NCBI RefSeq assembly: GCF_001905545.1
Contig: NZ_LIPD01000010.1
Location: forward strand, 186,001 to 250,000
Origin: Streptomyces sp. CB02056
GTDB lineage: Bacteria; Actinomycetota; Actinomycetes; Streptomycetales; Streptomycetaceae
Reading direction: 5' to 3'
Length of the DNA: 64,000 bases
This document shows, piece by piece, positions 1 through 64,000 of this stretch. Positions within the stretch are counted from its first letter, which is position 1; the number at the start of each line of letters is the position of its first letter. The position numbers were made by a program, and so were the translations under genes. The notes beneath the pieces are model-generated. The model was not told the DNA's origin, made no database searches, and saw only the letters and a list, made by a program, of their open reading frames with translations.

Positions 1-1836
1 CACCCGGTACTCCGTCAGCCAGGCGTCGAAGTCCAGCGCGAGGTCGACGGCCAGCCGGACGGACTGCGGGTCGGTGTCCGGGGCGAGCGCGTCGGCGAGG
101 CGCCGCCGGTCGAGCAGGTCCAGGGCCGGGGAGGTGCGCTCGACGGCCAGCCGGGCCAGTTCGGCGCGCAGCTTCGCCGGGTAGTGCGGGTCGGTGGTGA
201 CCGGGTACGGGCTCTTCGCCCGCTCGGCGACCGCGGCCGGCAGCACGTCCCGGACGGCGGCGCGCAGCAGGCTCTTCTCCCGCCCGTCGAAGGACTTCAT
301 CGCCCACGGGGCGTTGAAGACGTACTGGACCAGCCGGTGGTCGCAGAACGGCACCCGCACCTCCAGGCCGTTGGCCATGCTCATCCGGTCCTTGCGGTCG
401 AGCAGGATGCAGACGAAGCGGGTCAGGTTGAGGTACGAGATCTCGCGCATCCGTCGTTCGAGCGGATCCGCCTCCGGCAGGTGCGGGACCTCGGCGACCG
501 CCTCGCGGTAGCGGGCCCTTCGGTAGCCGTCCAGGTCGAGCTTGCGGAGCAGTTCGGCGTCCAGGAGGTGCTCGCGCGGGGTGGCTCCGCCGCCGGCGAT
601 GCCGGTGAGGCCGAGCGCCCAGGGGAAGTCGTCGACGGCGATGGTGGCCGGGTCGTGGAACCAGCGGTAGCCGCCGAAGAGCTCGTCCGCCGACTCGCCG
701 GACAGTGCGACGGTGGAGTGGCGGCGCACGCCCCGGAAGAGCAGCAGCAGCGAGGTGTCCATGTCGCCGACGCCGTTGGGCAGGTCACGGGCGCGCAGCA
801 CGACGGAGCGCCGGGCCGGGTCCGTCAGGTCGGCCGCGTCCAGCTCGACGACGCTGTGGTTGGCGCCGACGTGGTCGGCGAGCAGCCGGGCGAACGGGCC
901 GTCCTGGGTCTGCCGGACGTCGTTGGCGTTGAAGGTCTCGCTCTGCCCGGCGAAGCCGACGGAGAAGGAGCGCACCGGGCCGGCCCCGGCCGCGCCCAGG
1001 GTCCGGGCGGCCAGGGCGGTGACGGCGCTGGAGTCCAGGCCGCCGGAGAGCAGCGAGCAGAGCGGGACGTCCGCCTCCAGCTGACGGTGCACGATGTCGT
1101 CCAGCAGGGCCCGGACGGTGGCGACCGTGGCCTCCAGGCTGTCGCGGTGCTCGCGCGCCTCCAGCGCCCAGTAGCGGCGGACCGAGAGGCCCTCGCGGCG
1201 CACCCGCACGACGTGCCCGGGCCGGACCTCGTGGATGTCCCGGTACGGGGTGAGCCCCGGGGTGCGGGCGTAGCCGAGCAGTTCGCGCAGCCCGTCCAGG
1301 TCCACCACCGGGCGGACGGCGGGGTGGGCGAACAGGGCCTTGACCTCGGAGCCGAAGACCACGCCGTCCGGGGTGCGGTGGTAGTACAGGGGTTTGACGC
1401 CCATCCGGTCGCGGACCAGCAGCAGCTCCTCGCGCCGGATGTCCCAGACCGCGAAGGCGAACATGCCGTTGAGCCGTTCGGCCAGGTGCTCGCCCCATTC
1501 CAGGTAGGCGCGCAGCACGACCTCGGTGTCGCTGCGGGTGCGGAAGCGGTGCCCGGCCGCCTCCAGTTCCGCGCGCAGTTCGCGGTGGTTGTAGACCTCG
1601 CCGCTGTAGGTGAGCACGGCCAGCGTCCGGCCGTCGTGCTCGACCGTCATCGGTTGGACGCCGCCCGCGATGTCGATCACCGCGAGCCGGCGGTGGCCGA
1701 GCACGGCGTGCGGCTCCAGGTGGACGCCGCCGGCGTCCGGGCCGCGGCGGGCCTGGGTGGCCGTCATCGCGTCGATGACCCCCCGTTCGGCGGTGAGGTC
1801 GCGCTCGAACGCGACCCATCCGGTGATCCCGCACAT
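1..1836 (-). CDS. asnB: asparagine synthase (glutamine-hydrolysing), C-terminus cut by window edge
   Basis: Makes asparagine from aspartate, ATP and glutamine in the cytoplasm. The protein begins MCGI, so Cys2 is the N-terminal nucleophile of the class II glutamine amidotransferase domain. RRGPDAGG, YSGEVYNHRELR and the RSDTEV segment follow. The ATP-pyrophosphatase signature SLLSGGLDSSA lies near residue 263 and starts the synthetase domain. The 612 codons read match AsnB length, so only a short tail should be missing. ATG at 1836 is preceded by GGAGG at a normal distance and by a good promoter at 1876-1905. It diverges from the 2053-2328 gene and sits beside glmS and a glutaminase, forming a glutamine-nitrogen block. 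A role in supplying Asn/Asp to the NRPS 54 kb away is speculative. Some AsnB paralogues amidate antibiotics, but nothing here favours that. Confidence 0.93.
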   Translation of the reverse strand, partial: MCGITGWVAFERDLTAERGVIDAMTATQARRGPDAGGVHLEPHAVLGHRRLAVIDIAGGVQPMTVEHDGRTLAVLTYSGEVYNHRELRAELEAAGHRFRTRSDTEVVLRAYLEWGEHLAERLNGMFAFAVWDIRREELLLVRDRMGVKPLYYHRTPDGVVFGSEVKALFAHPAVRPVVDLDGLRELLGYARTPGLTPYRDIHEVRPGHVVRVRREGLSVRRYWALEAREHRDSLEATVATVRALLDDIVHRQLEADVPLCSLLSGGLDSSAVTALAARTLGAAGAGPVRSFSVGFAGQSETFNANDVRQTQDGPFARLLADHVGANHSVVELDAADLTDPARRSVVLRARDLPNGVGDMDTSLLLLFRGVRRHSTVALSGESADELFGGYRWFHDPATIAVDDFPWALGLTGIAGGGATPREHLLDAELLRKLDLDGYRRARYREAVAEVPHLPEADPLERRMREISYLNLTRFVCILLDRKDRMSMANGLEVRVPFCDHRLVQYVFNAPWAMKSFDGREKSLLRAAVRDVLPAAVAERAKSPYPVTTDPHYPAKLRAELARLAVERTSPALDLLDRRRLADALAPDTDPQSVRLAVDLALDFDAWLTEYRV

Positions 1837-1875
1837 CAGCAAGCCTCCGGTCTTCCGCTTCGTGTTCAGGGGGTC

Positions 1876-1905
1876 ACGCTACGTGCGGAGTTGGCGCCGC
1901 TTCAA
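1876..1905 (-). promoter_or_regulatory. candidate promoter of asnB
   Basis: On the minus strand TTGAAG (1905-1900) and TAGCGT (1881-1876) are separated by 18 nt, a good match to the principal actinobacterial promoter. It would start a short leader about 30-35 nt ahead of the asnB ATG. Not tested. Confidence 0.55.
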
Positions 1906-1990
1906 GGGGCTTTCGGGAACAGGGGCGAACGGGTGGCCGTTCGACGGCCGAATGTGAAGGAGTCGTGGATGTGGTCTGAAAGTCGTAATG

Positions 1991-2010
1991 TCTGCCCGAT
2001 TTCGGGCAGA
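1991..2010. promoter_or_regulatory. perfect inverted repeat, candidate operator
   Basis: TCTGCCCGA-TT-TCGGGCAGA is a perfect 9-bp inverted repeat with a 2-nt centre. It ends 4 bp before the -35 box of the 2053 gene and lies about 90 bp upstream of the asnB promoter, so one regulator could act on both divergent units. The binding protein is unknown. Confidence 0.5.
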
Positions 2011-2014
2011 AACT

Positions 2015-2044
2015 TTGGCTTCGGCGGCCGGCCCGACCTAGGCT
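2015..2044 (+). promoter_or_regulatory. candidate promoter giving a leaderless transcript
   Basis: TTGGCT (2015-2020) and TAGGCT (2039-2044) are 18 nt apart. The GTG of the next gene is 8 nt past the -10 box, so the mRNA probably begins at or next to the start codon. No ribosome binding site is present, consistent with leaderless translation. Confidence 0.5.
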
Positions 2045-2052
2045 CCACACTC

Positions 2053-2328
2053 GTGCCGAGCTCACCCCACCCCCACGAAGACCTCCTCGCCCACCTCACC
2101 CGGACCAGCCCGCTCGGGCCCCGGGAGGCGGCGCGGGTCGTGGCGGAGGTGCTGGCGTACTTCTCCGAGAGCACCGAGGAGTACGTGCGCCGCCGCCACA
2201 CCGAGCTCCAGGCACGCGGTCTGACCAACGAGCGGATCTTCGCCCGGCTCACCGAGGAGCTGCCGCAGCGCCGGGTCTCGGCGCCGGAGCTCTCGGCCCG
2301 CCAGCTGCGGCGGATCGTCTACGGCTGA
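2053..2328 (+). CDS. small conserved hypothetical protein upstream of glmS (91 aa)
   Basis: Function not known to me. The 91 residues are helical and charged, with SESTEEYVRRRHTELQ, GLTNERIFARL and a C-terminal block ending SARQLRRIVYG that looks like a small nucleic-acid or protein binding module. No signal peptide or membrane segment is seen. GTG 2053 was chosen because the conserved-looking sequence begins just after it and a -10 box ends 8 nt upstream; the longer open frame to the left is only the shadow of asnB. It precedes glmS by 135 nt on the same strand and diverges from asnB, so a link to glutamine or amino-sugar metabolism is possible from context only. Confidence 0.7.
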   Translation: MPSSPHPHEDLLAHLTRTSPLGPREAARVVAEVLAYFSESTEEYVRRRHTELQARGLTNERIFARLTEELPQRRVSAPELSARQLRRIVYG

Positions 2329-2367
2329 GGCGGCCGAGGCGGCCGAGCGCCCGTCGCCCTCACCGCG

Positions 2368-2421
2368 CTCACGGCCCTCATCGGGCTGACTGCCCTCACG
2401 GCCCTCATCGGGCTGACCGCC
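2368..2421 (+). repeat. two tandem 27-nt repeats between small gene and glmS
   Basis: Units 2368-2394 and 2395-2421 (core ACGGCCCTCATCGGGCTGAC) differ at one base (T/C). They lie in the gap before glmS. A further partial GCCCTC motif occurs on each side. No obvious hairpin or reading frame; slippage array or regulatory spacer. Confidence 0.6.
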
Positions 2422-2463
2422 CTCGTTCCCGACCTTCCGAAGACTTCGAAGAGGAGACCACGC

Positions 2464-4290
<1,827 letters not shown>

Positions 4291-4401
4291 TCCCCCGGAG
4301 CCTCGGAGGAGGGCGTCCTCGGAGAGGAGGGCGCTCGTCACGGACCCGCGGGTCCCGGTCGCTGTGCGGACGGCCGGGGCCCGCGTTCCGCTGTCCGCGG
4401 G

Positions 4402-5331
4402 TCAGAACACCGAGCAGCCGGACAGGGTGGTCAGGGTGTCCAGGGCGGCGACCGCGGCGACGGAGTTGCCGGCCTGGTCCAGGCGCGGGCCCCAGGCGCA
4501 CACGGCGGCGCGGCCGGGGAGTATCGCGAGGATGCCGCCGCCGACGCCGCTCTTGCCGGGCAGGCCCACACGGAACGCGAACTCGCCGGCGGCGTCGTAG
4601 GTGCCGCAGGTGAGCAGGACGGCGTTGATCCGCTTGGTCTCGCTGCGGGACATCAGCCGGGTGCCGTCGGCGCGCACGCCGTACCGGGCGAGGAAGGAGC
4701 CGGCCAGCACCAGGTCGCGGCAGCTGGTCGCGACGGCGCAGTGGGCGTAGTAGTGCTCCAGGACGGTCTCGACCGGGTTCTCCAGGTTGCCGTGGCTGGC
4801 GATGAAGTGGGCCAGCGCGGCGTTGCGGTGGCCGTGCTCGGCCTCCGAGGCGGCGACCGCCGGGTCGGTGTCCAGCAGCGGGTTGCCGGACTCGCGGCGC
4901 AGGAACTCCCGTACCGCGCCCGAGGCGTCGCCGGTCATGGTGTGGAGCCGGTCGGTGACCACCAGGGCGCCCGCGTTGATGAACGGGTTGCGCGGGATGC
5001 CGTGCTCGGTCTCCAGCTGCACCAGGGAGTTGAACGGGTTGCCGGACGGCTCGCGGCCGACGCCCTGCCAGAGGGTGTCACCGCCGTAGGCCACCGCGAG
5101 GGCGAGCGAGAACAGCTTCGAGACGCTCTGGACGGAGAACGGCCGCTGCCAGTCCCCGACACCGTGCAGCTCCCCCTCGACGGTGGCGACGGCCATGCCG
5201 AAGGCCTCCGGGTCGGCGGTGGCGAGGGCCGGGATGTAGTCGGCGACCCGGCCCCGGCCCGTGGTCGCCCGGGCGGCCGCCTCGGCGGCCTCCAGCAGGA
5301 CCGGCCAGTCCAGGTACTCCCCGCCGGGCAC
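4402..5331 (-). CDS. glsA: glutaminase A
   Basis: Hydrolyses glutamine to glutamate and ammonia. About 309 aa from GTG 5331, the normal length for the serine-dependent glutaminase family (beta-lactamase fold). QSVSKLFSLALA contains the S-x-x-K nucleophile/base pair; EPSGNPFNSL, NPFINAGAL and the late GKSGVGGGILAILPG loop are family hallmarks. GTG 5331 is favoured because AGGAGAAG lies 10-18 nt upstream; an in-frame TTG at 5340 and an ATG at 5373 are alternatives, the latter lacking a ribosome site. Convergent with glmS; a 14-bp GGACCCGCGGGTCC palindrome at 4342-4355 may help end transcription. Confidence 0.93.
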   Translation of the reverse strand: MPGGEYLDWPVLLEAAEAAARATTGRGRVADYIPALATADPEAFGMAVATVEGELHGVGDWQRPFSVQSVSKLFSLALAVAYGGDTLWQGVGREPSGNPFNSLVQLETEHGIPRNPFINAGALVVTDRLHTMTGDASGAVREFLRRESGNPLLDTDPAVAASEAEHGHRNAALAHFIASHGNLENPVETVLEHYYAHCAVATSCRDLVLAGSFLARYGVRADGTRLMSRSETKRINAVLLTCGTYDAAGEFAFRVGLPGKSGVGGGILAILPGRAAVCAWGPRLDQAGNSVAAVAALDTLTTLSGCSVF

Positions 5332-5538
5332 ACCGTTCAACGCTTCTCCTCCACCGGCACCGACTGGGAACACGACCGGGACCGGGCGCGCGGTGCGGGT
5401 GCGTCCGGTCCGACCAGGATTATCCGTGTTTCGGGCGGGTGGGTCGGGAGGGGGGTGGGTGGTTCGCCCCGTGCGGTGTCGTGAGGCCGTCGGTGCCGGG
5501 TTGTGCCGCTCGGCGGTGTGCGGCGGCGTGCGGGCCGG

Positions 5539-6237
5539 CTACGGGGCGTTGGTGGGGGCCTGGACGGGCGGGCCGGTGAGCAGGGTGCCGGTGTCCGAGT
5601 ACGGCCAGCCGTTGGGGACGCAGCCGTGCAGCCCCTTGATCTGCTGCATCATCACCGGCGCCGGGGCGCCCGGGCCGGGGCAGTCGACGTGGCCGTTGCC
5701 GAGGATGTGGCCGACCTCGTGGTTGACGGCCAGCGCGTGGTACTGCTCGGGCCTGCCCTGGTAGAACTCGGACAACTCGGTCCAGCGGGTGAGGTTGACG
5801 ACCACCTGGTGGGTGACGCCGCAGTTCACCCAGCCGCCGGTGTCCAGCCCGTACTGGCCGCAGATCCGGTCGGTGGACTTCGGGGTGGCCAGGTAGACGG
5901 TGAAGTCCACCGGGTCGGCGGGCATCCGCTGGAACGAGGCCGTGCCGCCGGCCGCCCAGCCGTGCCGGACGTCGCCGAGGACCGCGTCCACCTCGGCGGC
6001 GAACTGCGCCGGGCTCTCCGCGATCCCGTCCTCCACCCGCACCTTGTAGCGGTACAGGTGCTCGCCGGTGCCGAAGCGGGCGGAGCCGCCCGGCGCGGTG
6101 GTGAACGCCAGCCGGTCACCGTCCCCGCCGCTCCACGGCTGCCACCAGAGCAGCCCGGCGGTCAGCGCCGCGACCAGCGCGAGGGCGGGCAGAGCGTGCC
6201 GGGGCTTCCAGCGGCGCAACCGCGCGGGCGCCCTCAC
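5539..6237 (-). CDS. DUF3152 secreted or membrane-anchored zinc-protease-like protein
   Basis: A short Arg-rich N-terminus is followed by one hydrophobic stretch (about residues 14-32, ALPALALVAALTAGLLWW), a signal or anchor, then the extracytoplasmic DUF3152 domain. AVNHEVGHILGNGH contains HExxH plus a third His, the metal site of metzincin-like proteases; four later Cys (GQYGL, NCGVT, DCPG, HGCVPN regions) could form disulfides. 232 aa. Peptidase activity is inferred from the motif; the substrate is unknown. GTG 6237 shares GTGA with the stop of the 37-aa ORF just upstream, giving translational coupling, and has GGGAG at a suitable distance. A gap of about 200 bp separates it from glsA. Confidence 0.85.
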   Translation of the reverse strand: MRAPARLRRWKPRHALPALALVAALTAGLLWWQPWSGGDGDRLAFTTAPGGSARFGTGEHLYRYKVRVEDGIAESPAQFAAEVDAVLGDVRHGWAAGGTASFQRMPADPVDFTVYLATPKSTDRICGQYGLDTGGWVNCGVTHQVVVNLTRWTELSEFYQGRPEQYHALAVNHEVGHILGNGHVDCPGPGAPAPVMMQQIKGLHGCVPNGWPYSDTGTLLTGPPVQAPTNAP

Positions 6238-6347
6238 CGGCCCGCTCCCGCCGCGGCCAGATGGCCGTACACGCCGCGCAGGGCGGCGTGGGCCATCAGG
6301 AGGGCGGTGGTGTCCGGTCGGGCGTGGATCGGGGCCAGGGTGGACAT
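6234..6347 (-). CDS. 37-aa ORF coupled to the DUF3152 gene; possible hemerythrin remnant
   Basis: ATG 6347 with GGAG about 9 nt upstream; reads MSTLAPIHARPDTTALLMAH then AALRGVYGHLAAAGAGR, and its TGA overlaps the downstream GTG (GTGA). The overlap and ribosome site argue that it is translated. DTTALLMAHAALR resembles the first helix of Streptomyces hemerythrin-like proteins, which would make this a truncated relic or a leader peptide. The frame is too short for a secure family call. Confidence 0.45.
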   Translation of the reverse strand: MSTLAPIHARPDTTALLMAHAALRGVYGHLAAAGAGR

Positions 6348-6670
6348 GGCGGAAGTGCTCCAGGACGGGATCGGCGGGCCGGGGCGGCCGATCGGCGACC
6401 GGGCCGTCGCCCGGTCGTGCGAAAGGGTGGTACCTGGAGGAACGGGGCGGGGTGCGGCGGCGGTTCAGGGCGCCTTCGCGGTTCGGGCGGTGGCGTGCGC
6501 ACGGTGCCGGCCCCTGTCGGACGGGAGGCCCGGGTGGTTCCCGGAACCGCTCGATGGTGTCACCCCGGCGGCGTGTCCCTGGGCGGCGCCGTCGGATTCG
6601 GGTGTCGTAGGGCGGGTCGATCCGTCCGGGTCGGCCCTGTCCCGAGCGAGCTGCCATCGGAGGCGCCGTC
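6348..6670. other. 323-bp divergent intergenic region
   Basis: Separates the DUF3152 operon from the CopZ-like gene. It contains GATCGGC/GCCGATC arms at 6369-6375 and 6387-6393 and a TAGGGC hexamer around 6607 that may be the -10 of the plus-strand gene. I see no further gene. Confidence 0.4.
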
Positions 6671-6886
6671 ATGTCCACCACCGCTGTTTTCACCGTCGAC
6701 GGCATGAGCTGCGGCCACTGCGAGAAGACGGTCAGCGCCGGGCTCGCCGTCCTGCCGGGCGTCACCGACGTCAGTGCCGACGCGCCGAGCGGCCGGGTCA
6801 CCGTGGCCTCCGCGCAGCCGCTGGACGAGGCCCTGGTCCGCCGCGTCGTCGACGGGGCCGGGTTCACCTTCGTCGGGCAGGCCTGA
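6671..6886 (+). CDS. heavy-metal-associated (HMA) domain copper chaperone, CopZ-like
   Basis: A 71-aa single HMA domain. GMSCGHC near residues 12-18 is the metal-binding GMxCxxC loop, in a beta-alpha-beta-beta-alpha-beta fold. Such proteins carry Cu(I) to a CopA-type ATPase. No ATPase or CsoR gene is visible in this window, so the partner is elsewhere. ATCGGAGG just upstream of the ATG is a good ribosome site. Confidence 0.9.
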   Translation: MSTTAVFTVDGMSCGHCEKTVSAGLAVLPGVTDVSADAPSGRVTVASAQPLDEALVRRVVDGAGFTFVGQA

Positions 6887-6934
6887 GGGCGGTTCCGGGG
6901 AGGGGCGGTCCGGGGATGCGGTGCAGGGGGGCGC

Positions 6935-6964
6935 GGGGCCCGGCGACTGCTGTCGACGGGCCCC
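6935..6964. terminator. weak bidirectional hairpin between convergent genes
   Basis: GGGGCCC (6935-6941) pairs with GGGCCCC (6958-6964) around a 16-nt loop, in the gap between the convergent copZ-like and DinB genes. No U-tract. Confidence 0.35.
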
Positions 6965-6986
6965 GTTGCCGTCCCGTCGGCCGGGC

Positions 6987-7553
6987 TCAGCCCATGCTCT
7001 TCGCGCCGTCCAGGGACTCGCGGATGATGTCGGCGTGACCGGCGTGCTGGGCCGTCTCGTTGGCGATGTGCAGCAGCACCCGGCGGGCCGACCACTCGGC
7101 GTCCGCCTCGAACCACGGGGCCTTCGGCAGCGGCTGGGTGGCGTCCAGGTCGGGGAGGGTGGCCACCAGCTCGTCGGTGCGCACGGCCACCTCGGCGTAC
7201 GCCGCGAGGACACCGGCCAGCGTCTCGCCCGGCAGCATGCGGAACTCGTCCGCGCGGCGGGCGAAGTCCTCCTCGGTCCAGGCGGTGAAGTCGGGCATCG
7301 CGGACGGGCCCTGCACGATGAACTCCGCCCAGAGCCGCTCGACGCTGGTCACGTGCTTGATCAGGCCGCCCAGGCACAGCTCGCTCGCACAGGTCCGCAG
7401 GCCGACCTGCTCGTCGGTGAGGTCGCGGGTGGTGAAGCGCAGGAAGTGCCGCTGCTTCTCCAGGGCCGCCAGGAGGTCGGCGCGCTCGCCGGCGAGGTTC
7501 TGCGTGGCGGCGGGGGTGGTGGCGGCGGGGGTGGTGGTCGTGGTCATCGTCAT
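6987..7553 (-). CDS. DinB / DUF664 (mini-circle) family protein
   Basis: 188 aa four-helix-bundle protein of the DinB-like DUF664 family. It has an early RADLLAALEKQR helix, LIKHVTSVERLW with the first metal-ligand-type His, and a late HIANETAQHAGHADIIRE helix with the remaining His residues. A Thr/Ala-rich N-terminus (about 17 residues) precedes the fold; a second ATG two codons later is an equally good start. Members are often mycothiol- or bacillithiol-dependent transferases, but the substrate is unknown. It diverges from a WYL regulator across 106 bp, suggesting regulation by it. Confidence 0.85.
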   Translation of the reverse strand: MTMTTTTTPAATTPAATQNLAGERADLLAALEKQRHFLRFTTRDLTDEQVGLRTCASELCLGGLIKHVTSVERLWAEFIVQGPSAMPDFTAWTEEDFARRADEFRMLPGETLAGVLAAYAEVAVRTDELVATLPDLDATQPLPKAPWFEADAEWSARRVLLHIANETAQHAGHADIIRESLDGAKSMG

Positions 7554-7659
7554 GGCCTTTCGCTGGGTTCCTGCTACGGGTTCCTGCTCCCTCGGACAAG
7601 AACAACGCTACGGACCATTGCGGTCACTTCCTGTCCTGAATCCCAGGGAGAATCGACGC

Positions 7660-8628
7660 ATGGCGAACACCAGCACGCGGACGCTGCGACTGCTCTCCCT
7701 GCTCCAGACCCACCGGTACTGGCCGGGCGACGAACTGGCCGACCGGCTCGGCGTCTCCGTCCGCACCCTGCGCCGCGACATCGACCGGCTGCGCGAACTC
7801 GGCTACCCCGTCGAGGCCCAGCGCGGCGTCGACGGCGGCTACCAGCTGGCGGCGGGCGCGGCGCTGCCGCCGCTGGTGATCGACGACGAGGAGGCGGTGG
7901 CCCTCGCGGTCGGCCTCCAGGCGGCGGCCGAGAGCCCGGTCGAGGGCGTCGCCGAGGCCTCGGCGCGGGTGCTGGCGAAGGTGGTCCAGGTGATGCCGGC
8001 CCGGCTGCGCCGCCGGGTCGAGGCGCTGCGCGCGGTCACCGTCCCGGTGGACTGGGGGACGCGGACGGGCACGGGCGTCGACCCGGACGTCCTGACGGTG
8101 GTGGCACTCGCCTGCCGGGACAGCGAGCGGGTGCGGTTCTCGTACACGGCCGCCGACGGGCGCGGTACCGACCGGCACGTCGAACCGCACCGGCTGGTCT
8201 GCCTGAACCGCCGCTGGTACCTCGTCGCGTACGACCTCGACCGGGCCGACTGGCGCAGCTTCCGCCTCGACCGCCTCACCGCCCCCACCGGCAGCGGCGC
8301 CCGCTTCGCCCCCCGGACCCTCCCGGCGGCCGACGCGGCGGAATTCGTCCGCGCGGGCCTCAACAGGATGCCCCGACCGCACCAGGTGGAGGCCCTGATC
8401 GAGGCACCGGCGGAGTTCGTCCGCGCCCGCGTCGGCCGCTGGGGCACCGTGGAACCCGTCACCCCGCACCGCTGCCGCCTACGGATGACCGCCGACTCGC
8501 TCGACTGGCCCGCCATGGCCCTCGGCTCCCTGGGCGCCGAATTCCAGGTACTCGCCCCGGACGCCCTCCGGACCCTGCTCACGGACTGGAGCACCCGCTT
8601 CGCCCGCGCAGCGGCGGAGGGGGAGTAG
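7660..8628 (+). CDS. YafY-type HTH and WYL-domain transcriptional regulator
   Basis: 322 aa. An N-terminal winged helix (RLLSLLQTHRYWPGDELADR, SVRTLRRDIDRLRELGYPV, residues 5-55) is followed by a WYL domain with PHRLVCLNRRWYLVAYDLDR (about residues 185-205) and a WCX-like C-terminal domain. WYL domains sense small ligands or nucleic acid. ATG 7660 has GGGAG upstream, and longer starts run into the divergent promoter. It probably regulates itself and the adjacent DinB gene. Confidence 0.9.
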   Translation: MANTSTRTLRLLSLLQTHRYWPGDELADRLGVSVRTLRRDIDRLRELGYPVEAQRGVDGGYQLAAGAALPPLVIDDEEAVALAVGLQAAAESPVEGVAEASARVLAKVVQVMPARLRRRVEALRAVTVPVDWGTRTGTGVDPDVLTVVALACRDSERVRFSYTAADGRGTDRHVEPHRLVCLNRRWYLVAYDLDRADWRSFRLDRLTAPTGSGARFAPRTLPAADAAEFVRAGLNRMPRPHQVEALIEAPAEFVRARVGRWGTVEPVTPHRCRLRMTADSLDWPAMALGSLGAEFQVLAPDALRTLLTDWSTRFARAAAEGE

Positions 8629-8633
8629 GCGTA

Positions 8634-9199
8634 GGAAGTCGGCCTGGCCGACTTCCGGCGTCGGGAAGGGGGTGTGGTGCACCGCTCCTGCGGCCGCTTC
8701 GTCGTGGTCTGCTGCTTCGGTGCTTGCCATGGGCGGACGACGGCCCGTTGTGGCGGAGTAGGAAGTCGACCAGGCCGACTTCTGACGGGTGGCCGTTGGG
8801 GCGTTAGCGCCTCGGCCCAGTGCAGGTGCAGGTGCTGGCGTCGGAAGTCGACGGGGCTGAGTGCCGGTGTGACCGGTGAGTGTGTCCCCTGCCAGCGAAT
8901 GCCGAGTTTCTCCGGTCTGTGTAGCTGTGGCGGCAGCCCTCGGAGACCGCTATGGCTGGCTGGTGGTGGCGGAGTGGGAAGTCGGACCCGTAGACGTACG
9001 CGCGGGCGTGGGGGATCAAGTGGGGCTTGTCAGGTGGGGGTGGGGTGGGTCCTTGTGGGCGGGGTGGCGTGGGAAGTCGGCCTGGCCGACTTCTGGTGCG
9101 GTTGTGGTGAGAGCGGGTCGGGTGGGGCCTGATGTGCTGTCGGCGCTCGGTATGGCCGGGTTGTGGTGGCGGAGTGGGACGTCGGGGCTGTCGGCTTTT
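8634..9199. repeat. cluster of at least six degenerate palindromic repeats
   Basis: Fills the 581-bp gap between the convergent WYL and MocR genes. The best copies are GGAAGTCGGCC-T-GGCCGACTTCC at 8634-8656 (perfect 11-bp arms) and 9072-9094 (10-bp arms). Weaker copies start at 8761, 8843, 8977 and 9177. Several are preceded by GTGGCGGAGTG or GTGGCGGAGTA, so the whole unit is about 35-45 bp. Intervals are 127, 82, 134, 95 and 105 bp. Base use is G/T-rich and unlike the flanking genes. No gene is supported here. Confidence 0.75.
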
Positions 9200-9209
9200 G
9201 GTGTGGGGG

Positions 9210-10544
9210 TCAGGGGGCGATGGCTTCGAGGGTGGTGCGGAGGTGGGTGAGGACGGTGGGGAGGGTGGGGAGTGGGGGTGTGGCGAGGGCGAGGCGGAGG
9301 GCGTTGGGGTGGTGGGTGGTGGTGGCGAAGGCGTCGGCGGTGGAGATCAGGATGCCTTCGGCGGCCAGGGCGGCGGCTGCGTGGTCGGGGCGCTGGTGGG
9401 GTTCGAGGGTGAGCCAGAGGATGTAGGAGGTGGGGTGGGCGGTGGTGGTCAGGCCGGTCAGGGCGGTGCGGGCGATGGACTGGCGGGCGGCGGCGTCGGT
9501 GCGGCGTTCCTGTTCCAGCCGGGCGACCGTGCCGTCGGTGAGCCAGCCGGTGGCGAGGGCGGTGATCAGGCCGGGGGCGCCCCAGGCCGCCGCGCGCAGG
9601 CTGGTGGTGGCGGCCCGGAGCAGGTGGTCGGGCAGGACGGCGAAGCCGAACCGCAGGCCCGGTGCCACGCTCTTGGAGAGGCCGGCCAGGTAGCAGGTGC
9701 GCTCGGGGGCGAGGGCGTGCAGGGGCGGGGGCGGGGCGGCCTCCAGGAAGGCGTAGGTGCCGTCCTCGATGAGGGTGAGGCCGTGGTCGGCGGCGAGCCG
9801 GACGAGGCGTTCGCGCTGTGCCGGGGCGAGCACCCAGCCGAGCGGGTTGTGGACGGTCGGCTGGGTGTACACCGCCCGTACCGGCCGGGTGCGGCAGAGC
9901 CGGTCGAGTGCGTCGAGGTCCGGGCCGTCGGCGGTGACCGGGACGGGCGCCAGGTCCAGTCCGTGGGCGGCGGCGAGCAGTTTGATGCCCGGGTAGCCGA
10001 GCGCGTCCACGGCGAGGACGTCCCCGGGGCGGGTGAGCGTGCGCAGGACGCAGTCCAGGGCCTGTTGCGCCCCGCTGGTGAGCAGGACGTTCTCGGGCGC
10101 GGTGTCGATCCCGCGGTCCAGCAGGTGGGTGGCCACCGCGGCCCGGTCGTGCCGGTGGCCGCCCGGCGGGTGCTGGCGCAGCAGGGCCTCGGCGTCGCCC
10201 GAGGAGGTGAGCGCGCGCAGGGCCTGCCGCAGCTGGTCGCCCTGCCCGGGGGAGAGCGGCTGGTTGAAGGAGAGGTCGGCCACCCGGGGCACCGGGAGCG
10301 CGCGGGAGGGTTCGAGGCCGTCGTAGCCGGAGCGCAGCCGGACGAAGGTGCCGCGGCCCTGCTCGCCCACCACCAGCCCGGCGGCGGCGAGTTCGGCGTA
10401 CACCCGGGTGGCGGTGGCGAGGGCGATCCGCCGCTCGCGGGCGAGGGTGCGGTGGGTCGGCAGCCGGGTGCCGGCCGGGAGCGCGCCGGAGCGGATGGCG
10501 GTCGCGTACTCGTCGACGATGGCCTTGTAGGAGGGCGGTCGCAT
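9210..10544 (-). CDS. MocR-family regulator (GntR wHTH fused to aminotransferase domain)
   Basis: 444 aa. Residues 1-70 are a GntR winged helix (SYKAIVDEYATAIRSGALPA, RLPTHRTLARE, VYAELAAAGLVVGEQGRGTFV). Residues 90-440 form a fold-I PLP aminotransferase domain with LLTSGAQQALDCVLR, the NPLGWV segment and the PLP lysine in AGLSKSVAPGLRFGF. MocR proteins usually use PLP or an aldimine as signal rather than as catalysts. It is divergent from an enoyl-CoA hydratase, with a strong inverted repeat between them, so it likely controls that gene and itself. The last 200 nt are G/T-rich, like the adjoining repeat field. Confidence 0.9.
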   Translation of the reverse strand: MRPPSYKAIVDEYATAIRSGALPAGTRLPTHRTLARERRIALATATRVYAELAAAGLVVGEQGRGTFVRLRSGYDGLEPSRALPVPRVADLSFNQPLSPGQGDQLRQALRALTSSGDAEALLRQHPPGGHRHDRAAVATHLLDRGIDTAPENVLLTSGAQQALDCVLRTLTRPGDVLAVDALGYPGIKLLAAAHGLDLAPVPVTADGPDLDALDRLCRTRPVRAVYTQPTVHNPLGWVLAPAQRERLVRLAADHGLTLIEDGTYAFLEAAPPPPLHALAPERTCYLAGLSKSVAPGLRFGFAVLPDHLLRAATTSLRAAAWGAPGLITALATGWLTDGTVARLEQERRTDAAARQSIARTALTGLTTTAHPTSYILWLTLEPHQRPDHAAAALAAEGILISTADAFATTTHHPNALRLALATPPLPTLPTVLTHLRTTLEAIAP

Positions 10545-10623
10545 GGGTCACCTGCCCTTCCGGGGAGTGGACGGTCCGGGCACGGGCGTGCACGGGCGTG
10601 GACGGGTGCGTACCGGAGTGTAT

Positions 10624-10649
10624 CCAGGACAATAAGTGGATTGTCCTGG
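10624..10649. promoter_or_regulatory. perfect inverted repeat in MocR/crotonase divergent promoter
   Basis: CCAGGACAAT (10624-10633) and ATTGTCCTGG (10640-10649) are perfect 10-bp arms with a 6-nt spacer. A TAGCCT -10-like box at 10661-10666 follows on the plus strand, and TACACT-like sequence lies on the minus side. The placement over both promoters is that expected of the MocR operator. Confidence 0.65.
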
Positions 10650-10707
10650 GCCGGTGTTCCTAGCCTCGTCACATCCAGCAGCGAGGCCAGGAACGGAGCA
10701 CGCGCCC

Positions 10708-11508
10708 ATGACCATCCGCAGCGAGCGGGACCGGCACGTCGTCACCCTCACCATCGACCGGGAGAAGAAGCTCAACGCCCTCGACTACCCGACGATCGAC
10801 GCGCTGCTCGCCGAGCTCGACCGGATCGACGCCGACGACACCGTCCGCGCCGTGATCCTCACCGGCGCCGGCGGGCGGGCGTTCAGCGCGGGTGCCGACA
10901 TCCCGTCGCTGGCGGCCAGCATCGCGGGCGGGCCCGAGCGGGCGCTGCGCGAGTTCGTCCGGCGCGGGCACACCCTCACCCGGCGGATCGAGGAGTTCCC
11001 CAAGCCGGTCATCGTGGCCGTCAACGGCCTTGCCTTCGGCGGTGGTTGCGAGATCACCGAGGCCGCCCCGCTGGCCGTCGCGGCCGAGCACGCGACCTTC
11101 GCGAAGCCCGAGATCTCGCTCGGCTTCCCGCCGCCCTTCGGCGGCTCGCAGCGGCTGCCCCGGCACGTGGGCCGCAAGCGCGGTCTGGAGATGATCCTCA
11201 CCGGTGACCCTGTCCCGGCCGCCCGCGCCGCCGAGATCGGCCTGGTCAACTCGGTCGTCCCGGCGGACGAACTGCTGGACACCGCACGGGATCTGGCCGA
11301 GCGGATCATCCGGCACGCGCCGACCGCCGTGGCCGCCTGCCTGCGGGCCGTGACCCGGGGCATCAACCTGCCGATCGACGAGGGGCTCGCGGTGGAGGCG
11401 ACGGCCTTCGCGGCGACCGTGCCGACGGACGGTGTACGGGACGGGATCCGGCGCTTCCTGGACCGCTCGTCCTCCGGTGGCAGCTCGTCCTCCGGTGCGG
11501 AATCCTGA
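10708..11508 (+). CDS. enoyl-CoA hydratase/isomerase (crotonase) family protein
   Basis: 266 aa with the crotonase fold. AFSAGADIPSLA forms the first oxyanion-hole strand, GLAFGGGCEITEA carries the second and a glutamate at the first catalytic position, and KPEISLGFPPPFGGSQRLPR has the second glutamate region. A Ser/Gly-rich tail ends the protein. It should act on a CoA thioester, but whether as hydratase, isomerase or other is not decided by sequence. ATG 10708 is chosen for its GGAG about 11 nt upstream; an earlier in-frame ATG (10636) lies inside the operator. Probably MocR-regulated. Confidence 0.88.
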   Translation: MTIRSERDRHVVTLTIDREKKLNALDYPTIDALLAELDRIDADDTVRAVILTGAGGRAFSAGADIPSLAASIAGGPERALREFVRRGHTLTRRIEEFPKPVIVAVNGLAFGGGCEITEAAPLAVAAEHATFAKPEISLGFPPPFGGSQRLPRHVGRKRGLEMILTGDPVPAARAAEIGLVNSVVPADELLDTARDLAERIIRHAPTAVAACLRAVTRGINLPIDEGLAVEATAFAATVPTDGVRDGIRRFLDRSSSGGSSSSGAES

Positions 11509-11561
11509 GGCGGTACCGGAAAGTTGTTGTCGGCGGGCGACCGGGGGCTGATCATGGCGGG

Positions 11562-12332
11562 ATGTCGGATCTACTCGCCCGTGTGACCGCCTTCCGCGCC
11601 GCCTTCGCCCGCCGCCAGGCGGCGGAGACCGTCGAACTCCCGGAGTTCCCCGGGGTGTTCGCCGTCCGGGACGCGGCGTTCGGCCAATCGGAGGAGCACA
11701 ACCAGCTGATCGTCGAGGGCCCGGGAACCGACCCGGCGGTGCTGCCCGAGCTGGCCGCCCGGTGGTTGGGGCGCCGCCACCGGTACCGCGTCACGGTGCT
11801 GGACCCGGAGTCGGGCGAGCGCGCCGCCCCGGTGCTGGCGGCGGCGGGATGGGAGCGGGAGGGCGTGGTGGTCCTGGCCCGGTCGACGCTCGGCTGCCGG
11901 CGGCCCGAACCGGCCGCGATCCCCGTCGAGTTGGCCGAGGTGCGGGCGGCGGTGCTGCGCCAACAGCGGGAGTGGATCGAGGACGAGGAGCTCGCCCGGC
12001 AGCTCACCGACCGCCGTTCCGCCCGGCTGCGCGGTGCCGAGCGGGTGCACTTCCTGGCCGCTCGGACGCCGGTCGGCGAGGTCGCGGCCTGGAGCGACCT
12101 CTATCTCGAACCGGCCGTCGGGCTGGGCCAGTTGGATGACCTGGTGACCGGTTCGCGGTACCGCGGTGCGGGGCACGGCGACACCCTGCTGGCGACCGGC
12201 CTGGCGCTGGCGGCCGAGGCCGGTGTCCCGCAGCTGTTCCTGCTCGCGGACGCGGTGGACTGGCCGCGTGAGTGGTACGGCCGCCGGGGTTTCGAGGAGA
12301 TCGGGCGCGGTCACGCCTTCTACGGTCGGTGA
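11562..12332 (+). CDS. GNAT family N-acetyltransferase
   Basis: 256 aa. The C-terminal half is a GNAT domain: HFLAARTPVGEVAAWSDLYL, LVTGSRYRGAGHGDTLLA (degenerate acetyl-CoA loop of the RGxGxG type) and WYGRRGFEEIGRGHAFYGR. The N-terminal half resembles a second, non-binding GNAT repeat. Acceptor unknown. It follows the crotonase by 53 bp on the same strand, so it may be cotranscribed. Confidence 0.8.
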   Translation: MSDLLARVTAFRAAFARRQAAETVELPEFPGVFAVRDAAFGQSEEHNQLIVEGPGTDPAVLPELAARWLGRRHRYRVTVLDPESGERAAPVLAAAGWEREGVVVLARSTLGCRRPEPAAIPVELAEVRAAVLRQQREWIEDEELARQLTDRRSARLRGAERVHFLAARTPVGEVAAWSDLYLEPAVGLGQLDDLVTGSRYRGAGHGDTLLATGLALAAEAGVPQLFLLADAVDWPREWYGRRGFEEIGRGHAFYGR

Positions 12333-12522
12333 CGGTCGGGGTGCGGGGCGGTGGCACGGTCTGCTCCACTAGCCGGAGCTGCCAAGGTAGTTGCGCTGTG
12401 AGGTGGCGCTCGCCGTGCGGGCGGGGGCCGGGCGCGCGGCCTGCTGGACGTCCTGCCGGAGGACTTCGCCCCGCTGCGGACGGCGAGCTCCGGGTAACGG
12501 GCGGGGGCGGGGCACGACGGGG

Positions 12523-13443
12523 TCAGGCCGTCTCCGGATCGACGGCCGGCGGGGCTTCGCGGCCGCAGTGGGCGGCGACGGTGTCGGCGAAGGCGCGGGC
12601 GAGCGGGCCGAGGTTCTCCCAGTCCCGGACGGCCCACCCGGCGGTGAGGGCGGGCAGGTCGGGCAGCGGGAGCAGCCGCAGGCCGGGGTGGCCGGGGCCC
12701 TGCCACTGCGGGAGGGCCGGGACGACGGCGTGGCCGAGGCCGAGTTCGGCGAGCAGGATCGCGGTGTCCCAGTCCGCGACGCTGGTGTCGAAGACCGGCC
12801 GGATGCCCGACTTCCCCAGCCAGGACTCGACCTGGGAGCGGGAGACGGAGTTCTGCGGGAGTCCGATCAGCCGGGCGTCCTGGAGGTCGGCGGGGGAGAT
12901 CCGGTCCCGGGCGGCGAGCGGGTCGCCCGCCGTGACGGCGAGCACCCAGGGCAGGTCGACCACCGGCTGCTGGTCGATGCCCCGGGCCGGGGCGCCGAGG
13001 GTGATCCAGGCGAGGTCGACCCGGCCGGCGTTGAGCGACTCCAGGCAGCTGCGGCTGGAGACCTCGGTCTGGAACTCCAGGCTGACCCGGGGGAAGCGCC
13101 GCCGGAAGTCCACCACGGCCGCGGACATGAAGTGCCGGATGCTGGTGGCCCCGGTGGTGATCCGGACGGATCCGCCCTCGCCGCGCGAGAGTTCGGCGAT
13201 CCGGTGCAGCGCGTGGTCGATGCCGCCGAGGCCGGTGGCGACCGCCGTGCGCAGCAGGCTGCCCGCCGCGGTGGGGACGACCCCGCGCGGGTGGCGCTCG
13301 ATCAGGGCGAGGCCGACCTCCCGTTCGAGCCGCTTCACGTGCTGGCTGACGGCGGACTGGGTGCAGTTCAGCTCGCGGGCGACGGCGCTGAGCGAGCCGG
13401 CCCGGCAGACCGCGGCGAAGACGCGGAGGTCGTCAATGGTCAC
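12523..13443 (-). CDS. LysR-family transcriptional regulator
   Basis: 306 aa from GTG 13443. TIDDLRVFAAVCRAGSLSAV and NCTQSAVSQHVKRLEREVGL (residues 2-60) are the LysR winged helix; the rest is the periplasmic-binding-like effector domain. GTG 13443 puts the HTH at the very N-terminus as usual and has TTGCTG / TACCTT 16 nt apart ending 8 nt upstream, suggesting a leaderless mRNA. An upstream ATG at 13518 would add 25 untypical residues. Its target is not evident; the HPP gene upstream is on the same strand beyond a terminator. Confidence 0.88.
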   Translation of the reverse strand: MTIDDLRVFAAVCRAGSLSAVARELNCTQSAVSQHVKRLEREVGLALIERHPRGVVPTAAGSLLRTAVATGLGGIDHALHRIAELSRGEGGSVRITTGATSIRHFMSAAVVDFRRRFPRVSLEFQTEVSSRSCLESLNAGRVDLAWITLGAPARGIDQQPVVDLPWVLAVTAGDPLAARDRISPADLQDARLIGLPQNSVSRSQVESWLGKSGIRPVFDTSVADWDTAILLAELGLGHAVVPALPQWQGPGHPGLRLLPLPDLPALTAGWAVRDWENLGPLARAFADTVAAHCGREAPPAVDPETA

Positions 13444-13824
13444 GGAGACCCAAGGTATCGCTTGGAGGGGTCCCAGCAAATCGGCGGATTGACTTGGGTG
13501 TTGCGCGGGATCGATCATCGGACCAGGGCCCAGGGCGGCAACCCGCCCGCTGACCCGCCGGCGTTCCGGACGCTGTGGGCGGGAGCGGCGGGCGGGTGTC
13601 GACCCGCATCTGTTCGAGAGCAGTTCTCTACAAGAGCGGTGATGTACGACGGAGGGGCGGCGCGCCGATGCTCGGGGTGCGTCGTGCCGGGAGCGCTCGC
13701 TGTGGCGCGGGTGGAGCGGGTGTCCGTGCCGGGTGGAACGGATGACGGCCGGGTCATCCGATCGGATGACCCGGCCGTCGGCGTTCGGCGGGAGAGTGGA
13801 GAGCCGGTCAGTACGGCGCGGCCG
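13444..13824. other. 381-bp intergenic region between LysR and HPP genes
   Basis: Holds the LysR promoter on its left and the 36-bp palindromic terminator (13744-13779) on its right. A small GAGA-N5-TCTC dyad lies around 13614-13626. No gene is seen. Confidence 0.5.
13744..13779. terminator. 36-bp perfect palindrome downstream of the HPP gene
   Basis: The left arm GACGGCCGGGTCATCCGA meets its exact complement with no spacer (centre CCGATCGG). It starts 46 nt after the HPP stop on the minus strand. A hairpin from this would be very stable, so it is probably a terminator, despite lacking a U-tract as is common in streptomycetes. Confidence 0.65.
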
Positions 13825-14316
13825 TCACCAGGACACGGGGTAGCGGACCGGGTGCCCGCCGATCCGGCCGGGCAGCAGGCCGATCACGACCAGCAGCCCG
13901 GTGGCCAGGACGAGCAGCGGGAGGAAGGGCACGGGATGCGGCGCCTGCAGGACCACGATCACGGCGGTGGCCGCGGCCGGGGAGTGCGAGAGGTGGGTGA
14001 GCATCATCGCGCCGAGCGAGAGCCCGGCGGCGACGGCCGCGCCCCAGGTGGTGCTGCCGGTGACGGCGAGGACGGCGAAGCCGATCAGGGCCGACATCAG
14101 GTGCCCGCCGACCAGGTTGCGCGGCTGCGAGATCGGCAGCCCGGGCGCGCCGTGCACCAGCGCGGCGCTGGCGGCCAGTGGCGGGATCAGCAGTGGCTGG
14201 TCGAGCAGTACTCCCACCCCGACCAGCAGGAGCAGGGCGCCGATGGCGAAGACGGTGGCCCGCAGGGCGTGCAGCGGGTGCCGTCCGGGCGTGGCGGCGG
14301 GCGGTGGTGTGGACAT
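13825..14316 (-). CDS. HPP family integral membrane protein
   Basis: 163 aa with about four membrane helices: ALRATVFAIGALLLLVGVGV, the PPLAASAALV loop/helix, MSALIGFAVLAVTG, and PFLPLLVLATGLLVVIGLL. LPISQPRNLVGGHLMSALIG is the HPP-family signature (Pro/Asn/His segment after helix 2). Some HPP proteins transport nitrite in chloroplasts; bacterial roles are unclear. ATG 14316 has GGAG about 10 nt upstream; a longer frame to 14406 crosses the promoter. Confidence 0.78.
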   Translation of the reverse strand: MSTPPPAATPGRHPLHALRATVFAIGALLLLVGVGVLLDQPLLIPPLAASAALVHGAPGLPISQPRNLVGGHLMSALIGFAVLAVTGSTTWGAAVAAGLSLGAMMLTHLSHSPAAATAVIVVLQAPHPVPFLPLLVLATGLLVVIGLLPGRIGGHPVRYPVSW

Positions 14317-14430
14317 GCGTGAGCTACTCCGGACGAGGGACGGGGACCCGGAGATGATAAACAGACTGTTGAATGAAAGGTAGGACGTTTTGCCTGTCGG
14401 GCACATTCCGTCCAGGGGGCAGGACCACCT

Positions 14431-14484
14431 GGGGATTCAGGGCGAGCCGGGGATTCAGAGCGAGCCGCGGAACCAGAGCGAGAG
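14431..14484 (+). repeat. three tandem 18-nt repeats upstream of an amidohydrolase
   Basis: GGGGATTCAGGGCGAGCC (14431-14448) is followed by a copy with one change (14449-14466) and a diverged third (14467-14484). The array ends 10 nt before the ATG and replaces a normal ribosome site with an AGAGAGAG tract. In frame it would read GIQGEP-GIQSEP-RNQSER, so an upstream start (14390) could translate it. Confidence 0.6.
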
Positions 14485-14494
14485 AGAGCAGCCC

Positions 14495-15712
14495 ATGACC
14501 ACGCCTTCCGTCACCGTCTTCCGGGACGTTCGCCCGTACGGTGCCGACCGGGCCGTCGACCTGATCGCCGTGGACGGCCTGTTGGCCGAGCGGGTGCCGG
14601 ACGGGGCGGCGCCGGAGGTGGTCGAGGGCGGCGGCCGGATCGCGCTGCCCACCCTGGTGGACGCGCACATCCACCCGGACAAGACCGCCTGGGGCGAGCC
14701 CTGGTACAGCCGGCGCCCGGCCGGTTCGCTGCCCGAGTACGTCCAGGGCGACGTCGACCTCCACCGGCACCAGCGCACCCCGCTCGCCGAGCGGGCCCAC
14801 CGGCTGCTGAGCCACGCCGTGACGCGCGGCACCCGCGCCGTGCGGGCCCACGTGGACGTGGCGCCCGCGTACGGGCTGGCCGGGGTGACCGGGCTCGCCG
14901 AGGCGCGCGAGCGGCTGGCCGGCGCGCTGGACGTCCAGCTGGTGGCCTTCCCGCAGCACGGGGTCCGGCGGACGCCCGGCGCGGGCGCGCTGCTCGCGGA
15001 GGCGGCGGCCAGCGGGCTGGTCGACGCCATCGGCGGCATCGACCCGGCCGGCTTCGACGCCGTCCCGGCCGAGGGCCCGGACGGCGAGGGGCCCGCCCAG
15101 CTGGAGCTGCTGTTCGGCCTGGCCGAACAGCACGGACTGCGCCTCGACATCCACCTGCACGACCGGGGCGAGCGCGGCCTCGGCCCGCTGCGCGAGATCG
15201 CCGCGCGGACCAGGGCGGCCGGACTGGCCGGGCGGGTGGTCGTCAGCCACGCCTTCTGCGTCCCGGAGCTGGCGGGCGCCCAGCTCGCCGACCTCGCCGC
15301 CGAGCTGGCCGAGTCCGGCGTCGGCCTCACCACCGTGGCGCCCTCGGCCCACCAGGTGCTGCCGTTCCGCGAGCTGCGGGCGCACGGGGTGCGGGTCGGG
15401 CTCGGCTCGGACGGCGTGCGCGACTCGTGGAGCCCGTACGGCAACGCCGACCCGCTGCACCGCGCGCACCTGCTCGGCTGGACCACCGACGCCCGCACCG
15501 ACGAGCAGCTCGCCGACTGCTTCGCCCTGGCGGCCGACGGCGGCGCCGAACTGCTGGACCTGCCGGCCGTGACCCTGGAGCCGGGCTCGCCCGCCGACTT
15601 CATGCTGGTGACGGGCGAGTGCCTGCCGCAGGTGGTGATCGACCTGCCGGCGCGTGAGCTGGTGGTCCGCGCGGGCCGGGTGGTGGCGCGGGACGGGCGG
15701 TTCACGGGCTGA
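14495..15712 (+). CDS. cytosine deaminase-like metal-dependent amidohydrolase
   Basis: 405 aa TIM-barrel amidohydrolase. LVDAHIHPDK gives the HxH metal pair, DIHLHDRGE the third His, VVSHAFCV the fourth, and LGSDGVRDSWSPYGNAD the metal Asp with the DxWxPyG segment typical of CodA-type deaminases. Likely deaminates a pyrimidine or related cyclic amidine in the cytoplasm. The nearby NCS1 permease and second amidohydrolase support nucleobase salvage, but they are not in the same operon. An alternative GTG/ATG further left would include the repeat array. Confidence 0.8.
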   Translation: MTTPSVTVFRDVRPYGADRAVDLIAVDGLLAERVPDGAAPEVVEGGGRIALPTLVDAHIHPDKTAWGEPWYSRRPAGSLPEYVQGDVDLHRHQRTPLAERAHRLLSHAVTRGTRAVRAHVDVAPAYGLAGVTGLAEARERLAGALDVQLVAFPQHGVRRTPGAGALLAEAAASGLVDAIGGIDPAGFDAVPAEGPDGEGPAQLELLFGLAEQHGLRLDIHLHDRGERGLGPLREIAARTRAAGLAGRVVVSHAFCVPELAGAQLADLAAELAESGVGLTTVAPSAHQVLPFRELRAHGVRVGLGSDGVRDSWSPYGNADPLHRAHLLGWTTDARTDEQLADCFALAADGGAELLDLPAVTLEPGSPADFMLVTGECLPQVVIDLPARELVVRAGRVVARDGRFTG

Positions 15713-15763
15713 CGGGCGTCCCGCGGCCGGCGAGGGCCTCCCCGTCGGTGGTGCGGTCGGCGG

Positions 15764-15822
15764 GCGCCTCCCCGTCGACCGTGCGGCCGCGCGTTGTGCG
15801 GCCCGTGCCGACGGAGAGGCGC
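15764..15822. terminator. inverted repeat between convergent genes
   Basis: GCGCCTCCCCGTCG (15764-15777) pairs with CGACGGAGAGGCGC (15809-15822) with one mismatch; a smaller GC stem lies in the loop. CCTCCCCGTCG also occurs as a direct repeat just before. It sits between the convergent deaminase-like gene and the esterase gene. Confidence 0.5.
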
Positions 15823-15836
15823 GCAGGCGACGATGA

Positions 15837-17216
15837 TCAGAGGGTGCGGGCCGCGCTGGTCTCGTGGAGGTGGACCAGCGCGTCGTAGGCGGTGCCGATC
15901 GCGAGGCGCGGCAGCGGGTCGCTGCGGAACTCCGTCCCGGCGTCGTAGGTCGGGCGGGCGGTGTTCAGCCAGGACCGGGTGGCCGGCGGGGCGGAGCGCA
16001 GGTCGACGTAGTAGTCGCGGTAGCGGACCCGGTCGAGGGGGTACTCGTTCATGTCCGCGGTGGCCGGCGGAACGGTGACCGGCTTCCAGGCGGCGGCGAA
16101 CGGGTCGTCCTTGGTGAGGAAGGAGCCGCGGTCGAAGGTGAAGCCGACGGCGAGGTAGTCCGCGCCGAGGGCGTCGCGCAGGTACGAGCCCTGGGTCTTG
16201 GGGTAGAGCTCGGGGTCGCTGCTCTGGTAGCCGACGTGGCCGTTGTGCGCGGACAGCAGCACCTTCCCGCCGGTGCGGCGCTGCCACCAGAGGGTGTTGT
16301 CGGTCATGGCGCGGTCGCGGAGGTTCTGCATCGCGGCCACCTCGCTGTTGTCCTCGAGGTTCATGGCGGTGAAGGTGAAGGTCTGGGCGATGCTCCGGGC
16401 GTTCTGCACCGCCCAGTCGTACGCCTCGCCGCCCTCGCCCCTGGCCGCGGTGACCAGCTCCAGGGTCTGCTGCGCCACGGCGGCGTTCTGCCGCCGCTCG
16501 GCGAGAGGGCGTGTGGTGATGTAGCCGATGGCGTCGTCGAACGGGCGCAGCCCGGCGTACAGCTGCTCCAGGCGCGGCAGTGACGCGGGGGCGGCCTCGC
16601 GGACGTAGGAGGTCACCCGGTCGAAGAGCTGGTCGCCGATGGCGGGGAAGTCCAGGTCGTCGCCGACGAAGTGGACCGGGTGCTGCGGGTGTTCGCGGTT
16701 GTGGTCGCGCATCCAGTCGATCAGGTCGGCGAACTCCTGGCGCTCCCACGGGGACTTGCCCATCGTCTCCTTGACCAGCTGCCGGGCGTCGCCGCCGGTG
16801 CGGCCCTGCACGTAGTCGTCGATCCGCAGACCGGAGGACCAACTCGTCTCCAGGGCGAAGGCGGTGAAGCCCTTCTCCTCGACCAGGTAGCGCAGGACCC
16901 GCTGCTTCATGGTGAAGAACTCGTGGGCGCCGTGTGTGGCCTCGCCGAGCCCCACCACCTTGGCGTCGCCGATCATCGCGCCCAGCGGACGCAGGTCGGT
17001 GGTCCGGCCCCCGGGCTCGGTGGACCGCAACGGGTGGGCGAGACCGTTCAGTTCGCGGACCACGGTGGATATCTGACTGTTCGTCATCTTGTCGGTGCCG
17101 GGCTGGTCCGCGTGTGCCGCCGGGGCGAGCAGGGCGGTGGTCGCGACGGCCGCCGTGGCGGCCAGCAGGGCGCGTCGACCGATGGGCTTGCCGTGCATCT
17201 CGCTGCGTACGGTCAC
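15837..17216 (-). CDS. secreted erythromycin-esterase-like protein
   Basis: 459 aa. GRRALLAATAAVATTALLAP then AHA is a Tat-type signal (RR followed by a hydrophobic stretch and AxA). The mature part matches the erythromycin esterase family: VVGLGEATHGAHEFFTMKQR contains the conserved E-THG motif, ALETSWSSG follows, and LLSAHNGHVGY bears another conserved His pair. Family members open macrolide lactones or hydrolyse other esters by a His/Glu mechanism. An exported form is less suited to cytoplasmic drug resistance, so the substrate is open. No macrolide genes are nearby. Confidence 0.85.
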   Translation of the reverse strand: MTVRSEMHGKPIGRRALLAATAAVATTALLAPAAHADQPGTDKMTNSQISTVVRELNGLAHPLRSTEPGGRTTDLRPLGAMIGDAKVVGLGEATHGAHEFFTMKQRVLRYLVEEKGFTAFALETSWSSGLRIDDYVQGRTGGDARQLVKETMGKSPWERQEFADLIDWMRDHNREHPQHPVHFVGDDLDFPAIGDQLFDRVTSYVREAAPASLPRLEQLYAGLRPFDDAIGYITTRPLAERRQNAAVAQQTLELVTAARGEGGEAYDWAVQNARSIAQTFTFTAMNLEDNSEVAAMQNLRDRAMTDNTLWWQRRTGGKVLLSAHNGHVGYQSSDPELYPKTQGSYLRDALGADYLAVGFTFDRGSFLTKDDPFAAAWKPVTVPPATADMNEYPLDRVRYRDYYVDLRSAPPATRSWLNTARPTYDAGTEFRSDPLPRLAIGTAYDALVHLHETSAARTL

Positions 17217-17379
17217 TTCGGGGGCTCCTCAAATTCGTCGAACCGTCAACCCGTCGGAACGGCCACGGTGGTTCGAGTGGTTCGCCGGCGAACGTGCCGG
17301 TCAATGAATAGTCGATCACCGGGGGCCTTCGGCGCGCTGAGGAGTGCCGCCGGATCGACCAGGGGGATAACCCCCGGGC

Positions 17380-17417
17380 GGCCCCGGCACACCCGTACGC
17401 GGGGGTATGCCGGGGCC
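17380..17417 (-). terminator. hairpin after the YtcJ-like amidohydrolase
   Basis: GGCCCCGGCA (17380-17389) and TGCCGGGGCC (17408-17417) form a 10-bp stem with an 18-nt loop, 16 nt beyond the stop of the minus-strand amidohydrolase. Confidence 0.55.
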
Positions 17418-17433
17418 GGTACCGGGTGAGGGT

Positions 17434-19068
17434 TCAGAGCGTGGCGGAGCGGTGGGTCGGTCGGCCGTCCAGGACGGTCAACAGGACGGGGAGGTCCGCC
17501 AGTTCGGTGGCCGGGGTGGTGAGCGGGTCGGCGGCGAACACGGTGAGGTCCGCGCGGTGGCCGACGGTGATCCGGCCCGCCAGCTGCTCCTCGCCGGCCG
17601 CGTGGGCGGCGTTGGCGGTCATCGCCAGCAGGGCCTCCAGGGCGGTGAGCGCCTGGCCGGGGTTGTGCGGGGCCTGGCTCAGGTCGCGGGTGGGACGGCG
17701 GTGGCGGGCGCCCGCCATGACGCCCAGCGGCGGGTAGGGGGCGATCGGCCAGTCCGAACCGAGGACGACCGTGGCGCCCGCGTCCCAGAGGTCCCGGCAG
17801 CGCCACGCGCGGTCGGCCCGCTCCTCGCCGAGGCGGCGGGACCAGTTGTCGGTGTGGTCGGCCCGGGTGAAGTCGCAGCAGTGGGTGGGCTGCATGGAGG
17901 CGACCACGCCCAGCTCGGCGAAGCGCCGGACCACCGCGTCCGGAACGGTCTCGATGTGCTCGATCCGGTGGCGGACGGGGGATGCCCCGTGCGTCGTCCC
18001 CCCGTCCGCCGCCGCCCCGATCGAGTCCAGGGCGTGCCGTACGGCGGCGTCGCCGATCGCGTGGGTGGCGGTCGGCACCCCGGCCTGGTGCAGCTCCCGG
18101 ACGACGCGGGTGTAGTGCGCCGGGTCCGGCCAGAAGGCGTGGGTGGACTCGCCGTGGCAGTCCGGGCGCTCCAGCCAGGCCGTGCCGTTGTCGATCGTGC
18201 CGTCCATGAACAGCTTCACGCCGTCCACCCGCCAGAGCCGACCGCCCCGGCCCTGCTGCCCGATCAGCGCCCGCAGCCCGTCCGCGTCCACGCCGGGCTG
18301 GCACCAGGGGGCCACGCGCAGCCGAAGCGGCAACTCGCCGGCCTCGTCCAGCTCGGTGTAGAGGTCGAGGCTGTCGCCGTTGGCGTCCATCGCGTGGCCG
18401 CCGGTGAGGCCGGCGGCGGCCATGGCGCGCAGCGCGGCGGCCAGGCGGTCGCGGCGCTCGGCGCGGGTGGGCTGCGGCGCGGCGCGCTCGACCAGCTCGC
18501 AGGCGGCGTCCTCCAGCAGCAGGCCGGTGGGGCGGCCGTCGGCGTCGCAGACCACCTCGGCGGCCTGGTCGAAGCGGCGCGGGCCGTCCACGCCGGCCAG
18601 CTCCAGGGCGCGCGGGCTGGCGAGCATGGAGTGGGCGTCGAAGAGCTGGAGCAGCGCCGGGACGCCGTCCAGGACGGGCGCGAGGGCGGCGGACTCCACC
18701 GGGCGGTCACCGAAGACGTTCGGGTCCAGGCCCCAGGCGTGCAGCCAGGCGCCGGGGGCGAGGCGTCCGGCCTCGGCGGCGAGGGCGGCGCGGACGCCGG
18801 CCAGGTCGGTGCAGCCGGAGAGGTCCAGGCCCTGGGTGAGCTCGGCGCCGGTGACCGGGTGCAGGTGGCCGTCCACCAGGCCGGGGGTGACCACGGCGCC
18901 CTTGAGGTCGATCACCGTGGTCGCGGGGTCGGCGAGTTCGCGGACGGTGCGGTCGTCGCCGAGGGCGGCGATCCGGCCGTCCACGACGGCGAGGGCGGTC
19001 TGCGGGAGGAAGCCGCCGGAGGCGGGGTCGAGCAGACGGGCGGAGAGGAGGACCAGGGAGGTGCGCAC
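17434..19068 (-). CDS. YtcJ-like metal-dependent amidohydrolase
   Basis: 544 aa of the amidohydrolase_3 family. VTPGLVDGHLHPVTG holds the HxH pair, DGTIDNGTAWL the carboxylate/lysine region, THAIGDAAV and RIEHIE two more His, and LGSDWPIAPY the catalytic Asp. Family members hydrolyse N-substituted formamides, amides or cyclic ureides. GTG 19068 is chosen for GGAG 6 nt upstream. It is probably cotranscribed with the TetR gene (86 nt upstream), which diverges from an NCS1 permease, so the permease may import the substrate. Confidence 0.85.
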   Translation of the reverse strand: MRTSLVLLSARLLDPASGGFLPQTALAVVDGRIAALGDDRTVRELADPATTVIDLKGAVVTPGLVDGHLHPVTGAELTQGLDLSGCTDLAGVRAALAAEAGRLAPGAWLHAWGLDPNVFGDRPVESAALAPVLDGVPALLQLFDAHSMLASPRALELAGVDGPRRFDQAAEVVCDADGRPTGLLLEDAACELVERAAPQPTRAERRDRLAAALRAMAAAGLTGGHAMDANGDSLDLYTELDEAGELPLRLRVAPWCQPGVDADGLRALIGQQGRGGRLWRVDGVKLFMDGTIDNGTAWLERPDCHGESTHAFWPDPAHYTRVVRELHQAGVPTATHAIGDAAVRHALDSIGAAADGGTTHGASPVRHRIEHIETVPDAVVRRFAELGVVASMQPTHCCDFTRADHTDNWSRRLGEERADRAWRCRDLWDAGATVVLGSDWPIAPYPPLGVMAGARHRRPTRDLSQAPHNPGQALTALEALLAMTANAAHAAGEEQLAGRITVGHRADLTVFAADPLTTPATELADLPVLLTVLDGRPTHRSATL

Positions 19069-19154
19069 TTCGACTCCAGTGGTGCTTCGGGGTGGGGGCG
19101 TGGTGTCTGCAGGGATTGAGGGGATTGAGGGGGCTGAGGGGGCTGGGGTGGTGG

Positions 19155-19853
19155 TCAGAGCTGCTCGGGGGCGGGGGTCTCGGGCGCGTCCGCCGGGTCC
19201 GTCGGGTCCGTGGGGTCGGCGAGGCCCGGGGAGGTCAGCGCGCCGTCGGTCAGGCCCAGTTCGCGTTCGGCGGTGGCGGCGGCGAGCCGGGTGGCGGCGT
19301 ACGGGTCTTTGCGCAGGCCGGTGTTGGCGTGGACGGCCAGGCCGTCGATCACGACGAGGATGTGGACGGCCGTCAACACCGGGTCCGCGGTGCGGAATTC
19401 GCCCTGCTCGACCCCGGCGGCGATGACGTCGCCGAGCCGGCCGCGCCAGTCCGCCTCCTGGTCGAGCACGCGGTCGCGCAGGACGGGGCGGTAGCGGCTG
19501 AGGTGGCGGGCGTTGAGCCAGAGCCGGCTCACGTCGTCGTAGGACGGGCCGGTGGTGCGGGCGAAGAAGCGGGCCAGGTGCCGCAACGGGGACCCGTCCC
19601 GCGGGTCGGCGGGCAGCAGCGCCTCCAGTTCGGCGGTGGCGGCGCTGCCGAAGGCCTCGGCGACGAGGTCCTCCACGGCGGGGAAGTAGTGGCTGATCAG
19701 GCCGGGTCGGACGTCCAGTTGGTCGGCGATCCGGCGCAGGGTGATGCACTCCAGGCCCTCGGTGAGGGCGACCTCGGCCGCGGCGTCGACGATCTCCGCC
19801 CGGCGGTCCTCGGGGGACTTGCGAACCCTTTTGCGCTGAACGCTTGACGTCAT
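19155..19853 (-). CDS. TetR-family regulator
   Basis: 232 aa. RRAEIVDAAAEVALTEGLEC and ITLRRIADQLDVRPGLISHY form the N-terminal HTH (residues 14-60), with the typical YFP after it. The C-terminal tail carries TDPTDPAD repeats and ends PAPEQL. Divergent from the NCS1 permease and upstream of the amidohydrolase, so it likely represses both in response to the transported compound. Confidence 0.88.
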   Translation of the reverse strand: MTSSVQRKRVRKSPEDRRAEIVDAAAEVALTEGLECITLRRIADQLDVRPGLISHYFPAVEDLVAEAFGSAATAELEALLPADPRDGSPLRHLARFFARTTGPSYDDVSRLWLNARHLSRYRPVLRDRVLDQEADWRGRLGDVIAAGVEQGEFRTADPVLTAVHILVVIDGLAVHANTGLRKDPYAATRLAAATAERELGLTDGALTSPGLADPTDPTDPADAPETPAPEQL

Positions 19854-19864
19854 GGGGCGGATGC

Positions 19865-19884
19865 TATTGAGTGTGCGACCAATA
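19865..19884. promoter_or_regulatory. weak dyad in the TetR/permease intergenic region
   Basis: TATTG (19865-19869) and CAATA (19880-19884) are separated by 10 nt. It is AT-rich and lies in the 72-bp divergent gap, so it may mark the TetR operator. Arms are short and this could be chance. Confidence 0.3.
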
Positions 19885-19925
19885 AGCAAGCAGGTGGGCA
19901 CGACACCCCCACGGAGGGCCCCCGC

Positions 19926-21371
19926 ATGACGTCCACGCTCCCGGACCACCCCCACACCTCGCCGGACCACCCGGACCACCCGGCGCACCCCGCCGTCCCG
20001 CCCCAGCGGGAACCGGGCGGCCGGGTCGAGGTCCACGGCATCGACCACATCCCCGAGACCGAGCGACGCGGTCGCGCCCGCGAACTCTTCCCCGTCTGGG
20101 CGGCCGCCAGCGTCAACTACCTCAACCTGGTGGTCGGCGGCGCCCTGGTCCTGAGCGGCCTCGGCCTCTGGCAGGCCTTCGCCGTGGTCGTCCTCGGCAA
20201 CCTGTTCTGGCTGGGCACCGGCCTGCTCGCGGTCTCCGGACCGGCCGCCGGCGCGCCCAGCGAGGTGATCACCCGCGCCATGTACGGCATCCGGGGCAAC
20301 CGGGTGAACAACGCGGTCACCGGCTGGATGATCTCCGTCTGCTACTTCGCGCTGAACCTCGCCGCGGCCGCCGTCGCCGCCTTCTCGCTCGCCGAGGAGG
20401 CGGGGATCACCCCGACCACCCCGATCAAGATCGCCATCGTGATCGTGATCGTCGTACTCACCCTCACCATCAGCGTCTACGGGCACGCCCTGATCGTCCG
20501 GCTGTACCTGCCGATCACCCTCGCCCTCACCGCCGCCTTCGCCGTGGTCGGCTACGCGATCGTCACCCACGCCGACCCCGGCTGGACCCAGCCCGAACCC
20601 CTCACCGGCGGCCGACTCTGGGCGGCCGTCCTGGCCGGCGTCACCCTGATCGCCTCCGGCCCGCTCTCCTACACCACCAGCGCGGACTTCTCCCGCTACC
20701 TGCCCGCGGCCACCGCCCCGCGCGCCGTCCTCGGCTGGACCGCCCTCGGCGGCTTCCTGCCCAGCGTGGTGGTCGGCGGCCTCGGCGTGCTCGGCGCCAC
20801 CGCCGTCGACATGACCGACCCGCAGGCCGCCCTCCGGCAGATCCTGCCCGGCTGGTTCAACCCGGTCTTCCTGCTCTCCCTGGTGGTCGGCACCATCGCG
20901 GTCAACGCCCTCACCGCCTACAGCGCGGGCCTCGCCCTCCAAGCCGTCGGCATCCGCATCCGCCGCACCCGCAGCGTGCTGCTCGACGGCGCGGTCGCCG
21001 TCTCGCTCACGCTGTACGCCCTCCTGGTCTCCAACTTCCTCGACACCGTCAGCAACGTGCTCCAGCTGACCGTCGTCCTCCTCGGCCCCAGCACCGCCGT
21101 CTACGCCACCGACATCCTGCTCCGCCGCAACCGCTACGACGGCCGTGCCCTCGGCGACGAACGCCCCGGCAGCCCCTTCTGGTACCGCGCCGGCGTCAAC
21201 CCGGCCGGCGCCATCGCCCTCACAGGCGGCGTCACAGCCGCAGCCCTCGGCGTGGACACCCTCTACACCGGCCCACTGGCCGCCCTAGCCGGGGCGGACG
21301 TCGCGCTGCCGGTCGGCATGGTGGTGGCGGCGGTCCTGTACGCCGTGCTGATGCCTCGCCGGCGGGGGTGA
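19926..21371 (+). CDS. NCS1-family nucleobase/cytosine permease
   Basis: 481 aa with about 12 membrane helices. The His/Pro/Asp-rich N-terminus (residues 5-30) is cytoplasmic. VHGIDHIPETERRGRARELFPVW and then AAASVNYLNLVVGG match the NCS1 entry helix; PLSYTTSADFSRYLP is the conserved helix 6-7 region. It should import a purine, pyrimidine, hydantoin or related ring by cation symport. The last codons (VALPVGMVVAAVLYAVLM) recur as decayed copies downstream. Confidence 0.9.
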   Translation: MTSTLPDHPHTSPDHPDHPAHPAVPPQREPGGRVEVHGIDHIPETERRGRARELFPVWAAASVNYLNLVVGGALVLSGLGLWQAFAVVVLGNLFWLGTGLLAVSGPAAGAPSEVITRAMYGIRGNRVNNAVTGWMISVCYFALNLAAAAVAAFSLAEEAGITPTTPIKIAIVIVIVVLTLTISVYGHALIVRLYLPITLALTAAFAVVGYAIVTHADPGWTQPEPLTGGRLWAAVLAGVTLIASGPLSYTTSADFSRYLPAATAPRAVLGWTALGGFLPSVVVGGLGVLGATAVDMTDPQAALRQILPGWFNPVFLLSLVVGTIAVNALTAYSAGLALQAVGIRIRRTRSVLLDGAVAVSLTLYALLVSNFLDTVSNVLQLTVVLLGPSTAVYATDILLRRNRYDGRALGDERPGSPFWYRAGVNPAGAIALTGGVTAAALGVDTLYTGPLAALAGADVALPVGMVVAAVLYAVLMPRRRG

Positions 21372-21590
21372 CGCCGGTCCGGCCGCGTGCGCGCCGCAGG
21401 GCGGGTGGGCGTGCTTCCACCGCCCGGGCGGCCGGGCGCCCGGGCTGGCCGGGTTGGTGGGTGACCTGCCCGTGGCGGCCAGCTGTGGGCCGGGCGGTTG
21501 GTCGTGGGTCGGGCAGCCGATTCGGTGCCTGTCGCGGGCGGCGAGTGAGGTTCGCGCTGGGGTGTGGGCGGTTCTGTGGCTGGGCCGGGC

Positions 21591-22047
21591 GGGGAAGATC
21601 TCGCGCTTCCAGTAGGCGTGGTGGTGGCGGATCTGTACGCCGGGCCGCCGTTTCCGCGTCGGTTGGCCGACCGGCCAGGGTGGACCTCGCGCTGCGGGTG
21701 GGCATGGTGACGGCGGTGGTGGTTCAGCACGCCGTGCTGATGCGTCGTTGGTGGGTGTGACGCCGGTCGGGGCTGCTGGTCGTGGCCCGGCTGCGCTGCC
21801 GCGGGGCGGGTTGGGTGGTGATTCCGCCGGCTCGGGGGCCGGGGCTGCCCTGTTTGCGGTCGGCCCTGAGCCGGGCGGTTGGGGGCAGTCGGTTCGGTGC
21901 TGTCGCTGGCGGCGAGTGAGGTTCGCGCTGGGGCGTGGGTGGTTCTGTGGTCGCGCTGGTCGGGGCGGACCTGGTGCTGCTGGTGGGCACGGTGGCGGCG
22001 GCGGGTCGTACGCGGGGCCGCCGCTTTGCGCGACGGCCGACCGGCTG
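21591..22047 (+). pseudogene. three decayed tandem copies of the permease 3' end
   Basis: The gene's last coding stretch (GADVALPVGMVVAAVLYAVL) reappears as GEDLALPVGVVVADLYAGPP (21591-21650), VDLALRVGMVTAVVVQHAVL (21680-21760) and GADLVLLVGTVAAAGRTRGR (21962-22020), in different frames. The 21682-21768 copy keeps the TGACGCCGGTC context of the true stop and differs in length by one codon. The sequence between copies also repeats: 21541 onward and 21912 onward share GGCGAGTGAGGTTCGCGCTG, about 371 bp apart. Not translated as a whole; a record of serial partial duplication. Confidence 0.7.
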
Positions 22048-22720
22048 GGGGTCCGGCGTCTCCGGGACGGGGCCCGGGGCTGGGCGGCCCGGCTGAGGAG
22101 CCGCCAGGAACGCAGGCTCGTCCAGGACAGGCGTGTTGGGGTGGGCTGCCCTGGTCAGGAGGTCTGCTGTGGGCGCCTCGGCACGCCAGTGGGGAAGAGC
22201 TGGGTGTGTGTGGCTGGGGTGAGTTCCGGGGTCTTGGGGGGAGGGGTCCTGGGTGGGCGGGTCGAGTGTGGGGCCGTCTGGAACAGGCGTGTTGGGATGG
22301 GCTGACCGGGCAGGTGGCCCCTGTGCGGACGGCCCGGGCGTGTGAGGTCTGGGGAAGCGGCCGATGGCGGGGCCCGGAGTGGGTGCTTCGTGACGGTGAC
22401 TGCGGTGGGTGTTCCGGAGTTGACACCACGGGGGGGGTATGCGGCCACGCGGTAGGGGGCGGTGGCTCGCAGCGGGCTGCTCGGTGGTGGTGGTTCGGAG
22501 TGAGCGGCGCGTGGTAGGCGGCGGGTTCCGGGTGGGGATTGCTCCGGTGTGGCCGGTTCGGGGGAGTGGGTGGGACCGGGCGGCCAAAGAAAAAGGCGAG
22601 GAGAGTGAATCCCCTTGCCACTTTCAAGCTATACCGTGCCCCGGGGCTTGCGGCAAGGCCCCCGGCATAGCGCAGAATCCCGGCCGTAAGGCCATGACCT
22701 GCGGAAACGGGAGTCGTGAA
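22048..22720. other. non-coding G/T-rich region upstream of the glycosyltransferase
   Basis: No gene is supported. ACAGGCGTGTTGGG[G/A]TGGGCTG occurs twice (22127 and 22283), suggesting more local duplication. The last 130 bp are less biased and contain a TATACC hexamer near 22630 and a stem-loop (22641-22665). They probably hold the promoter and leader of the gene at 22721. Confidence 0.55.
22641..22665 (+). promoter_or_regulatory. leader stem-loop before the glycosyltransferase gene
   Basis: CCGGGGCTTG pairs with CAAG(gc)CCCCGG across a CGG loop with a 2-nt bulge. It lies 56 nt before the ATG and just after a possible -10 box, so it would be in the mRNA leader. Function unknown. Confidence 0.35.
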
Positions 22721-23956
22721 ATGCGTGTGTTGATGACGACCTGGGGGTCGCGCGGGGATGTCGAGCCGCTGGCGGGGCTGGCGGTGGCGCTGCGGGGGTT
22801 CGGTGCGGAGGTGCGGGTGTGCGCGCCGCCGGACGAGGAGTTCGCGGCGGTGCTGGGGCGGGCGGGGGTGCCGCTGGTGCCGCTCGGTCCGTCGGTGCGG
22901 TCGGTGGTGGCCGGCCCGAAGCCGCCGACGGCGGAGGACGCGTTCCGGCTCGCCCGTGAGCTGGTCGCCGTGCGGTTCGAGACGCTGACCGCCGCGGCCG
23001 AGGGCTGTGACGTGGTGCTGGCGACCGGCCTGATGCCGGCCGGTGCGCGGGACGTCGCCGAGAAGCTCGGCCTGCCCTACGTGCTGGCCTGCTTCCACAT
23101 CCTCGGACTGCCCTCGCGGCACTCCCGGCCGGGCCGGCGGCCGGGCACGCCGTCCCCGGACGACGAGACCGACTACCGGAAGCTCTGGGAGCAGGACGCC
23201 CAGCGGGTGAACGCGCTGTACGGGGACGCGCTCAACAGCCACCGGGCGGCGATCGGCCTGCCGCCGGTGGAGAACGTCCGCGACCACGTCCTCACCGGAC
23301 GGCCGTGGCTGGCGGCGGACCCGACGCTGTGCCCGTCGGAGGGCAGGACGGAACTCGACGTGGTGCAGACCGGGGCGTGGATCCTGCCCGACGACCGGCC
23401 GCTCCCGGCCGACCTGGAGGCGTTCCTGGCCGCCGGTGAACCGCCCGTGTACGTCGGCTTCGGAAGCATGGCCGCGCACGCCCCGGAGGACATCGCGCGG
23501 GTGGCTGTCGAAGCGGGCCGCGCGCACGGCCGCCGGGTGCTCCTGGCCCACGGCTGGGCCGGGCTCGCCGCGGTCGACGAGCACGAGGACTGCCACGTCG
23601 TCGGCGAGGTGAACCAGCAGGCCCTGTTCCGCCGGGTGGCCGCCGTCGTCCACCACGGTGGTGCGGGCACCACGACGACCGCGGCCATGGCGGGCGTGCC
23701 CCAGGTGGTCGTGCCCCGGATCGCCGACCAGCCGTACTGGGCCGGCCGGGTGGCCGAGTTGGGCATCGGCGCGGCCCATCTCGACCGCACGCCGACCGTC
23801 GACTCGCTCTCCGCCGCGCTCGCCACGGCCCTGGCGCCCGAGACCCGGGTACGGGCGGAGGCCGTGGCCGGCGGCATCCGCACCGACGGGGCGACGGTGG
23901 CCGCGAAGCTGCTGTTCGAGGCGGTGGGCAAGAAGGTACCGGCCGCGTCCCGGTGA
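22721..23956 (+). CDS. UGT-type (GT1) glycosyltransferase
   Basis: 411 aa GT-B enzyme. The N-terminus LMTTWGSRGDVEPLAGLAVA is the acceptor-domain signature. The donor domain has PVYVGFGSMAAHAPEDI and the sugar-nucleotide loop VVHHGGAGTTTTAAMAGVPQ followed by ADQPYWAGRV. It is similar in layout to antibiotic and sterol glycosyltransferases (macrolide, glycopeptide, UGT80 groups). No aglycone or deoxysugar genes are adjacent, so detoxifying glycosylation is plausible. ATG 22721 has ACGGGAG upstream; the longer frame runs into non-coding sequence. Confidence 0.87.
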   Translation: MRVLMTTWGSRGDVEPLAGLAVALRGFGAEVRVCAPPDEEFAAVLGRAGVPLVPLGPSVRSVVAGPKPPTAEDAFRLARELVAVRFETLTAAAEGCDVVLATGLMPAGARDVAEKLGLPYVLACFHILGLPSRHSRPGRRPGTPSPDDETDYRKLWEQDAQRVNALYGDALNSHRAAIGLPPVENVRDHVLTGRPWLAADPTLCPSEGRTELDVVQTGAWILPDDRPLPADLEAFLAAGEPPVYVGFGSMAAHAPEDIARVAVEAGRAHGRRVLLAHGWAGLAAVDEHEDCHVVGEVNQQALFRRVAAVVHHGGAGTTTTAAMAGVPQVVVPRIADQPYWAGRVAELGIGAAHLDRTPTVDSLSAALATALAPETRVRAEAVAGGIRTDGATVAAKLLFEAVGKKVPAASR

Positions 23957-24183
23957 GTGGCGGGGGCGGGGCGTGTGCCGCCTCTTCCGGGTGAACGGCT
24001 AAGGGGGACGGGTGAGTTCGGCTTCGGATCGGTCTCCTTCCGATCGATCAGGGGTGGTTGGCGATCCGGGCGCGGCTGGTTCGGGCGGCGATCCGGCGAC
24101 CGGCGGCCGGGTGTCGGCCGGGTCGGTTAGGGTGCCCACGGGCGCGCCCGGTCACCGCAGGCCGCGCGCGAGGGGAGGGCGGC

Positions 24184-24909
24184 ATGACCGACGGCACGCA
24201 CGGGGGAGTGGGGCAGGACGGCGACGGTATCCAGTGGCTCCTGGAGATCGGTCGGCCGAGCACCGGCCGACCGGGCACCAGCCGGTCGTCAATGGGTGGG
24301 CCCGGCACGGACGGTGAGGTCGGCGGCGTCGTCTTCGCCCGGGGGATCACGCCCGCGGAGCTCGCCCACCGGATGGGTGCCGACCCGGCCACCGCGACCG
24401 AGCCGATCAGTGACACCGAGATCCGGGACCTGGACATCGACGTCTACCGCCCCGGCGACGACGGCGACGGCGTGATCCGGGTCGGCGCGTGCGCCGGCTG
24501 GTCGTTCGCGATCGAGTACGGCGACTCCACCGGCGGTGAGCTGCTCACCGAGATAGCGCGCGACGGAGCCGAGGTGGTGCACTTCCGCCCGATGCCGGAG
24601 CGGCGGCCGGCCCTGCTGGACTACGCCCGGGACGGTGCCGTGCTGTGCGGCTTCGGCCTCGGCGAGGAGCGCTGGCGCTGGGGCCAGGAGCCGGACCTGC
24701 TGGTGCCGGACCTCGTCGCCGCCGGAGTCCTGGAGGCCGACGGCGTGACCTCCTGCGACCCCGGGCGGGAGCCCGACGGGGCCGCCCGCCGCCGCACCCT
24801 CGGCGCCGTCGAGCGGCGCTTCGGACTGAGCCTGCCCCGGGACGCCTTCGGCGGGCTGCGCCTGCCGGCGTACGCGGTGCGGGGAACCCCGGGCATGGCG
24901 TTGTCCTGA
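24184..24909 (+). CDS. DUF6461-like hypothetical protein
   Basis: 241 aa, probably the streptomycete DUF6461 family, judged from memory of GITPAELAHRMGADP and a central WSFAIEYGDSTGGELLTEIA block followed by HFRPMPERRPALLDYARDG. Soluble, acidic, with a Gly/Arg-rich variable segment near residues 25-45. No catalytic motif is apparent. Members are often near immunity or conflict-type proteins, but no such partner is visible here. AGGGGAGG lies before the ATG. Confidence 0.65.
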   Translation: MTDGTHGGVGQDGDGIQWLLEIGRPSTGRPGTSRSSMGGPGTDGEVGGVVFARGITPAELAHRMGADPATATEPISDTEIRDLDIDVYRPGDDGDGVIRVGACAGWSFAIEYGDSTGGELLTEIARDGAEVVHFRPMPERRPALLDYARDGAVLCGFGLGEERWRWGQEPDLLVPDLVAAGVLEADGVTSCDPGREPDGAARRRTLGAVERRFGLSLPRDAFGGLRLPAYAVRGTPGMALS

Positions 24910-24928
24910 GGCGGTGCGCCGGCGAAAC

Positions 24929-24990
24929 AGCAGGAAGAGGAAGAGGAAGGGCAGGAACGGGAACAGCGGGAACGGGAACAGCGGGGAAAG
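24929..24990 (+). repeat. polypurine tract with GGGAACAGC repeats
   Basis: Almost pure A/G on the plus strand, starting with AGGAAGAGGAAGAGGAAGG and passing into repeated GGGAACAGC/GGGAAC units. It directly follows the DUF6461-like gene within a 620-bp gap without a gene. Such strand asymmetry can form triplex or slow replication; no other function is visible. Confidence 0.6.
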
Positions 24991-25114
24991 GGACGACAGA
25001 GTCAGGACGGTCACGGGAGGCTCCTTCCCGGGCCCCATCGGCGGGGCTCCGATGGCCGTCATCCTTGCGTGCCGCCGGTCCGTCGCACATGTGCCGATCG
25101 GGAGGTTCCTGCTG

Positions 25115-25166
25115 CGCCGGTCCTGTCTCGACCCTGCCGATCGGCAGGGTCGAGACAGGAACGGCG
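25115..25166. repeat. 52-bp near-perfect palindrome
   Basis: The central 40 bp (25121-25160) are perfectly palindromic with no spacer; the left arm is TCCTGTCTCGACCCTGCCGA. After one mismatch, five more pairs (CGCCG/CGGCG type) extend to 25115-25166. TGCCGATCGG also occurs about 45 bp to the left. It is 206 nt after the DUF6461-like gene and 364 nt before the lipoprotein gene. It may be a terminator, or a protein-binding or recombination site. Confidence 0.7.
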
Positions 25167-25529
25167 ACAGGGCCCGGGGGCGGAGAGAGATGTGCCCCGC
25201 CGCCGAGGAGAGGCCCCGCAGCCGGGCCGAGCCCGTCAGTCCGAGCCCGTCGGCCCGTCAGCCGGAGCCCGTCGGCCCACCGGCCCGGCACCCGTTCGGC
25301 CGGTGGCAGTCGGTTCGGCGCACGCCCCCCGTCCGGGGGTCTCCGCAGGGCATCGGCGGTCCCCGGCCCCTAGGGTCTGTGGTGCGTCGGCGAACCGGGT
25401 GCCGCGCGCACGCAGGCCCGCCAGGCGTCGGCCGTCCCGCCGTGAGCCCTCCCGCCGTGCGCCGGGGTGTCCGGCAGGCCCGAGACCGCGCGCCGGGGTG
25501 CCCGGCCGACCGAGAGGTGGACTCGCCCC

Positions 25530-27125
25530 ATGCACACCGTCGTCCGCGGCGCCGGAGCGCTCGGCCTGACCGTCCTGCTGCTCACCGCGGCCACCGGCTG
25601 CCAGGGCGACGGCTCCTCCGCCGCCGAGCCCGCGCCGACCTCCCCGACCTCCCCGACCACCGGGACGGCGGCAGCCACCGGCACCGCCACCGGACTGGCC
25701 GCCCAACAGCTGGACTGGCACGCCTGCCCCGCCCCCACCGGCGCCCAGGGCGACGGCACCGCGCCCGCCGCCGACTGGCAGTGCGCCACCCTCAAGACCC
25801 CGCTGGACCACGGCAAACCGGACGGCACGACGATCGGCCTCGCGCTGATCCGCAGCCGGGCCAAGGACGAGCAGCACCGGATCGGCTCGCTGCTGTTCAA
25901 CTTCGGCGGCCCCGGCGCCTCCGGCGTGGCCACCCTGCCGGCCCTGGCCGCGACCTACTCCTCCCTCAACTCCCGCTACGACCTGGTGAGTTTCGACCCG
26001 CGCGGGGTCGGCGCCAGCGACGGGGTGACGTGCCTGGACGACCGGGCGATGGACGCCGCCACCGCCGCCGACAGCACCCCCGACACCCCCGACGCGGTGA
26101 AGGCCCTGGACGACGGCAACGCCCGCTTCGTCGCCGCCTGCGAGCACAACTCCGGCGCGGTGCTGCCGTACGTGGACACCGAGAGCGCCGCGCGCGACAT
26201 GGACCTGATGCGGCAGGTGCTGGGCGACCCGAAGCTCTCCTACTTCGGCATCAGCTACGGCACCCAGCTCGGCGGCGTCTACGCGCACTTGTTCCCGCAG
26301 CAGGTCGGCCGGATGGTGCTGGACTCGGTGGTCGACCCCACCAAGGACCCGCAGCAGGCCGCGCTCGGCCAGGCCCAGGGCTTCCAACTCGCCCTCGACG
26401 ACTTCATGAAGGCCTGCGCCGCCCAGGTCGGGGCCGCCTGCCCGACCGGCGCGGGCGGCGACGAGGGCACCGCGAAGGTCACCGCCCTGGTGCAGAAGCT
26501 GGCGCAGTCGCCGCTGCCGACCACCCAGGGGCGGCAGCTCACCGAGAGCCTGGCGATCACCGGCATCGCGGGCGCCCTGTACAGCCAGGAGACCTGGCCC
26601 GTGCTGGCCGCCGGGCTCACCCAGGCGATGGACCAGGGGACCGGCGACACGCTGCTCCAGCTCTCCGACGCGCTGAACGGGCGCGACGCGCAGGGGCACT
26701 ACAGCAACCTGAACGCCGCGAACCGGGCGATCAGTTGCGTGGACGCCCGGCAGCGCTACTCGGACCAGGACGTGCAGCAGCAGCTGCCGCAGTTCCAGGC
26801 CGCCTCCCCGGTGTTCGGGTCCTACACCGCCTGGGGACTGACCGCCTGCACCGGTTGGCCCGTCCCCGGCAAGGCCGCCCATCCGGAGGTGTCCGCGCCG
26901 GGGGCCGCCCCGATCCTGGTGGTCGGCACCACCGGCGATCCGGCCACCCCGGTGGAGGGCGCCCGTACGATGGCGCAGCAGCTCGGCGCGGGCGTCGGCG
27001 TCACCGTAACGCTGCAGGGCGAGGGGCACGGCGGCTACAACACCGGCAACCCGTGCCTGAAGCAGACCGTGGACGCCTACCTGCTGGACGGGACGGTGCC
27101 GGCGGACGGGACGACCTGCGGCTGA
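25530..27125 (+). CDS. lipoprotein tripeptidyl-peptidase-like alpha/beta hydrolase (SlpD/SlpE type)
   Basis: 531 aa. MHTVVRGAGALGLTVLLLTA then ATGC is a lipoprotein signal, so the mature protein should be lipid-anchored at Cys outside the membrane, followed by a Ser/Thr/Pro linker. The hydrolase part has FNFGGPGASG (oxyanion), SFDPRGVGASD, FGISYGTQLGG with the nucleophile Ser, VVGTTGDPATPVEGA with the Asp, and GEGHGGYN with the His: the TAP/SlpD arrangement with a helical cap. It would remove N-terminal tripeptides from exported or environmental peptides. ATG 25530 is preferred over an upstream ATG because it starts the signal peptide. Confidence 0.9.
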   Translation: MHTVVRGAGALGLTVLLLTAATGCQGDGSSAAEPAPTSPTSPTTGTAAATGTATGLAAQQLDWHACPAPTGAQGDGTAPAADWQCATLKTPLDHGKPDGTTIGLALIRSRAKDEQHRIGSLLFNFGGPGASGVATLPALAATYSSLNSRYDLVSFDPRGVGASDGVTCLDDRAMDAATAADSTPDTPDAVKALDDGNARFVAACEHNSGAVLPYVDTESAARDMDLMRQVLGDPKLSYFGISYGTQLGGVYAHLFPQQVGRMVLDSVVDPTKDPQQAALGQAQGFQLALDDFMKACAAQVGAACPTGAGGDEGTAKVTALVQKLAQSPLPTTQGRQLTESLAITGIAGALYSQETWPVLAAGLTQAMDQGTGDTLLQLSDALNGRDAQGHYSNLNAANRAISCVDARQRYSDQDVQQQLPQFQAASPVFGSYTAWGLTACTGWPVPGKAAHPEVSAPGAAPILVVGTTGDPATPVEGARTMAQQLGAGVGVTVTLQGEGHGGYNTGNPCLKQTVDAYLLDGTVPADGTTCG

Positions 27126-27211
27126 GCGGTCGGCGGGGCGTGCGGGGCGTGCAGGGTGTGCGGGCCGTGCCGGGCGCGTAGGGCGTGCGGGGACGGACGG
27201 CCGGGAGTGAA

Positions 27212-27259
27212 AGTGGCCCACTGGAACGGCCATCGATTGGCCCTGGAGAGTGGGCCACT
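27212..27259. promoter_or_regulatory. paired inverted repeats upstream of the DsbA-like gene
   Basis: AGTGGCCCACT (27212-27222) and AGTGGGCCACT (27249-27259) are exact reverse complements, and each is itself an AGTGG-N-CCACT palindrome. Their centres are 37 bp apart, about 3.5 helical turns. They end 20 bp before the GTG, so they could bind a dimeric regulator at two sites. Confidence 0.55.
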
Positions 27260-27279
27260 CTGTCACTAGTCTTCTCAGC

Positions 27280-28005
27280 GTGACCAACGACGTGACGAAC
27301 ACCGCGCCCGCCCAGCACCACCTCGACCAGCTCGCCGCCCGGCTTCCCGACCGGCACCCCGGCAACGGCCACCGGGCCGGCGACGACACCGTCAGGAACG
27401 ACACCGTCAAGGTCGACTTCTACTTCGACCCCGTCTGCCCCTTCGCCTGGATAACCTCCCGGTGGATCCTGGAGGTCGAGAAGCAGCGCGAACTCGACCT
27501 GAACTTCCGGGTGATGAGCCTGTCCGTCCTCAACGAGGGCCGCACCGACCTGCCCGAGCGCTACCAGCGCCTGATGACCACCGGCTGGGGCCCCGTGCGG
27601 GTCTGCATCGCCGCCGCCGAGCAGCACGGCCCGCAGGTGCTGCGCGAGCTGTACACCGAGCTCGGCACCCGGCTGCACGACCAGGACAGGGCCGCCGACG
27701 ACGCCGTCATCCGGGAGGCGCTGGCGGCGGCGGGCCTGCCGGAGGAGCTGGCCGAGGCGGCGAACAGCACGGAGTACGACGAGGCCCTGCGCAAGAGCCA
27801 CCACGAGGGCATGGACCCGGTCGGCGAGGAGGTCGGGACGCCGACCATCCACGTGGACGGCGTCGCCTTCTTCGGTCCGGTGCTGAGCGCCATCCCGCGC
27901 GGCGAGGACGCCGTACGGGTCTTCGACGGTGTGCGGCTGCTGGCCGGGTACCCGAAGTTCTTCGAGCTCAAGCGGACCCGGACGGACGCGCTCGACTTCT
28001 CCTGA
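27280..28005 (+). CDS. DsbA-family oxidoreductase, Rv2466c-like (mycothiol-dependent type)
   Basis: 241 aa from GTG 27280. [20 protein letters not shown] opens the thioredoxin fold with the active-site CPFA in place of CxxC, keeping only the first Cys. A helical insertion (residues 90-170) and [17 protein letters not shown] with the cis-Pro follow. Rv2466c homologues reduce nitro compounds or disulfides with mycothiol; a monothiol site is compatible with that. The extra N-terminal 40 residues before VKVDFYF are unusual, so a later start is possible. Twin palindromes precede it. Confidence 0.82.
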
Positions 28006-28107
28006 CCCGCCCCGGCGGAGGCCGGGCCGAGCCCGCACTGAGCCCTCGCCGAGCCCGCCTCGGGCGGGCCCGCACGGAGGACTGCCGCGGGCCCGGCCTG
28101 CGGCCCG

Positions 28108-28701
28108 TCAGCCCCGGCGGCGCTGCTTGATCCTGATCGGCCCCGACCGGGGGTGGCCGATCACGGTCAGCACCGGGGCGCCCGGCTCCGCCTGCTCGGC
28201 CGCCTTGTTGACGATGTTTCCGGTGTTGGTGCTCGACGGGTCGATCCGTACGCCCCAGCCGCGCGGGACGATCAGCCGGATGTGGCCCATGCCGGTCGAT
28301 GCCTCGACCATGATCTCCCGGTGGGGGCACACGGCCTCGGTGAAGTCGACCGTGAGCAGCGAGATCTTGGTCTCCGCGACGATCCGACGGGGCACGGACC
28401 AGCGGCCGCTCTGCACCATGTTGTTCATCCGGGGCCGGAGCGTGAGGACCTCCTCCGCCGCGGACGCCTCCCGGGCCTCCAGCCGGCCGCCGAGGTCGGC
28501 CACCAGGACGTCGAGTTCGCCGTACGTCCGCGCGGCGTAGGTGCGGTCGAGCCGCTCCTCCAATTCCCCGAGGTCGATGCGGCCGTCGCCGGCGGCGATC
28601 CGCAACTGCTCGGCCACCGCCTCCCGGTCGCTGTCCCCGGCCCGGGGTTCCACGGCGGCCCCGGGCGTCTTGTGCGGCGCTGGCAGTTCCTCGTTGACCA
28701 T
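28108..28701 (-). CDS. DUF1707 and LiaF-like C-terminal domain protein
   Basis: 197 aa soluble protein. RAGDSDREAVAEQLRIAAGDGRIDLGELEERLDRTY and the following AARTYGELDVLVADL (residues 20-70) are the DUF1707 module. The C-terminal part, with RRIVAETKISLLTVDFTEAV and ASTGMGHIRLIVPRGWGV, is a beta-helix-like segment akin to LiaF/cell-wall-active antibiotic response proteins. It probably senses or responds to envelope stress at the membrane face. Convergent with the DsbA-like gene. Confidence 0.85.
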   Translation of the reverse strand: MVNEELPAPHKTPGAAVEPRAGDSDREAVAEQLRIAAGDGRIDLGELEERLDRTYAARTYGELDVLVADLGGRLEAREASAAEEVLTLRPRMNNMVQSGRWSVPRRIVAETKISLLTVDFTEAVCPHREIMVEASTGMGHIRLIVPRGWGVRIDPSSTNTGNIVNKAAEQAEPGAPVLTVIGHPRSGPIRIKQRRRG

Positions 28702-29113
28702 GCGGCTACTCTAGGTCGCGAATCGTTCTGGTGGGCGGCTCGATCGCCAACTCCGCACGGCCCGAGGATCCTTGAGCGCACCCGGAGGAGCGGTCGGAGG
28801 GGCAGCCGAGGGAGCGGCCGGACGACGGGCTTCGCCGGGTGCGCTGGAAGCGCCCGGCAGGCTTCCGCAAACCGTTCGCGACGGCCCGACCCCACGTACC
28901 GGACCGGCCTTCGGCCTGCCCGAGTCCGCCTCCCGTGTCCGACGCCGTGCCCGCCTCCCGTGTCCGATCCGGCGCCGCGGGCCGTGGCGCCGAGCGGGTC
29001 GTTCTCCCCCGAGTGGACCGCTGCCACCCCCTTCAGGCTCCCGTCCGGGCGCGGAGAGTCCGACCATGGAGGGACGGAGGCTGTCCGGCCCCCCCGAGAG
29101 GCGGTGAGCGTGG
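28702..29113. other. 412-bp intergenic region upstream of ftsH
   Basis: No gene seen. CCGCCTCCCGTGTCCGA is directly repeated at 28926-28942 and 28951-28967. The minus strand side must hold the DUF1707 promoter and the right side the ftsH promoter; I cannot assign either. Confidence 0.45.
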
Positions 29114-31240
<2,127 letters not shown>

Positions 31241-31306
31241 CGGCCGCGTCGTGGGTGGTCGTATCCTCGTGATCGCGTCACGTACCCACCGTCCCGAGGA
31301 GTCGGA

Positions 31307-32146
31307 ATGACCGAGCCCCTGCCCGCCGACGTCCAGCGGGAGATCGCCCGTGCCCTCGGGGTCGTCCCCGTGCCGGACCCCGCGAAGGAGTCCGAGCGGC
31401 GGGTGGAGTTCCTGGTCGGCCAGGTGCGGGCCACCGGCGCGCGCAGCCTGGTGCTCGGCATCAGCGGCGGCGTCGACTCCACCACCGCCGGGCGCCTGTG
31501 CCAGCTCGCCGTCGAGCGGCTGCGGGCCGAGGGGCACCAGGTGACCTTCACCGCCATGCGGCTGCCGTACGGCGTCCAGGCGGACGAGGCGGACGCCCAG
31601 CTCGCGCTCGGCTTCATCCGCGCCGACGAGGTGCTGACCGTCGACGTCAAGCCCGCCACCGACGGCGCGCTCGCCGCCCTGAAGGCGGCCGGCCTGACCT
31701 ACGGCGACCACGGCCACGAGGACTTCGTCGGCGGCAACGTCAAGGCCCGCCAGCGGATGGTGGTCCAGTACGCGGCGGCGGGCGCCAAGGGCGGGCTGGT
31801 CGTCGGCACCGACCACGCGGCCGAGGCCGCGGTCGGCTTCTTCACCAAGTTCGGGGACGGCGCGGCCGACGTGATGCCGCTGTCCGGCCTCACCAAGCGC
31901 CAGGTGCGGGCGGTCGCCGAGGCGCTGGGCGCGCCCGCCGAGCTGGTCAAGAAGATCCCGACCGCCGACCTGGAGGACCTCGCCCCCGGCCGCCCCGACG
32001 AGGACGCCCTCGGCGTCAGCTACGACGCCCTGGACGACTTCCTGGAGGGCATGCCGGTCAGCGAGGAGGTCTTCCGCACCGTCCTCGGCCACTACCGCCG
32101 CACCGAGCACAAGCGCAACCTGCCGGTCGTCCCGCCGGTGGTCTGA
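31307..32146 (+). CDS. nadE: ammonia-dependent NAD+ synthetase
   Basis: 279 aa, the size of the single-domain, NH3-using Nad[21 protein letters not shown] is the ATP-pyrophosphatase P-loop; [20 protein letters not shown] and [15 protein letters not shown] bind deaminonicotinate-adenine dinucleotide; [10 protein letters not shown] and the late [14 protein letters not shown] close the family pattern. It completes NAD+ synthesis. GAGGAGTCGGA precedes the ATG. Confidence 0.95.
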
Positions 32147-32309
32147 CCGGTCCGGACGAGCGCGCCGCCGGGGCCGAGGGGGCCGAGGGGGCGAAGGCCC
32201 TCGGCGGTCTGATCATGACGTGGACGACCAGGCCCCCGGTACCGCCAGGTGACCGTGGGGCTGCCGAACATCGCCCGGCGCGTACGGGCCGAAGCCCGAG
32301 GGGGGCGGA

Positions 32310-33080
32310 GTGACGACGGTGGAGCGGCTCGCGGTGGTGTCCGGCGGCGGGACCGGGATCGGCCGGGCGATCGCGGCGCGGCTGGTCCGGGACGGGCACC
32401 GGGTGGTGGTCCTCGGCCGCCGGGCGGCGGTGCTGGAGCAGGCCCGGGAGGAGATCGAGCGGACCGCCGGACCGGGGCGCGTCGTGCCGGTGGCGGCCGA
32501 TCTGACCGACCCGGCGGCGGTCGAGGCGGCGGCGGCCCGGATCGCCGCGCTCGGGCCGGTGGACGTGCTGGTGAACAACGCGGGCGCGATCGTCACCCCG
32601 CCCGCCGATGACGGTCTGGCCGCGCTGGCCGCCGCCTGGCGGCGGGACCTGGACGGCAATCTGCTCACCGCCGTGCTGCTGACCACCGCGCTCCAGGACG
32701 CGCTGCGGCGGCCCGGCGGCCGGCTGGTGGTGATCAGTTCGGCCGCGGCCCAGCGCGGCGGCGCGGGCCCGCACTCGGCGGGCTCGTACGCCGCGGCCAA
32801 GGCCGCGCTGCACGGCTGGGCCTTCGGCCTGGCGCGGCAGTTGGGGCCGGACGGGATCACGGTGAACGTGCTCGCGCCCGGGTACGTCGAGTCCACCGAG
32901 ATCTTCGGGGCAGGCTGGAGCGAGGAGTTCCACGCGCGGAAGGTGGCCGACACCCTGGTCGGCCGGGCGGGCACCCCGGCCGACGTGGCCGAGGCGGTCG
33001 CCTACCTGGCCTCGCCGGCCGCCGGGTACCTGACCGGTCAGGTGATCGGGCTCAACGGCGGTGCGGTGCTGGGCCGTTGA
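32310..33080 (+). CDS. short-chain dehydrogenase/reductase
   Basis: 256 aa classical SDR. VVSGGGTGIGRAIA binds the dinucleotide, NNAG follows, and VVISSAAAQRGG with SYAAAKAAL give the Ser-Tyr-Lys catalytic set. APGYVESTEIFG and TGQVIGLNGGA match FabG-like oxidoreductases. The substrate is unknown. GTG 32310 overlaps a strong GGGGGCGGAG stretch. Convergent with the DUF885 gene across 42 bp. Confidence 0.88.
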   Translation: MTTVERLAVVSGGGTGIGRAIAARLVRDGHRVVVLGRRAAVLEQAREEIERTAGPGRVVPVAADLTDPAAVEAAAARIAALGPVDVLVNNAGAIVTPPADDGLAALAAAWRRDLDGNLLTAVLLTTALQDALRRPGGRLVVISSAAAQRGGAGPHSAGSYAAAKAALHGWAFGLARQLGPDGITVNVLAPGYVESTEIFGAGWSEEFHARKVADTLVGRAGTPADVAEAVAYLASPAAGYLTGQVIGLNGGAVLGR

Positions 33081-33122
33081 GCCCGGTCGAGTGACCGCTC
33101 CCCGGGTCGGAGGACCGCCGGC

Positions 33123-34796
33123 CTACTGCTCCGCGATCCAGTCCGTCACCAGCTCCTCCAGCACCCCCAGCGGCAGGCTGCCGTGCCCGATCAGCCGGTG
33201 GTGGAACTCCCGGACGTCGAACCGGGCGCCGAGCGCCGCCTCGGCCCGCTCGCGGTGCCGCACGATCTCCCGGCGGCCGATCAGGTAGGCGGTGGCCTGG
33301 CCCGGCCAGGCGATGTAGCGGTCGATCTCGTTGCGGACGTTGGCCTCGGGGGTCGCGGTGTTGGCCCGCATGTAGGCCTTCGCCCGCTCCCGGGACCAGC
33401 CGTAGTGGTGCATCCCGGTGTCCACCACCAGCCGGACCGCCCGCATCGCGTCCAGCGAGAGCATCCCGAACCGGGACAGCTCCGAGCCGTACAGCCCCAT
33501 CTCGTCCGCGAGCCGCTCGGTGTACAGGCCCCAGCCCTCGACGTGGGCGGTCAGCTGGCCGCTCGGGTTCCGCCGGAACCGCGGCAGGTGGTGCAGGGTC
33601 TGCGCGACGGCGAGCTGGAGGTGGTGGCCGGGAACGCTCTCGTGGAAGGCGATCGCCTCGTACTCGTAGCTGAACCGGGTCTCCGGGCGCAGCGTGTTGA
33701 TCCAGTGGGTGCCGGGCAGTCCGCCCGGGCCCGGCGGCTGGTAGTAGGCCAGCGGCGCGGTCTCCGCCTCGATCGGGTCGATCTCCCTGGTCACGCAGTC
33801 GGCGATCGGGTACGGGCGGAACCAGTCCGGGGCGGCGCGGCGGGCCCGGTCCAGCGCCCCGTCCGCCAGGGCGACGATCTCGGCCGCGCTGCCGAAGCGC
33901 AGCGAGCGGTCCTCGCGCAGCGCGGTCAGCACGGCGGCCGGGTCGGTGATGCCCAGCACCTTGCCGCCCAGCTCGGCGAACTCCTCGCGCAGCGCCGCGA
34001 CGGCCTCCAGACCGATCCGGTGCACCTCCTCCGGGGTGAGCCCGGGCCGGGTGAAGCGGGCGACGGCGTCCGCGTAGCCCTCGGCGCCGCCCGGCACGTG
34101 GCAGACCCCGGGCTTGTCGTCCGGCCGGGCGCCCGGGGCCAGCCGCTGGGCCAGCCCGGCCAGGAAGCGGGCCACCGCGGGGCGGACGGCTTCGCGCACG
34201 ATCGCCAGGGCGCGCTCGGACTCCGGGCGGCCGGCCAGCGGCCGCAGCAGCTTGTCCTCGGCCGGGGCGGTCGCCAGGTGGGCCTCCAGCTGGGCGACGG
34301 CGGCGTCGACCCCGCTGCGCAGCGGGTGGCGGCCCTCGGCGGCGGCGTCCAGGGTGCGGCGCAGGACGGCGTCGAAGTAGTCGGGCAGCGCGGCGAGGCG
34401 TTCCAGGTAGGCGTCGGCGCCCTCCTGGTCGATCGAGGTCATGGCGAGCGCGGTGAAGGCCTCGTTCTGCGGGGCGACGATGGTCGCCGAGACGCTGAAC
34501 TCGGCCAGCCCGTGGGTGATCTGGCCGATGCCGTTGGCGAGCAGCCGGGCGAGCACCCGGTGGGTGATCCGGTCCTCGCCGGCCAGCGAGTCCAGCGGGA
34601 TCGCGGCCAGCCGGGCGGTGAAGCCCAGCAGGGCCTCGCGGTGGCGGTGCGCGGCCGCGCGGGACGGGTCGGGCACCAGGTGGGCGTAGCCCTCGACCCC
34701 GCTGAGGGTCGCGTCGAACGGGTTGTGGGTGTTCTCGGCGTCGAAGAACTCGTCCGCGAGTGCGGCGAGTCCGGTGTGCTGAGGCTGTTCGATCAC
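33123..34796 (-). CDS. DUF885 family putative metallohydrolase
   Basis: 557 aa, full length for DUF885. AIAFHESVPGHHLQLA is the HExxPGHH signature, likely a zinc site with downstream glutamate in the HVEGWGLYTERLADEMG block. NEIDRYIAWPGQATAYLIGR is another family motif. Members are thought to be peptidases or carboxypeptidase-like hydrolases; no export signal is present, so it should be cytoplasmic. Confidence 0.88.
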   Translation of the reverse strand: MIEQPQHTGLAALADEFFDAENTHNPFDATLSGVEGYAHLVPDPSRAAAHRHREALLGFTARLAAIPLDSLAGEDRITHRVLARLLANGIGQITHGLAEFSVSATIVAPQNEAFTALAMTSIDQEGADAYLERLAALPDYFDAVLRRTLDAAAEGRHPLRSGVDAAVAQLEAHLATAPAEDKLLRPLAGRPESERALAIVREAVRPAVARFLAGLAQRLAPGARPDDKPGVCHVPGGAEGYADAVARFTRPGLTPEEVHRIGLEAVAALREEFAELGGKVLGITDPAAVLTALREDRSLRFGSAAEIVALADGALDRARRAAPDWFRPYPIADCVTREIDPIEAETAPLAYYQPPGPGGLPGTHWINTLRPETRFSYEYEAIAFHESVPGHHLQLAVAQTLHHLPRFRRNPSGQLTAHVEGWGLYTERLADEMGLYGSELSRFGMLSLDAMRAVRLVVDTGMHHYGWSRERAKAYMRANTATPEANVRNEIDRYIAWPGQATAYLIGRREIVRHRERAEAALGARFDVREFHHRLIGHGSLPLGVLEELVTDWIAEQ

Positions 34797-35126
34797 GGTC
34801 GCTCCCCCGATGCGGTGTACCGCGGCGCGGCGTACCGCCGTGCCCGGTCCCGCCGATTATTCGGAGCGACCGGCGGCCCGGTCAATACGCGCTGGTGGGA
34901 CGGGGGTTCCGTCCCCTCCCGCCGGCGGTCGCCACGCACGAACCCGCGTACGGACCCGTGGACGGACCCACCTGCGAAGCCGCGTACGGACCCACCCGCG
35001 GACCCGCGTACGGACCCGCGCACACGACGGTGCCGGCGTCCGTCGGAACGGACGCCGGCACCGTCGTCGCGCGGGGGCCCGGCAACCGGCGCCGGGGCGC
35101 CGCCGTGCCGGGCGGGGGAGGACGGG
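34797..35126. other. 330-bp intergenic region with CGTACGGACCC repeats
   Basis: Contains an imperfect tandem array (about 34,940-35,020) of CGTACGGACCC units separated by 5-13 nt, then the strong hairpin at 35024-35067. The left edge should hold the DUF885 promoter. No gene is supported. Confidence 0.55.
35024..35067 (-). terminator. 20-bp perfect stem-loop after the DUF5997 gene
   Basis: ACGACGGTGCCGGCGTCCGT pairs perfectly with its complement (35048-35067) around a CGGA tetraloop. It starts 60 nt beyond the DUF5997 stop on the minus strand and should be an efficient terminator. Confidence 0.75.
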
Positions 35127-35555
35127 TCAGCTGGCCTTGGCGGCCTTGCCCTCCTTGGCGGCCTGGGCGGCGGCCTCCTTCTCGTGCTTCTCCTTGATCC
35201 GGGCGGTCTCCTTGCGGACGTCCACCTGGTTGGCGCGCTCGTGCTGGAGCCAGAGCGGGTTCTCGGCCTTGACCGCCTCGATCTGCTCGGTGGTGAGCGC
35301 CTCGGTCACGCCGCCGCGGGCCAGGCCGGAGATGGAGATGCCGAGCTTGGCGGCGACCACCGGGCGCGGGTGCGGGCCGTTCTTGCGCAGGTCCTGGAGC
35401 CACTGCGGCGGCTCGGCCTGCAGCGCGCTGAGCTCCTCGCGGGAGACCACGCCCTCCTGGAAGCCGGTCGGCGCCGCGTCGAGGTAGATCCCCAGCTTCT
35501 TGGCCGCGGTGGCCGGCTTCATGGTCTGGCTGGTCTTCTGCTTGAGCGATGTCAT
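35127..35555 (-). CDS. DUF5997 family protein
   Basis: 142 aa. SQTMKPATAAKKLGIYLDAA and PPQWLQDLRKNGPHPRPVVAAKLGISISG fit DUF5997; the C-terminal 35 residues are a charged coiled helix ending AAKEGKAAKAS. Function unknown; the repeated short helices with basic residues could bind nucleic acid. It diverges from the LysR-effector-like gene at 35614, an arrangement I recall as recurrent in actinobacteria. Confidence 0.75.
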   Translation of the reverse strand: MTSLKQKTSQTMKPATAAKKLGIYLDAAPTGFQEGVVSREELSALQAEPPQWLQDLRKNGPHPRPVVAAKLGISISGLARGGVTEALTTEQIEAVKAENPLWLQHERANQVDVRKETARIKEKHEKEAAAQAAKEGKAAKAS

Positions 35556-35601
35556 GGTGACAAGGGTAAGGGAGTGCGCGGGCGCTCCCGGTCACGGTCG
35601 G

Positions 35602-35607
35602 TAGCCT
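35602..35607 (+). promoter_or_regulatory. -10 box for a leaderless transcript
   Basis: TAGCCT lies 6 nt before the GTG at 35614, and no ribosome site is present. The -35 is not clear. Confidence 0.4.
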
Positions 35608-35613
35608 TGCCTT

Positions 35614-36441
35614 GTGACAGACATGCAGGTGAACCCGTCCTTCCGGCTCGTGTACGTCCCGGGTGTGACCCCCGGCAAATGGGTCCGGGTCTGGAGCGAG
35701 CGGCTCCCGGACGTGCCGCTGGACCTCCTCGCGGTACCGTTCGGCGACGGCGAGCGCACGCTGCGCGAGGGCGGCGCGGACGCCGGGCTGGTCCGGCTGC
35801 CGGTCGACAAGGACGTGCTGAGCGCGATCCCGCTCTACAGCGAGACCACCGTCGTGGTCTTCCCCAAGGACCACTGGCTCGCCGCCGCCGAGGAGGTCGC
35901 GCTGGACGACCTGGCCGAGGAGGTGGTCTTCCACCCGCTCGACGACACCCTCGGCTTCACCGCCGACACCCTGCCCGGGCGGCCCGCCATCGCGCGTCCG
36001 GACAGCACGGAGGACGCGATCGAGCTGGTCGCGGCGAACGTCGGCGTGCTCCTGGTGCCGCAGTCGCTGGCCCGGCTGCACCACCGCCGGGACCTCACCT
36101 ACCGGCCGGTGGTGGAGGCGCCGCAGTCCCAGGTGGCGCTGGCCTGGCCGCAGGAGCGGACGACGGACCTGGTGGAGGAGTTCATCGGGATCGTCCGCGG
36201 CCGTACGGTCAACAGCTCGCGCGGGCGCGGGGCCGGGCAGGCGGCGCCCGAGGCGCAGCCGAAGAAGGCGGCGGCCGGCCGGGGCAAGCCGCAGCCGCAG
36301 AAGTCCGGCGGGCAGAAGGGCGGCGCGCAGAAGGCGGGCGGGCAGAAGTCCGGCGGACAGCGCGCGGGGGCGCCGAAGGCCGGGGGTGCCAAGGCCGGCG
36401 GGCGGGGCGCGGCGGCCCGGCGCGGCAGGCCCAAGCGGTGA
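35614..36441 (+). CDS. LysR effector-domain protein lacking the HTH, with basic tail
   Basis: 275 aa. Residues 8-205 match the LysR substrate-binding domain: SFRLVYVPGVTPGKWVRVW, DAGLVRLPVDKDVLSAIPLY, VVVFPKDHWLAAAEEV, and ELVAANVGVLLVPQSLARLH. No winged helix precedes it. Residues 210-275 are low-complexity K/G/Q/R (repeats of GGQKSGGQ type) and could bind nucleic acid without specificity. Possibly a ligand-sensing protein working with DUF5997, whose gene is divergent 58 bp away. GTG 35614 is taken as leaderless start. Confidence 0.8.
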   Translation: MTDMQVNPSFRLVYVPGVTPGKWVRVWSERLPDVPLDLLAVPFGDGERTLREGGADAGLVRLPVDKDVLSAIPLYSETTVVVFPKDHWLAAAEEVALDDLAEEVVFHPLDDTLGFTADTLPGRPAIARPDSTEDAIELVAANVGVLLVPQSLARLHHRRDLTYRPVVEAPQSQVALAWPQERTTDLVEEFIGIVRGRTVNSSRGRGAGQAAPEAQPKKAAAGRGKPQPQKSGGQKGGAQKAGGQKSGGQRAGAPKAGGAKAGGRGAAARRGRPKR

Positions 36442-36496
36442 CCGTGGCGTAGCGTCTGCCCCGTTCGCTTGCAGTCGAGGCGGGAGGAGCGGGGCA

Positions 36497-37078
36497 GTGT
36501 GGCACGACCTGATGGCCGTCCAGATTCCGATCGTGGAGAAGGTCCTCCGTACGGTCGCCGTCTACGTGCTGATCCTGGTGCTGTTCCGGCTGGCCGGGAA
36601 ACGCGGGCTGGCGGGGCTGAACACCTTCGACATGGTGGTCGTCTTCCTGCTCTCCAACGTGGTGCAGAACGCCATCATCGGCAACGACAACAGCCTGCTT
36701 GGCGGCGCGATCGGGGCGGTCACGCTGGTCGCGGTGAACGCCGGCGTCACCCGCTGGCTCGCCCGCGACCCGAAGGCCGCCCGGCTTCTGGAGGGCAGGC
36801 CCACCACCGTGGTGAAGGACGGCAAGCTGGTCGAGGGCGCGCTGCACAGCCTGGCGCTGCGCCCGTCGGAGCTGGAGCACGCCATCCGGATCCAGAACGG
36901 CGACAAGGTCGGCGACGTCGCCCGCGCCCGGCTGGAGCCGGACGGGCAGCTGCTGGTGGCCCTCAAGCACGGCGAGCAGAGCGCCACCCGCGCCGACGTC
37001 GAGGACCTGCGGCGCCGGCTGGCGGAGATCGAGCGGCTGCTCACCGCGATCGCCGCCGACCGGCGCCCGCCGGGCTGA
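36497..37078 (+). CDS. DUF421 (YetF-like) membrane protein
   Basis: 193 aa. Three N-terminal membrane helices (VAVYVLILVLFRLAGKRGLA, FDMVVVFLLSNVVQNAIIG, LLGGAIGAVTLVAVNAGVTR) precede a cytosolic YetF-type domain with EGRPTTVVKDGKL and a C-terminal coiled segment. Role unknown. GTG 36497 has GGGAGGAG about 8 nt upstream. Confidence 0.85.
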   Translation: MWHDLMAVQIPIVEKVLRTVAVYVLILVLFRLAGKRGLAGLNTFDMVVVFLLSNVVQNAIIGNDNSLLGGAIGAVTLVAVNAGVTRWLARDPKAARLLEGRPTTVVKDGKLVEGALHSLALRPSELEHAIRIQNGDKVGDVARARLEPDGQLLVALKHGEQSATRADVEDLRRRLAEIERLLTAIAADRRPPG

Positions 37079-37133
37079 CGCGGGCTCGCGCTCGGGCTCG
37101 GGTCCAGGCTCAGAGCCGGGCCCGGGCGCGGGT

Positions 37134-37544
37134 TCAGGCCCGGCTGCCGGCCCAGACCAGGCGCCCGGTCGACGCCGTGATGCGGTAGTCGGCCTCCGCA
37201 CCGGGCCGGGCGTAGGCCTCGACCCGGCGGCACACCACGAAGGCCGGGTCCCGCTCCGACTCCAGGACCAGGTAGTAGTGCCCCACGCCGGAGAGCTCGC
37301 CCGGGCCGCCGTCGGAGAACTCCCGGATGCTCTTGCGCTCCTCGGGGGTGGCGGAACGGATCGTCAGCGTGGGGTAGTGGGTGTGGAGCTTCATCGCCCG
37401 CACCGTCTCGAAGACGATGTCGAGGGTCTCCGGCTCCTGCCCGCCCGCCTGGCTGCGCAGCACCAGTTCCTTGTGGCCGATGCCGTAGTGCCAGAGCTGG
37501 AAGGAGCGGGGGCTGTGGAAGGGGGTCTTCGCACTCCTGGTCAT
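37134..37544 (-). CDS. hypothetical protein (136 aa)
   Basis: Not recognised. A single small alpha/beta domain with FQLWHYGIGHKELVLRSQAG, LDIVFETVRAMKLHTHYPTL, and GVGHYYLVLESERDPAFVVC followed by a YRITASTGRLVW strand. No export signal. ATG 37544; an earlier ATG at 37580 is less likely. It lies 10 nt from the rhomboid-like gene on the same strand, probably in one transcript. Confidence 0.65.
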   Translation of the reverse strand: MTRSAKTPFHSPRSFQLWHYGIGHKELVLRSQAGGQEPETLDIVFETVRAMKLHTHYPTLTIRSATPEERKSIREFSDGGPGELSGVGHYYLVLESERDPAFVVCRRVEAYARPGAEADYRITASTGRLVWAGSRA

Positions 37545-37554
37545 CCGGGCATGA

Positions 37555-38283
37555 TCACCGGTCGGCCGGCGCCGGGGCAAGGGTTTCGGCGCGCCGGCGG
37601 CGGGCGGCGGTGAGGGCCACGGCGGCGGCCAGGGCGAAGCCGAGGGCGGCCGAGAGCAGGTGGCCGACGGTGGTGAAGGGCGGGAGGGGGCCGGGCCATT
37701 CGCCGTCGCCGGAGAGCGGCCAGGCGAGGACGAAGGCGGCCCAGGGCAGCCGGGCCCAGCGGGGCAGGGCGAGGACGGCGAGGGCGAGGACGGTCTGGGC
37801 GCCGTAGCTGATGCCGTAGTCCGAGGCCTGGCGCACGCTCTCCGGGTACCAGCCGTGCCGCAGGGCGAACACGATCACCGCGGCGGTGAGCAGGGTGGCG
37901 CCGATGTGCCCGCCGAGGAGGACGGCGGCGGCGCGCGGGCTGCCGAAGCGGCGCTCGGTCCAGGCGAGGCAGCAGCCGATGCCGAGGCCGAGGGTGATCA
38001 GGGTGCCGCCGAAGCCGGTGGAGAGGATCTCGGTGAGGGTGCCGTCGAACAGCAGCGCGCTGCCGAACAGGGCGGTGACCGGGTGGTCGTGGAGGTTGTC
38101 GAGGTTGGTGCTGATGTGGTCGCGGAGCGCGTCCGCCCGGTCCGGGGCGAGCAGGTTCCCGACCCAGACGTTCCCGAGCAGGAGCAGGAGGACGTAGCCG
38201 AAGGTCAGCGGCGAGCGGCGCGGGTACGTCCGGACGGCGCGGAGCAGCCCGGTCAGGAGCCCCGATGGGATGGGTGCGTTCAT
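37555..38283 (-). CDS. rhomboid-like membrane protein
   Basis: 242 aa with six or so membrane helices: LTFGYVLLLLLGNVWVGNLL, the large loop DALRDHISTNLDNLHDHPVT, TLITLGLGIGCCLAWTERRF, AVLLGGHIGATLLTAAVIVF, YGISYGAQTVLALAVLALPR, and the late VGHLLSAALGFALAAAV. The GISYG and VGHLLSA pair occupy the positions of the rhomboid Ser and His, so serine protease activity is possible but the GxSG motif is degenerate. Likely cotranscribed with the 136-aa gene downstream. Confidence 0.75.
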   Translation of the reverse strand: MNAPIPSGLLTGLLRAVRTYPRRSPLTFGYVLLLLLGNVWVGNLLAPDRADALRDHISTNLDNLHDHPVTALFGSALLFDGTLTEILSTGFGGTLITLGLGIGCCLAWTERRFGSPRAAAVLLGGHIGATLLTAAVIVFALRHGWYPESVRQASDYGISYGAQTVLALAVLALPRWARLPWAAFVLAWPLSGDGEWPGPLPPFTTVGHLLSAALGFALAAAVALTAARRRRAETLAPAPADR

Positions 38284-38378
38284 GGTCTGGTGGTGTCCCG
38301 GTCGAGCGGTGTGGTCCGCGGCCGGCGCCCGTGCGGCCGGCCCTGCCGGGACAGTACCGAAGCCCGGTGGGGCTCCGG

Positions 38379-39737
38379 TCAGCGGACCCGGCGGGTCAGC
38401 GTCGCGGTGAAGGGCCGGGGCACGAGGGAGGAGCCGCGGACGGGGCGGACGGGCCGGCCGGGGGTGGGGGCGATGGTCCAGCGGGCGGCGATGGTGGCGA
38501 TGGCGAGGACGGCCTCGGTGGTGCCGAAGGCGTCGCCGATGCAGCGGCGGGCGCCGAGGCCGAAGGGCGCGTAGGTGCCGGGGGCGGGGCGGGCGGTGGT
38601 GAGCCAGCGGTCGGGGTCGAAGCGGTCGGGGCGGGGGAACAGGTCGGGCCGGCGGTGCAGCAGGTACGGGCTGTACAGCAGGGTGGCGCCGGCCGGGACG
38701 CGGTGGCCGCCGAGCTCGGTGTCGGTGGTGGCGGTGCGGCTGAGGATCCACGGCGGCGGGTAGAGCCGCAGGGTCTCGCTGACGATCCGGGCGGTGAGCG
38801 GCAGGGAGGGCAGGTCCTCGTGGCGGGCGGGCCGGCCGTCCAGGACGGTGTCGAGCTCGGCGTGCAGGCGGGTCCGGACGGCCGGGTTGGCGGCGAGCAG
38901 TGTCCAGGCCCAGGAGAGGGTGGCGGCGGTGGTCTCCATGCCGGCCAGCAGGAAGGTGACCACCTGCTCGTGGACTTCGGTGTCGGACAGGCCCCGGCCG
39001 TCCTCGTCCGTCGCGTCGAGGAGCGTGGAGAGCAGGTCGTGCCGGTCGGTGCCGGTGGCGCGGTGCTCGGCGATCAGCCGCCGGGTGATCTCCCGCAGGT
39101 CCTGCTGGGCGCGGCGGAAGCGGCGGTTGCCGGGGGTGGGGAGGCGGTCGGTGCCGGGCAGCGGCAGCATCAGCCGCCGGCCGACGCCGCGGGTCACCAC
39201 GTCCATGCTCCGGTGCACCGGCAGCGAGCCGGCCCGCTCGTGCGCGGCGAACAGGCAGCGGGCGGTGACGGCGGTGGAGAGGCGGTACATCGCGGCGGGG
39301 ACGTCGATCACGTCGCCATCGTGCCAGCGGGCGGTGGCGCCGGCGATCTCCTCGATCATCAGCGCGGCGTAGCCGGGCAGCCGGTCGCGGTGGAACGCGG
39401 GCTGGAGCATGCGCCGTTGGCGCCGGTGGGCGGCGGCGGGGCAGGTGGCGAGGCCGTTGCCGAAGACCTCCCGGGCCTTGTCGAGGAGGGGCCCGCCCTT
39501 GTCGAAGGTGTGGTCGTCGGTGAGCATCCGGCGGACCAGCTCGGGGTGGCAGACCACGTACGCGCGGAGCGGGCCGAGGCGCAGCCGGACGAGGTCGCCG
39601 TGGGCGGGCAGGCCGGCGACGAACTCGTGGGGGTGGTGGAGGAGGGCGGGGGCGTGGCCGAGCAGCGGGAGGCCGCCGGGGGCGGTGGCCGCGGTGAACC
39701 GGGTGGTCGGGAAGAACGGGGTCGGCACGGGCGTCAC
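38379..39737 (-). CDS. cytochrome P450
   Basis: 452 aa. The I-helix is FLLAGMETTAATLSW, ExxR lies in SETLRLYPP, and FGLGARRCIGD is the haem-Cys loop. The sequence resembles the CYP170/CYP183 group that oxidises sesquiterpenes (FDKGGPLLDKAREVFGNGL), but no terpene synthase is next to it. No ferredoxin gene is visible. GTG 39737 lacks a clear ribosome site; another GTG lies three codons in. Confidence 0.9.
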   Translation of the reverse strand: MTPVPTPFFPTTRFTAATAPGGLPLLGHAPALLHHPHEFVAGLPAHGDLVRLRLGPLRAYVVCHPELVRRMLTDDHTFDKGGPLLDKAREVFGNGLATCPAAAHRRQRRMLQPAFHRDRLPGYAALMIEEIAGATARWHDGDVIDVPAAMYRLSTAVTARCLFAAHERAGSLPVHRSMDVVTRGVGRRLMLPLPGTDRLPTPGNRRFRRAQQDLREITRRLIAEHRATGTDRHDLLSTLLDATDEDGRGLSDTEVHEQVVTFLLAGMETTAATLSWAWTLLAANPAVRTRLHAELDTVLDGRPARHEDLPSLPLTARIVSETLRLYPPPWILSRTATTDTELGGHRVPAGATLLYSPYLLHRRPDLFPRPDRFDPDRWLTTARPAPGTYAPFGLGARRCIGDAFGTTEAVLAIATIAARWTIAPTPGRPVRPVRGSSLVPRPFTATLTRRVR

Positions 39738-40036
39738 CTTGGTTGGGGCGGGAGGACCGGGACGAATCGCGAACGTGATCTTTCCCGGCGGTGTGCGGCG
39801 AAACGATCGTTGACCGGCGGACGGGGTGAACGCGGGGGCGCGGGGCGAACGATCGTGCGCCCTCGCTGTCTTGACGGCTCGTCCGCCCGTGAGCGGGCGC
39901 CCCGGGCCGCAGGGCGGCGCGGGGTGGGCCTACACTCGGAGCCCAGTGAGATTACCGGTCAGTAGAACCGGGCAGGTACGAGCAGCCGGTGCGATGGTCG
40001 GACGGCGGAACGTCCGGCGGGGAGTGGGGAGTTCGG

Positions 40037-41440
40037 ATGACCGACGAGCGGGTCCACGCGTTCGCCGACGACGCCCTGGGCGCCCACGACGCGGTGGCGC
40101 TCGCCGCGCTGGTCCGGGCCGGTACGGTCAACCCCCGGGAACTGGTCGGCGCGGCCGTCGACCGGGCCGCCCGGGTGGACGGCGCGCTGCTGCCCGTCGC
40201 CCACGCTTCGTACGACAGGCCGCGGATCAGCCGGGAGGGCATCGGCGGTCCGCTCTGGGGCGTGCCGACCTACCTCAAGGACAACGTGGACCTGCGCGGC
40301 CTGCCGACCGGGATGGGCAGCGAGGCCTTCCCCGCCCGCCCGGCCCGCCGCAACGCGCGCTTCACCGACCAGTTCCTCGCCACCGGCCTGGCCGTCCTCG
40401 GCAAGACCCGGCTGCCCGAGTTCGGCCTCAACGCCTCCACCGAGTTCGCCACCGCCCAGCCGGTGCGCAACCCGTGGAAGCCCTCGCACTCGGCCGGCGC
40501 CTCCTCGGGCGGCGCGGCCGCCCTGGTGGCCTCCGGCGTGGTGCCGATCGCCCACGCCAACGACGGCGGCGGCTCGATCCGCATCCCGGCGGCCTGCTGC
40601 GGGCTGGTCGGCCTCAAGCCCACCCGGGGCCGGCTGGTCACCAACGCCCAGAGCGGCAAACTGCCGATCGACCTGGTCACCGACGGCGTGCTGACCCGCT
40701 CGGTGCGCGACACCGCCGCCTTCCTCGCCGCCGCCGAGCGGCACCGGAGCAACCCCGCGCTGCCCCCGCTCGGCCTGGTCGAAGGGCCCGGCGAGCGGCG
40801 GCTGCGGATCGGCCTGGTGGTGGACTCGCCGACCGCCAGGACCGACGGGCCGACCCGGCGGGTGGTCGAGGAGACCGCCGCCCGGCTGGAGGCGATGGGC
40901 CACCTGGTCGAGCCCGCCGCACTGCCCTTCGGCGAGGAGTTCTCCCGCGACTTCGTCAGCTACTGGGGCTACATCGCCTGGGCCGTCGCGGCCACCGGCC
41001 GGCTGCTGATCGACCCGGGCTTCCGGGCCGGGAGGCTGGACGGCCTGACCACCGGGCTGCGCCGCCGGTTCCAGGCCGAGTTCCCGCGGACCCCCGGCGT
41101 GCTGCGGAGGCTGCGCCGGGCCGAGGGCGTGTACGCGCGGATCTTCCGCACCCACGACGTGATCCTCTCCCCGGTGCTCGCCCACACCACCCCGCCGATC
41201 GGGCACCTGAGCCCGAACGTGGACTTCGACGAGCTGATGGACCGGCTGACGCGCTACGTGGCCTTCACCCCGGTCAACAACGTGGCCGGCGGCCCGGGCA
41301 TCGCCCTGCCGGCGGGCTCCGCGCCCGGCGGGCTGCCGGTAGGGGTGCACCTGTCGGCGGCGCACGGGCAGGAGCGGCTGCTGCTGGAGCTGGCCTTCGC
41401 GCTGGAGGCGGACCGGCCCTGGCGGCGGATCCAGGACTGA
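40037..41440 (+). CDS. amidase (amidase signature family)
   Basis: 467 aa. GVPTYLKDNVD contains the catalytic Lys; the Gly/Ser loop SHSAGASSGGAAALVASG and NDGGGSIRIPAACCGLVGLK complete the Ser-cisSer-Lys triad. Close in type to 6-aminohexanoate-cyclic-dimer hydrolase and acylamidases. The substrate is not defined. A GGAGTGGGGAG ribosome site precedes the ATG. The 299-bp gap to the P450 holds both promoters. Confidence 0.9.
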   Translation: MTDERVHAFADDALGAHDAVALAALVRAGTVNPRELVGAAVDRAARVDGALLPVAHASYDRPRISREGIGGPLWGVPTYLKDNVDLRGLPTGMGSEAFPARPARRNARFTDQFLATGLAVLGKTRLPEFGLNASTEFATAQPVRNPWKPSHSAGASSGGAAALVASGVVPIAHANDGGGSIRIPAACCGLVGLKPTRGRLVTNAQSGKLPIDLVTDGVLTRSVRDTAAFLAAAERHRSNPALPPLGLVEGPGERRLRIGLVVDSPTARTDGPTRRVVEETAARLEAMGHLVEPAALPFGEEFSRDFVSYWGYIAWAVAATGRLLIDPGFRAGRLDGLTTGLRRRFQAEFPRTPGVLRRLRRAEGVYARIFRTHDVILSPVLAHTTPPIGHLSPNVDFDELMDRLTRYVAFTPVNNVAGGPGIALPAGSAPGGLPVGVHLSAAHGQERLLLELAFALEADRPWRRIQD

Positions 41441-41505
41441 GCGGGCCGGTCCGGGCCCGGTCGGCCGTTCGGCGACGGCGGCGTTCGGAGTGGCGGCGCC
41501 CAGGG

Positions 41506-41565
41506 CCCCGCTGCTCAGGACCCCGCTGCTCAGGACCCCGCTGCTCAGGACCCCGGTGCTCCGGG
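41506..41565. repeat. four tandem 15-bp repeats between convergent genes
   Basis: CCCCGCTGCTCAGGA occurs three times exactly (41506-41550) and once degenerate (41551-41565). A CGGGCGGTGAC direct repeat follows. It lies between the convergent amidase and FUSC genes. Confidence 0.8.
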
Positions 41566-41591
41566 CGGTGACACGTTCCGGGCGGTGACGC

Positions 41592-43535
41592 TCAGGGCAG
41601 CGGCGCCGCCACCGCCCGGGCCGCGCGCACCTCGTGGTGCAGCCGGGCGAGCGCGCAGTCCGGCGACAGCGCGTCCGGCCGCGCCTCCGGCAGCCGCTCG
41701 CCGGTGCGCAGCGCCTCGGCCAGGTCGGCCAGCTCCCGGGTGACGGCGGCGACCTCGGCGGTGGTCGGCACCGGCGCGCCGTGCTCGATCCGCACCCGGG
41801 TGGCGGTGGTGGTGTCCACGATCCGCTCGACCGCGATCACCACCGGCCACCACGCCCGCGCCCGGGCCCCGACCGGCGGCGGCTCGGTGAGGGCCCGCTG
41901 GAACTCGCTGCGCACGGCGGACAGGTCCCGGTAGAGCCGCCGCCGGTAGCGGGCGCGGGCGGCCGGTTCGTCCGGTCCGGGGCCGGTGGCGAAGGCCAGC
42001 GACACGTACGAGGCGGTGTCCTGGACGGCGTCGGCGAGGCGGTCGCCGATCCGGGTGTGCCAGGACTCCGGCCACAGCAGGTAGCCGGCCAGCAGGGAGA
42101 TCCCGCAGCCGATCAGCGAGTCGTAGAGCCGGGGCAGCACCAGGTGGAAGCCCTGGTGGTTGAGCAGGTCGGAGAGCAGCAGGATGACCGGGGTGATGGC
42201 CGCGGTCTGGAAGGCGTACCCCTTGGCGGAGAGCACCGGGATCAGCGTCGCCAGCACCGCCATCACGGGGACGTCCCACCAGCCGTGCGGCACCTCGGCC
42301 AGGACCGGGATGGCGATCAGCAGCCCGGCCGCGGTGCCGAACGCGCGCAGCACCGCGCGGGAGAACACCGAGCCGAAGTCGGGCTTCATCACGAAGGTCA
42401 CGGTCAGCGCCACCCAGTACGAGCGGGGCACCGCGATCACCGAGACCAGCACCTGCGCCAGCCCGATGCACAGCGCCAGCCGCAGCCCGTACCGCCAGGA
42501 CGCGCCGGACAGCAGCAGCGCCCTGGCCGCCCGCCGGGCCCGCACCGCGAGGCGGGCCGGCCGGCCGAGCCGGTCGTCGGCGGCGTACGGGTCGGGCGAG
42601 GCCTCGTACGCCACGGTGGCGGCGTGCTCGATCGCCTCGACCAGGGCGCGGGTGGACGGCCCGGCGGGGCTCGGCAGGGCGAGGGGCGGCGCCGGGCCGG
42701 CGCGGTCCCGCTCGACGGCGTCGGCGAGCGCGCGGACGGCGGCCGGGTAGTCGGCCGGCAGCGGGCCGAACTCGGGCGGGCGCAGCTGGGCCGCGGGGGC
42801 CGCCTCGACCACCGGGATCAGCGCGTTGAGCTGGGCGAGCAGCCGCGCCAGGGTGGGTGAGCGGCCGTGCCGGCGGGCGCGCCGGGCGAGCAGCAGGTCG
42901 TAGGACTGGTTGAGCGACTGGGTGAGCGCGTGGCGGCGGCCGTCGTACTCCGGTGTGCCGGCGGCCTCCAGCAGGTCGGCGGCCGCCCGGTAGGTGCCGG
43001 CCACCACCGCCCGCTCGGGGACGCCCAGCCGCAGCGGCCAGGCGAGCAGGGTCAGGGTGAGCACCACCAGGCCGCCGAGCAGCAGCAGGGCGGGCGGCAG
43101 CCACCACGGGGAGGGCAGCGGCAGGCCGGCCCCGACCACCGCGTTGAGCAGCAGGAGCAGTCCGGAGACGGAGGCGACCGCGCCGATCGAGGAGATCATG
43201 CCGGAGACCAGCGCGACGACGGTCACCGTCACGACGGCCGTCCAGCCGGTGCCGAACACCAGGGTGCCGAACAGCATCCCGAGGGCGCCGAACAGCTGGG
43301 GCACGGCGATGTTGAACACCCGCATCCGGTAGGCGTCGGCGGTGTCCCCGATGACTCCGGACAGCGCGCCCATCGACACCAGCGCGCCGTAGCCGGGCCG
43401 TCCGGTGGCGGTGCCCACCGCGAGCGGGGCGGCGAGCGCGACGGAGGCGCGGGCCGCCGCCGCCCAGGGGACCGGTGCGGACCGGGGGCGCAGGCCCTCG
43501 GTCAGCCACGGGGGAGCCGTCAACGCGCGTGCCAT
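41592..43535 (-). CDS. FUSC-family aromatic-acid exporter-like membrane protein
   Basis: 647 aa from ATG 43535. It has two membrane halves: an N-terminal set of about six helices (ASVALAAPLAVGTATG, MSALSG region, VVALVSGMISSIGAVA, ALLLLGGLVVLTLTLLAWPL) and a second set (YGLRLALCIGLAQVLVSVIA, FGTAAGLLIAIPVLAE, VMAVLATLIPVLSA, SLIGCGISLLAGYLLWPESW) with cytoplasmic regions after each. SYWVALTVTFVMKPDFGSVF is the FUSC/YccS signature. Probably exports aromatic or other organic acids. GTG 43568 would add 11 residues. Twin operators lie just upstream. Confidence 0.85.
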   Translation of the reverse strand: MARALTAPPWLTEGLRPRSAPVPWAAAARASVALAAPLAVGTATGRPGYGALVSMGALSGVIGDTADAYRMRVFNIAVPQLFGALGMLFGTLVFGTGWTAVVTVTVVALVSGMISSIGAVASVSGLLLLLNAVVGAGLPLPSPWWLPPALLLLGGLVVLTLTLLAWPLRLGVPERAVVAGTYRAAADLLEAAGTPEYDGRRHALTQSLNQSYDLLLARRARRHGRSPTLARLLAQLNALIPVVEAAPAAQLRPPEFGPLPADYPAAVRALADAVERDRAGPAPPLALPSPAGPSTRALVEAIEHAATVAYEASPDPYAADDRLGRPARLAVRARRAARALLLSGASWRYGLRLALCIGLAQVLVSVIAVPRSYWVALTVTFVMKPDFGSVFSRAVLRAFGTAAGLLIAIPVLAEVPHGWWDVPVMAVLATLIPVLSAKGYAFQTAAITPVILLLSDLLNHQGFHLVLPRLYDSLIGCGISLLAGYLLWPESWHTRIGDRLADAVQDTASYVSLAFATGPGPDEPAARARYRRRLYRDLSAVRSEFQRALTEPPPVGARARAWWPVVIAVERIVDTTTATRVRIEHGAPVPTTAEVAAVTRELADLAEALRTGERLPEARPDALSPDCALARLHHEVRAARAVAAPLP

Positions 43536-43572
43536 GTGCCCAACGTACGGCGGACCCGGGCGGTTCACCGTT

Positions 43573-43629
43573 CGCGCTTATGTCAATTCCGGAAACATAC
43601 CCGCGCTTATGTCAGCCTCCGAAACATAA
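43573..43629. promoter_or_regulatory. two tandem TTATGT-N11-ACATA operators
   Basis: Each copy starts CGCGCTTATGTCA (43573, 43602) and ends with CCGGAAACATAC or CCGAAACATAAA; the TTATGT/ACATA dyads are 43578-43599 and 43607-43629. They repeat every 29 bp, close to three helical turns. They lie 38 bp upstream of the FUSC ATG and about 65 bp before the arm-1 promoter, so could serve either side. Confidence 0.65.
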
Positions 43630-43692
43630 AGCGAACCCCGAGAGGCGCCGTGAGCTGCGTTGATTTCCCAATCGGTAACCCGCGGGAAAGGG

Positions 43693-43727
43693 TTGACACC
43701 ATTAGTTGGTCTAGTCCAACGTATGGG
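43693..43727 (+). promoter_or_regulatory. arm-1 promoter with DasR-like (dre) operator
   Basis: TTGACA at 43693-43698 is a consensus -35. GTTGGTCTAGTCCAAC (43705-43720) is one mismatched pair from a 16-bp palindrome and matches the core of the DasR site (ACTGGTCTAGACCAGT) over TTGGTCTAG and CCA. A TATGGG hexamer follows at 43722. The spacing to a -10 is not standard. It lies 246 nt before the first arm-1 gene. Confidence 0.55.
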
Positions 43728-43965
43728 GAGCGCGGTTCGGCAATGGCTGATGCAGGGTGAGCGGCCTTGCCGGACGGACGAGTTGACCCCCTGACGTGGC
43801 GCTGTTCCGCGCCCGCGGGCCGAGGGGAGAAGGGCCGTGTGCGGACGGCCTTCCGGTCCGCGCTCGAATTCCCGTTGCGGCCGGTGACCGGCCGCCGACT
43901 CGCCGTGCCCGCACCTGGCGTACGAGGAAGCGCTGCGTCGACTACGAACCATGGAGTGACTGCCC
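43728..43965 (+). other. long leader of the arm-1 operon
   Basis: About 240 nt with no supported gene; frames here are shadows that run into the PhyH gene. GC-rich stems such as CGGCCGGTGACCGGCCG type around 43,880-43,895 could form in the mRNA. GGAG at 43953-43956 is the ribosome site for ATG 43966. Confidence 0.4.
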
Positions 43966-45060
43966 ATGCCGAGCCCTGCCCCACACTCCGACGGACCCGC
44001 GGGGGAATACCTGTACCGGGCCGCGTCGGAGCGCCCCTACTTCAGCGCCGACACCGAGAGCTACCTCGCCCCGACCGCACTGCGCGAGGTCCGCAAGACC
44101 CGCCCGCTGCGCGTGCTCTCCGAGGAGGACCACGCCTTCTGGCAGGACTACGGCTACGTGGTGGTGAAGCAGGCGATCCCGGCAGAGGCCGCGCGCCGAC
44201 TGCTCGACTTCGCCTGGGAGTTCCAGGGCCTGTCGCCGGACCGCCCCGAGGACTGGTACCGCGAGCGCCACTACCGCGACGAACTCGACCGGCACCTGCA
44301 CATCTACGGCTTCGTCGAGGCCTACCACCACCAGCTCATCTGGGACAGCCGCCAGGCGCAGCGCGTCTACGACGCCTTCGTCGACGTGTGGGACTGCGAG
44401 GAGCTCTGGGTCACCCTCGACCGGCTCAACCTCAACCCGCCGAACGTCCGCAACCGCGACCGCGCGCTGATCGAGCCCACCGACCGCGGCTTCGACATCG
44501 AGCTGCACTGGGACGTCGACACCACCCGGGGCGTGCTGCCGCAGCGCGTCCAGGGCATCATCGCGCTCAACGACACCGCCCCCGACCACGGCGGCTTCCA
44601 GTGCGACCCGGAGCTGTTCCGCCGCTTCAACCAGTGGCAGGCCGCCCAGCCGGCCGACCGCGACCCGATCCGCCCGGACGTCGACCGCGCCGAGTACCCG
44701 GTCGTCCGGCCCGAGTTGAAGGCCGGTGACCTGCTGATCTGGAACGGCCTGCTCGCCCACGGCGTGGCGCCCAACACCTCCGCGGGCGGGGTGCGCGCGG
44801 TGCAGTACCTGTCGATGATGCCCGCGCTGGAGGAGTCCGAGAAGCTGCGCCGCTCCCGGGTGGAGTCCTGGCGCACGCTCGGCACGCCGGACTGGAACCG
44901 CACGCTGGTCGGCGACGCCGACCGGCCCGAGGCGCAGCGCTACGGGACCGCCGAACTCACCGAGCTGGGGGAGAAGCTGCTCGGCCTGCGCTCCTGGAGC
45001 GGCAAGCCGTTCGACGAACGCGGGGACACGGGGGAGCGGGAATGCGCGACGTCTGCCTGA
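43966..45060 (+). CDS. phytanoyl-CoA dioxygenase (PhyH) family Fe(II)/2-oxoglutarate enzyme, arm 1
   Basis: 364 aa. A cupin-type non-haem iron oxygenase: IELHWDVDTT (about residues 178-187) gives the H-x-D pair, LLAHGVAPNTS near 264 gives the distal His, and the following RAVQYLSM includes the 2-oxoglutarate Arg candidate. The first 50 residues are an extension. PhyH enzymes hydroxylate amino acids, lipids or carrier-bound intermediates; the substrate here is probably a small polar molecule given the decarboxylase two genes on. The next gene overlaps by 19 nt, indicating one operon. Confidence 0.87.
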   Translation: MPSPAPHSDGPAGEYLYRAASERPYFSADTESYLAPTALREVRKTRPLRVLSEEDHAFWQDYGYVVVKQAIPAEAARRLLDFAWEFQGLSPDRPEDWYRERHYRDELDRHLHIYGFVEAYHHQLIWDSRQAQRVYDAFVDVWDCEELWVTLDRLNLNPPNVRNRDRALIEPTDRGFDIELHWDVDTTRGVLPQRVQGIIALNDTAPDHGGFQCDPELFRRFNQWQAAQPADRDPIRPDVDRAEYPVVRPELKAGDLLIWNGLLAHGVAPNTSAGGVRAVQYLSMMPALEESEKLRRSRVESWRTLGTPDWNRTLVGDADRPEAQRYGTAELTELGEKLLGLRSWSGKPFDERGDTGERECATSA

Positions 45061-46355
45061 CCCTGCCCACCAACCGCCCGTGCGCGGACACCATCACCGC
45101 GATCGGCGCCGAAGCCGCCCACGCCGTACGGCGGTTCGGCGTCCGGGTGCACCTGCTGGTGCTGGACTCCGCCGACCCCGCGACCCGCGCCCGGCACGCC
45201 GCGGCCCTCGCCGCCCTGCCGGCCGTCGAGGGCGTGGTCGTCCACCACCTGGACGAGGACGCCCAACGCGCCTTCCTGCGCGAGGCGGTCGAGCGCTCCG
45301 GCGCGGCCGAGCCGGACCGGCTGCTGCGCCTGATGCTGCCCGACGCCCTCTCCTACGGCGCCTGCACCAACCGGGCGTTCCTGCTGGCCGCCGCGCTCGG
45401 CTGCGCGTCGGTGCACCGCCGCGACTCCGACAGCAGCTACCAACTGCTCGACGGCGAACCGGTGTTCCCGATCGAGCACGAGCTGGCCACGCTCGGCCTG
45501 AAGGCCGCCGACGCGGCCGCCGCCGTCACCGAGAACCGCCTCGACCCGGCGCACGCGGACAAGCCGGTCGCGCTGGTCGGCGCCTCCTTCGTCGGCGAAC
45601 TCTCCGTCGACATCGGCGAGATCCGCGAACTCGACCCCGAGGTCTACCACGACGTGGTCGCGCTCTGGGCGCCCACCGGGGCGAGCGAGGAGGAGAAGCG
45701 CGAACTCGTCGCCGACTCCTTCACCGGCGGCGGCAGCGAGCCGTTCACCGCCGACCGCGCGGTGCTCGACCTGCCCGACATCTGGCACATCGACATGTGC
45801 AACATCGGCCTCCACCACGAGGTGTACGAACGGGTGCCGCTGCCGCCCGCCACCGACACCATCGGCAGCGACTACTTCCTGCACCACCTGGTGCGTGACG
45901 CGACCCTGCCGGGCGTCACCCACAACCGCCACATCGTCAACTACTACACCCCGGAACGCCGCACCGGCCCGGGCTTCACCGCCTACCAGCTGCGCTACGC
46001 CAAGTTCCTGCTCTCCATGCTCTACCTCTACCCGGTCTACTCCGACATGGAGACCGCCGGCGGCGCCCTGCTGGACGAGCAGCACCGCGTCCGCCCCGAG
46101 GCGATCGCCGACTCCGCCCGTCGCAGCGCCGCGACGGACCGCGCGGAGAACCACCGCAGGCTCGCCGAACTCGACCGCTGCTACCGGCGGCTCGGCGGGA
46201 AGTACGCCGACTTCGCGGACCGGTTGGCGCCCCTGCGGGCGCGCCTGCTCGACGAGGCGCAGGCGGACATCGAGGACTTCGCAGCGCTGATCGACGCGTG
46301 GGGCCCGCTGGTGCGGGCGGCCAAGGCCACCCCCGCCGACCGGTCGCCGCGCTAG
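45042..46355 (+). CDS. DUF6271-like protein with GT-A-type DxD motif
   Basis: 437 aa. From memory it resembles the DUF6271 family (MRDVCLTLPTNRPCADTITA). CASVHRRDSDSSYQL near residue 126 looks like the metal-binding DxD of GT-A glycosyltransferases, and the N-terminal Rossmann-like LLVLDSAD agrees. CNIGLHHEVYERVPLP and DYFLHHLVRD carry clustered His that might act in acceptor or metal binding. No membrane segment. Glycosyl or nucleotidyl transfer to the pathway product is an inference. GGGGAGCGGGA inside the upstream gene is the ribosome site. Confidence 0.6.
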   Translation: MRDVCLTLPTNRPCADTITAIGAEAAHAVRRFGVRVHLLVLDSADPATRARHAAALAALPAVEGVVVHHLDEDAQRAFLREAVERSGAAEPDRLLRLMLPDALSYGACTNRAFLLAAALGCASVHRRDSDSSYQLLDGEPVFPIEHELATLGLKAADAAAAVTENRLDPAHADKPVALVGASFVGELSVDIGEIRELDPEVYHDVVALWAPTGASEEEKRELVADSFTGGGSEPFTADRAVLDLPDIWHIDMCNIGLHHEVYERVPLPPATDTIGSDYFLHHLVRDATLPGVTHNRHIVNYYTPERRTGPGFTAYQLRYAKFLLSMLYLYPVYSDMETAGGALLDEQHRVRPEAIADSARRSAATDRAENHRRLAELDRCYRRLGGKYADFADRLAPLRARLLDEAQADIEDFAALIDAWGPLVRAAKATPADRSPR

Positions 46356-46373
46356 CCGGACGGGGAGCTCACC

Positions 46374-47702
46374 GTGATACGCCAGACCACCAGCAAGACC
46401 AGTACGGCCGCTGGCCACGCCAACGCCCGCGTAGCCGGCCACCCGCCCGCCCACCGCGCCCCGTCCGTCTCCGTGCTGCACACCGAACCACCCCGCGCCG
46501 ACGAACACGACCGCGGCGCGCTGCGCGCCGCACTCGCCGACGGCACCGACGACCGGATCATCTACGACCTCGACGGCATCGGCCGCCAGTACGCCGCGCT
46601 CCGCGCCGAACTGCCCGGCGTGGCCGTCCGGTTCGCCATGAAGGCCTGCCCGGTGGACGAGGTGATGGAGCACCTCGCCGCGCTCGGCTCCGGCTTCGAC
46701 GCGGCGAGCCCGCAGGAGATCGCCCAGGCGCTGCGCACCGGCGTGCCGCCCGAGCTGATCCACTACGGCAACACCATCAAGTCGGACCGCAACATCGCCG
46801 AGGCCTACCGGCTGGGCGTGCGGGATTTCGCCACCGACAGCCTGGAGGACGTCGCGGCGATCGCCGAACACGCCCCCGGCGCACGGGTGTTCTGCCGGAT
46901 CGCGACCACCGGCGAGGGCGCCCTGTGGGGCCTGAGCCACAAGTTCGGCTGCTCGCCCGAGGACGCCGTGCGGGTGCTCGACGCCGCCCGGACCGCCGGG
47001 CTGGTGCCGTCCGGCCTGTCGGTGCACGTCGGCTCCCAGCAGATGACCGCCGAGGCCTGGACCGCCGCCGTGGACGCGCTGGCCGCCGTGCTGGAGGCGC
47101 TCAACTGGCGCGGGATCACGCCGACCCGGATCAACCTCGGCGGCGGCCTGCCCGCCCTCGGCGTCCTCGACCGGGGCGGGCGCCCGCTCGACCCGCCGCT
47201 GGACAAGATGTTCGTGGTGATCCGCGAGGGCATGGAACGGCTGCGCGCCGTCACCGCCGGGCCGCTGGAGTTCCTGCTGGAGCCCGGGCGCCACCTGGTC
47301 GCCGACCACGGCGCGATCCGCGCCCACGTCTCCCGGCTCACCTCCCGCCACCGCCTCGACGGCACCCGGGAGGACTGGCTCTACCTCAGCTGCGGCAAGT
47401 TCAACGGCCTGTACGAGATGGACCAGCTCCAGTACCGGCTGGAGTTCCCCGCCCACCCGGGCGGCCAGTTCGTCAACGCCGTGGTGGCCGGCCCGACCTG
47501 CGACAGCGACGACGCGTACGCCCAGGACGGCGGCCGGGTGCGCGTCCCGCGCGCGGTCCGCTCCGGCGACCCGGTCTGGATCCACTCCTGCGGCGCGTAC
47601 GCCACGGCCTACGCCACCCGCGGGTTCAACGGCTTCGCGCCGCTGCCGTACACCTGCATCGGTGGCGGCGACGGCCGGGACCACCACGGAGGCACCGCAT
47701 GA
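46374..47702 (+). CDS. fold-III PLP-dependent amino acid decarboxylase
   Basis: 442 aa of the ornithine/lysine/diaminopimelate decarboxylase group. RFAMKACPVDEVMEHLA holds the PLP Lys near residue 89; LSVHVGSQQMT and NLGGGLPA bind PLP phosphate; LEPGRHLVADHG and AGPTCDSDDAYA (catalytic Cys and Asp) complete the dimer-interface site. A 30-residue Thr/Ala/His-rich leader precedes the fold. It likely decarboxylates a basic or hydroxylated amino acid made by the PhyH enzyme. Its TGA overlaps the next ATG (ATGA). Confidence 0.88.
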   Translation: MIRQTTSKTSTAAGHANARVAGHPPAHRAPSVSVLHTEPPRADEHDRGALRAALADGTDDRIIYDLDGIGRQYAALRAELPGVAVRFAMKACPVDEVMEHLAALGSGFDAASPQEIAQALRTGVPPELIHYGNTIKSDRNIAEAYRLGVRDFATDSLEDVAAIAEHAPGARVFCRIATTGEGALWGLSHKFGCSPEDAVRVLDAARTAGLVPSGLSVHVGSQQMTAEAWTAAVDALAAVLEALNWRGITPTRINLGGGLPALGVLDRGGRPLDPPLDKMFVVIREGMERLRAVTAGPLEFLLEPGRHLVADHGAIRAHVSRLTSRHRLDGTREDWLYLSCGKFNGLYEMDQLQYRLEFPAHPGGQFVNAVVAGPTCDSDDAYAQDGGRVRVPRAVRSGDPVWIHSCGAYATAYATRGFNGFAPLPYTCIGGGDGRDHHGGTA

Positions 47703-48316
47703 CCGACGCCCTCGTCGACGCTCCGACCGACCTGCGCATCCGGCTGCTCCGGGAGGAGGACTGGGACGCCGTGGTCGCGCTGGAGGAGCGCGCCTACGCC
47801 GCCAGCGGCCTGTCCGAGGGGCGCGAGGCGCTCCGGTCCCGGCACCGCGCCTCGCCGGACACCTGCTTCGTGCTGGAGCACCCGGACGGCCAGGACGGCC
47901 AGGGCGGCGTGGGCGGGTACCTGCTCGCCCTGCCGTACCCGCTGTTCCGCTGCCCGGACCTCGCCCGCAGCGAGGACGGGGACGGCACAGGCGAGCGGCC
48001 GAGCAACATGCACGCGCACGACCTGGTCGTCGCCGAGGAGCTGCGCGGCCGGGGCCTGTCCCTGCGGATGCTGCGGCACCTGGAGGAGACCGCCCGGACG
48101 GCCGGCTACCGGAGCGTCTCGCTGGTCGCCGTCCGCGGCTCGCACGTGCTGTGGACCACGCTGGGCTACCGCGCCCGGCCCGAGATCGACCTGCCCGAGA
48201 GCTACGGCACCCGGGCGGTCTACATGGCGATGCCGCTGGACCCCGTCCCGTCCCGGCCGCTGCCGCACCCCACCGACCCGACCCCCGGGCCGCACTCCAG
48301 AGCCGAAGTGGGCTGA
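47699..48316 (+). CDS. GNAT N-acetyltransferase, arm 1
   Basis: 205 aa. HDLVVAEELRGRGLSLRMLRHLEETARTAGY is motif A with the acetyl-CoA loop (RGRGLS), and VLWTTLGYRARPEI is motif B. ATG overlaps the decarboxylase stop by 4 nt. In context it may N-acylate the amine released by the decarboxylase or protect the host by acetylating the product. Confidence 0.85.
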   Translation: MTDALVDAPTDLRIRLLREEDWDAVVALEERAYAASGLSEGREALRSRHRASPDTCFVLEHPDGQDGQGGVGGYLLALPYPLFRCPDLARSEDGDGTGERPSNMHAHDLVVAEELRGRGLSLRMLRHLEETARTAGYRSVSLVAVRGSHVLWTTLGYRARPEIDLPESYGTRAVYMAMPLDPVPSRPLPHPTDPTPGPHSRAEVG

Positions 48317-48321
48317 TACCG

Positions 48322-49527
48322 ATGTCCCCCGTTCGCGACGACTTCCGCCGGTCCCAAGTGGCCATCGGCGCACTGTTCTTCGTCCTCGGATTCCAGTACG
48401 CGACCTGGGTCTCCCGGGTGCCCGCGCTCAAGGCCAGGCTTGACCTGGGCGAGGCCCAGATCGGCCTGCTGCTGATGACCTGCGGGGTCGGCGCGGCGGT
48501 GTCCTTCCCCCTGGTCGCGGTGCTGATGCGGCGGCTCGGCTCCCGCCTGCTCTCGGTGCTGTCCGCGCTCGCCCTCGGCGTCGTCCTGCTCGCGCTGTCG
48601 GTGGTGCCGAACTATCCGGTGACGCTGCTGGTGCTGTTCTTCGACGGCGTCGCGGTCGGCGCCCTGAACGTCGCGATGAACGCCCAGGGCGCCGCGCTGG
48701 AGGCCCGCTTCGAGCGGACCACGATGTCCCGGCTGCACGCCACCTTCAGCGCCGGCTCGCTGCTCGCCGCCCTGCTGGCCTCGGGCGTCACCTCCGTCAC
48801 CGGCACCCTGGCGGCGCACTTCGGCGTGGCCGCCGCGCTGCTCGCGGTGCTGGTCGTGGCCGCCCGGCCGGGGCTGCTGACCGACGGCCCGGCCGCGGCC
48901 GCCGAGCCGGAGGAGCGGAAGGAGCGCCGCGGCTTCGTGCTGCCGACCGTCGTGACCCTCTGGATGGGCCTGGCGATGGTGTTCGGCACCGTCACCGAGG
49001 GCGCCATGAACGACTGGTCGGCGCTCTACCTCAAGGACTACGTGCAGGCCGGCGCCGGACTCGCCCCGATGGGCATCGCGGTGGTCTCGGTGATGATGGT
49101 CTGCGCCCGGATCTTCGCGGACGGCTGGCGCACCCGCTTCGGCGACGGCCGGATCGTGCGCACCGGCAGCCTGCTGGCCGGCCTCGGACTGGCCCTCGCC
49201 CTGGCGGTCGGCGGTGTCGTCCCGACCCTGCTCGGGTTCGCCTGCGTCGGCCTCGGCGTGGCCGCGGTGACCCCGTGCGTCTACGTCGCCGCCGCCCGGC
49301 AGGGCCCCGACGCGCTCTCCCTGGTCGCCGCCATGGGCACCACCGGCCTGCTGGCCGGCCCCGCCGTGATCGGCTTCATCGCCGGCGCCACCAGCCTGCT
49401 CTGGGGCATGGCCGCCGTTGCCGCCTCGGCGGCCGTCGTCTCGCTCTGCGCCACCCGGATCTGCTGGCCCGACCAGGACGCCCCCGCCGCCCCCGCCGAA
49501 CCCCGGCTCGCCGCCGACGCGACCTGA
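48322..49527 (+). CDS. MFS transporter, arm 1
   Basis: 401 aa with about 12 membrane helices in two six-helix halves joined by a short loop (EPEERKERRG). RDDFRRSQVAIGALFFVLGF starts helix 1; LMRRLGSRLLSVLSAL and WRTRFGDGRIVRTGSLL are the cytoplasmic A-motif-like loops. It starts 5 nt after the GNAT stop and ends the operon at a strong terminator, so it is probably the product exporter. Confidence 0.9.
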   Translation: MSPVRDDFRRSQVAIGALFFVLGFQYATWVSRVPALKARLDLGEAQIGLLLMTCGVGAAVSFPLVAVLMRRLGSRLLSVLSALALGVVLLALSVVPNYPVTLLVLFFDGVAVGALNVAMNAQGAALEARFERTTMSRLHATFSAGSLLAALLASGVTSVTGTLAAHFGVAAALLAVLVVAARPGLLTDGPAAAAEPEERKERRGFVLPTVVTLWMGLAMVFGTVTEGAMNDWSALYLKDYVQAGAGLAPMGIAVVSVMMVCARIFADGWRTRFGDGRIVRTGSLLAGLGLALALAVGGVVPTLLGFACVGLGVAAVTPCVYVAAARQGPDALSLVAAMGTTGLLAGPAVIGFIAGATSLLWGMAAVAASAAVVSLCATRICWPDQDAPAAPAEPRLAADAT

Positions 49528-49542
49528 CCCCACCCCCGGACC

Positions 49543-49587
49543 CTCGCCCGGCACCTCGCGCACCCCCGTCGCGAGGTGCCGGGCGAG
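49543..49587. terminator. bidirectional terminator between MFS and MerR genes
   Basis: CTCGCCCGGCACCTCGCG (49543-49560) pairs perfectly over 18 bp with 49570-49587, loop 9 nt. It lies 16 nt past the MFS stop and 33 nt past the convergent MerR stop. Confidence 0.8.
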
Positions 49588-49619
49588 TCTGTTGCGGAGG
49601 CCGGTGACCCGGGCGCCCG

Positions 49620-50012
49620 TCAGCTCCCGGCCGGGACGTCCGCGCCGCCGGTGGCGATGTGGTGGGCGAGCCTGGCGCGCAGCGCGGTGAGGCGGGCGAT
49701 CTCGGCGTCCAGCGCGGCCAGCCGGGCGTGGACGACGGGGGCGAAGGTGTCGGGACCGGGGGAGCCGGAGCAGCGCACCGGCGGGTCCTGGTCGAGCAGG
49801 TCGAGGCGGTGGGCCCGGCTGGCCAGGTCGTCCACCGTCAGCCCGGTGGCGAGGAGTTGGCGGATCACCCGGACCCGGGCGACCTCGGCGTGGCCGTACT
49901 CGCGCTGGCCGGAGGCGGAGCGGGCGGGCGGGTGGAGGAGGCCGCGCTGTTCGTAGAAGCGCAGCGCCCTGGGTGTGGTGCCCGCCGCCGCTGCCGCGTC
50001 CCCGATCCGCAT
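49620..50012 (-). CDS. MerR-family regulator
   Basis: 130 aa. MRIGDAAAAAGTTPRALRFY and EQRGLLHPPARSASGQREYG form the MerR winged helix; the C-terminal VHARLAALDAEIARLTALRA is the dimer coiled coil. It has one Cys (PVRCSGSPG), too few for a classical metal sensor, so an organic ligand is likely. It lies 16 nt after the medium-chain oxidoreductase gene and should be cotranscribed with it. Confidence 0.87.
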   Translation of the reverse strand: MRIGDAAAAAGTTPRALRFYEQRGLLHPPARSASGQREYGHAEVARVRVIRQLLATGLTVDDLASRAHRLDLLDQDPPVRCSGSPGPDTFAPVVHARLAALDAEIARLTALRARLAHHIATGGADVPAGS

Positions 50013-50028
50013 GCCCGCTCCCTGGTCG

Positions 50029-51048
50029 TCAGAGTTCCACGACGGTCGTCCCGAAGGTGTCCCCGGTGAACAGTCCGGTCAACGCTCCGACGGCCCGGTC
50101 GATGCCCGCCACCGGCGTCCGGGGCAGGACGATCTCCCCGGCGCGCAGCCAGCCGGCCAGGCGCTCCCGCCACTCGGCCTCCAGGTCCGGGTGGTCGAGC
50201 ACGGTGAAGCCGCGCAGGCTCAGGCCGAGGGTGGCGACCCGGAAGGCGTCGATCACGGCGGGTGCGTCGCCGCCCCGGCGTTCCGGTGCGAGCTGGCCGT
50301 CCAACGCGCCGACCAGGGCGAACCGGGCGCCGTGCCGGGCCGCGTCCACGGCGGCGGTCAGCTGCTCGCCGCCGACCAGGTCCAGCACGACGTCGACGCC
50401 CTCCGGTGCCGCCGCGGCCAGTTGCTCGGCGAAGGGCCGCCCGCCGGGCACCAGCGCCGCGTCGTAGCCGAGTTCGGCGGTCAGCCGCTCCGCCTTGGCG
50501 GGCGAGCGGGTGGTGCCGATCACCCGGGCGGCGCCGAGCAGCCGGGCGACCTGCCCGGCCACCGTGCCGACCGCGCCGGCCGCGCCGGTCACCAGCACCA
50601 CGTCGCCCGGGCGCACCCCGGCGGAGCGGGTCAGCCCGCCGTAGCCGGCCGAGGCGGCGGAGACCAGGGCGAGCGGGTCCGGGAAGTCCGACGGGACGGG
50701 GGTGAAATGCGCGGCCTCGGCGAGCGCGTGGCTCCGCCAGCCGTTCAGGTGGGTGACCAGGTCGCCGGGGCGCAGCGGCCCGTCCTCCGGTGCGGCCAGC
50801 ACCTCGCCGAGGGCGGGCCCGAACAGCGCGTCCCCGGGGGCGATGTGCGGCATCGGCAGGCCGGAGCCCGCGCCGCCGATCAGCGTGCGCAGCCCGGGGA
50901 AGACCAGGAAGGCCCGGTTGCGGACGAGGACCTCCCCGGGGCCGGGCGCCGCCAGCGGCTCCTCGGTCACGGTGAAGTCCCCGGGGGCGGGCAGTCCGGC
51001 CGGTGCGGCGGTCAGCCGGACGACGCGGGCGGTGGTGGGCAGGGCCAT
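50029..51048 (-). CDS. NADP-dependent medium-chain oxidoreductase (2-alkenal/quinone reductase type)
   Basis: 339 aa zinc-less MDR protein. The N-terminal GroES-like half has GPGEVLVRNRAFLVFPGLRT; VVLVTGAAGAVGTVAGQVAR and LLGAARVIGTTRSPAKAERL bind NADPH; VDVVLDLVGGEQL and GFTVLDHPDLEAEWRE follow, as in leukotriene-B4 dehydrogenase/CurA-type reductases. It probably reduces enals, enones or quinones. Forms an operon with the MerR gene. Diverges from PIG-L across a strong inverted repeat. Confidence 0.87.
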   Translation of the reverse strand: MALPTTARVVRLTAAPAGLPAPGDFTVTEEPLAAPGPGEVLVRNRAFLVFPGLRTLIGGAGSGLPMPHIAPGDALFGPALGEVLAAPEDGPLRPGDLVTHLNGWRSHALAEAAHFTPVPSDFPDPLALVSAASAGYGGLTRSAGVRPGDVVLVTGAAGAVGTVAGQVARLLGAARVIGTTRSPAKAERLTAELGYDAALVPGGRPFAEQLAAAAPEGVDVVLDLVGGEQLTAAVDAARHGARFALVGALDGQLAPERRGGDAPAVIDAFRVATLGLSLRGFTVLDHPDLEAEWRERLAGWLRAGEIVLPRTPVAGIDRAVGALTGLFTGDTFGTTVVEL

Positions 51049-51206
51049 GGCGGCACTCCTCTGAGCGGGCGGGGGAGGCGGCGGCGGTCGGTGCCGCCGC
51101 GGGACGCCCGGACGCTAACCCCTGACCCTTGCGTCAGGGGCAAGCCGCCTGGCCACGGAGGTGTCTGACGGGGCGTGGGGGACGCGGGTCTTCTAGAGTC
51201 ACGCGT

Positions 51207-51247
51207 GGTACGGACGTACGACTGTGATACCCCCGTACGTCCGTACC
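51207..51247. promoter_or_regulatory. 14-bp perfect inverted repeat upstream of PIG-L gene
   Basis: GGTACGGACGTACG (51207-51220) and CGTACGTCCGTACC (51234-51247) are perfect arms with a 13-nt spacer holding GATACC. It ends 39 bp before the PIG-L ATG and 159 bp from the divergent oxidoreductase start. It looks like an operator for a dimeric regulator. Confidence 0.65.
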
Positions 51248-51286
51248 GCCGGACGACCCCGAGCCGCACCGAGAGGAACGAGCAGC

Positions 51287-52027
51287 ATGACCGAGCAGGC
51301 CCCCGAGCCCTTCGAGCCCGTCGACGAGGACTGGCGGACGGCGCTGGCGATCGTCGCCCACCCCGACGACATGGAGTACGGCGGGGCCGCGGCCGTCGCC
51401 CGCTGGACCTCGCAGGGCAAGAAGGTCGTCTACGTGATGGTGACCAGCGGCGAGGCGGGCATCGACACGCTGGACCCGGCCGAGTGCGGTCCGCTGCGCG
51501 AGGCGGAGCAGATCGCCTCGGCGCGGGTGGTCGGCGTCGACACCGTGGAGTTCCTCGGCCACCCGGACGGCGTCGTGGAGTACGGGCTGCCGCTGCGCCG
51601 GGACATCGCCCGGGTGGTGCGCCGGCACCGGCCGGACATCGTGATCACCAGCAACTTCCGGGACACCTACGGCGGGGTGTTCCTCAACCAGGCCGACCAC
51701 GTCGCGGTCGGCCGGGCCACCCTGGACGGGGTCCGGGACGCCGGGAACCGCTGGGTGTTCCGCGAGCTGCTGGCCGAGGGCCACGAGCCGTGGAACGGCG
51801 TGCGGCAGATCTGGGCGGTGGCCTCGCCGGAGGCGAAGCACGCGGTGGACACCACCGGGACCTTCGACCAGGGCGTCGCCTCGCTGGAGGAGCACAAGGC
51901 GTACCTGGCCGGGCTGGGCGGGGCGATGGCGGAGCCGCGGGAGTTCCTGGAGGGCTTCGGCCGGGGTGCGGGCAGCCGGCTGGGGACGCGCTTCGCGGTG
52001 CCGTTCGAGGTGTTCCCGCTGCGTTGA
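51287..52027 (+). CDS. PIG-L family zinc deacetylase
   Basis: 246 aa LmbE-like protein. ALAIVAHPDDMEYGGAAAVA is the zinc-binding AHPDD motif; VMVTSGEAGIDT and REAEQIASARVVGVDTVEFL follow, and NQADHVAVGRATLDGV gives the third ligand region (H of xxDHxxxG). Family members deacetylate N-acetylglucosaminyl compounds, including mycothiol precursors and antibiotics. GAGAGGA precedes the ATG; a longer start would lie in the operator. It stops only 7 nt from the convergent DedA gene. Confidence 0.9.
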   Translation: MTEQAPEPFEPVDEDWRTALAIVAHPDDMEYGGAAAVARWTSQGKKVVYVMVTSGEAGIDTLDPAECGPLREAEQIASARVVGVDTVEFLGHPDGVVEYGLPLRRDIARVVRRHRPDIVITSNFRDTYGGVFLNQADHVAVGRATLDGVRDAGNRWVFRELLAEGHEPWNGVRQIWAVASPEAKHAVDTTGTFDQGVASLEEHKAYLAGLGGAMAEPREFLEGFGRGAGSRLGTRFAVPFEVFPLR

Positions 52028-52034
52028 CCTCCGG

Positions 52035-52709
52035 CTACCCGGAGCCGGGGCCGGAGTCGGCGTCGGCGTCGGTGCCCGCGCGGCGCCGGCGCCGGTAGCG
52101 CAGCACCTGCCGGAGCAGGAGGGCGGCGACCAGCACGCCCAACCCGACCGCGAACCAGACCTGGTAGCGCAGCGCCGTGTGGTACACGGCGCCGATGTTG
52201 GCACCGGCGAGGTAGCCGAAGGTGCCCCAGACCGCCGTCCACAGCACCGCGCCGAGCAGGTTGAACGCCAGGAACCGGCGCCGGGGCATCTCCGTGGTCC
52301 CGGCGATGATCCCGTTGTACTGGCGCAGCCCGTCCACGAAGCGGGCGACCGCGACCACCTTGCCGCCGTGCCGGGCGAAGAAGCCGTCCGCGCGCTCCAT
52401 CCGGGCCGGGGTGAGCAGCACGTAGCGGCCCCAGCGGTGGACGAAGGCGCGTCCGCCGGTGCGGCCGATCAGGTAGCCGAGGCCGTTGCCGAGCGCGGCG
52501 GCGCCGGTCGCGATCAGCAGGACGGCGGCGAGGTCGAGGTGCCCGGTGCCGGCGTACACCGAGGCCAGTACCAGGACGGTCTGCCCGGGCACCGGGACGC
52601 CGCAGTTGTCCAGCAGGACGAGCACCGCCACCGCGAGGTACCCGTAGTGGTCCAGCAGTGGCGCGAGTCCGGCGAGTGCCCCGGGCAGCGGGGTCGTGGG
52701 GGCGGGCAC
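52035..52709 (-). CDS. DedA family membrane protein
   Basis: 224 aa. YGYLAVAVLVLLDNCGVPVP with GQTVLVLASVYAG is the DedA re-entrant start (E/D and Pro conserved); GRYVLLTPARMERADGFFAR and VAVARFVDGLRQYNGIIAGT are the amphipathic and second re-entrant parts with the conserved Arg. Final membrane helix RYQVWFAVGLGVLVAALLL, then an Arg-rich tail. Probably a lipid scramblase/flippase of the VTT group. Lies 44 nt after the DUF1918 gene. Confidence 0.9.
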   Translation of the reverse strand: MPAPTTPLPGALAGLAPLLDHYGYLAVAVLVLLDNCGVPVPGQTVLVLASVYAGTGHLDLAAVLLIATGAAALGNGLGYLIGRTGGRAFVHRWGRYVLLTPARMERADGFFARHGGKVVAVARFVDGLRQYNGIIAGTTEMPRRRFLAFNLLGAVLWTAVWGTFGYLAGANIGAVYHTALRYQVWFAVGLGVLVAALLLRQVLRYRRRRRAGTDADADSGPGSG

Positions 52710-52753
52710 CGCTCCTCACCACCTCGCGCGGGGCGGGGTGGCGGGGGAGTGGG

Positions 52754-52948
52754 TCAGCGTTCCGCCTGGCGCTGTTCGATGTTGCAGTCGGGGCCGGGGT
52801 AGATCAGGCCCTCGTGGCCGTCCTCGAAGCGGACCACGTACGGCGGTTCGCCGTCGGTGCCGCGCACCTCGACGATCTCGCCCTTCTGGTCCACCATGCC
52901 CACCGACCTGCTGTGGATGTGGAGCCGGTCACCTACCGCCGCGTGCAT
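52754..52948 (-). CDS. DUF1918 domain protein
   Basis: 64 aa. VGDRLHIHSRSVGMVDQKGE and PPYVVRFEDGHEGLIYPGPD are the SH3-like DUF1918 fold common in actinobacteria. Function unknown. ATG 52948 with GGGAGCAG upstream. Likely in one transcript with dedA. Confidence 0.88.
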   Translation of the reverse strand: MHAAVGDRLHIHSRSVGMVDQKGEIVEVRGTDGEPPYVVRFEDGHEGLIYPGPDCNIEQRQAER

Positions 52949-53067
52949 GGTCTGCTCCCTCGGGTCGTGTGCCGGGCCGCCTCCGCGGACGGTTCCCGCT
53001 ATCCACTGTGCTGCGGGGGCGGCGGCCGCGCAACGCCTCGGGCGGGCGGGGCCGGCGGGGCCGGGCC

Positions 53068-53730
53068 TCAGCGGGCGGACGGCTGTTGCGCGAGGTAGCC
53101 GCGGACCAGCCGCTTGCACTCGGCGATCAGCGCCGGATCGCCGTCCGGGGACTCCCGGAAGGCCAGTTTGAGCACCGCGTCGGCGGCCTCCAGGGCCACC
53201 CGCAGGGTCAGCATGACGGCCGTCGGGTCGCCCGCCCGGAACAGTTCGCCGCCGAGCGCCTGGAGCCGCAGGGCGACGGCGGTGTTGTTGTCCACGCCCG
53301 CGTCCAGCAGGTACCGGTCGTCCCGGACGCCGGTGGGGACGGCCGGTCCGGCCAGGCCGAAGTCCAGCTGGCCGAAGCCCGGCACGGCGCGCTTCATCGC
53401 CACGAACTCCTCCACCGCGAGATCGGTGAAGACGGCGGGGCCGACCGGCGCGGCGGCGGCCAGCCGGGCGTCCAGGCGCTGGAGGTAGTGGTCGAGGTTG
53501 CGGGTGGCGAGCGCCGCCAGCAGGTCCTCCTTGCCGGCGAAGAACTGGTACAGGGTGCCGATCGGCACCTGGGCGCGCTGGGCGACCTCCTTGGTGGTGA
53601 GCGCGGTCGCCCCGACCTCGTCCAGCAGCCCGGCGCAGGCGTCCAGGATGCGGCCGTACCGCTCCAGGCTGCGCTGCTGGACCGGGCGGCGCCGGACCGG
53701 TCCGGGGGCGGGGTGACTCCTGTCGCTCAT
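53068..53730 (-). CDS. TetR-family regulator beside arm 2
   Basis: 220 aa. RYGRILDACAGLLDEVGATA and LTTKEVAQRAQVPIGTLYQF form the HTH (residues 24-66). The C-terminal ligand domain has LLDAGVDNNTAVALRLQALG. It diverges from arm 2 across about 375 bp and is the obvious candidate pathway regulator, though it may act on DUF1918-dedA instead. ATG 53730; a longer start at 53955 crosses the intergenic dyads. Confidence 0.88.
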   Translation of the reverse strand: MSDRSHPAPGPVRRRPVQQRSLERYGRILDACAGLLDEVGATALTTKEVAQRAQVPIGTLYQFFAGKEDLLAALATRNLDHYLQRLDARLAAAAPVGPAVFTDLAVEEFVAMKRAVPGFGQLDFGLAGPAVPTGVRDDRYLLDAGVDNNTAVALRLQALGGELFRAGDPTAVMLTLRVALEAADAVLKLAFRESPDGDPALIAECKRLVRGYLAQQPSAR

Positions 53731-54106
53731 GACCTCACTGTGCCGCATCCGCTGTTGCGGCGGCGAATCACCGGGGCGCGAACGGACCGGAGTTCCCTGT
53801 GGGACGGGAGACGACTGGTGGCCGGAGCTGAACGGCACGGTGGCGGGAAGGTGTCCACGGGTTGGCATTGGTCTTGTCGTGGACGCGAAGACAGGTTCAT
53901 ACTCCTGAGGCGGACTACCTTGCGTGATCAACGCATGCCTCTTCGTGGTGATCACGATTCAGCTGTGGCGGCCGAGGCGCCTGTGACGGACGCTCCGCCG
54001 CCACCCGAGGTCTGGATGACGCCGTGTGCCCCCACTGCCCGCGCCACGTCCCGTGGCGCCGATTCCCTGTGTGTTCCCCGCCGAACGGAAGGAGGGGATC
54101 GGTTCG
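53731..54106. promoter_or_regulatory. TetR/arm-2 divergent control region
   Basis: On the plus strand TTGTCG (53874-53879) and CATACT (53898-53903) are 18 nt apart and could start the arm-2 transcript. Two TGATCA palindromes (53925-53930 and 53949-53954), 24 bp centre to centre and each in a CGTGATCA[A/C]G-like setting, follow as possible operators. GGAAGGAGGGG at 54087-54097 is the ribosome site for GTG 54107. No gene is seen in the gap. Confidence 0.45.
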
Positions 54107-54934
54107 GTGACGCCGTCCTCCGGAGGGTGTGAGGCCCTCGACACCGAGCACCGCCGCCAGTTCCTGGAGTCCGGGTACCTGGTCCTGCCCGGCCTGCTGC
54201 CGGAAGCGCTGCGCGAACGGCTCGCGCCCGAGGTGGACCGGTGGGTCGACGAAGGCCTGCGGGCCCGGTCGATCGCCGCGTGCGCCGACCCCTTACGGCA
54301 CGGACCGCCCCCGCTGCTGGAACTGGAACTGCCCGCCCACGGCGAACTCCTCACCCACCCGCCCCTGTTGCGCACCCTGACCCGCCTGCTCGGGCCGGAC
54401 TTCGTCTTCCACCACCTGCACAGCGACCGCCAGGACCCGGGGATCCCGGGCAAGGCCTGGCACCACGACTGCGAGCCCAACGACCGCTCCGACCCGTCGC
54501 TGCTGATGGTCCACGCGCTGCACTACCTCGGCGGACTGGACGAGAAGGTCGGCAGTCTGGCCGTGCTGCCCGGCTCGCACCTGCGCACCGTCGGCAAGTC
54601 CGCCTACGCCCACCACGGCACCGGCGAACTGCCCGGCGAGGTGGTCATCGACCGGCTGCCGCCCGGCTCCACCGTGCTGCTCAACTCGGCGCTGTTCCAC
54701 ACCCGCCGGCCGGCACCCGAAGGGCCGGGCCGCCCCCGGTACTTCGTCGACGCCTCCTACTGCCAGGTGGGAGCGCGCTGGCGCCCGGTGAAGCCGTACT
54801 GGCGGCAGATGCTCGCCCGGGCCCGCGAACTGGACCTGGCCGACGGCCAGTGGCCCGAGCTGTTCGCGGAGCGGCACTTCACCGAGTACACCGGCAGCGA
54901 ACACGCCCGCACCGAGTACACCGGAACCGTCTGA
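54107..54934 (+). CDS. PhyH-family Fe(II)/2-oxoglutarate dioxygenase, arm 2, with TTA codon
   Basis: 275 aa from GTG 54107. FLESGYLVLPGLLPEALRER opens the PhyH fold; KAWHHDCEPND near residue 119 supplies H-x-D, and LLNSALFHTRRPAPEG near 197 the distal His with the 2-oxoglutarate Arg in RPRYFVDASY. The codon for Leu63 (54293-54295) is TTA, the rare codon that needs the bldA tRNA in streptomycetes. As first gene of the operon this could gate arm 2. It may hydroxylate free or carrier-bound aspartate. Start chosen for the strong GGAGGG; ATG 54026 is unlikely. Confidence 0.85.
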   Translation: MTPSSGGCEALDTEHRRQFLESGYLVLPGLLPEALRERLAPEVDRWVDEGLRARSIAACADPLRHGPPPLLELELPAHGELLTHPPLLRTLTRLLGPDFVFHHLHSDRQDPGIPGKAWHHDCEPNDRSDPSLLMVHALHYLGGLDEKVGSLAVLPGSHLRTVGKSAYAHHGTGELPGEVVIDRLPPGSTVLLNSALFHTRRPAPEGPGRPRYFVDASYCQVGARWRPVKPYWRQMLARARELDLADGQWPELFAERHFTEYTGSEHARTEYTGTV

Positions 54935-54945
54935 GGAGCACTGCC

Positions 54946-55515
54946 GTGGAGATCGTCACAGCCGTCGCCTACCCCGAGGTCCACGACGCCTACCTGCGGG
55001 ACCACCCGGTGGATCGGGCCCACGAGGCGAACAGCAACATGTACGGCGAGGAGAACCTCGACCGTGCCGACCGCATCCCCGGCGGCTGGTGGCGGATCCG
55101 GCTCTCCCGGACGGACGTCCTGGGCATCGTGCTGCCCTGGCACCTGAGCGAGGGCGGGGAGCTCGAACTGGTGCCGCGCTCCGGGCTGACGGTGGCCGAG
55201 GCGGCCGAGCGGGTCCGGGCCGGCGGAGCGGCCTGGACCGCCGCCAACCCGGTCTGCGCGGCGAAGCTGCGGCTGCTGAGGTGGGCCCCGCTCACGCCCG
55301 TCTTCCTCAGCACCGCCCCGGTCGACCACTCCGACTACGGGGACCTCGTGCTCCGGTCGGGACTGATCCACCTCGACGGCCTGCACCGCATGCTGGCCTG
55401 GGAGTTGGCCGGACGGCTGCCCGAGCGGGCGCTGCTGGACGGCTACCTGGTGGGCGACCCGGGAGTGGCCGCCGGCCCCGCCCGGGCGGGCCGGAGGGGG
55501 GACGAGTCGGCGTGA
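54946..55515 (+). CDS. DUF6309-like hypothetical protein
   Basis: 189 aa, recalled as DUF6309 type, known to me only as a biosynthetic-cluster protein. PVDRAHEANSNMYGEENLDR, VLPWHLSEGGELELVPRSGL, and RSGLIHLDGLHRMLAWELAG are the recognisable blocks. His/Asp-rich loops (HEANSN, DGLHRM) suggest a ligand or catalytic site, but no mechanism is known. No PCP or membrane part. GTG with GAGGAGC upstream; its TGA overlaps the NRPS GTG, so the two are coupled. Confidence 0.6.
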   Translation: MEIVTAVAYPEVHDAYLRDHPVDRAHEANSNMYGEENLDRADRIPGGWWRIRLSRTDVLGIVLPWHLSEGGELELVPRSGLTVAEAAERVRAGGAAWTAANPVCAAKLRLLRWAPLTPVFLSTAPVDHSDYGDLVLRSGLIHLDGLHRMLAWELAGRLPERALLDGYLVGDPGVAAGPARAGRRGDESA

Positions 55516-58500
55516 CCTCCGCGACGCAGCACCTCCGGTCCGCGGCCTGCGGCCACCCGGCCGACCCCGCCCACCGGGCCCGCTCGCTGCCCGACCTGCT
55601 CGCCCACCACGCCCGGGCGCACCCCGACCGGCCCGCCCTGGGCGACGGCGTCCGCACCTTCGACTACCGCACGGTCGACACCGCGGCCGACCGGATCGCC
55701 GCCCGGCTGGCCGCCGCCGGCACCCGCCGGGGCGACCGGGTCGCTCTGCTCGGGCCCCGGGACGCCCGGATGCTGGTACTGCTGTACGGCGTGCTGCGCG
55801 CCGGCGCGGCGGCCGTGCTCGCCGATCCGGACTGGTCGGCGGCCGACCTGGCCCGGCGGCTGGCCTCCGTCCGGGTGGCCCGGGTGCTCGCCACCGAGGG
55901 CGGCCTCGGCGGGGAGGTGGTGGACGTCGAGGCGCTGCCGGAGCTGCCCCCGGTGGCCACCGAGGTACGGGGCGAGGACCTCGCGTACCTCTCCTTCACC
56001 TCCGGGTCGAGCGGCGAGCCCAAGGCGGTGGCCGTCACCCACGCCAACGCCGTGCACTACGCCCGGGCCCTGGCCGGGCGGCTCGACCTCACCGAGGCCG
56101 ACGCGCCCCGCGCCGCCCACGTCACCACCCTGGCCGCCGACCTCGGCCACACCGCCTGGCTGCTCGCCCTGGCCACCGGCGGCTCGGTGCACCTCGTGCC
56201 GGACCGCGAGGTACGCGACCCGGAAGCCTTCTGGGCCTCGCTGCGCCGGGCCCGGGTGGACGTGCTGAAGACCACCCCCTCGCACCTGACCGCCCTGCTG
56301 GAGGGCCGCCCGGCCGACACCCCGCCGCTGCACACCGTGCTGCTCGGCGGCGAGGCGCTGCCCCGCCCGCTCGCCGCCGCCCTGCTCGACGGCGGCACCA
56401 CCGCGCGGCTGGCCAACCACTACGGACCGACCGAGACCACCGTCGGCGCCACCTGCCTGCTCGTCACCTCCGCTCGCCAACTGCCCGCCGAGGAGCCGAC
56501 CGTACCGATCGGCACCGCGATCGGCGAGGTGCTGCTGACCGTGGTGGACGGCGACGGCCGGGCGGTGCCGGACGGCTCGGTGGGCGAACTGCTCATCGGT
56601 GGCCGGGGCGTCGCCGCCGGGTACTTCGGCCGGCCGGACGAGACCGCCCGCGGCTTCGTCCGGCGCGACGGCCGACTCGTCTACCGCACAGGCGACCTGT
56701 GCCGACGGCGGCCGGACGGCAGCCTGGTCTTCCTGGGCCGGGTGGACCGCCAGGTCAAGGTCCGCGGCTACCGGGTGGACCTCGCCGAGGTCGAGCGGGC
56801 GATGGACAGCCACCCGGGCGTCGCCCGCTCGGCGGCGCTGCTGCGGGAGACCGCGCTCGGCAACCAACTCATCGGTGTCGTCCGGCTGTTGGACGGCGCG
56901 GACGGGGTCGGGAGCCTGGACGGGGCTGGGAGCCTGGACGGGCTGCGGGCGCACCTGCGGGACCGGCTGCCCGGCTACTCCGTGCCGCAGCCGATCCTGG
57001 TGCTGCCGCGGTTCCCGGTCGGACCGAACGGCAAGCTCGACCGGCAGCGGCTGGCCGAGCTGGCGGCCGAACTGGTCGAGGCCCGGGCCGAGTCGGACGG
57101 AACCGATTCGGACGGAACCGGGTCGGACGGAACCGAACCGGACGACACCGGGGTGAACGGCGGTGCGGGGAGCGGACCGGTCGGGGAGATCGCCCGGTTC
57201 TGGGCGGGAGCCCTGGGCCTGCCCGCCGTCGGGCCGCGCGCCGACGTGCTCGGCCTCGGCGGGGACTCCATCCTCGCCATGCGCACCATCGCCCTCCTGC
57301 GGCGCTCCGGCCTGCGGGTCGCCTACGAGGACTTCTACCGGTACCCGACGGCGGAGGGCCTGGCGGCGGTCGCCGTCCCGGTCGCGCCGTCCGTCCCGGC
57401 CCCGCGCGGCTCCACGAGCGGTCGCCGACTCGCCCCGGCCCAACGGTGGTTGTACCGGCAGCGGACGGTGCGGGACCTGCGGCACTGGAACCAGTCGGTG
57501 CTGCTGCGCTGTCGCACCGCCGTCGACCCGGAGGCGCTCTCGGCGGCCGTCGCGGCCGTCCTGGAACGGCACCCGGCGCTGCGCCGGCCGGTCACCCCGG
57601 ACGGCTGCGGCGAGGTCCGGGCGGTGGCCGAGCTCGACCCGGTCTCCTTCTCCCGGATCCCGCGCGCGGCCGGGGAGATCGCCGACACCGTCGCCGGGGT
57701 CTGCACCGAACTCCACCGCAGCCTCGACCCGTCGGCCGGCCGGCTGCTGCGCGCCCACCTGTTCACCGGCCCGCCCGGCACCGACGACCGGCTCGCGCTG
57801 ATCGCGCACCACCTGGTGGTCGACGGGCTGTCCTGGCGGATCCTGCTGGACGACCTGGCGCACGCGTACCGGGCGGTGCTCGACCGGAAGCCGGTCCACC
57901 TGCCGCCGACGGCGGACTTCTACGCCTGGGCGGCGGTCTCGTCCTCCGTCGCGGCGGAGCCCGCTGCCGGGGACGCCACCGTCAGGGAAGCCGGGGAAGC
58001 CGGGGAAGCCGGGGAGGCCGGAGAGGCCGAGGAGCCCGCCGCGCTCAGCTGGGCGCTCGACCCGGACGCCACCGCCCGGCTGATCGCCCGGCACGGTGCC
58101 GGGGCCGGGCTGGAGGCCGTACTGCTGGCCGCCTTCGCCGAGGCCGTCACCGGTGACGGCGGCCGCCCCCGGCTCGCGGTGGAGGTCGAGACCCACGGCC
58201 GGGACGCGGTCGGCGACCCGGGCGAATTCCTGGACACCGTAGGCTGGTTCACCGCCGTCAAGCACGTCGAGCTGGACGCCGGGGCCCTCCCGGACACCGT
58301 GGCCCGGCGGCTGCGCGAGGCCCCCGTCCGGCCGATGGACGGGCCCGGCGGACGGCCCGCCGTCGGCTTCAACTTCCTCGGCACCTTCCGGCTGCCCGAG
58401 GAGCCCGCGCTGGACTGGACCGTCGCCGCCGAACAGGCCGGCACGGCCCGCTGTACGGGCGGCGACCCGCTGTACGAACTGCGGCTCACCGCACGGGTGG

Positions 58501-59951
58501 TGGAGCAACGGCTGGTCGCCGACCTGGTGTACGGCCGGCCCGGCCTGCCGCACCCCGCCGCCGAGCGGATCACCGGGCGGTTCGCCCGCGCCGTGGCGGC
58601 CGAGGCGCGGGCCGAGGTCGTCGGCCAGGCCGACGCGCGGGCCGACGCCGAGGCGCCGGAGGCCGCACCGCCCGTCCGGGCACCGCTGTCCACCTCCGGC
58701 CAACTGCTGCACCCCGGTGTCGCCCCGACGGCCCGGGCGACGGTGCGCGAACCCGCCCGGGTGCTGCTCACCGGCGCCACCGGCTACCTCGGGCGGCACC
58801 TGCTGGAGGCCTTCCTGGCGCGCGGCGCCGAGGTCACCTGCCTGGTGCGGGCCGCCGACGACGCCGAGGCGCTGAAGCGGCTCGGCACCGGCGCGGCGGG
58901 CACGGTCCGGCCCGCCCGGGCGCTCGCCGGGGACATCGACCGGGACGGCCTCGGCCTCTCCCCGGCCGCACTGGAACACGCCCGGGGCGCCCACCTGGTG
59001 GTGCACGCGGCGGCGGACGTCCGACTGGTGGCCTCACCCGACGAGCTGGAGCGCACCAACCACACGGCGGTGCGCCGACTGCTCGACTGGGTCGGGGAGC
59101 ACGCCCCGGACGCCCGGGTCCACCACGTCTCCACGCTGGCCGTCTCGGGCGGCGTCGACGGCCCGCCGCGCCGCTTCAGCGAGGCGGACCTGGAGATCGG
59201 CCAGCACTTCCGCACCCCGTACGAGCGGACCAAGTACCGGGCCGAACAGGCCGTCCGGGCCTGGGCCGCCCGCGGGCACGCCGCCTACCTGCACCGCAGC
59301 GGCCACATCGCGGCGCACAGCCGGACCGGCGCGTTCCAGGCCAACGCCGGCGACAACCGGATCTACCAGCTGCTCCGCGGCTACCTGCTGGCCGGCGCCG
59401 CGCCGAGCCGGCCGGGCACCGCCTTCGCGTTCTCGTACGTGGACACGGTGGCCGCCGGGATCGCCGCGATCGCCCTCGACCCGTACGCCGCGCCCGGCGC
59501 GTACCACGTGGAGACGCCGCACGCCGTCCCGCACGACGAGCTGGTGCGGTGGCTGGCCGGGCACGGCCACGCCGTACGGCTCACCGACGAGGCGGCCTTC
59601 GCGGCCGCCCTCGCCCGGGCCGAGCGCCGCCACCCGACGGCCGCCCGGGTGGCCGCCGCCTGGGCGGCGCAGGAGGAGCGCCGCGTCCTGGTGGACAGCT
59701 CGTACACCACCGCGGTGCTCGACCGCCTGGGCGTGCGGTTCGCCGCGCCGACCCCGCGGTGGTGGTCGGCCGCACTCACCTGGGCCGCCGAGGCCGGCTA
59801 CCTGCCGCCCGTCGGCCCGATCCCGCTCACCCGTGACGACATCCGTGACGACGTCCGCGACGGCGCCGGTCACGACACCCGTGACGACGTCCGCGACGGC
59901 GCCGGTCACGAGACCCGAGACGACATCCGTGAAGGCAGGACCAACCCGTGA
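55512..59951 (+). CDS. one-module NRPS: A(Asp/Asn)-PCP-E-reductase
   Basis: 1,479 aa. Adenylation domain (25-510): LSFTSGSSGEPKAVAVTH, HYGPTETT, YRTGD, GRVDRQVKVRGYRVDLAEVE, GPNGKLDR. Aligning by hand to GrsA gives the code DLTKLGHVGK, near Asp (DLTKVGHIGK) and Asn (DLTKLGEVGK). PCP (565-630) has LGGDSI. Epimerisation domain (640-1045): HHLVVDGLSWRILLDDL, VEVETHGRD, TVGWFT, VGFNFLG, all key residues intact. Reductase (1083-1440): LLTGATGYLGRHLLEA, HVST, YERTK (Ser/Thr-Tyr-Lys). No condensation domain. Inferred output: D-Asp (or Asn) aldehyde, 3-amino-4-oxobutanoate for Asp. The linkers carry SDGT and GEA repeats, and the tail has RDDVRDGAGH twice (36-nt repeat, 59845-59916). The next gene overlaps by 4 nt (GTGA). 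Confidence 0.9.
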   Translation: MTSATQHLRSAACGHPADPAHRARSLPDLLAHHARAHPDRPALGDGVRTFDYRTVDTAADRIAARLAAAGTRRGDRVALLGPRDARMLVLLYGVLRAGAAAVLADPDWSAADLARRLASVRVARVLATEGGLGGEVVDVEALPELPPVATEVRGEDLAYLSFTSGSSGEPKAVAVTHANAVHYARALAGRLDLTEADAPRAAHVTTLAADLGHTAWLLALATGGSVHLVPDREVRDPEAFWASLRRARVDVLKTTPSHLTALLEGRPADTPPLHTVLLGGEALPRPLAAALLDGGTTARLANHYGPTETTVGATCLLVTSARQLPAEEPTVPIGTAIGEVLLTVVDGDGRAVPDGSVGELLIGGRGVAAGYFGRPDETARGFVRRDGRLVYRTGDLCRRRPDGSLVFLGRVDRQVKVRGYRVDLAEVERAMDSHPGVARSAALLRETALGNQLIGVVRLLDGADGVGSLDGAGSLDGLRAHLRDRLPGYSVPQPILVLPRFPVGPNGKLDRQRLAELAAELVEARAESDGTDSDGTGSDGTEPDDTGVNGGAGSGPVGEIARFWAGALGLPAVGPRADVLGLGGDSILAMRTIALLRRSGLRVAYEDFYRYPTAEGLAAVAVPVAPSVPAPRGSTSGRRLAPAQRWLYRQRTVRDLRHWNQSVLLRCRTAVDPEALSAAVAAVLERHPALRRPVTPDGCGEVRAVAELDPVSFSRIPRAAGEIADTVAGVCTELHRSLDPSAGRLLRAHLFTGPPGTDDRLALIAHHLVVDGLSWRILLDDLAHAYRAVLDRKPVHLPPTADFYAWAAVSSSVAAEPAAGDATVREAGEAGEAGEAGEAEEPAALSWALDPDATARLIARHGAGAGLEAVLLAAFAEAVTGDGGRPRLAVEVETHGRDAVGDPGEFLDTVGWFTAVKHVELDAGALPDTVARRLREAPVRPMDGPGGRPAVGFNFLGTFRLPEEPALDWTVAAEQAGTARCTGGDPLYELRLTARVVEQRLVADLVYGRPGLPHPAAERITGRFARAVAAEARAEVVGQADARADAEAPEAAPPVRAPLSTSGQLLHPGVAPTARATVREPARVLLTGATGYLGRHLLEAFLARGAEVTCLVRAADDAEALKRLGTGAAGTVRPARALAGDIDRDGLGLSPAALEHARGAHLVVHAAADVRLVASPDELERTNHTAVRRLLDWVGEHAPDARVHHVSTLAVSGGVDGPPRRFSEADLEIGQHFRTPYERTKYRAEQAVRAWAARGHAAYLHRSGHIAAHSRTGAFQANAGDNRIYQLLRGYLLAGAAPSRPGTAFAFSYVDTVAAGIAAIALDPYAAPGAYHVETPHAVPHDELVRWLAGHGHAVRLTDEAAFAAALARAERRHPTAARVAAAWAAQEERRVLVDSSYTTAVLDRLGVRFAAPTPRWWSAALTWAAEAGYLPPVGPIPLTRDDIRDDVRDGAGHDTRDDVRDGAGHETRDDIREGRTNP

Positions 59952-61219
59952 AGGCAGGCCCCGTGTCCCAGCTCTCCCCGGCGCTCAAGCAGGCCACCCC
60001 GGTCGTCGCCGTACGCGGCGAAGGACTCCACCTCTACGACGCCGACGGCCGCCGCCACCTCGACTTCACCTCCGGCGTGGGGGTGACCAGCACCGGCCAC
60101 TGTCACCCGAAGGTGGTCGAGGCCGTCCGGGAACAGGCCGGCCGGCTCATCCACGGGCAGTACACCACCGTGCTGCACGACCAGCTCCTCACGCTCACCG
60201 AGCGGCTCGGCGAGGTCCTGCCGTCCGGCCTGGACTCGCTGTTCTACGCCACCGCCGGCACCGAGGCGGTGGAGGCCGCGCTGCGGCTCGCCCGGCACGC
60301 CACCGGACGGCAGAACGTGATCGTCTTCGAGGGCGCGTTCCACGGCCGCACCATGGGCGCGGCCTCGCTCACCACGGCCGGCACCCGGTTCCGGGCCGGC
60401 ATCGGCCCGCTGATGCCCGGGGTCGCGGTGGCGCCCTTCCCGGCCGCGTTCCGGCTCGGGCTGTCCGAGGACGAGGCGGTGGCGCACGCCCTGCGCGGAC
60501 TGGACGAGGTGCTCGCCACCGTCTCCGCGCCCGCCGAGACGGCCGCGATGTTCGTCGAGCCGGTGCTCGGCGAGGGCGGCTACGTCCCGGCCCCGCCCGG
60601 CTTCCTGGCCGGGCTGCGCGAGCGGGCCGACCGGCACGGGATCCTGCTGGTGGTGGACGAGGTGCAGACCGGCTTCGGCCGCACCGGCCGGTTCTGGGCC
60701 CACCAGTACGAAGAAGGGGTGCGCCCCGACGTCCTGATCACCGCCAAGGGCCTGGCCAGCGGCTTCCCGCTGTCCGCGATCGCCGCGCCCGCCGAGCTGA
60801 TGGGCCGCGCCTGGCCCGGCTCGCAGGGCGGCACCTACGGGGGCAACCCGGTGGCCTGCGCCGCCGCGCTGGCGACCCTGGACGTGCTGCGCGAGGAGCG
60901 GCTGGTCGAGAACGCGGCCGAGCAGGGCGCCCGGCTGCTGGCCGGGCTGCGGGCGGTCGCCGCCGAGGCGCCCGGGATCGCCGACGTCCGCGGGCTCGGG
61001 CTGATGGCCGCCAGCGAGTTCTGCCGCCCGGACGGCACCCCGGACCCGGAGGCGGCCCGGCGCGCCCAGCAGGCCGCGGCCGAGCACGGCCTGTTGCTGT
61101 TGCTGTGCGGGATCCACCTCAACACGGTCCGGATGATCCCCGCGCTGGTGGTCACGGCCGAACAGATCGACGAGGGCCTGGAACTGTGGGCGAAGGCCGT
61201 CGCGGCCGGCGGCCGGTAG
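59948..61219 (+). CDS. class-III PLP aminotransferase, arm 2
   Basis: 423 aa, 4-aminobutyrate/ornithine aminotransferase type. FTSGVGVTSTGHCHPKVVEA, YATAGTEAVEAALRLARHAT, EGAFHGRTMGA, VVDEVQTGFGRTG (PLP Asp) and ITAKGLASGFPLSA (PLP Lys near residue 268). Such enzymes aminate omega-aldehydes, so the aldehyde made by the NRPS reductase is a natural substrate; the product from D-Asp would be (R)-3,4-diaminobutanoate (inference). GTG overlaps the NRPS stop. Confidence 0.9.
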   Translation: MKAGPVSQLSPALKQATPVVAVRGEGLHLYDADGRRHLDFTSGVGVTSTGHCHPKVVEAVREQAGRLIHGQYTTVLHDQLLTLTERLGEVLPSGLDSLFYATAGTEAVEAALRLARHATGRQNVIVFEGAFHGRTMGAASLTTAGTRFRAGIGPLMPGVAVAPFPAAFRLGLSEDEAVAHALRGLDEVLATVSAPAETAAMFVEPVLGEGGYVPAPPGFLAGLRERADRHGILLVVDEVQTGFGRTGRFWAHQYEEGVRPDVLITAKGLASGFPLSAIAAPAELMGRAWPGSQGGTYGGNPVACAAALATLDVLREERLVENAAEQGARLLAGLRAVAAEAPGIADVRGLGLMAASEFCRPDGTPDPEAARRAQQAAAEHGLLLLLCGIHLNTVRMIPALVVTAEQIDEGLELWAKAVAAGGR

Positions 61220-61231
61220 GGAGGAGAGGAC

Positions 61232-62095
61232 ATGGACGCGGTGACCGAAATCGGCTGGAGCAGCCTGGAGTTGGACGCCCGGCGGGAGCTCTGGTCGCTC
61301 CCGCTGGAGGAACGGGAGCGGCGGCTGCTCTGGGCCGACGCGCGGGCCGGGCAGTGGGGCGCGGGTGAGCAGGTGCGGACCAGGCTGCGGGAGTTCGTCC
61401 GGAACGCCGCCGACTCGGTGGGCATCACCCATGTGAGCGGCCTGGTGGACGCGACCCGCCCGGAACAGGAGATCACCGAGGTGCTCTCCTTCCTGCTGGG
61501 CGACTTCGGCCGGATCGTCCCGCAGAACGGGCGCGGCGACCTCACCTCGGTGCTGCACGACCAGGACGGCGACGGAAACACCGAGCTCGGCTTCCACTGC
61601 GACACCTGCGACCTGCTGGTCCTGCTCTGCCTGCGGCCCGCCTTCGACGGCGGCGGGCTGACCAAGCTGGCGAGCGCCCGGCACGTGCACGACCTGATCG
61701 AGCGGGAGCGGCCGGACGCGCTGGCCACGCTCCGCGAGGAGTGGACCTTCGAGCGCAGCGGCCGGGCCGGTCCGCAGGTGGTGGTCACCCCGATCCTGTA
61801 CGACCGGAAGGACGGGACGATCGGGTGCTACTACCAGACCCGCACCGTCCGCTCCTCTCCCGACCGCGGTGGACCGGAATTGACGGACCGTCAGTGGGAG
61901 GCGCTCGGCGTGCTGGACGAGGTGCTCTACCGGCCGGAGATCGCCTTCGGGCTGCCGATGGCCGCCGGTGACCTGCTGATCATCCGCAACAGCCGTGTGC
62001 TGCACGGGCGTTCGCCGTTCATCGACGAGCCGGGCCCGTACGCCCGGCGGATGCTGCGGGTCTGGGTGAACGAGGGGGAGGAGTGGACGCCGTGA
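61232..62095 (+). CDS. TauD/TfdA-type Fe(II)/2-oxoglutarate dioxygenase
   Basis: 287 aa. LGFHCDTCDLLVLLCLRPAF near residue 120 provides H-x-D, and IIRNSRVLHGRSPF with PYARRMLRVWV provides the distal His (near 257) and the 2-oxoglutarate Arg. GGGLTKLASARHVHDLI between them is typical of TauD. It resembles the clavaminate/gamma-butyrobetaine hydroxylase group in layout. It would hydroxylate or desaturate the diamino acid or its derivative. GGGAGGAGAGGAC precedes the ATG. Confidence 0.87.
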   Translation: MDAVTEIGWSSLELDARRELWSLPLEERERRLLWADARAGQWGAGEQVRTRLREFVRNAADSVGITHVSGLVDATRPEQEITEVLSFLLGDFGRIVPQNGRGDLTSVLHDQDGDGNTELGFHCDTCDLLVLLCLRPAFDGGGLTKLASARHVHDLIERERPDALATLREEWTFERSGRAGPQVVVTPILYDRKDGTIGCYYQTRTVRSSPDRGGPELTDRQWEALGVLDEVLYRPEIAFGLPMAAGDLLIIRNSRVLHGRSPFIDEPGPYARRMLRVWVNEGEEWTP

Positions 62096-62907
62096 CCGCT
62101 GGAGCCGAGAGCACGGGAGCCGTGACCGCCGGAGCCGGCACCGGAGGCGCGCCCGCACCGCACGGGCGGGTGGCGATCGTCACCGGCGGGGGCAGCGGCC
62201 TCGGCCGGGCCTCGGCACTGGCCCTGCTGGCGGCCGGCTGGACCGTGGCCGTCGCCGGGCGGCGCAAGGACGCGCTGGAGGAGACCGCCGCCCTGGCCGG
62301 GCCCGGGGCCGCCCGGGTGCTGCCCGTCCCGACGGACATCCGCAGCCCGGAGGAGGTCGCCCGGCTCTTCGACACCGTCCTCGACCGCTACGGCCGGGTG
62401 GACCTGCTGTTCAACAACGCGGGCGCCGCCGCCCCGCGCCGGCCGATCACCGAGACCCCGTTCGAGGACTGGAACCGGGTGCTGGACACCATCGTCACCG
62501 GCGGCTTCCTCTGCGCCCGCGAGGCCTTCCGGGTGATGAGCACCCAGACCCCGCAGGGCGGGCGGATCATCAACAACGGCGCGCCCTCGGCCTACGTGCC
62601 GCGCCCCAACTCCATCGCGTACACCGCCGCCAAGCACGCCGTGCTCGGCCTCACCAAGGTGCTCGCCCTGGACGGCCGGGCGTACGGCATCTCCTGCGGG
62701 CAGATCGACGTCGGCAACGTCACCCCGGTGGACGGCGGCCCGCAGCCGGCCGCGATGCAGGCCGACCGGACCATGGCCGTCGAGGCGACCATCCCGGTGG
62801 ACCGCTTCACCGAGGCCCTGGTGCTGATGGCCTCGCAGCCGCCGGACACCACCATCCAGTCCCTGGTCGTGCTGCCGACCACCATGCCGTTCGTCGGAAG
62901 GGGCTGA
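62092..62907 (+). CDS. short-chain dehydrogenase/reductase, arm 2
   Basis: 271 aa. VAIVTGGGSGLGRASALALL binds NAD(P)(H); NNAGAAAP follows; the catalytic set is Ser in NNGAPSAYVP and Tyr-Lys in IAYTAAKHAVLG. Residues 200-240 form a longer lid with CGQIDVGNVTPVDGGPQ. It probably oxidises a hydroxyl set by one of the dioxygenases, or reduces the aldehyde. GTG 62092 overlaps the previous TGA and has GGGGGAGGAG 9 nt upstream; GTG 62083 is too close to it. Confidence 0.87.
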   Translation: MTAGAESTGAVTAGAGTGGAPAPHGRVAIVTGGGSGLGRASALALLAAGWTVAVAGRRKDALEETAALAGPGAARVLPVPTDIRSPEEVARLFDTVLDRYGRVDLLFNNAGAAAPRRPITETPFEDWNRVLDTIVTGGFLCAREAFRVMSTQTPQGGRIINNGAPSAYVPRPNSIAYTAAKHAVLGLTKVLALDGRAYGISCGQIDVGNVTPVDGGPQPAAMQADRTMAVEATIPVDRFTEALVLMASQPPDTTIQSLVVLPTTMPFVGRG

Positions 62908-62910
62908 GCC

Positions 62911-63657
62911 GTGCTGGTCAGCGCACGCTCCTTCGCGGAGTACCGGGCGATGTTCGCGCTCACCGAACGCGACCTGGCGCAGCGCGTCCTGGACTGCCCG
63001 GCCGGCGCCGCGAGCTTCGTGGCGGAGGCCGGGCGGCGCGGCATCGACGCCGTCGCCGTCGACCGCCAGTACGCCGAGCACCGCGAGGAGCTGGGCCTGC
63101 TGGTGGAGCGGGAGACCGGGTTCAAGCGCGAGCGGCTGGTGAAGGAGACGGCCGACCACGTGTGGTCCTGGTACACCGACGCGGACGACATGATCCGCCA
63201 GTGGACCGCCAACGCCCGGGACTTCCGCGCCGACATCGCCGCCCGCCCGGACCGCTACGTGGCCGGCTCGCTGCCCGAACTCCCCTTCGCCGACGACTCC
63301 TTCGACCTGGTGCTCAGCTCGCACCTGCTGTTCTCGTACGGCAACCGGCTGGACGGGGACTTCCACCGGGCGGCCCTGCTGGAGCTCGCCCGGGTGGCAC
63401 GGCGCGAGGTGCGGGTGTTCCCGCTGATGGTGTACGACACGCGGGAGCGCTACCCCGGGCTGGAGCCGCTGCGCGAGGAACTGGCGGACCTCGGCGTCCC
63501 CAGCCGGGTGGAGCGGGTGGCCTACGAGTTCCGGCCGGGGGAGAACGAGATGCTGGTGCTCGCCACGGCGGGCTACCGGACGCCGGCCCGGACCGCGGCG
63601 GGCGCCGCCGTGGCCGAGGACCCGGTGCGGTGGCGGCACCGGGAGGCCGGGGACTGA
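62911..63657 (+). CDS. class I SAM-dependent methyltransferase-like protein
   Basis: 248 aa. RVLDCPAGAASFVAEAGRRG is motif I, AVAVDRQYAE the motif II acidic end, and ELPFADDSFDLVLSSHLLFS motifs IV-V. A helical insert with WSWYTDADDMIRQW sits between. C-terminal strands REVRVFPLMV and NEMLVLATAGYR match the fold. It may N- or O-methylate the product; repeated N-methylation of an amine is conceivable. GTG 62911 is 3 nt from the SDR stop. Last gene of arm 2. Confidence 0.8.
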   Translation: MLVSARSFAEYRAMFALTERDLAQRVLDCPAGAASFVAEAGRRGIDAVAVDRQYAEHREELGLLVERETGFKRERLVKETADHVWSWYTDADDMIRQWTANARDFRADIAARPDRYVAGSLPELPFADDSFDLVLSSHLLFSYGNRLDGDFHRAALLELARVARREVRVFPLMVYDTRERYPGLEPLREELADLGVPSRVERVAYEFRPGENEMLVLATAGYRTPARTAAGAAVAEDPVRWRHREAGD

Positions 63658-63678
63658 CCGCTGCCGGTCGCCCGCTCG

Positions 63679-63717
63679 CGCCCCGGGCCGGAGCCGTACG
63701 AGCTCAGGCCCGGGGCG
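63679..63717 (+). terminator. terminator closing the arm-2 operon
   Basis: CGCCCCGGGCC (63679-63689) and GGCCCGGGGCG (63707-63717) form a perfect 11-bp stem with a 17-nt loop, 21 nt after the methyltransferase stop. A GGTCGG-rich repeat follows. Confidence 0.7.
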
Positions 63718-63826
63718 GGCCCGGTCGGGTCGGTCCGCGGGTCGGTCGGTGGGTCGGTCGGCGGCCCGCGGAAATCCGTACCGGTTCGTTGTCGTCCGTT
63801 TCCGGTGGGTGCCGCGTCCTGGTGGT

Positions 63827-64000
63827 ATGAACCACTGTCCAGTCCGACCCGAACCCGACCTGCGCCCCGGCCCCCAGGAAGCCGCGCCGGAACGAGGGAC
63901 CCCGCCTCCGCGCCGGGCCGATCCGGTGCTGGCCGCGGTCGCGGTGGCGGCGGTGGCGTCCGCGCTCCTGCTCCGGGGCCTGCTGCTGCAGTACGAGTCG
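63827..64000 (+). CDS. N-terminus of a probable membrane protein, cut by window edge
   Basis: An open frame from ATG 63827 reads MNHCPVRPEPDLRPG, a Pro/Arg-rich cytoplasmic leader, then RRADPVLAAVAVAAVASALL with LRGLLLQYES, the start of a first membrane helix. This pattern is common at the start of multi-spanning glycosyltransferases, but the visible 58 codons cannot settle it. An in-frame GTG at 63809 is another start; no ribosome site is clear. Confidence 0.45.
   Translation, partial: MNHCPVRPEPDLRPGPQEAAPERGTPPPRRADPVLAAVAVAAVASALLLRGLLLQYES

Follow-up and report, generated by a model that had tools for sequence, protein, structure and literature searches.

The window, i.e. the whole stretch of 64,000 nucleotides that was analysed, holds an ordered operon for a PhyH-type dioxygenase, a DUF6309 protein, a non-ribosomal peptide synthetase (NRPS), a class-III aminotransferase, a TauD-type oxygenase, a short-chain dehydrogenase/reductase (SDR) and a methyltransferase, with a divergent regulator gene beside it:

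53068..53955, minus strand: TetR-family regulator, divergent from the operon (Pfam TetR_N + TetR_C_22)
54026..54934, plus strand: PhyH-type Fe(II)/2OG dioxygenase (Pfam PhyH, 26.2 bits vs a cut-off of 22)
54946..55515, plus strand: DUF6309 protein (PF19828; Pfam, 293 bits), overlapping the NRPS start by 4 nt
55512..59951, plus strand: single-module NRPS, A-PCP-E-R by profile and structure-relative searches, with Asp code DLTKLGHVGK (GTG start, 1479 aa)
59948..61219, plus strand: class-III aminotransferase, GABA-transaminase-like (Aminotran_3, 397 bits), its start overlapping the NRPS stop by 4 nt
61232..62095, plus strand: TauD-type Fe(II)/2OG oxygenase (Pfam TauD, 75.7 bits; nearest solved relatives TtnM and FrbJ)
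62083..62907, plus strand: SDR with Ser-Tyr-Lys (adh_short, 143 bits)
62911..63657, plus strand: SAM-dependent methyltransferase (Methyltransf_11, 29 bits vs 21.2)

Among the 70 genomes of Kitasatospora, the genus concerned, 14 have the operon, and variant forms of it occur in 7 genomes beyond that genus; because an ortholog of the NRPS occurs in those 14 genus genomes, the find is not a matter of chance. The 4-nt overlap and the identical gene order recur in 13 of the 14 (the last being divided between two contigs), and the TetR-family regulator adjoins the operon in 11. The description of the NRPS as a stand-alone enzyme, given in the sequence-only reading, therefore has to be dropped, as it is one gene of a conserved operon. 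An isolated or decaying NRPS is ruled out by this ordered operon together with the conservation of the motifs, which all 20 of the orthologs that were read retain (21 were found, of which that of G046 is truncated). In two comparisons the dN/dS of the A, T, E and R domains was 0.29-0.62, i.e. below 1, with a dS that is unreliable due to GC-rich third positions.

In the alignment of PhyH proteins, HxD is found in 31 of 31 sequences and the distal His and 2OG Arg in 30 (with one gap), while the search for solved relatives gave no significant match (best E 0.078). HxDGLHR is invariant in the alignment of 31 DUF6309 proteins. The AF2 model of DUF6309 (pLDDT 86.6) shows at most a weak likeness to the ParB/sulfiredoxin fold: Foldseek returned nothing at 0.001 (best E 0.12), and VIA-align 2 gave Z scores of 4.9 for Srx, 4.5 for ParB and, bearing on a reading as SbnI-like kinase, 2.7 for SbnI, all below 8, the level under which the tool advises caution. 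Each of the 21 NRPS loci has the TauD gene, and HxD, distal His and Arg are found in 21 of 21 TauD copies. Since the TauD model is of low confidence (pLDDT 66.6, with stretches 97-127 and 254-287 below 50), its structural matches would point only as far as a small-molecule Fe/2OG hydroxylase. The methyltransferase is missing from some relatives, and residues D, C and G of LDCPxG are kept in all 18 aligned copies.

Domain layout and substrate code of the NRPS

The A, PCP, E and R domains with intact motifs, originally read from the letters alone, were recovered by Pfam and by motif conservation in the 20 orthologs. AMP-binding (PF00501) matches residues 31-372 with 229 bits (cut-off 29.9), and the A-domain model TIGR01733 is narrowly over its cut-off (319.1 vs 317.4). 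The carrier (PP-binding, PF00550) lies at residues 560-619 (35.4 bits vs 20.8) and its phosphopantetheine-Ser motif LGGDS[IL] occurs in 20/20 orthologs, while NAD_binding_4 (PF07993) covers residues 1086-1315 (116.8 bits vs 20.1).

The crucial region is 640-1045, where a C domain would have overturned the predicted layout, and where the Pfam Condensation superfamily match is restricted to residues 640-813 (profile 7-185 of 456). Eleven solved relatives were found at E <= 0.001, ten of which (with E 3.3e-21 or better) are chains of PvdL, bacitracin synthase 3, TycA, TycB and GrsA that we take to be E domains; the eleventh, 5u89, is weak (E 1.2e-5). Against PvdL, the region scores 106.8 bits with the domain carrying E motifs and 7.7 bits with the C-type domain after it, and HHxxxDGxSW, VETHGR, TVGWFT and [GA]FNFLG, which we regard as E-type motifs, are conserved in 20/20 orthologs. 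Judged by these comparisons the region is an E domain, and a C domain is ruled out. The genome has 84 PF00668 matches, of which the single one in the window (C2:243429-243950, i.e. window positions 57429-57950) is this E domain; the search revealed no further condensation-type domain within the window, in agreement with the original claim that a C domain is absent there.

Re-reading of the A-domain code by alignment gave DLTKLGHVGK, exactly as read by hand. As the orthologs follow the pattern DLTK[LIV]GH[VI]GK (20 of 20 read), and in one case (L093) carry the exact Asp code DLTKVGHIGK, the sequence evidence, within its limits, points to Asp rather than Asn; the reference codes are DLTKVGHIGK for Asp and DLTKLGEVGK for Asn.

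The aminotransferase and relatives with other putative supply genes

The best solved relatives of the aminotransferase are PuuE and GabT, and alignment to 1sf2 places counterparts of GabT R141, E211, K268 and R398 in 15 of 15 NRPS-linked copies aligned. With 364.1 bits it does not reach the 506.65 required by TIGR00700, the equivalog model for GABA transaminase, nor does it reach the cut-off of any other NCBIfam model among the 25 matches listed.

Every one of the 21 genomes found to have the NRPS also has an ortholog of the aminotransferase. The gene adjoins the NRPS in 14 of 14 genus genomes, as well as in G360 and G787, and is absent from the stretch read at five of the six NRPS loci of a second family (L090, L091, L093, L105 and L113), where the ortholog lies elsewhere in the genome (69-73 %, with next paralogs at 45 % or less). 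Among 80 genomes of this family sampled for both genes, the NRPS occurs in 4, the aminotransferase in 21 and both in 4 (P = 0.0038, uncorrected for kinship). Because it is unlinked in five of six loci and its ortholog also occurs in genomes lacking the NRPS (17 of 76 sampled), the aminotransferase may simply belong to GABA catabolism; within the genus, G005 likewise has the aminotransferase without the NRPS, and is the one genome to do so.

At locus L069 (genome G001) the order PhyH-DUF6309-TauD-SDR is followed by SbnA and SbnB, both of which pass their equivalog cut-offs (365.2 vs 349.95 and 393.4 vs 326.9), while the search, at its limit, found no NRPS in this genome, which also lacks an ortholog of the aminotransferase. 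In a tree of PhyH, DUF6309 and SDR, L069 falls inside the NRPS type, together with L104 (local support 0.995); the exchange of SbnA/SbnB for NRPS and aminotransferase is seen in one genome. Cassette type II has a HemL-like enzyme, and its 10 copies retain only the PLP lysine of the four GabT residues; the two tested as GSA aminomutase (HemL) pass the subfamily model NF000818 (416.5 and 411.2 vs 398) and stay under the TIGR00713 equivalog cut-off (387.1 and 385.8 vs 527.3). The PhyH gene is common to all three cassette types. The Tyr of the SDR, found in 21 of 21 type I/III copies, is Phe in 10 of 10 type II copies. Acting on natural L-GSA, a HemL-like enzyme would yield the sense opposite to that of L-2,3-diaminopropionate (L-Dap).

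Release product and putative pathway

The R domain stays under the cut-off of the thioester reductase model TIGR01746 (160.8 vs 213.35), though with an E of 5e-47, and TGATGY[LVI]G (the NAD(P)-binding GxxGxxG), ST and YxxxK are present in 20/20 orthologs. Its best solved relative is MxaA (E 1.9e-21), presumably a 4-electron reductase, followed by AusA (E 1.8e-17), which we take to be aldehyde-releasing. The best-supported product on sequence grounds would be D-aspartyl aldehyde; if the domain is a 4-electron reductase, the alcohol is expected instead. The domains, motifs and Asp-type code favour the aldehyde that was predicted at the outset, except that it is probably an intermediate toward a vicinal diamino acid rather than an end product, because the next gene in the conserved operon encodes a GABA-transaminase-like enzyme.

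In the proposed pathway, the A domain would adenylate L-Asp via its alpha-carboxyl and load it onto the PCP, the E domain would epimerise the thioester to D-Asp, and the R domain, with NAD(P)H, would release D-aspartate 1-semialdehyde, i.e. (R)-3-amino-4-oxobutanoate or 3-amino-succinic semialdehyde. Reduction of the alpha-carboxyl of Asp leaves the beta-carboxylate at the position of the carboxylate of succinic semialdehyde, and the GABA-transaminase-like enzyme would aminate the aldehyde to (R)-3,4-diaminobutanoate (3-amino-GABA), which would then pass to the tail (TauD and PhyH oxygenases, SDR, methyltransferase and DUF6309). We give this proposal an equal chance of being right or wrong. 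It follows from the match between the predicted 3-amino-succinic semialdehyde and a GABA-transaminase-like partner, and is supported by L069, which is nested in the family and has SbnA and SbnB (L-Dap synthesis) replacing both enzymes. Domain order, motifs, Asp code, operon, aminotransferase residues, an ortholog in every NRPS genome and the SbnA/SbnB exchange are seen at the sequence level, and we infer every reaction, the stereochemistry and the action of the tail on the diamine. By the CORN rule, 3,4-diaminobutanoate derived from D-Asp shares its sense with L-Dap, unlike the form derived from L-Asp, which would explain the E domain; there is an even chance that this match is accidental. Against the pathway also speak the scores of the aminotransferase and the R domain below their curated cut-offs, MxaA as best solved relative, the second-family loci and genomes in which aminotransferase and NRPS are separated, the single genome behind the SbnA/SbnB exchange, and the opposite sense expected of a HemL-like enzyme.

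More broadly, PhyH and DUF6309 could form the core of an undescribed system acting on vicinal diamino acids with three exchangeable suppliers, namely the A-T-E-R NRPS with its GABA-transaminase-like enzyme (3,4-diaminobutanoate), SbnA/SbnB (2,3-diaminopropionate) and the HemL-like enzyme (4,5-diaminopentanoate or a relative), the E domain being there to match the handedness of L-Dap; this idea is tentative and we rather doubt it.

It is unlikely that the R domain reduces twice, giving (R)-3-amino-4-hydroxybutanoate (of the D-beta-homoserine type), with the aminotransferase working elsewhere in the pathway. MxaA as best relative and the unlinked aminotransferase of five relatives would fit this, but AusA matches the R domain too, and the co-inherited GABA-transaminase-like enzyme requires an aldehyde or ketone. 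Somewhat less probable is that no transamination takes place and the aspartyl aldehyde is itself the final product or warhead, or is so after cyclisation or hydration and further hydroxylation: five of six second-family loci lack the aminotransferase gene in the stretch read, yet all 21 NRPS genomes have the ortholog and in L069 a diamine-making pair takes its place. Improbable to a slightly greater degree is hydroxylation of PCP-bound Asp by TauD, followed by release of beta-hydroxy-aspartyl aldehyde. The presence of TauD in all 21 NRPS loci, and the resemblance of its model to amino-acid hydroxylases including AsnO, VioC and OrfP, speak for this, whereas its nearest solved relatives are TtnM and FrbJ, and L069 keeps a 60 % identical TauD without the NRPS, so that a free small-molecule substrate is probable.

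The possibility that the A domain takes Asn (or both), giving D-asparaginal, is very slight. The sequence-only reading had named either residue, and the window code is indeed one position away from the Asn code; however, all 20 orthologs read have His at that position (His322), and relatives carry Asp letters at the two positions that vary, once as an exact Asp code, so that the Asp half of the claim is favoured and Asn specificity is set aside. Least credible of all is a module within a larger assembly line that releases a peptide aldehyde with a condensation partner encoded elsewhere, for despite 83 condensation-superfamily matches in the genome outside the window, neither the window nor the conserved operon has a C domain, the module starts with A, and E precedes R.

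If the preferred route from L-Asp to the diamine is correct, this A-T-E-R enzyme, serving a single residue, would convert L-Asp directly into an alpha-amino aldehyde of D configuration; together with the aminotransferase it would provide (R)-3,4-diaminobutanoate, which is 3-amino-GABA in chiral form. The system would also open the way into the uncharacterised PhyH-DUF6309-SDR pathway of actinobacteria, in which the natural swap of supply modules makes the substrates of DUF6309 and PhyH a testable prediction.

Comparison with known systems

Within the CC-licensed papers of PMC, no on-topic literature was found for DUF6309, A-T-E-R enzymes, such aspartyl-aldehyde/diaminobutanoate routes or SbnA, which speaks weakly for novelty. 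Like the present NRPS, Lys2 and other A-T-R enzymes combine one adenylating module, a carrier and a terminal NAD(P)H thioester reductase, and release the free amino-acid aldehyde. Lys2 differs in that its substrate, an L-amino acid, is reduced at the side-chain carboxyl, and it is not known to have an E domain, whereas the present NRPS would act on the alpha-carboxyl of Asp and has E between PCP and R; its score with TIGR03443 (alpha-aminoadipate reductase Lys2) is 196.8 bits, far under the cut-off of 1030.1.

The A-PCP-E order is that of the TycA and GrsA initiation modules, and a solved TycA chain aligns over residues 15-964. TycA presumably passes D-Phe to a C domain, while here a reductase is fused after E and no C partner is nearby. 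IvoA, a single-module enzyme for the stereoinversion of L-Trp to D-Trp, likewise handles one residue and has a racemising C-type domain, but it releases the free acid, where the present NRPS ends in a reductase.

In MxcG/MxcL (myxochelin), too, an aldehyde is released reductively and then aminated by a class-III aminotransferase, but there a full siderophore is released instead of a single amino acid; here the aminotransferase is GABA-transaminase-like and the NRPS scores 296.3 against the MxcG cut-off of 2300. The C5 haem pathway (GluTR and GSA aminomutase) similarly activates an amino acid, reduces it to an alpha-amino aldehyde that retains its side-chain carboxylate and hands this to a class-III PLP enzyme. 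It uses Glu-tRNA, L-Glu and an aminomutase, where the present system has a carrier protein and a GABA-transaminase-like enzyme, with Asp as the predicted substrate and an epimerisation step. The SbnA/SbnB route to L-Dap, finally, is alike in supplying a vicinal diamino acid and occupies the place of NRPS and aminotransferase in L069, although its chemistry is unrelated and its product one carbon shorter.

The NRPS, its domains and its operon

The NRPS gene (1479 aa, GTG start, preceded by the purine-rich stretch GGAGGGGGG) was previously read as a stand-alone A-PCP-E-R enzyme making a D-aspartyl aldehyde or its Asn analogue. As far as sequence goes the enzyme was read correctly, but its setting was incomplete, as the NRPS sits in the following operon:

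54026-54934, +, PhyH
54946-55515, +, DUF6309, 4-nt overlap with the NRPS
55512-59951, +, NRPS
59948-61219, +, class-III aminotransferase, 4-nt overlap with the NRPS
61232-62095, +, TauD
62083-62907, +, SDR
62911-63657, +, methyltransferase

Pfam matches within the NRPS are:

aa 31-372, AMP-binding
aa 560-619, PP-binding
aa 640-813, condensation-superfamily stretch
aa 1086-1315, NAD_binding_4

Ten of the eleven solved relatives of the putative E region are chains of PvdL, bacitracin synthase 3, TycA, TycB and GrsA (the eleventh, 5u89, is weak, E 1.2e-5), and within PvdL the region scores 106.8 bits with the domain carrying E motifs vs 7.7 bits with the C-type domain that follows, which bears out the E-domain call. 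The window indeed lacks a C domain, since of 84 PF00668 matches genome-wide this E domain is the sole one inside it. The R region scores below the TIGR01746 cut-off (160.8 vs 213.35), resembles the R domains in the MxaA and AusA structures, and retains TGATGYLG, the Ser/Thr and YxxxK. The C-terminal tail (59830-59951) is of low complexity, with DDxRDGAGH-like repeat units, and is absent from three close relatives.

Orthologs numbered 21, of which 20 had a readable code (the copy in genome G046, cut at a contig edge, was left out); all 20 retain the PCP motif LGGDS[IL] and the E motifs. The code DLTKLGHVGK, correctly read by hand in the sequence-only reading, occurs in 13; DLTKIGHVGK, DLTKLGHIGK and DLTKIGHIGK occur in two each, and DLTKVGHIGK, the Asp code, in one (locus L093). 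Position 322 is His throughout. Of the two substrates proposed earlier, these codes favour Asp, with Asn as the less favoured prediction.

The R domain is present in 14/70 genomes of the genus, Kitasatospora, with identical gene order in 13 (the window and 12 others), while the operon of G046 is split across two contigs. Carriers named as Kitasatospora include K. xanthocidica JCM 4862 and K. aureofaciens ATCC 10762, others being filed under Streptomyces names. In the family sample, which includes the genus again, 15/394 genomes carry the NRPS, a single one of them (G360) outside the genus; there a different methyltransferase holds the methyltransferase position. A second actinobacterial family contributes six NRPS genomes (G707, G740, G507, G787, G801, G923), of which G787 has the full operon order, aminotransferase included. 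No methyltransferase was found in the 16 kb read of locus L105.

Ahead of the operon, a PIG-L deacetylase-like gene (51224-52027 in the window) is conserved in position in 11 of the 14 NRPS-bearing genus genomes, and it also adjoins remnants without NRPS. At one NRPS-less locus (L076 9013-10858, S. novaecaesareae NRRL B-1267) part of PhyH leads straight into the last 47 aminotransferase codons, and in Streptomyces sp. CBMA156 (L074/L080) DUF6309 and TauD are kept, with no match in the stretch to PhyH, NRPS, aminotransferase, SDR or methyltransferase; the missing NRPS may reflect natural loss or assembly error.

The aminotransferase

The best solved matches of the aminotransferase are PuuE (E 5e-91) and E. 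coli GabT (E 7e-89), and the counterparts of the functional GabT residues R141, E211, K268 and R398 are kept in all 15 linked copies aligned; its score of 364.1 falls short of the 506.65 required by the GABA-transaminase equivalog model. Reduction of the alpha-carboxyl of Asp would give HOOC-CH2-CH(NH2)-CHO, a 3-amino-substituted succinic semialdehyde. Such an aldehyde would suit a GABA-transaminase-like enzyme working in reverse as its amino acceptor.

At a strict limit, the aminotransferase occurs in 15/70 genus genomes, namely the 14 NRPS carriers and G005. Each of the six second-family genomes with an NRPS also has an ortholog (69-79 % identity; closest paralog at most 46 %), linked to the NRPS only in G787; it lies 4 Mb away on the same contig in G740 and on a different contig in G707, G507, G801 and G923. 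A joint search of 80 second-family genomes found the aminotransferase in 21, the NRPS in 4 and both in 4 (hypergeometric P 0.0038, ignoring kinship), but because 17 of the 76 genomes without NRPS also have the aminotransferase, this co-occurrence is only suggestive and not proof. In all three places read, an aldehyde dehydrogenase gene adjoins the unlinked aminotransferase; the sole one tested (L097) has succinate-semialdehyde dehydrogenase as best models, with scores below cut-offs. The aminotransferase looks like an enzyme of GABA catabolism that the pathway has either recruited or shares.

Three cassette types

DUF6309 (PF19828) was found in 25/394 family, 7/394 class and 10/240 second-family genomes (overlapping samples). 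The surroundings read show three types of cassette with PhyH. Type I is PhyH-DUF6309-NRPS-(aminotransferase)-TauD-SDR-(methyltransferase). Type II (10 loci) is PhyH-DUF6309-SDR with a HemL/GSA-aminomutase-like enzyme; the two enzymes tested score 416.5 and 411.2 vs 398 for NF000818 and 387.1 and 385.8 vs 527.3 for TIGR00713, the guanitoxin transaminase GntE scoring near them, and the other eight were assigned by similarity. Type II also occurs on two Streptomyces linear plasmids, from S. microflavus (L115 6195-9688; plasmid typed mobilizable) and Streptomyces sp. SAT1 (L116 7669-10607; no SDR match, and DUF6309 annotated as two overlapping pieces). Type III, a six-gene cassette in one Kitasatospora genome (G001; L069 9118-14127), is PhyH-DUF6309-TauD-SDR-SbnA-SbnB, with the SbnA and SbnB models both above cut-offs; it looks like an undescribed pathway using 2,3-diaminopropionate (Dap).

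A phylogeny (FastTree; PhyH, DUF6309 and SDR concatenated, 31 loci) unites the 10 type II loci (support 1.000) and pairs L069 with the type I locus L104, nested within type I (local support 0.995). Given this position and the SbnA/SbnB present there, it appears that a known pair of diaminopropionate-forming enzymes has taken the place of the NRPS and the aminotransferase. The SDR catalytic Tyr is Phe (PDSxAFTAAK) in 10/10 type II copies (L061-L065, L067, L068, L070-L072) and is retained in 21/21 type I/III copies. Six second-family loci (L092, L094, L095, L096, L112, L114) have DUF6309 without PhyH, SDR or aminotransferase, hinting at a separate use; L112 and L114 share similar surroundings, with a gene read as Maf-like upstream.

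Proposed pathway

Most simply, what unites the three types would be a shared tail that consumes a vicinal diamino acid, namely (R)-3,4-diaminobutanoate in type I, L-Dap in type III and possibly 4,5-diaminopentanoate in type II. By the CORN rule, viewed from H, L-Dap would run clockwise as acid arm, CH2NH2, N, and D-Asp with C1 converted to CH2NH2 as CH2COOH, CH2NH2, N, i.e. in the same sense, whereas the L-Asp-derived diamine would have the opposite one. This shared sense would account for an E domain in a single-residue enzyme (one bit of evidence); type II fits less well, since with natural L-GSA as its substrate HemL would produce the opposite sense.

PhyH and TauD retain their metal and 2OG residues. 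The structural neighbours of TauD (TtnM, FrbJ, TmpA, gamma-butyrobetaine hydroxylase) suggest a small substrate, acidic or GABA-like, but the TauD model is of low confidence. The predicted DUF6309 model (fair confidence, pLDDT 86.6) gave no significant Foldseek match and weakly resembles sulfiredoxin (Z 4.9), ParB (Z 4.5) and SbnI (Z 2.7); the invariant HxDGLHR of DUF6309 is reminiscent of the DGxHR motif in this group. Since no ligase or C domain is found among the operon genes, we would expect the end product to be a small modified amino acid, not a peptide. A search covering CC-licensed papers found no literature on an A-PCP-E-R NRPS or a DUF6309 pathway; the pathway seems undescribed, and the NRPS seems a variant on known NRPS architecture.
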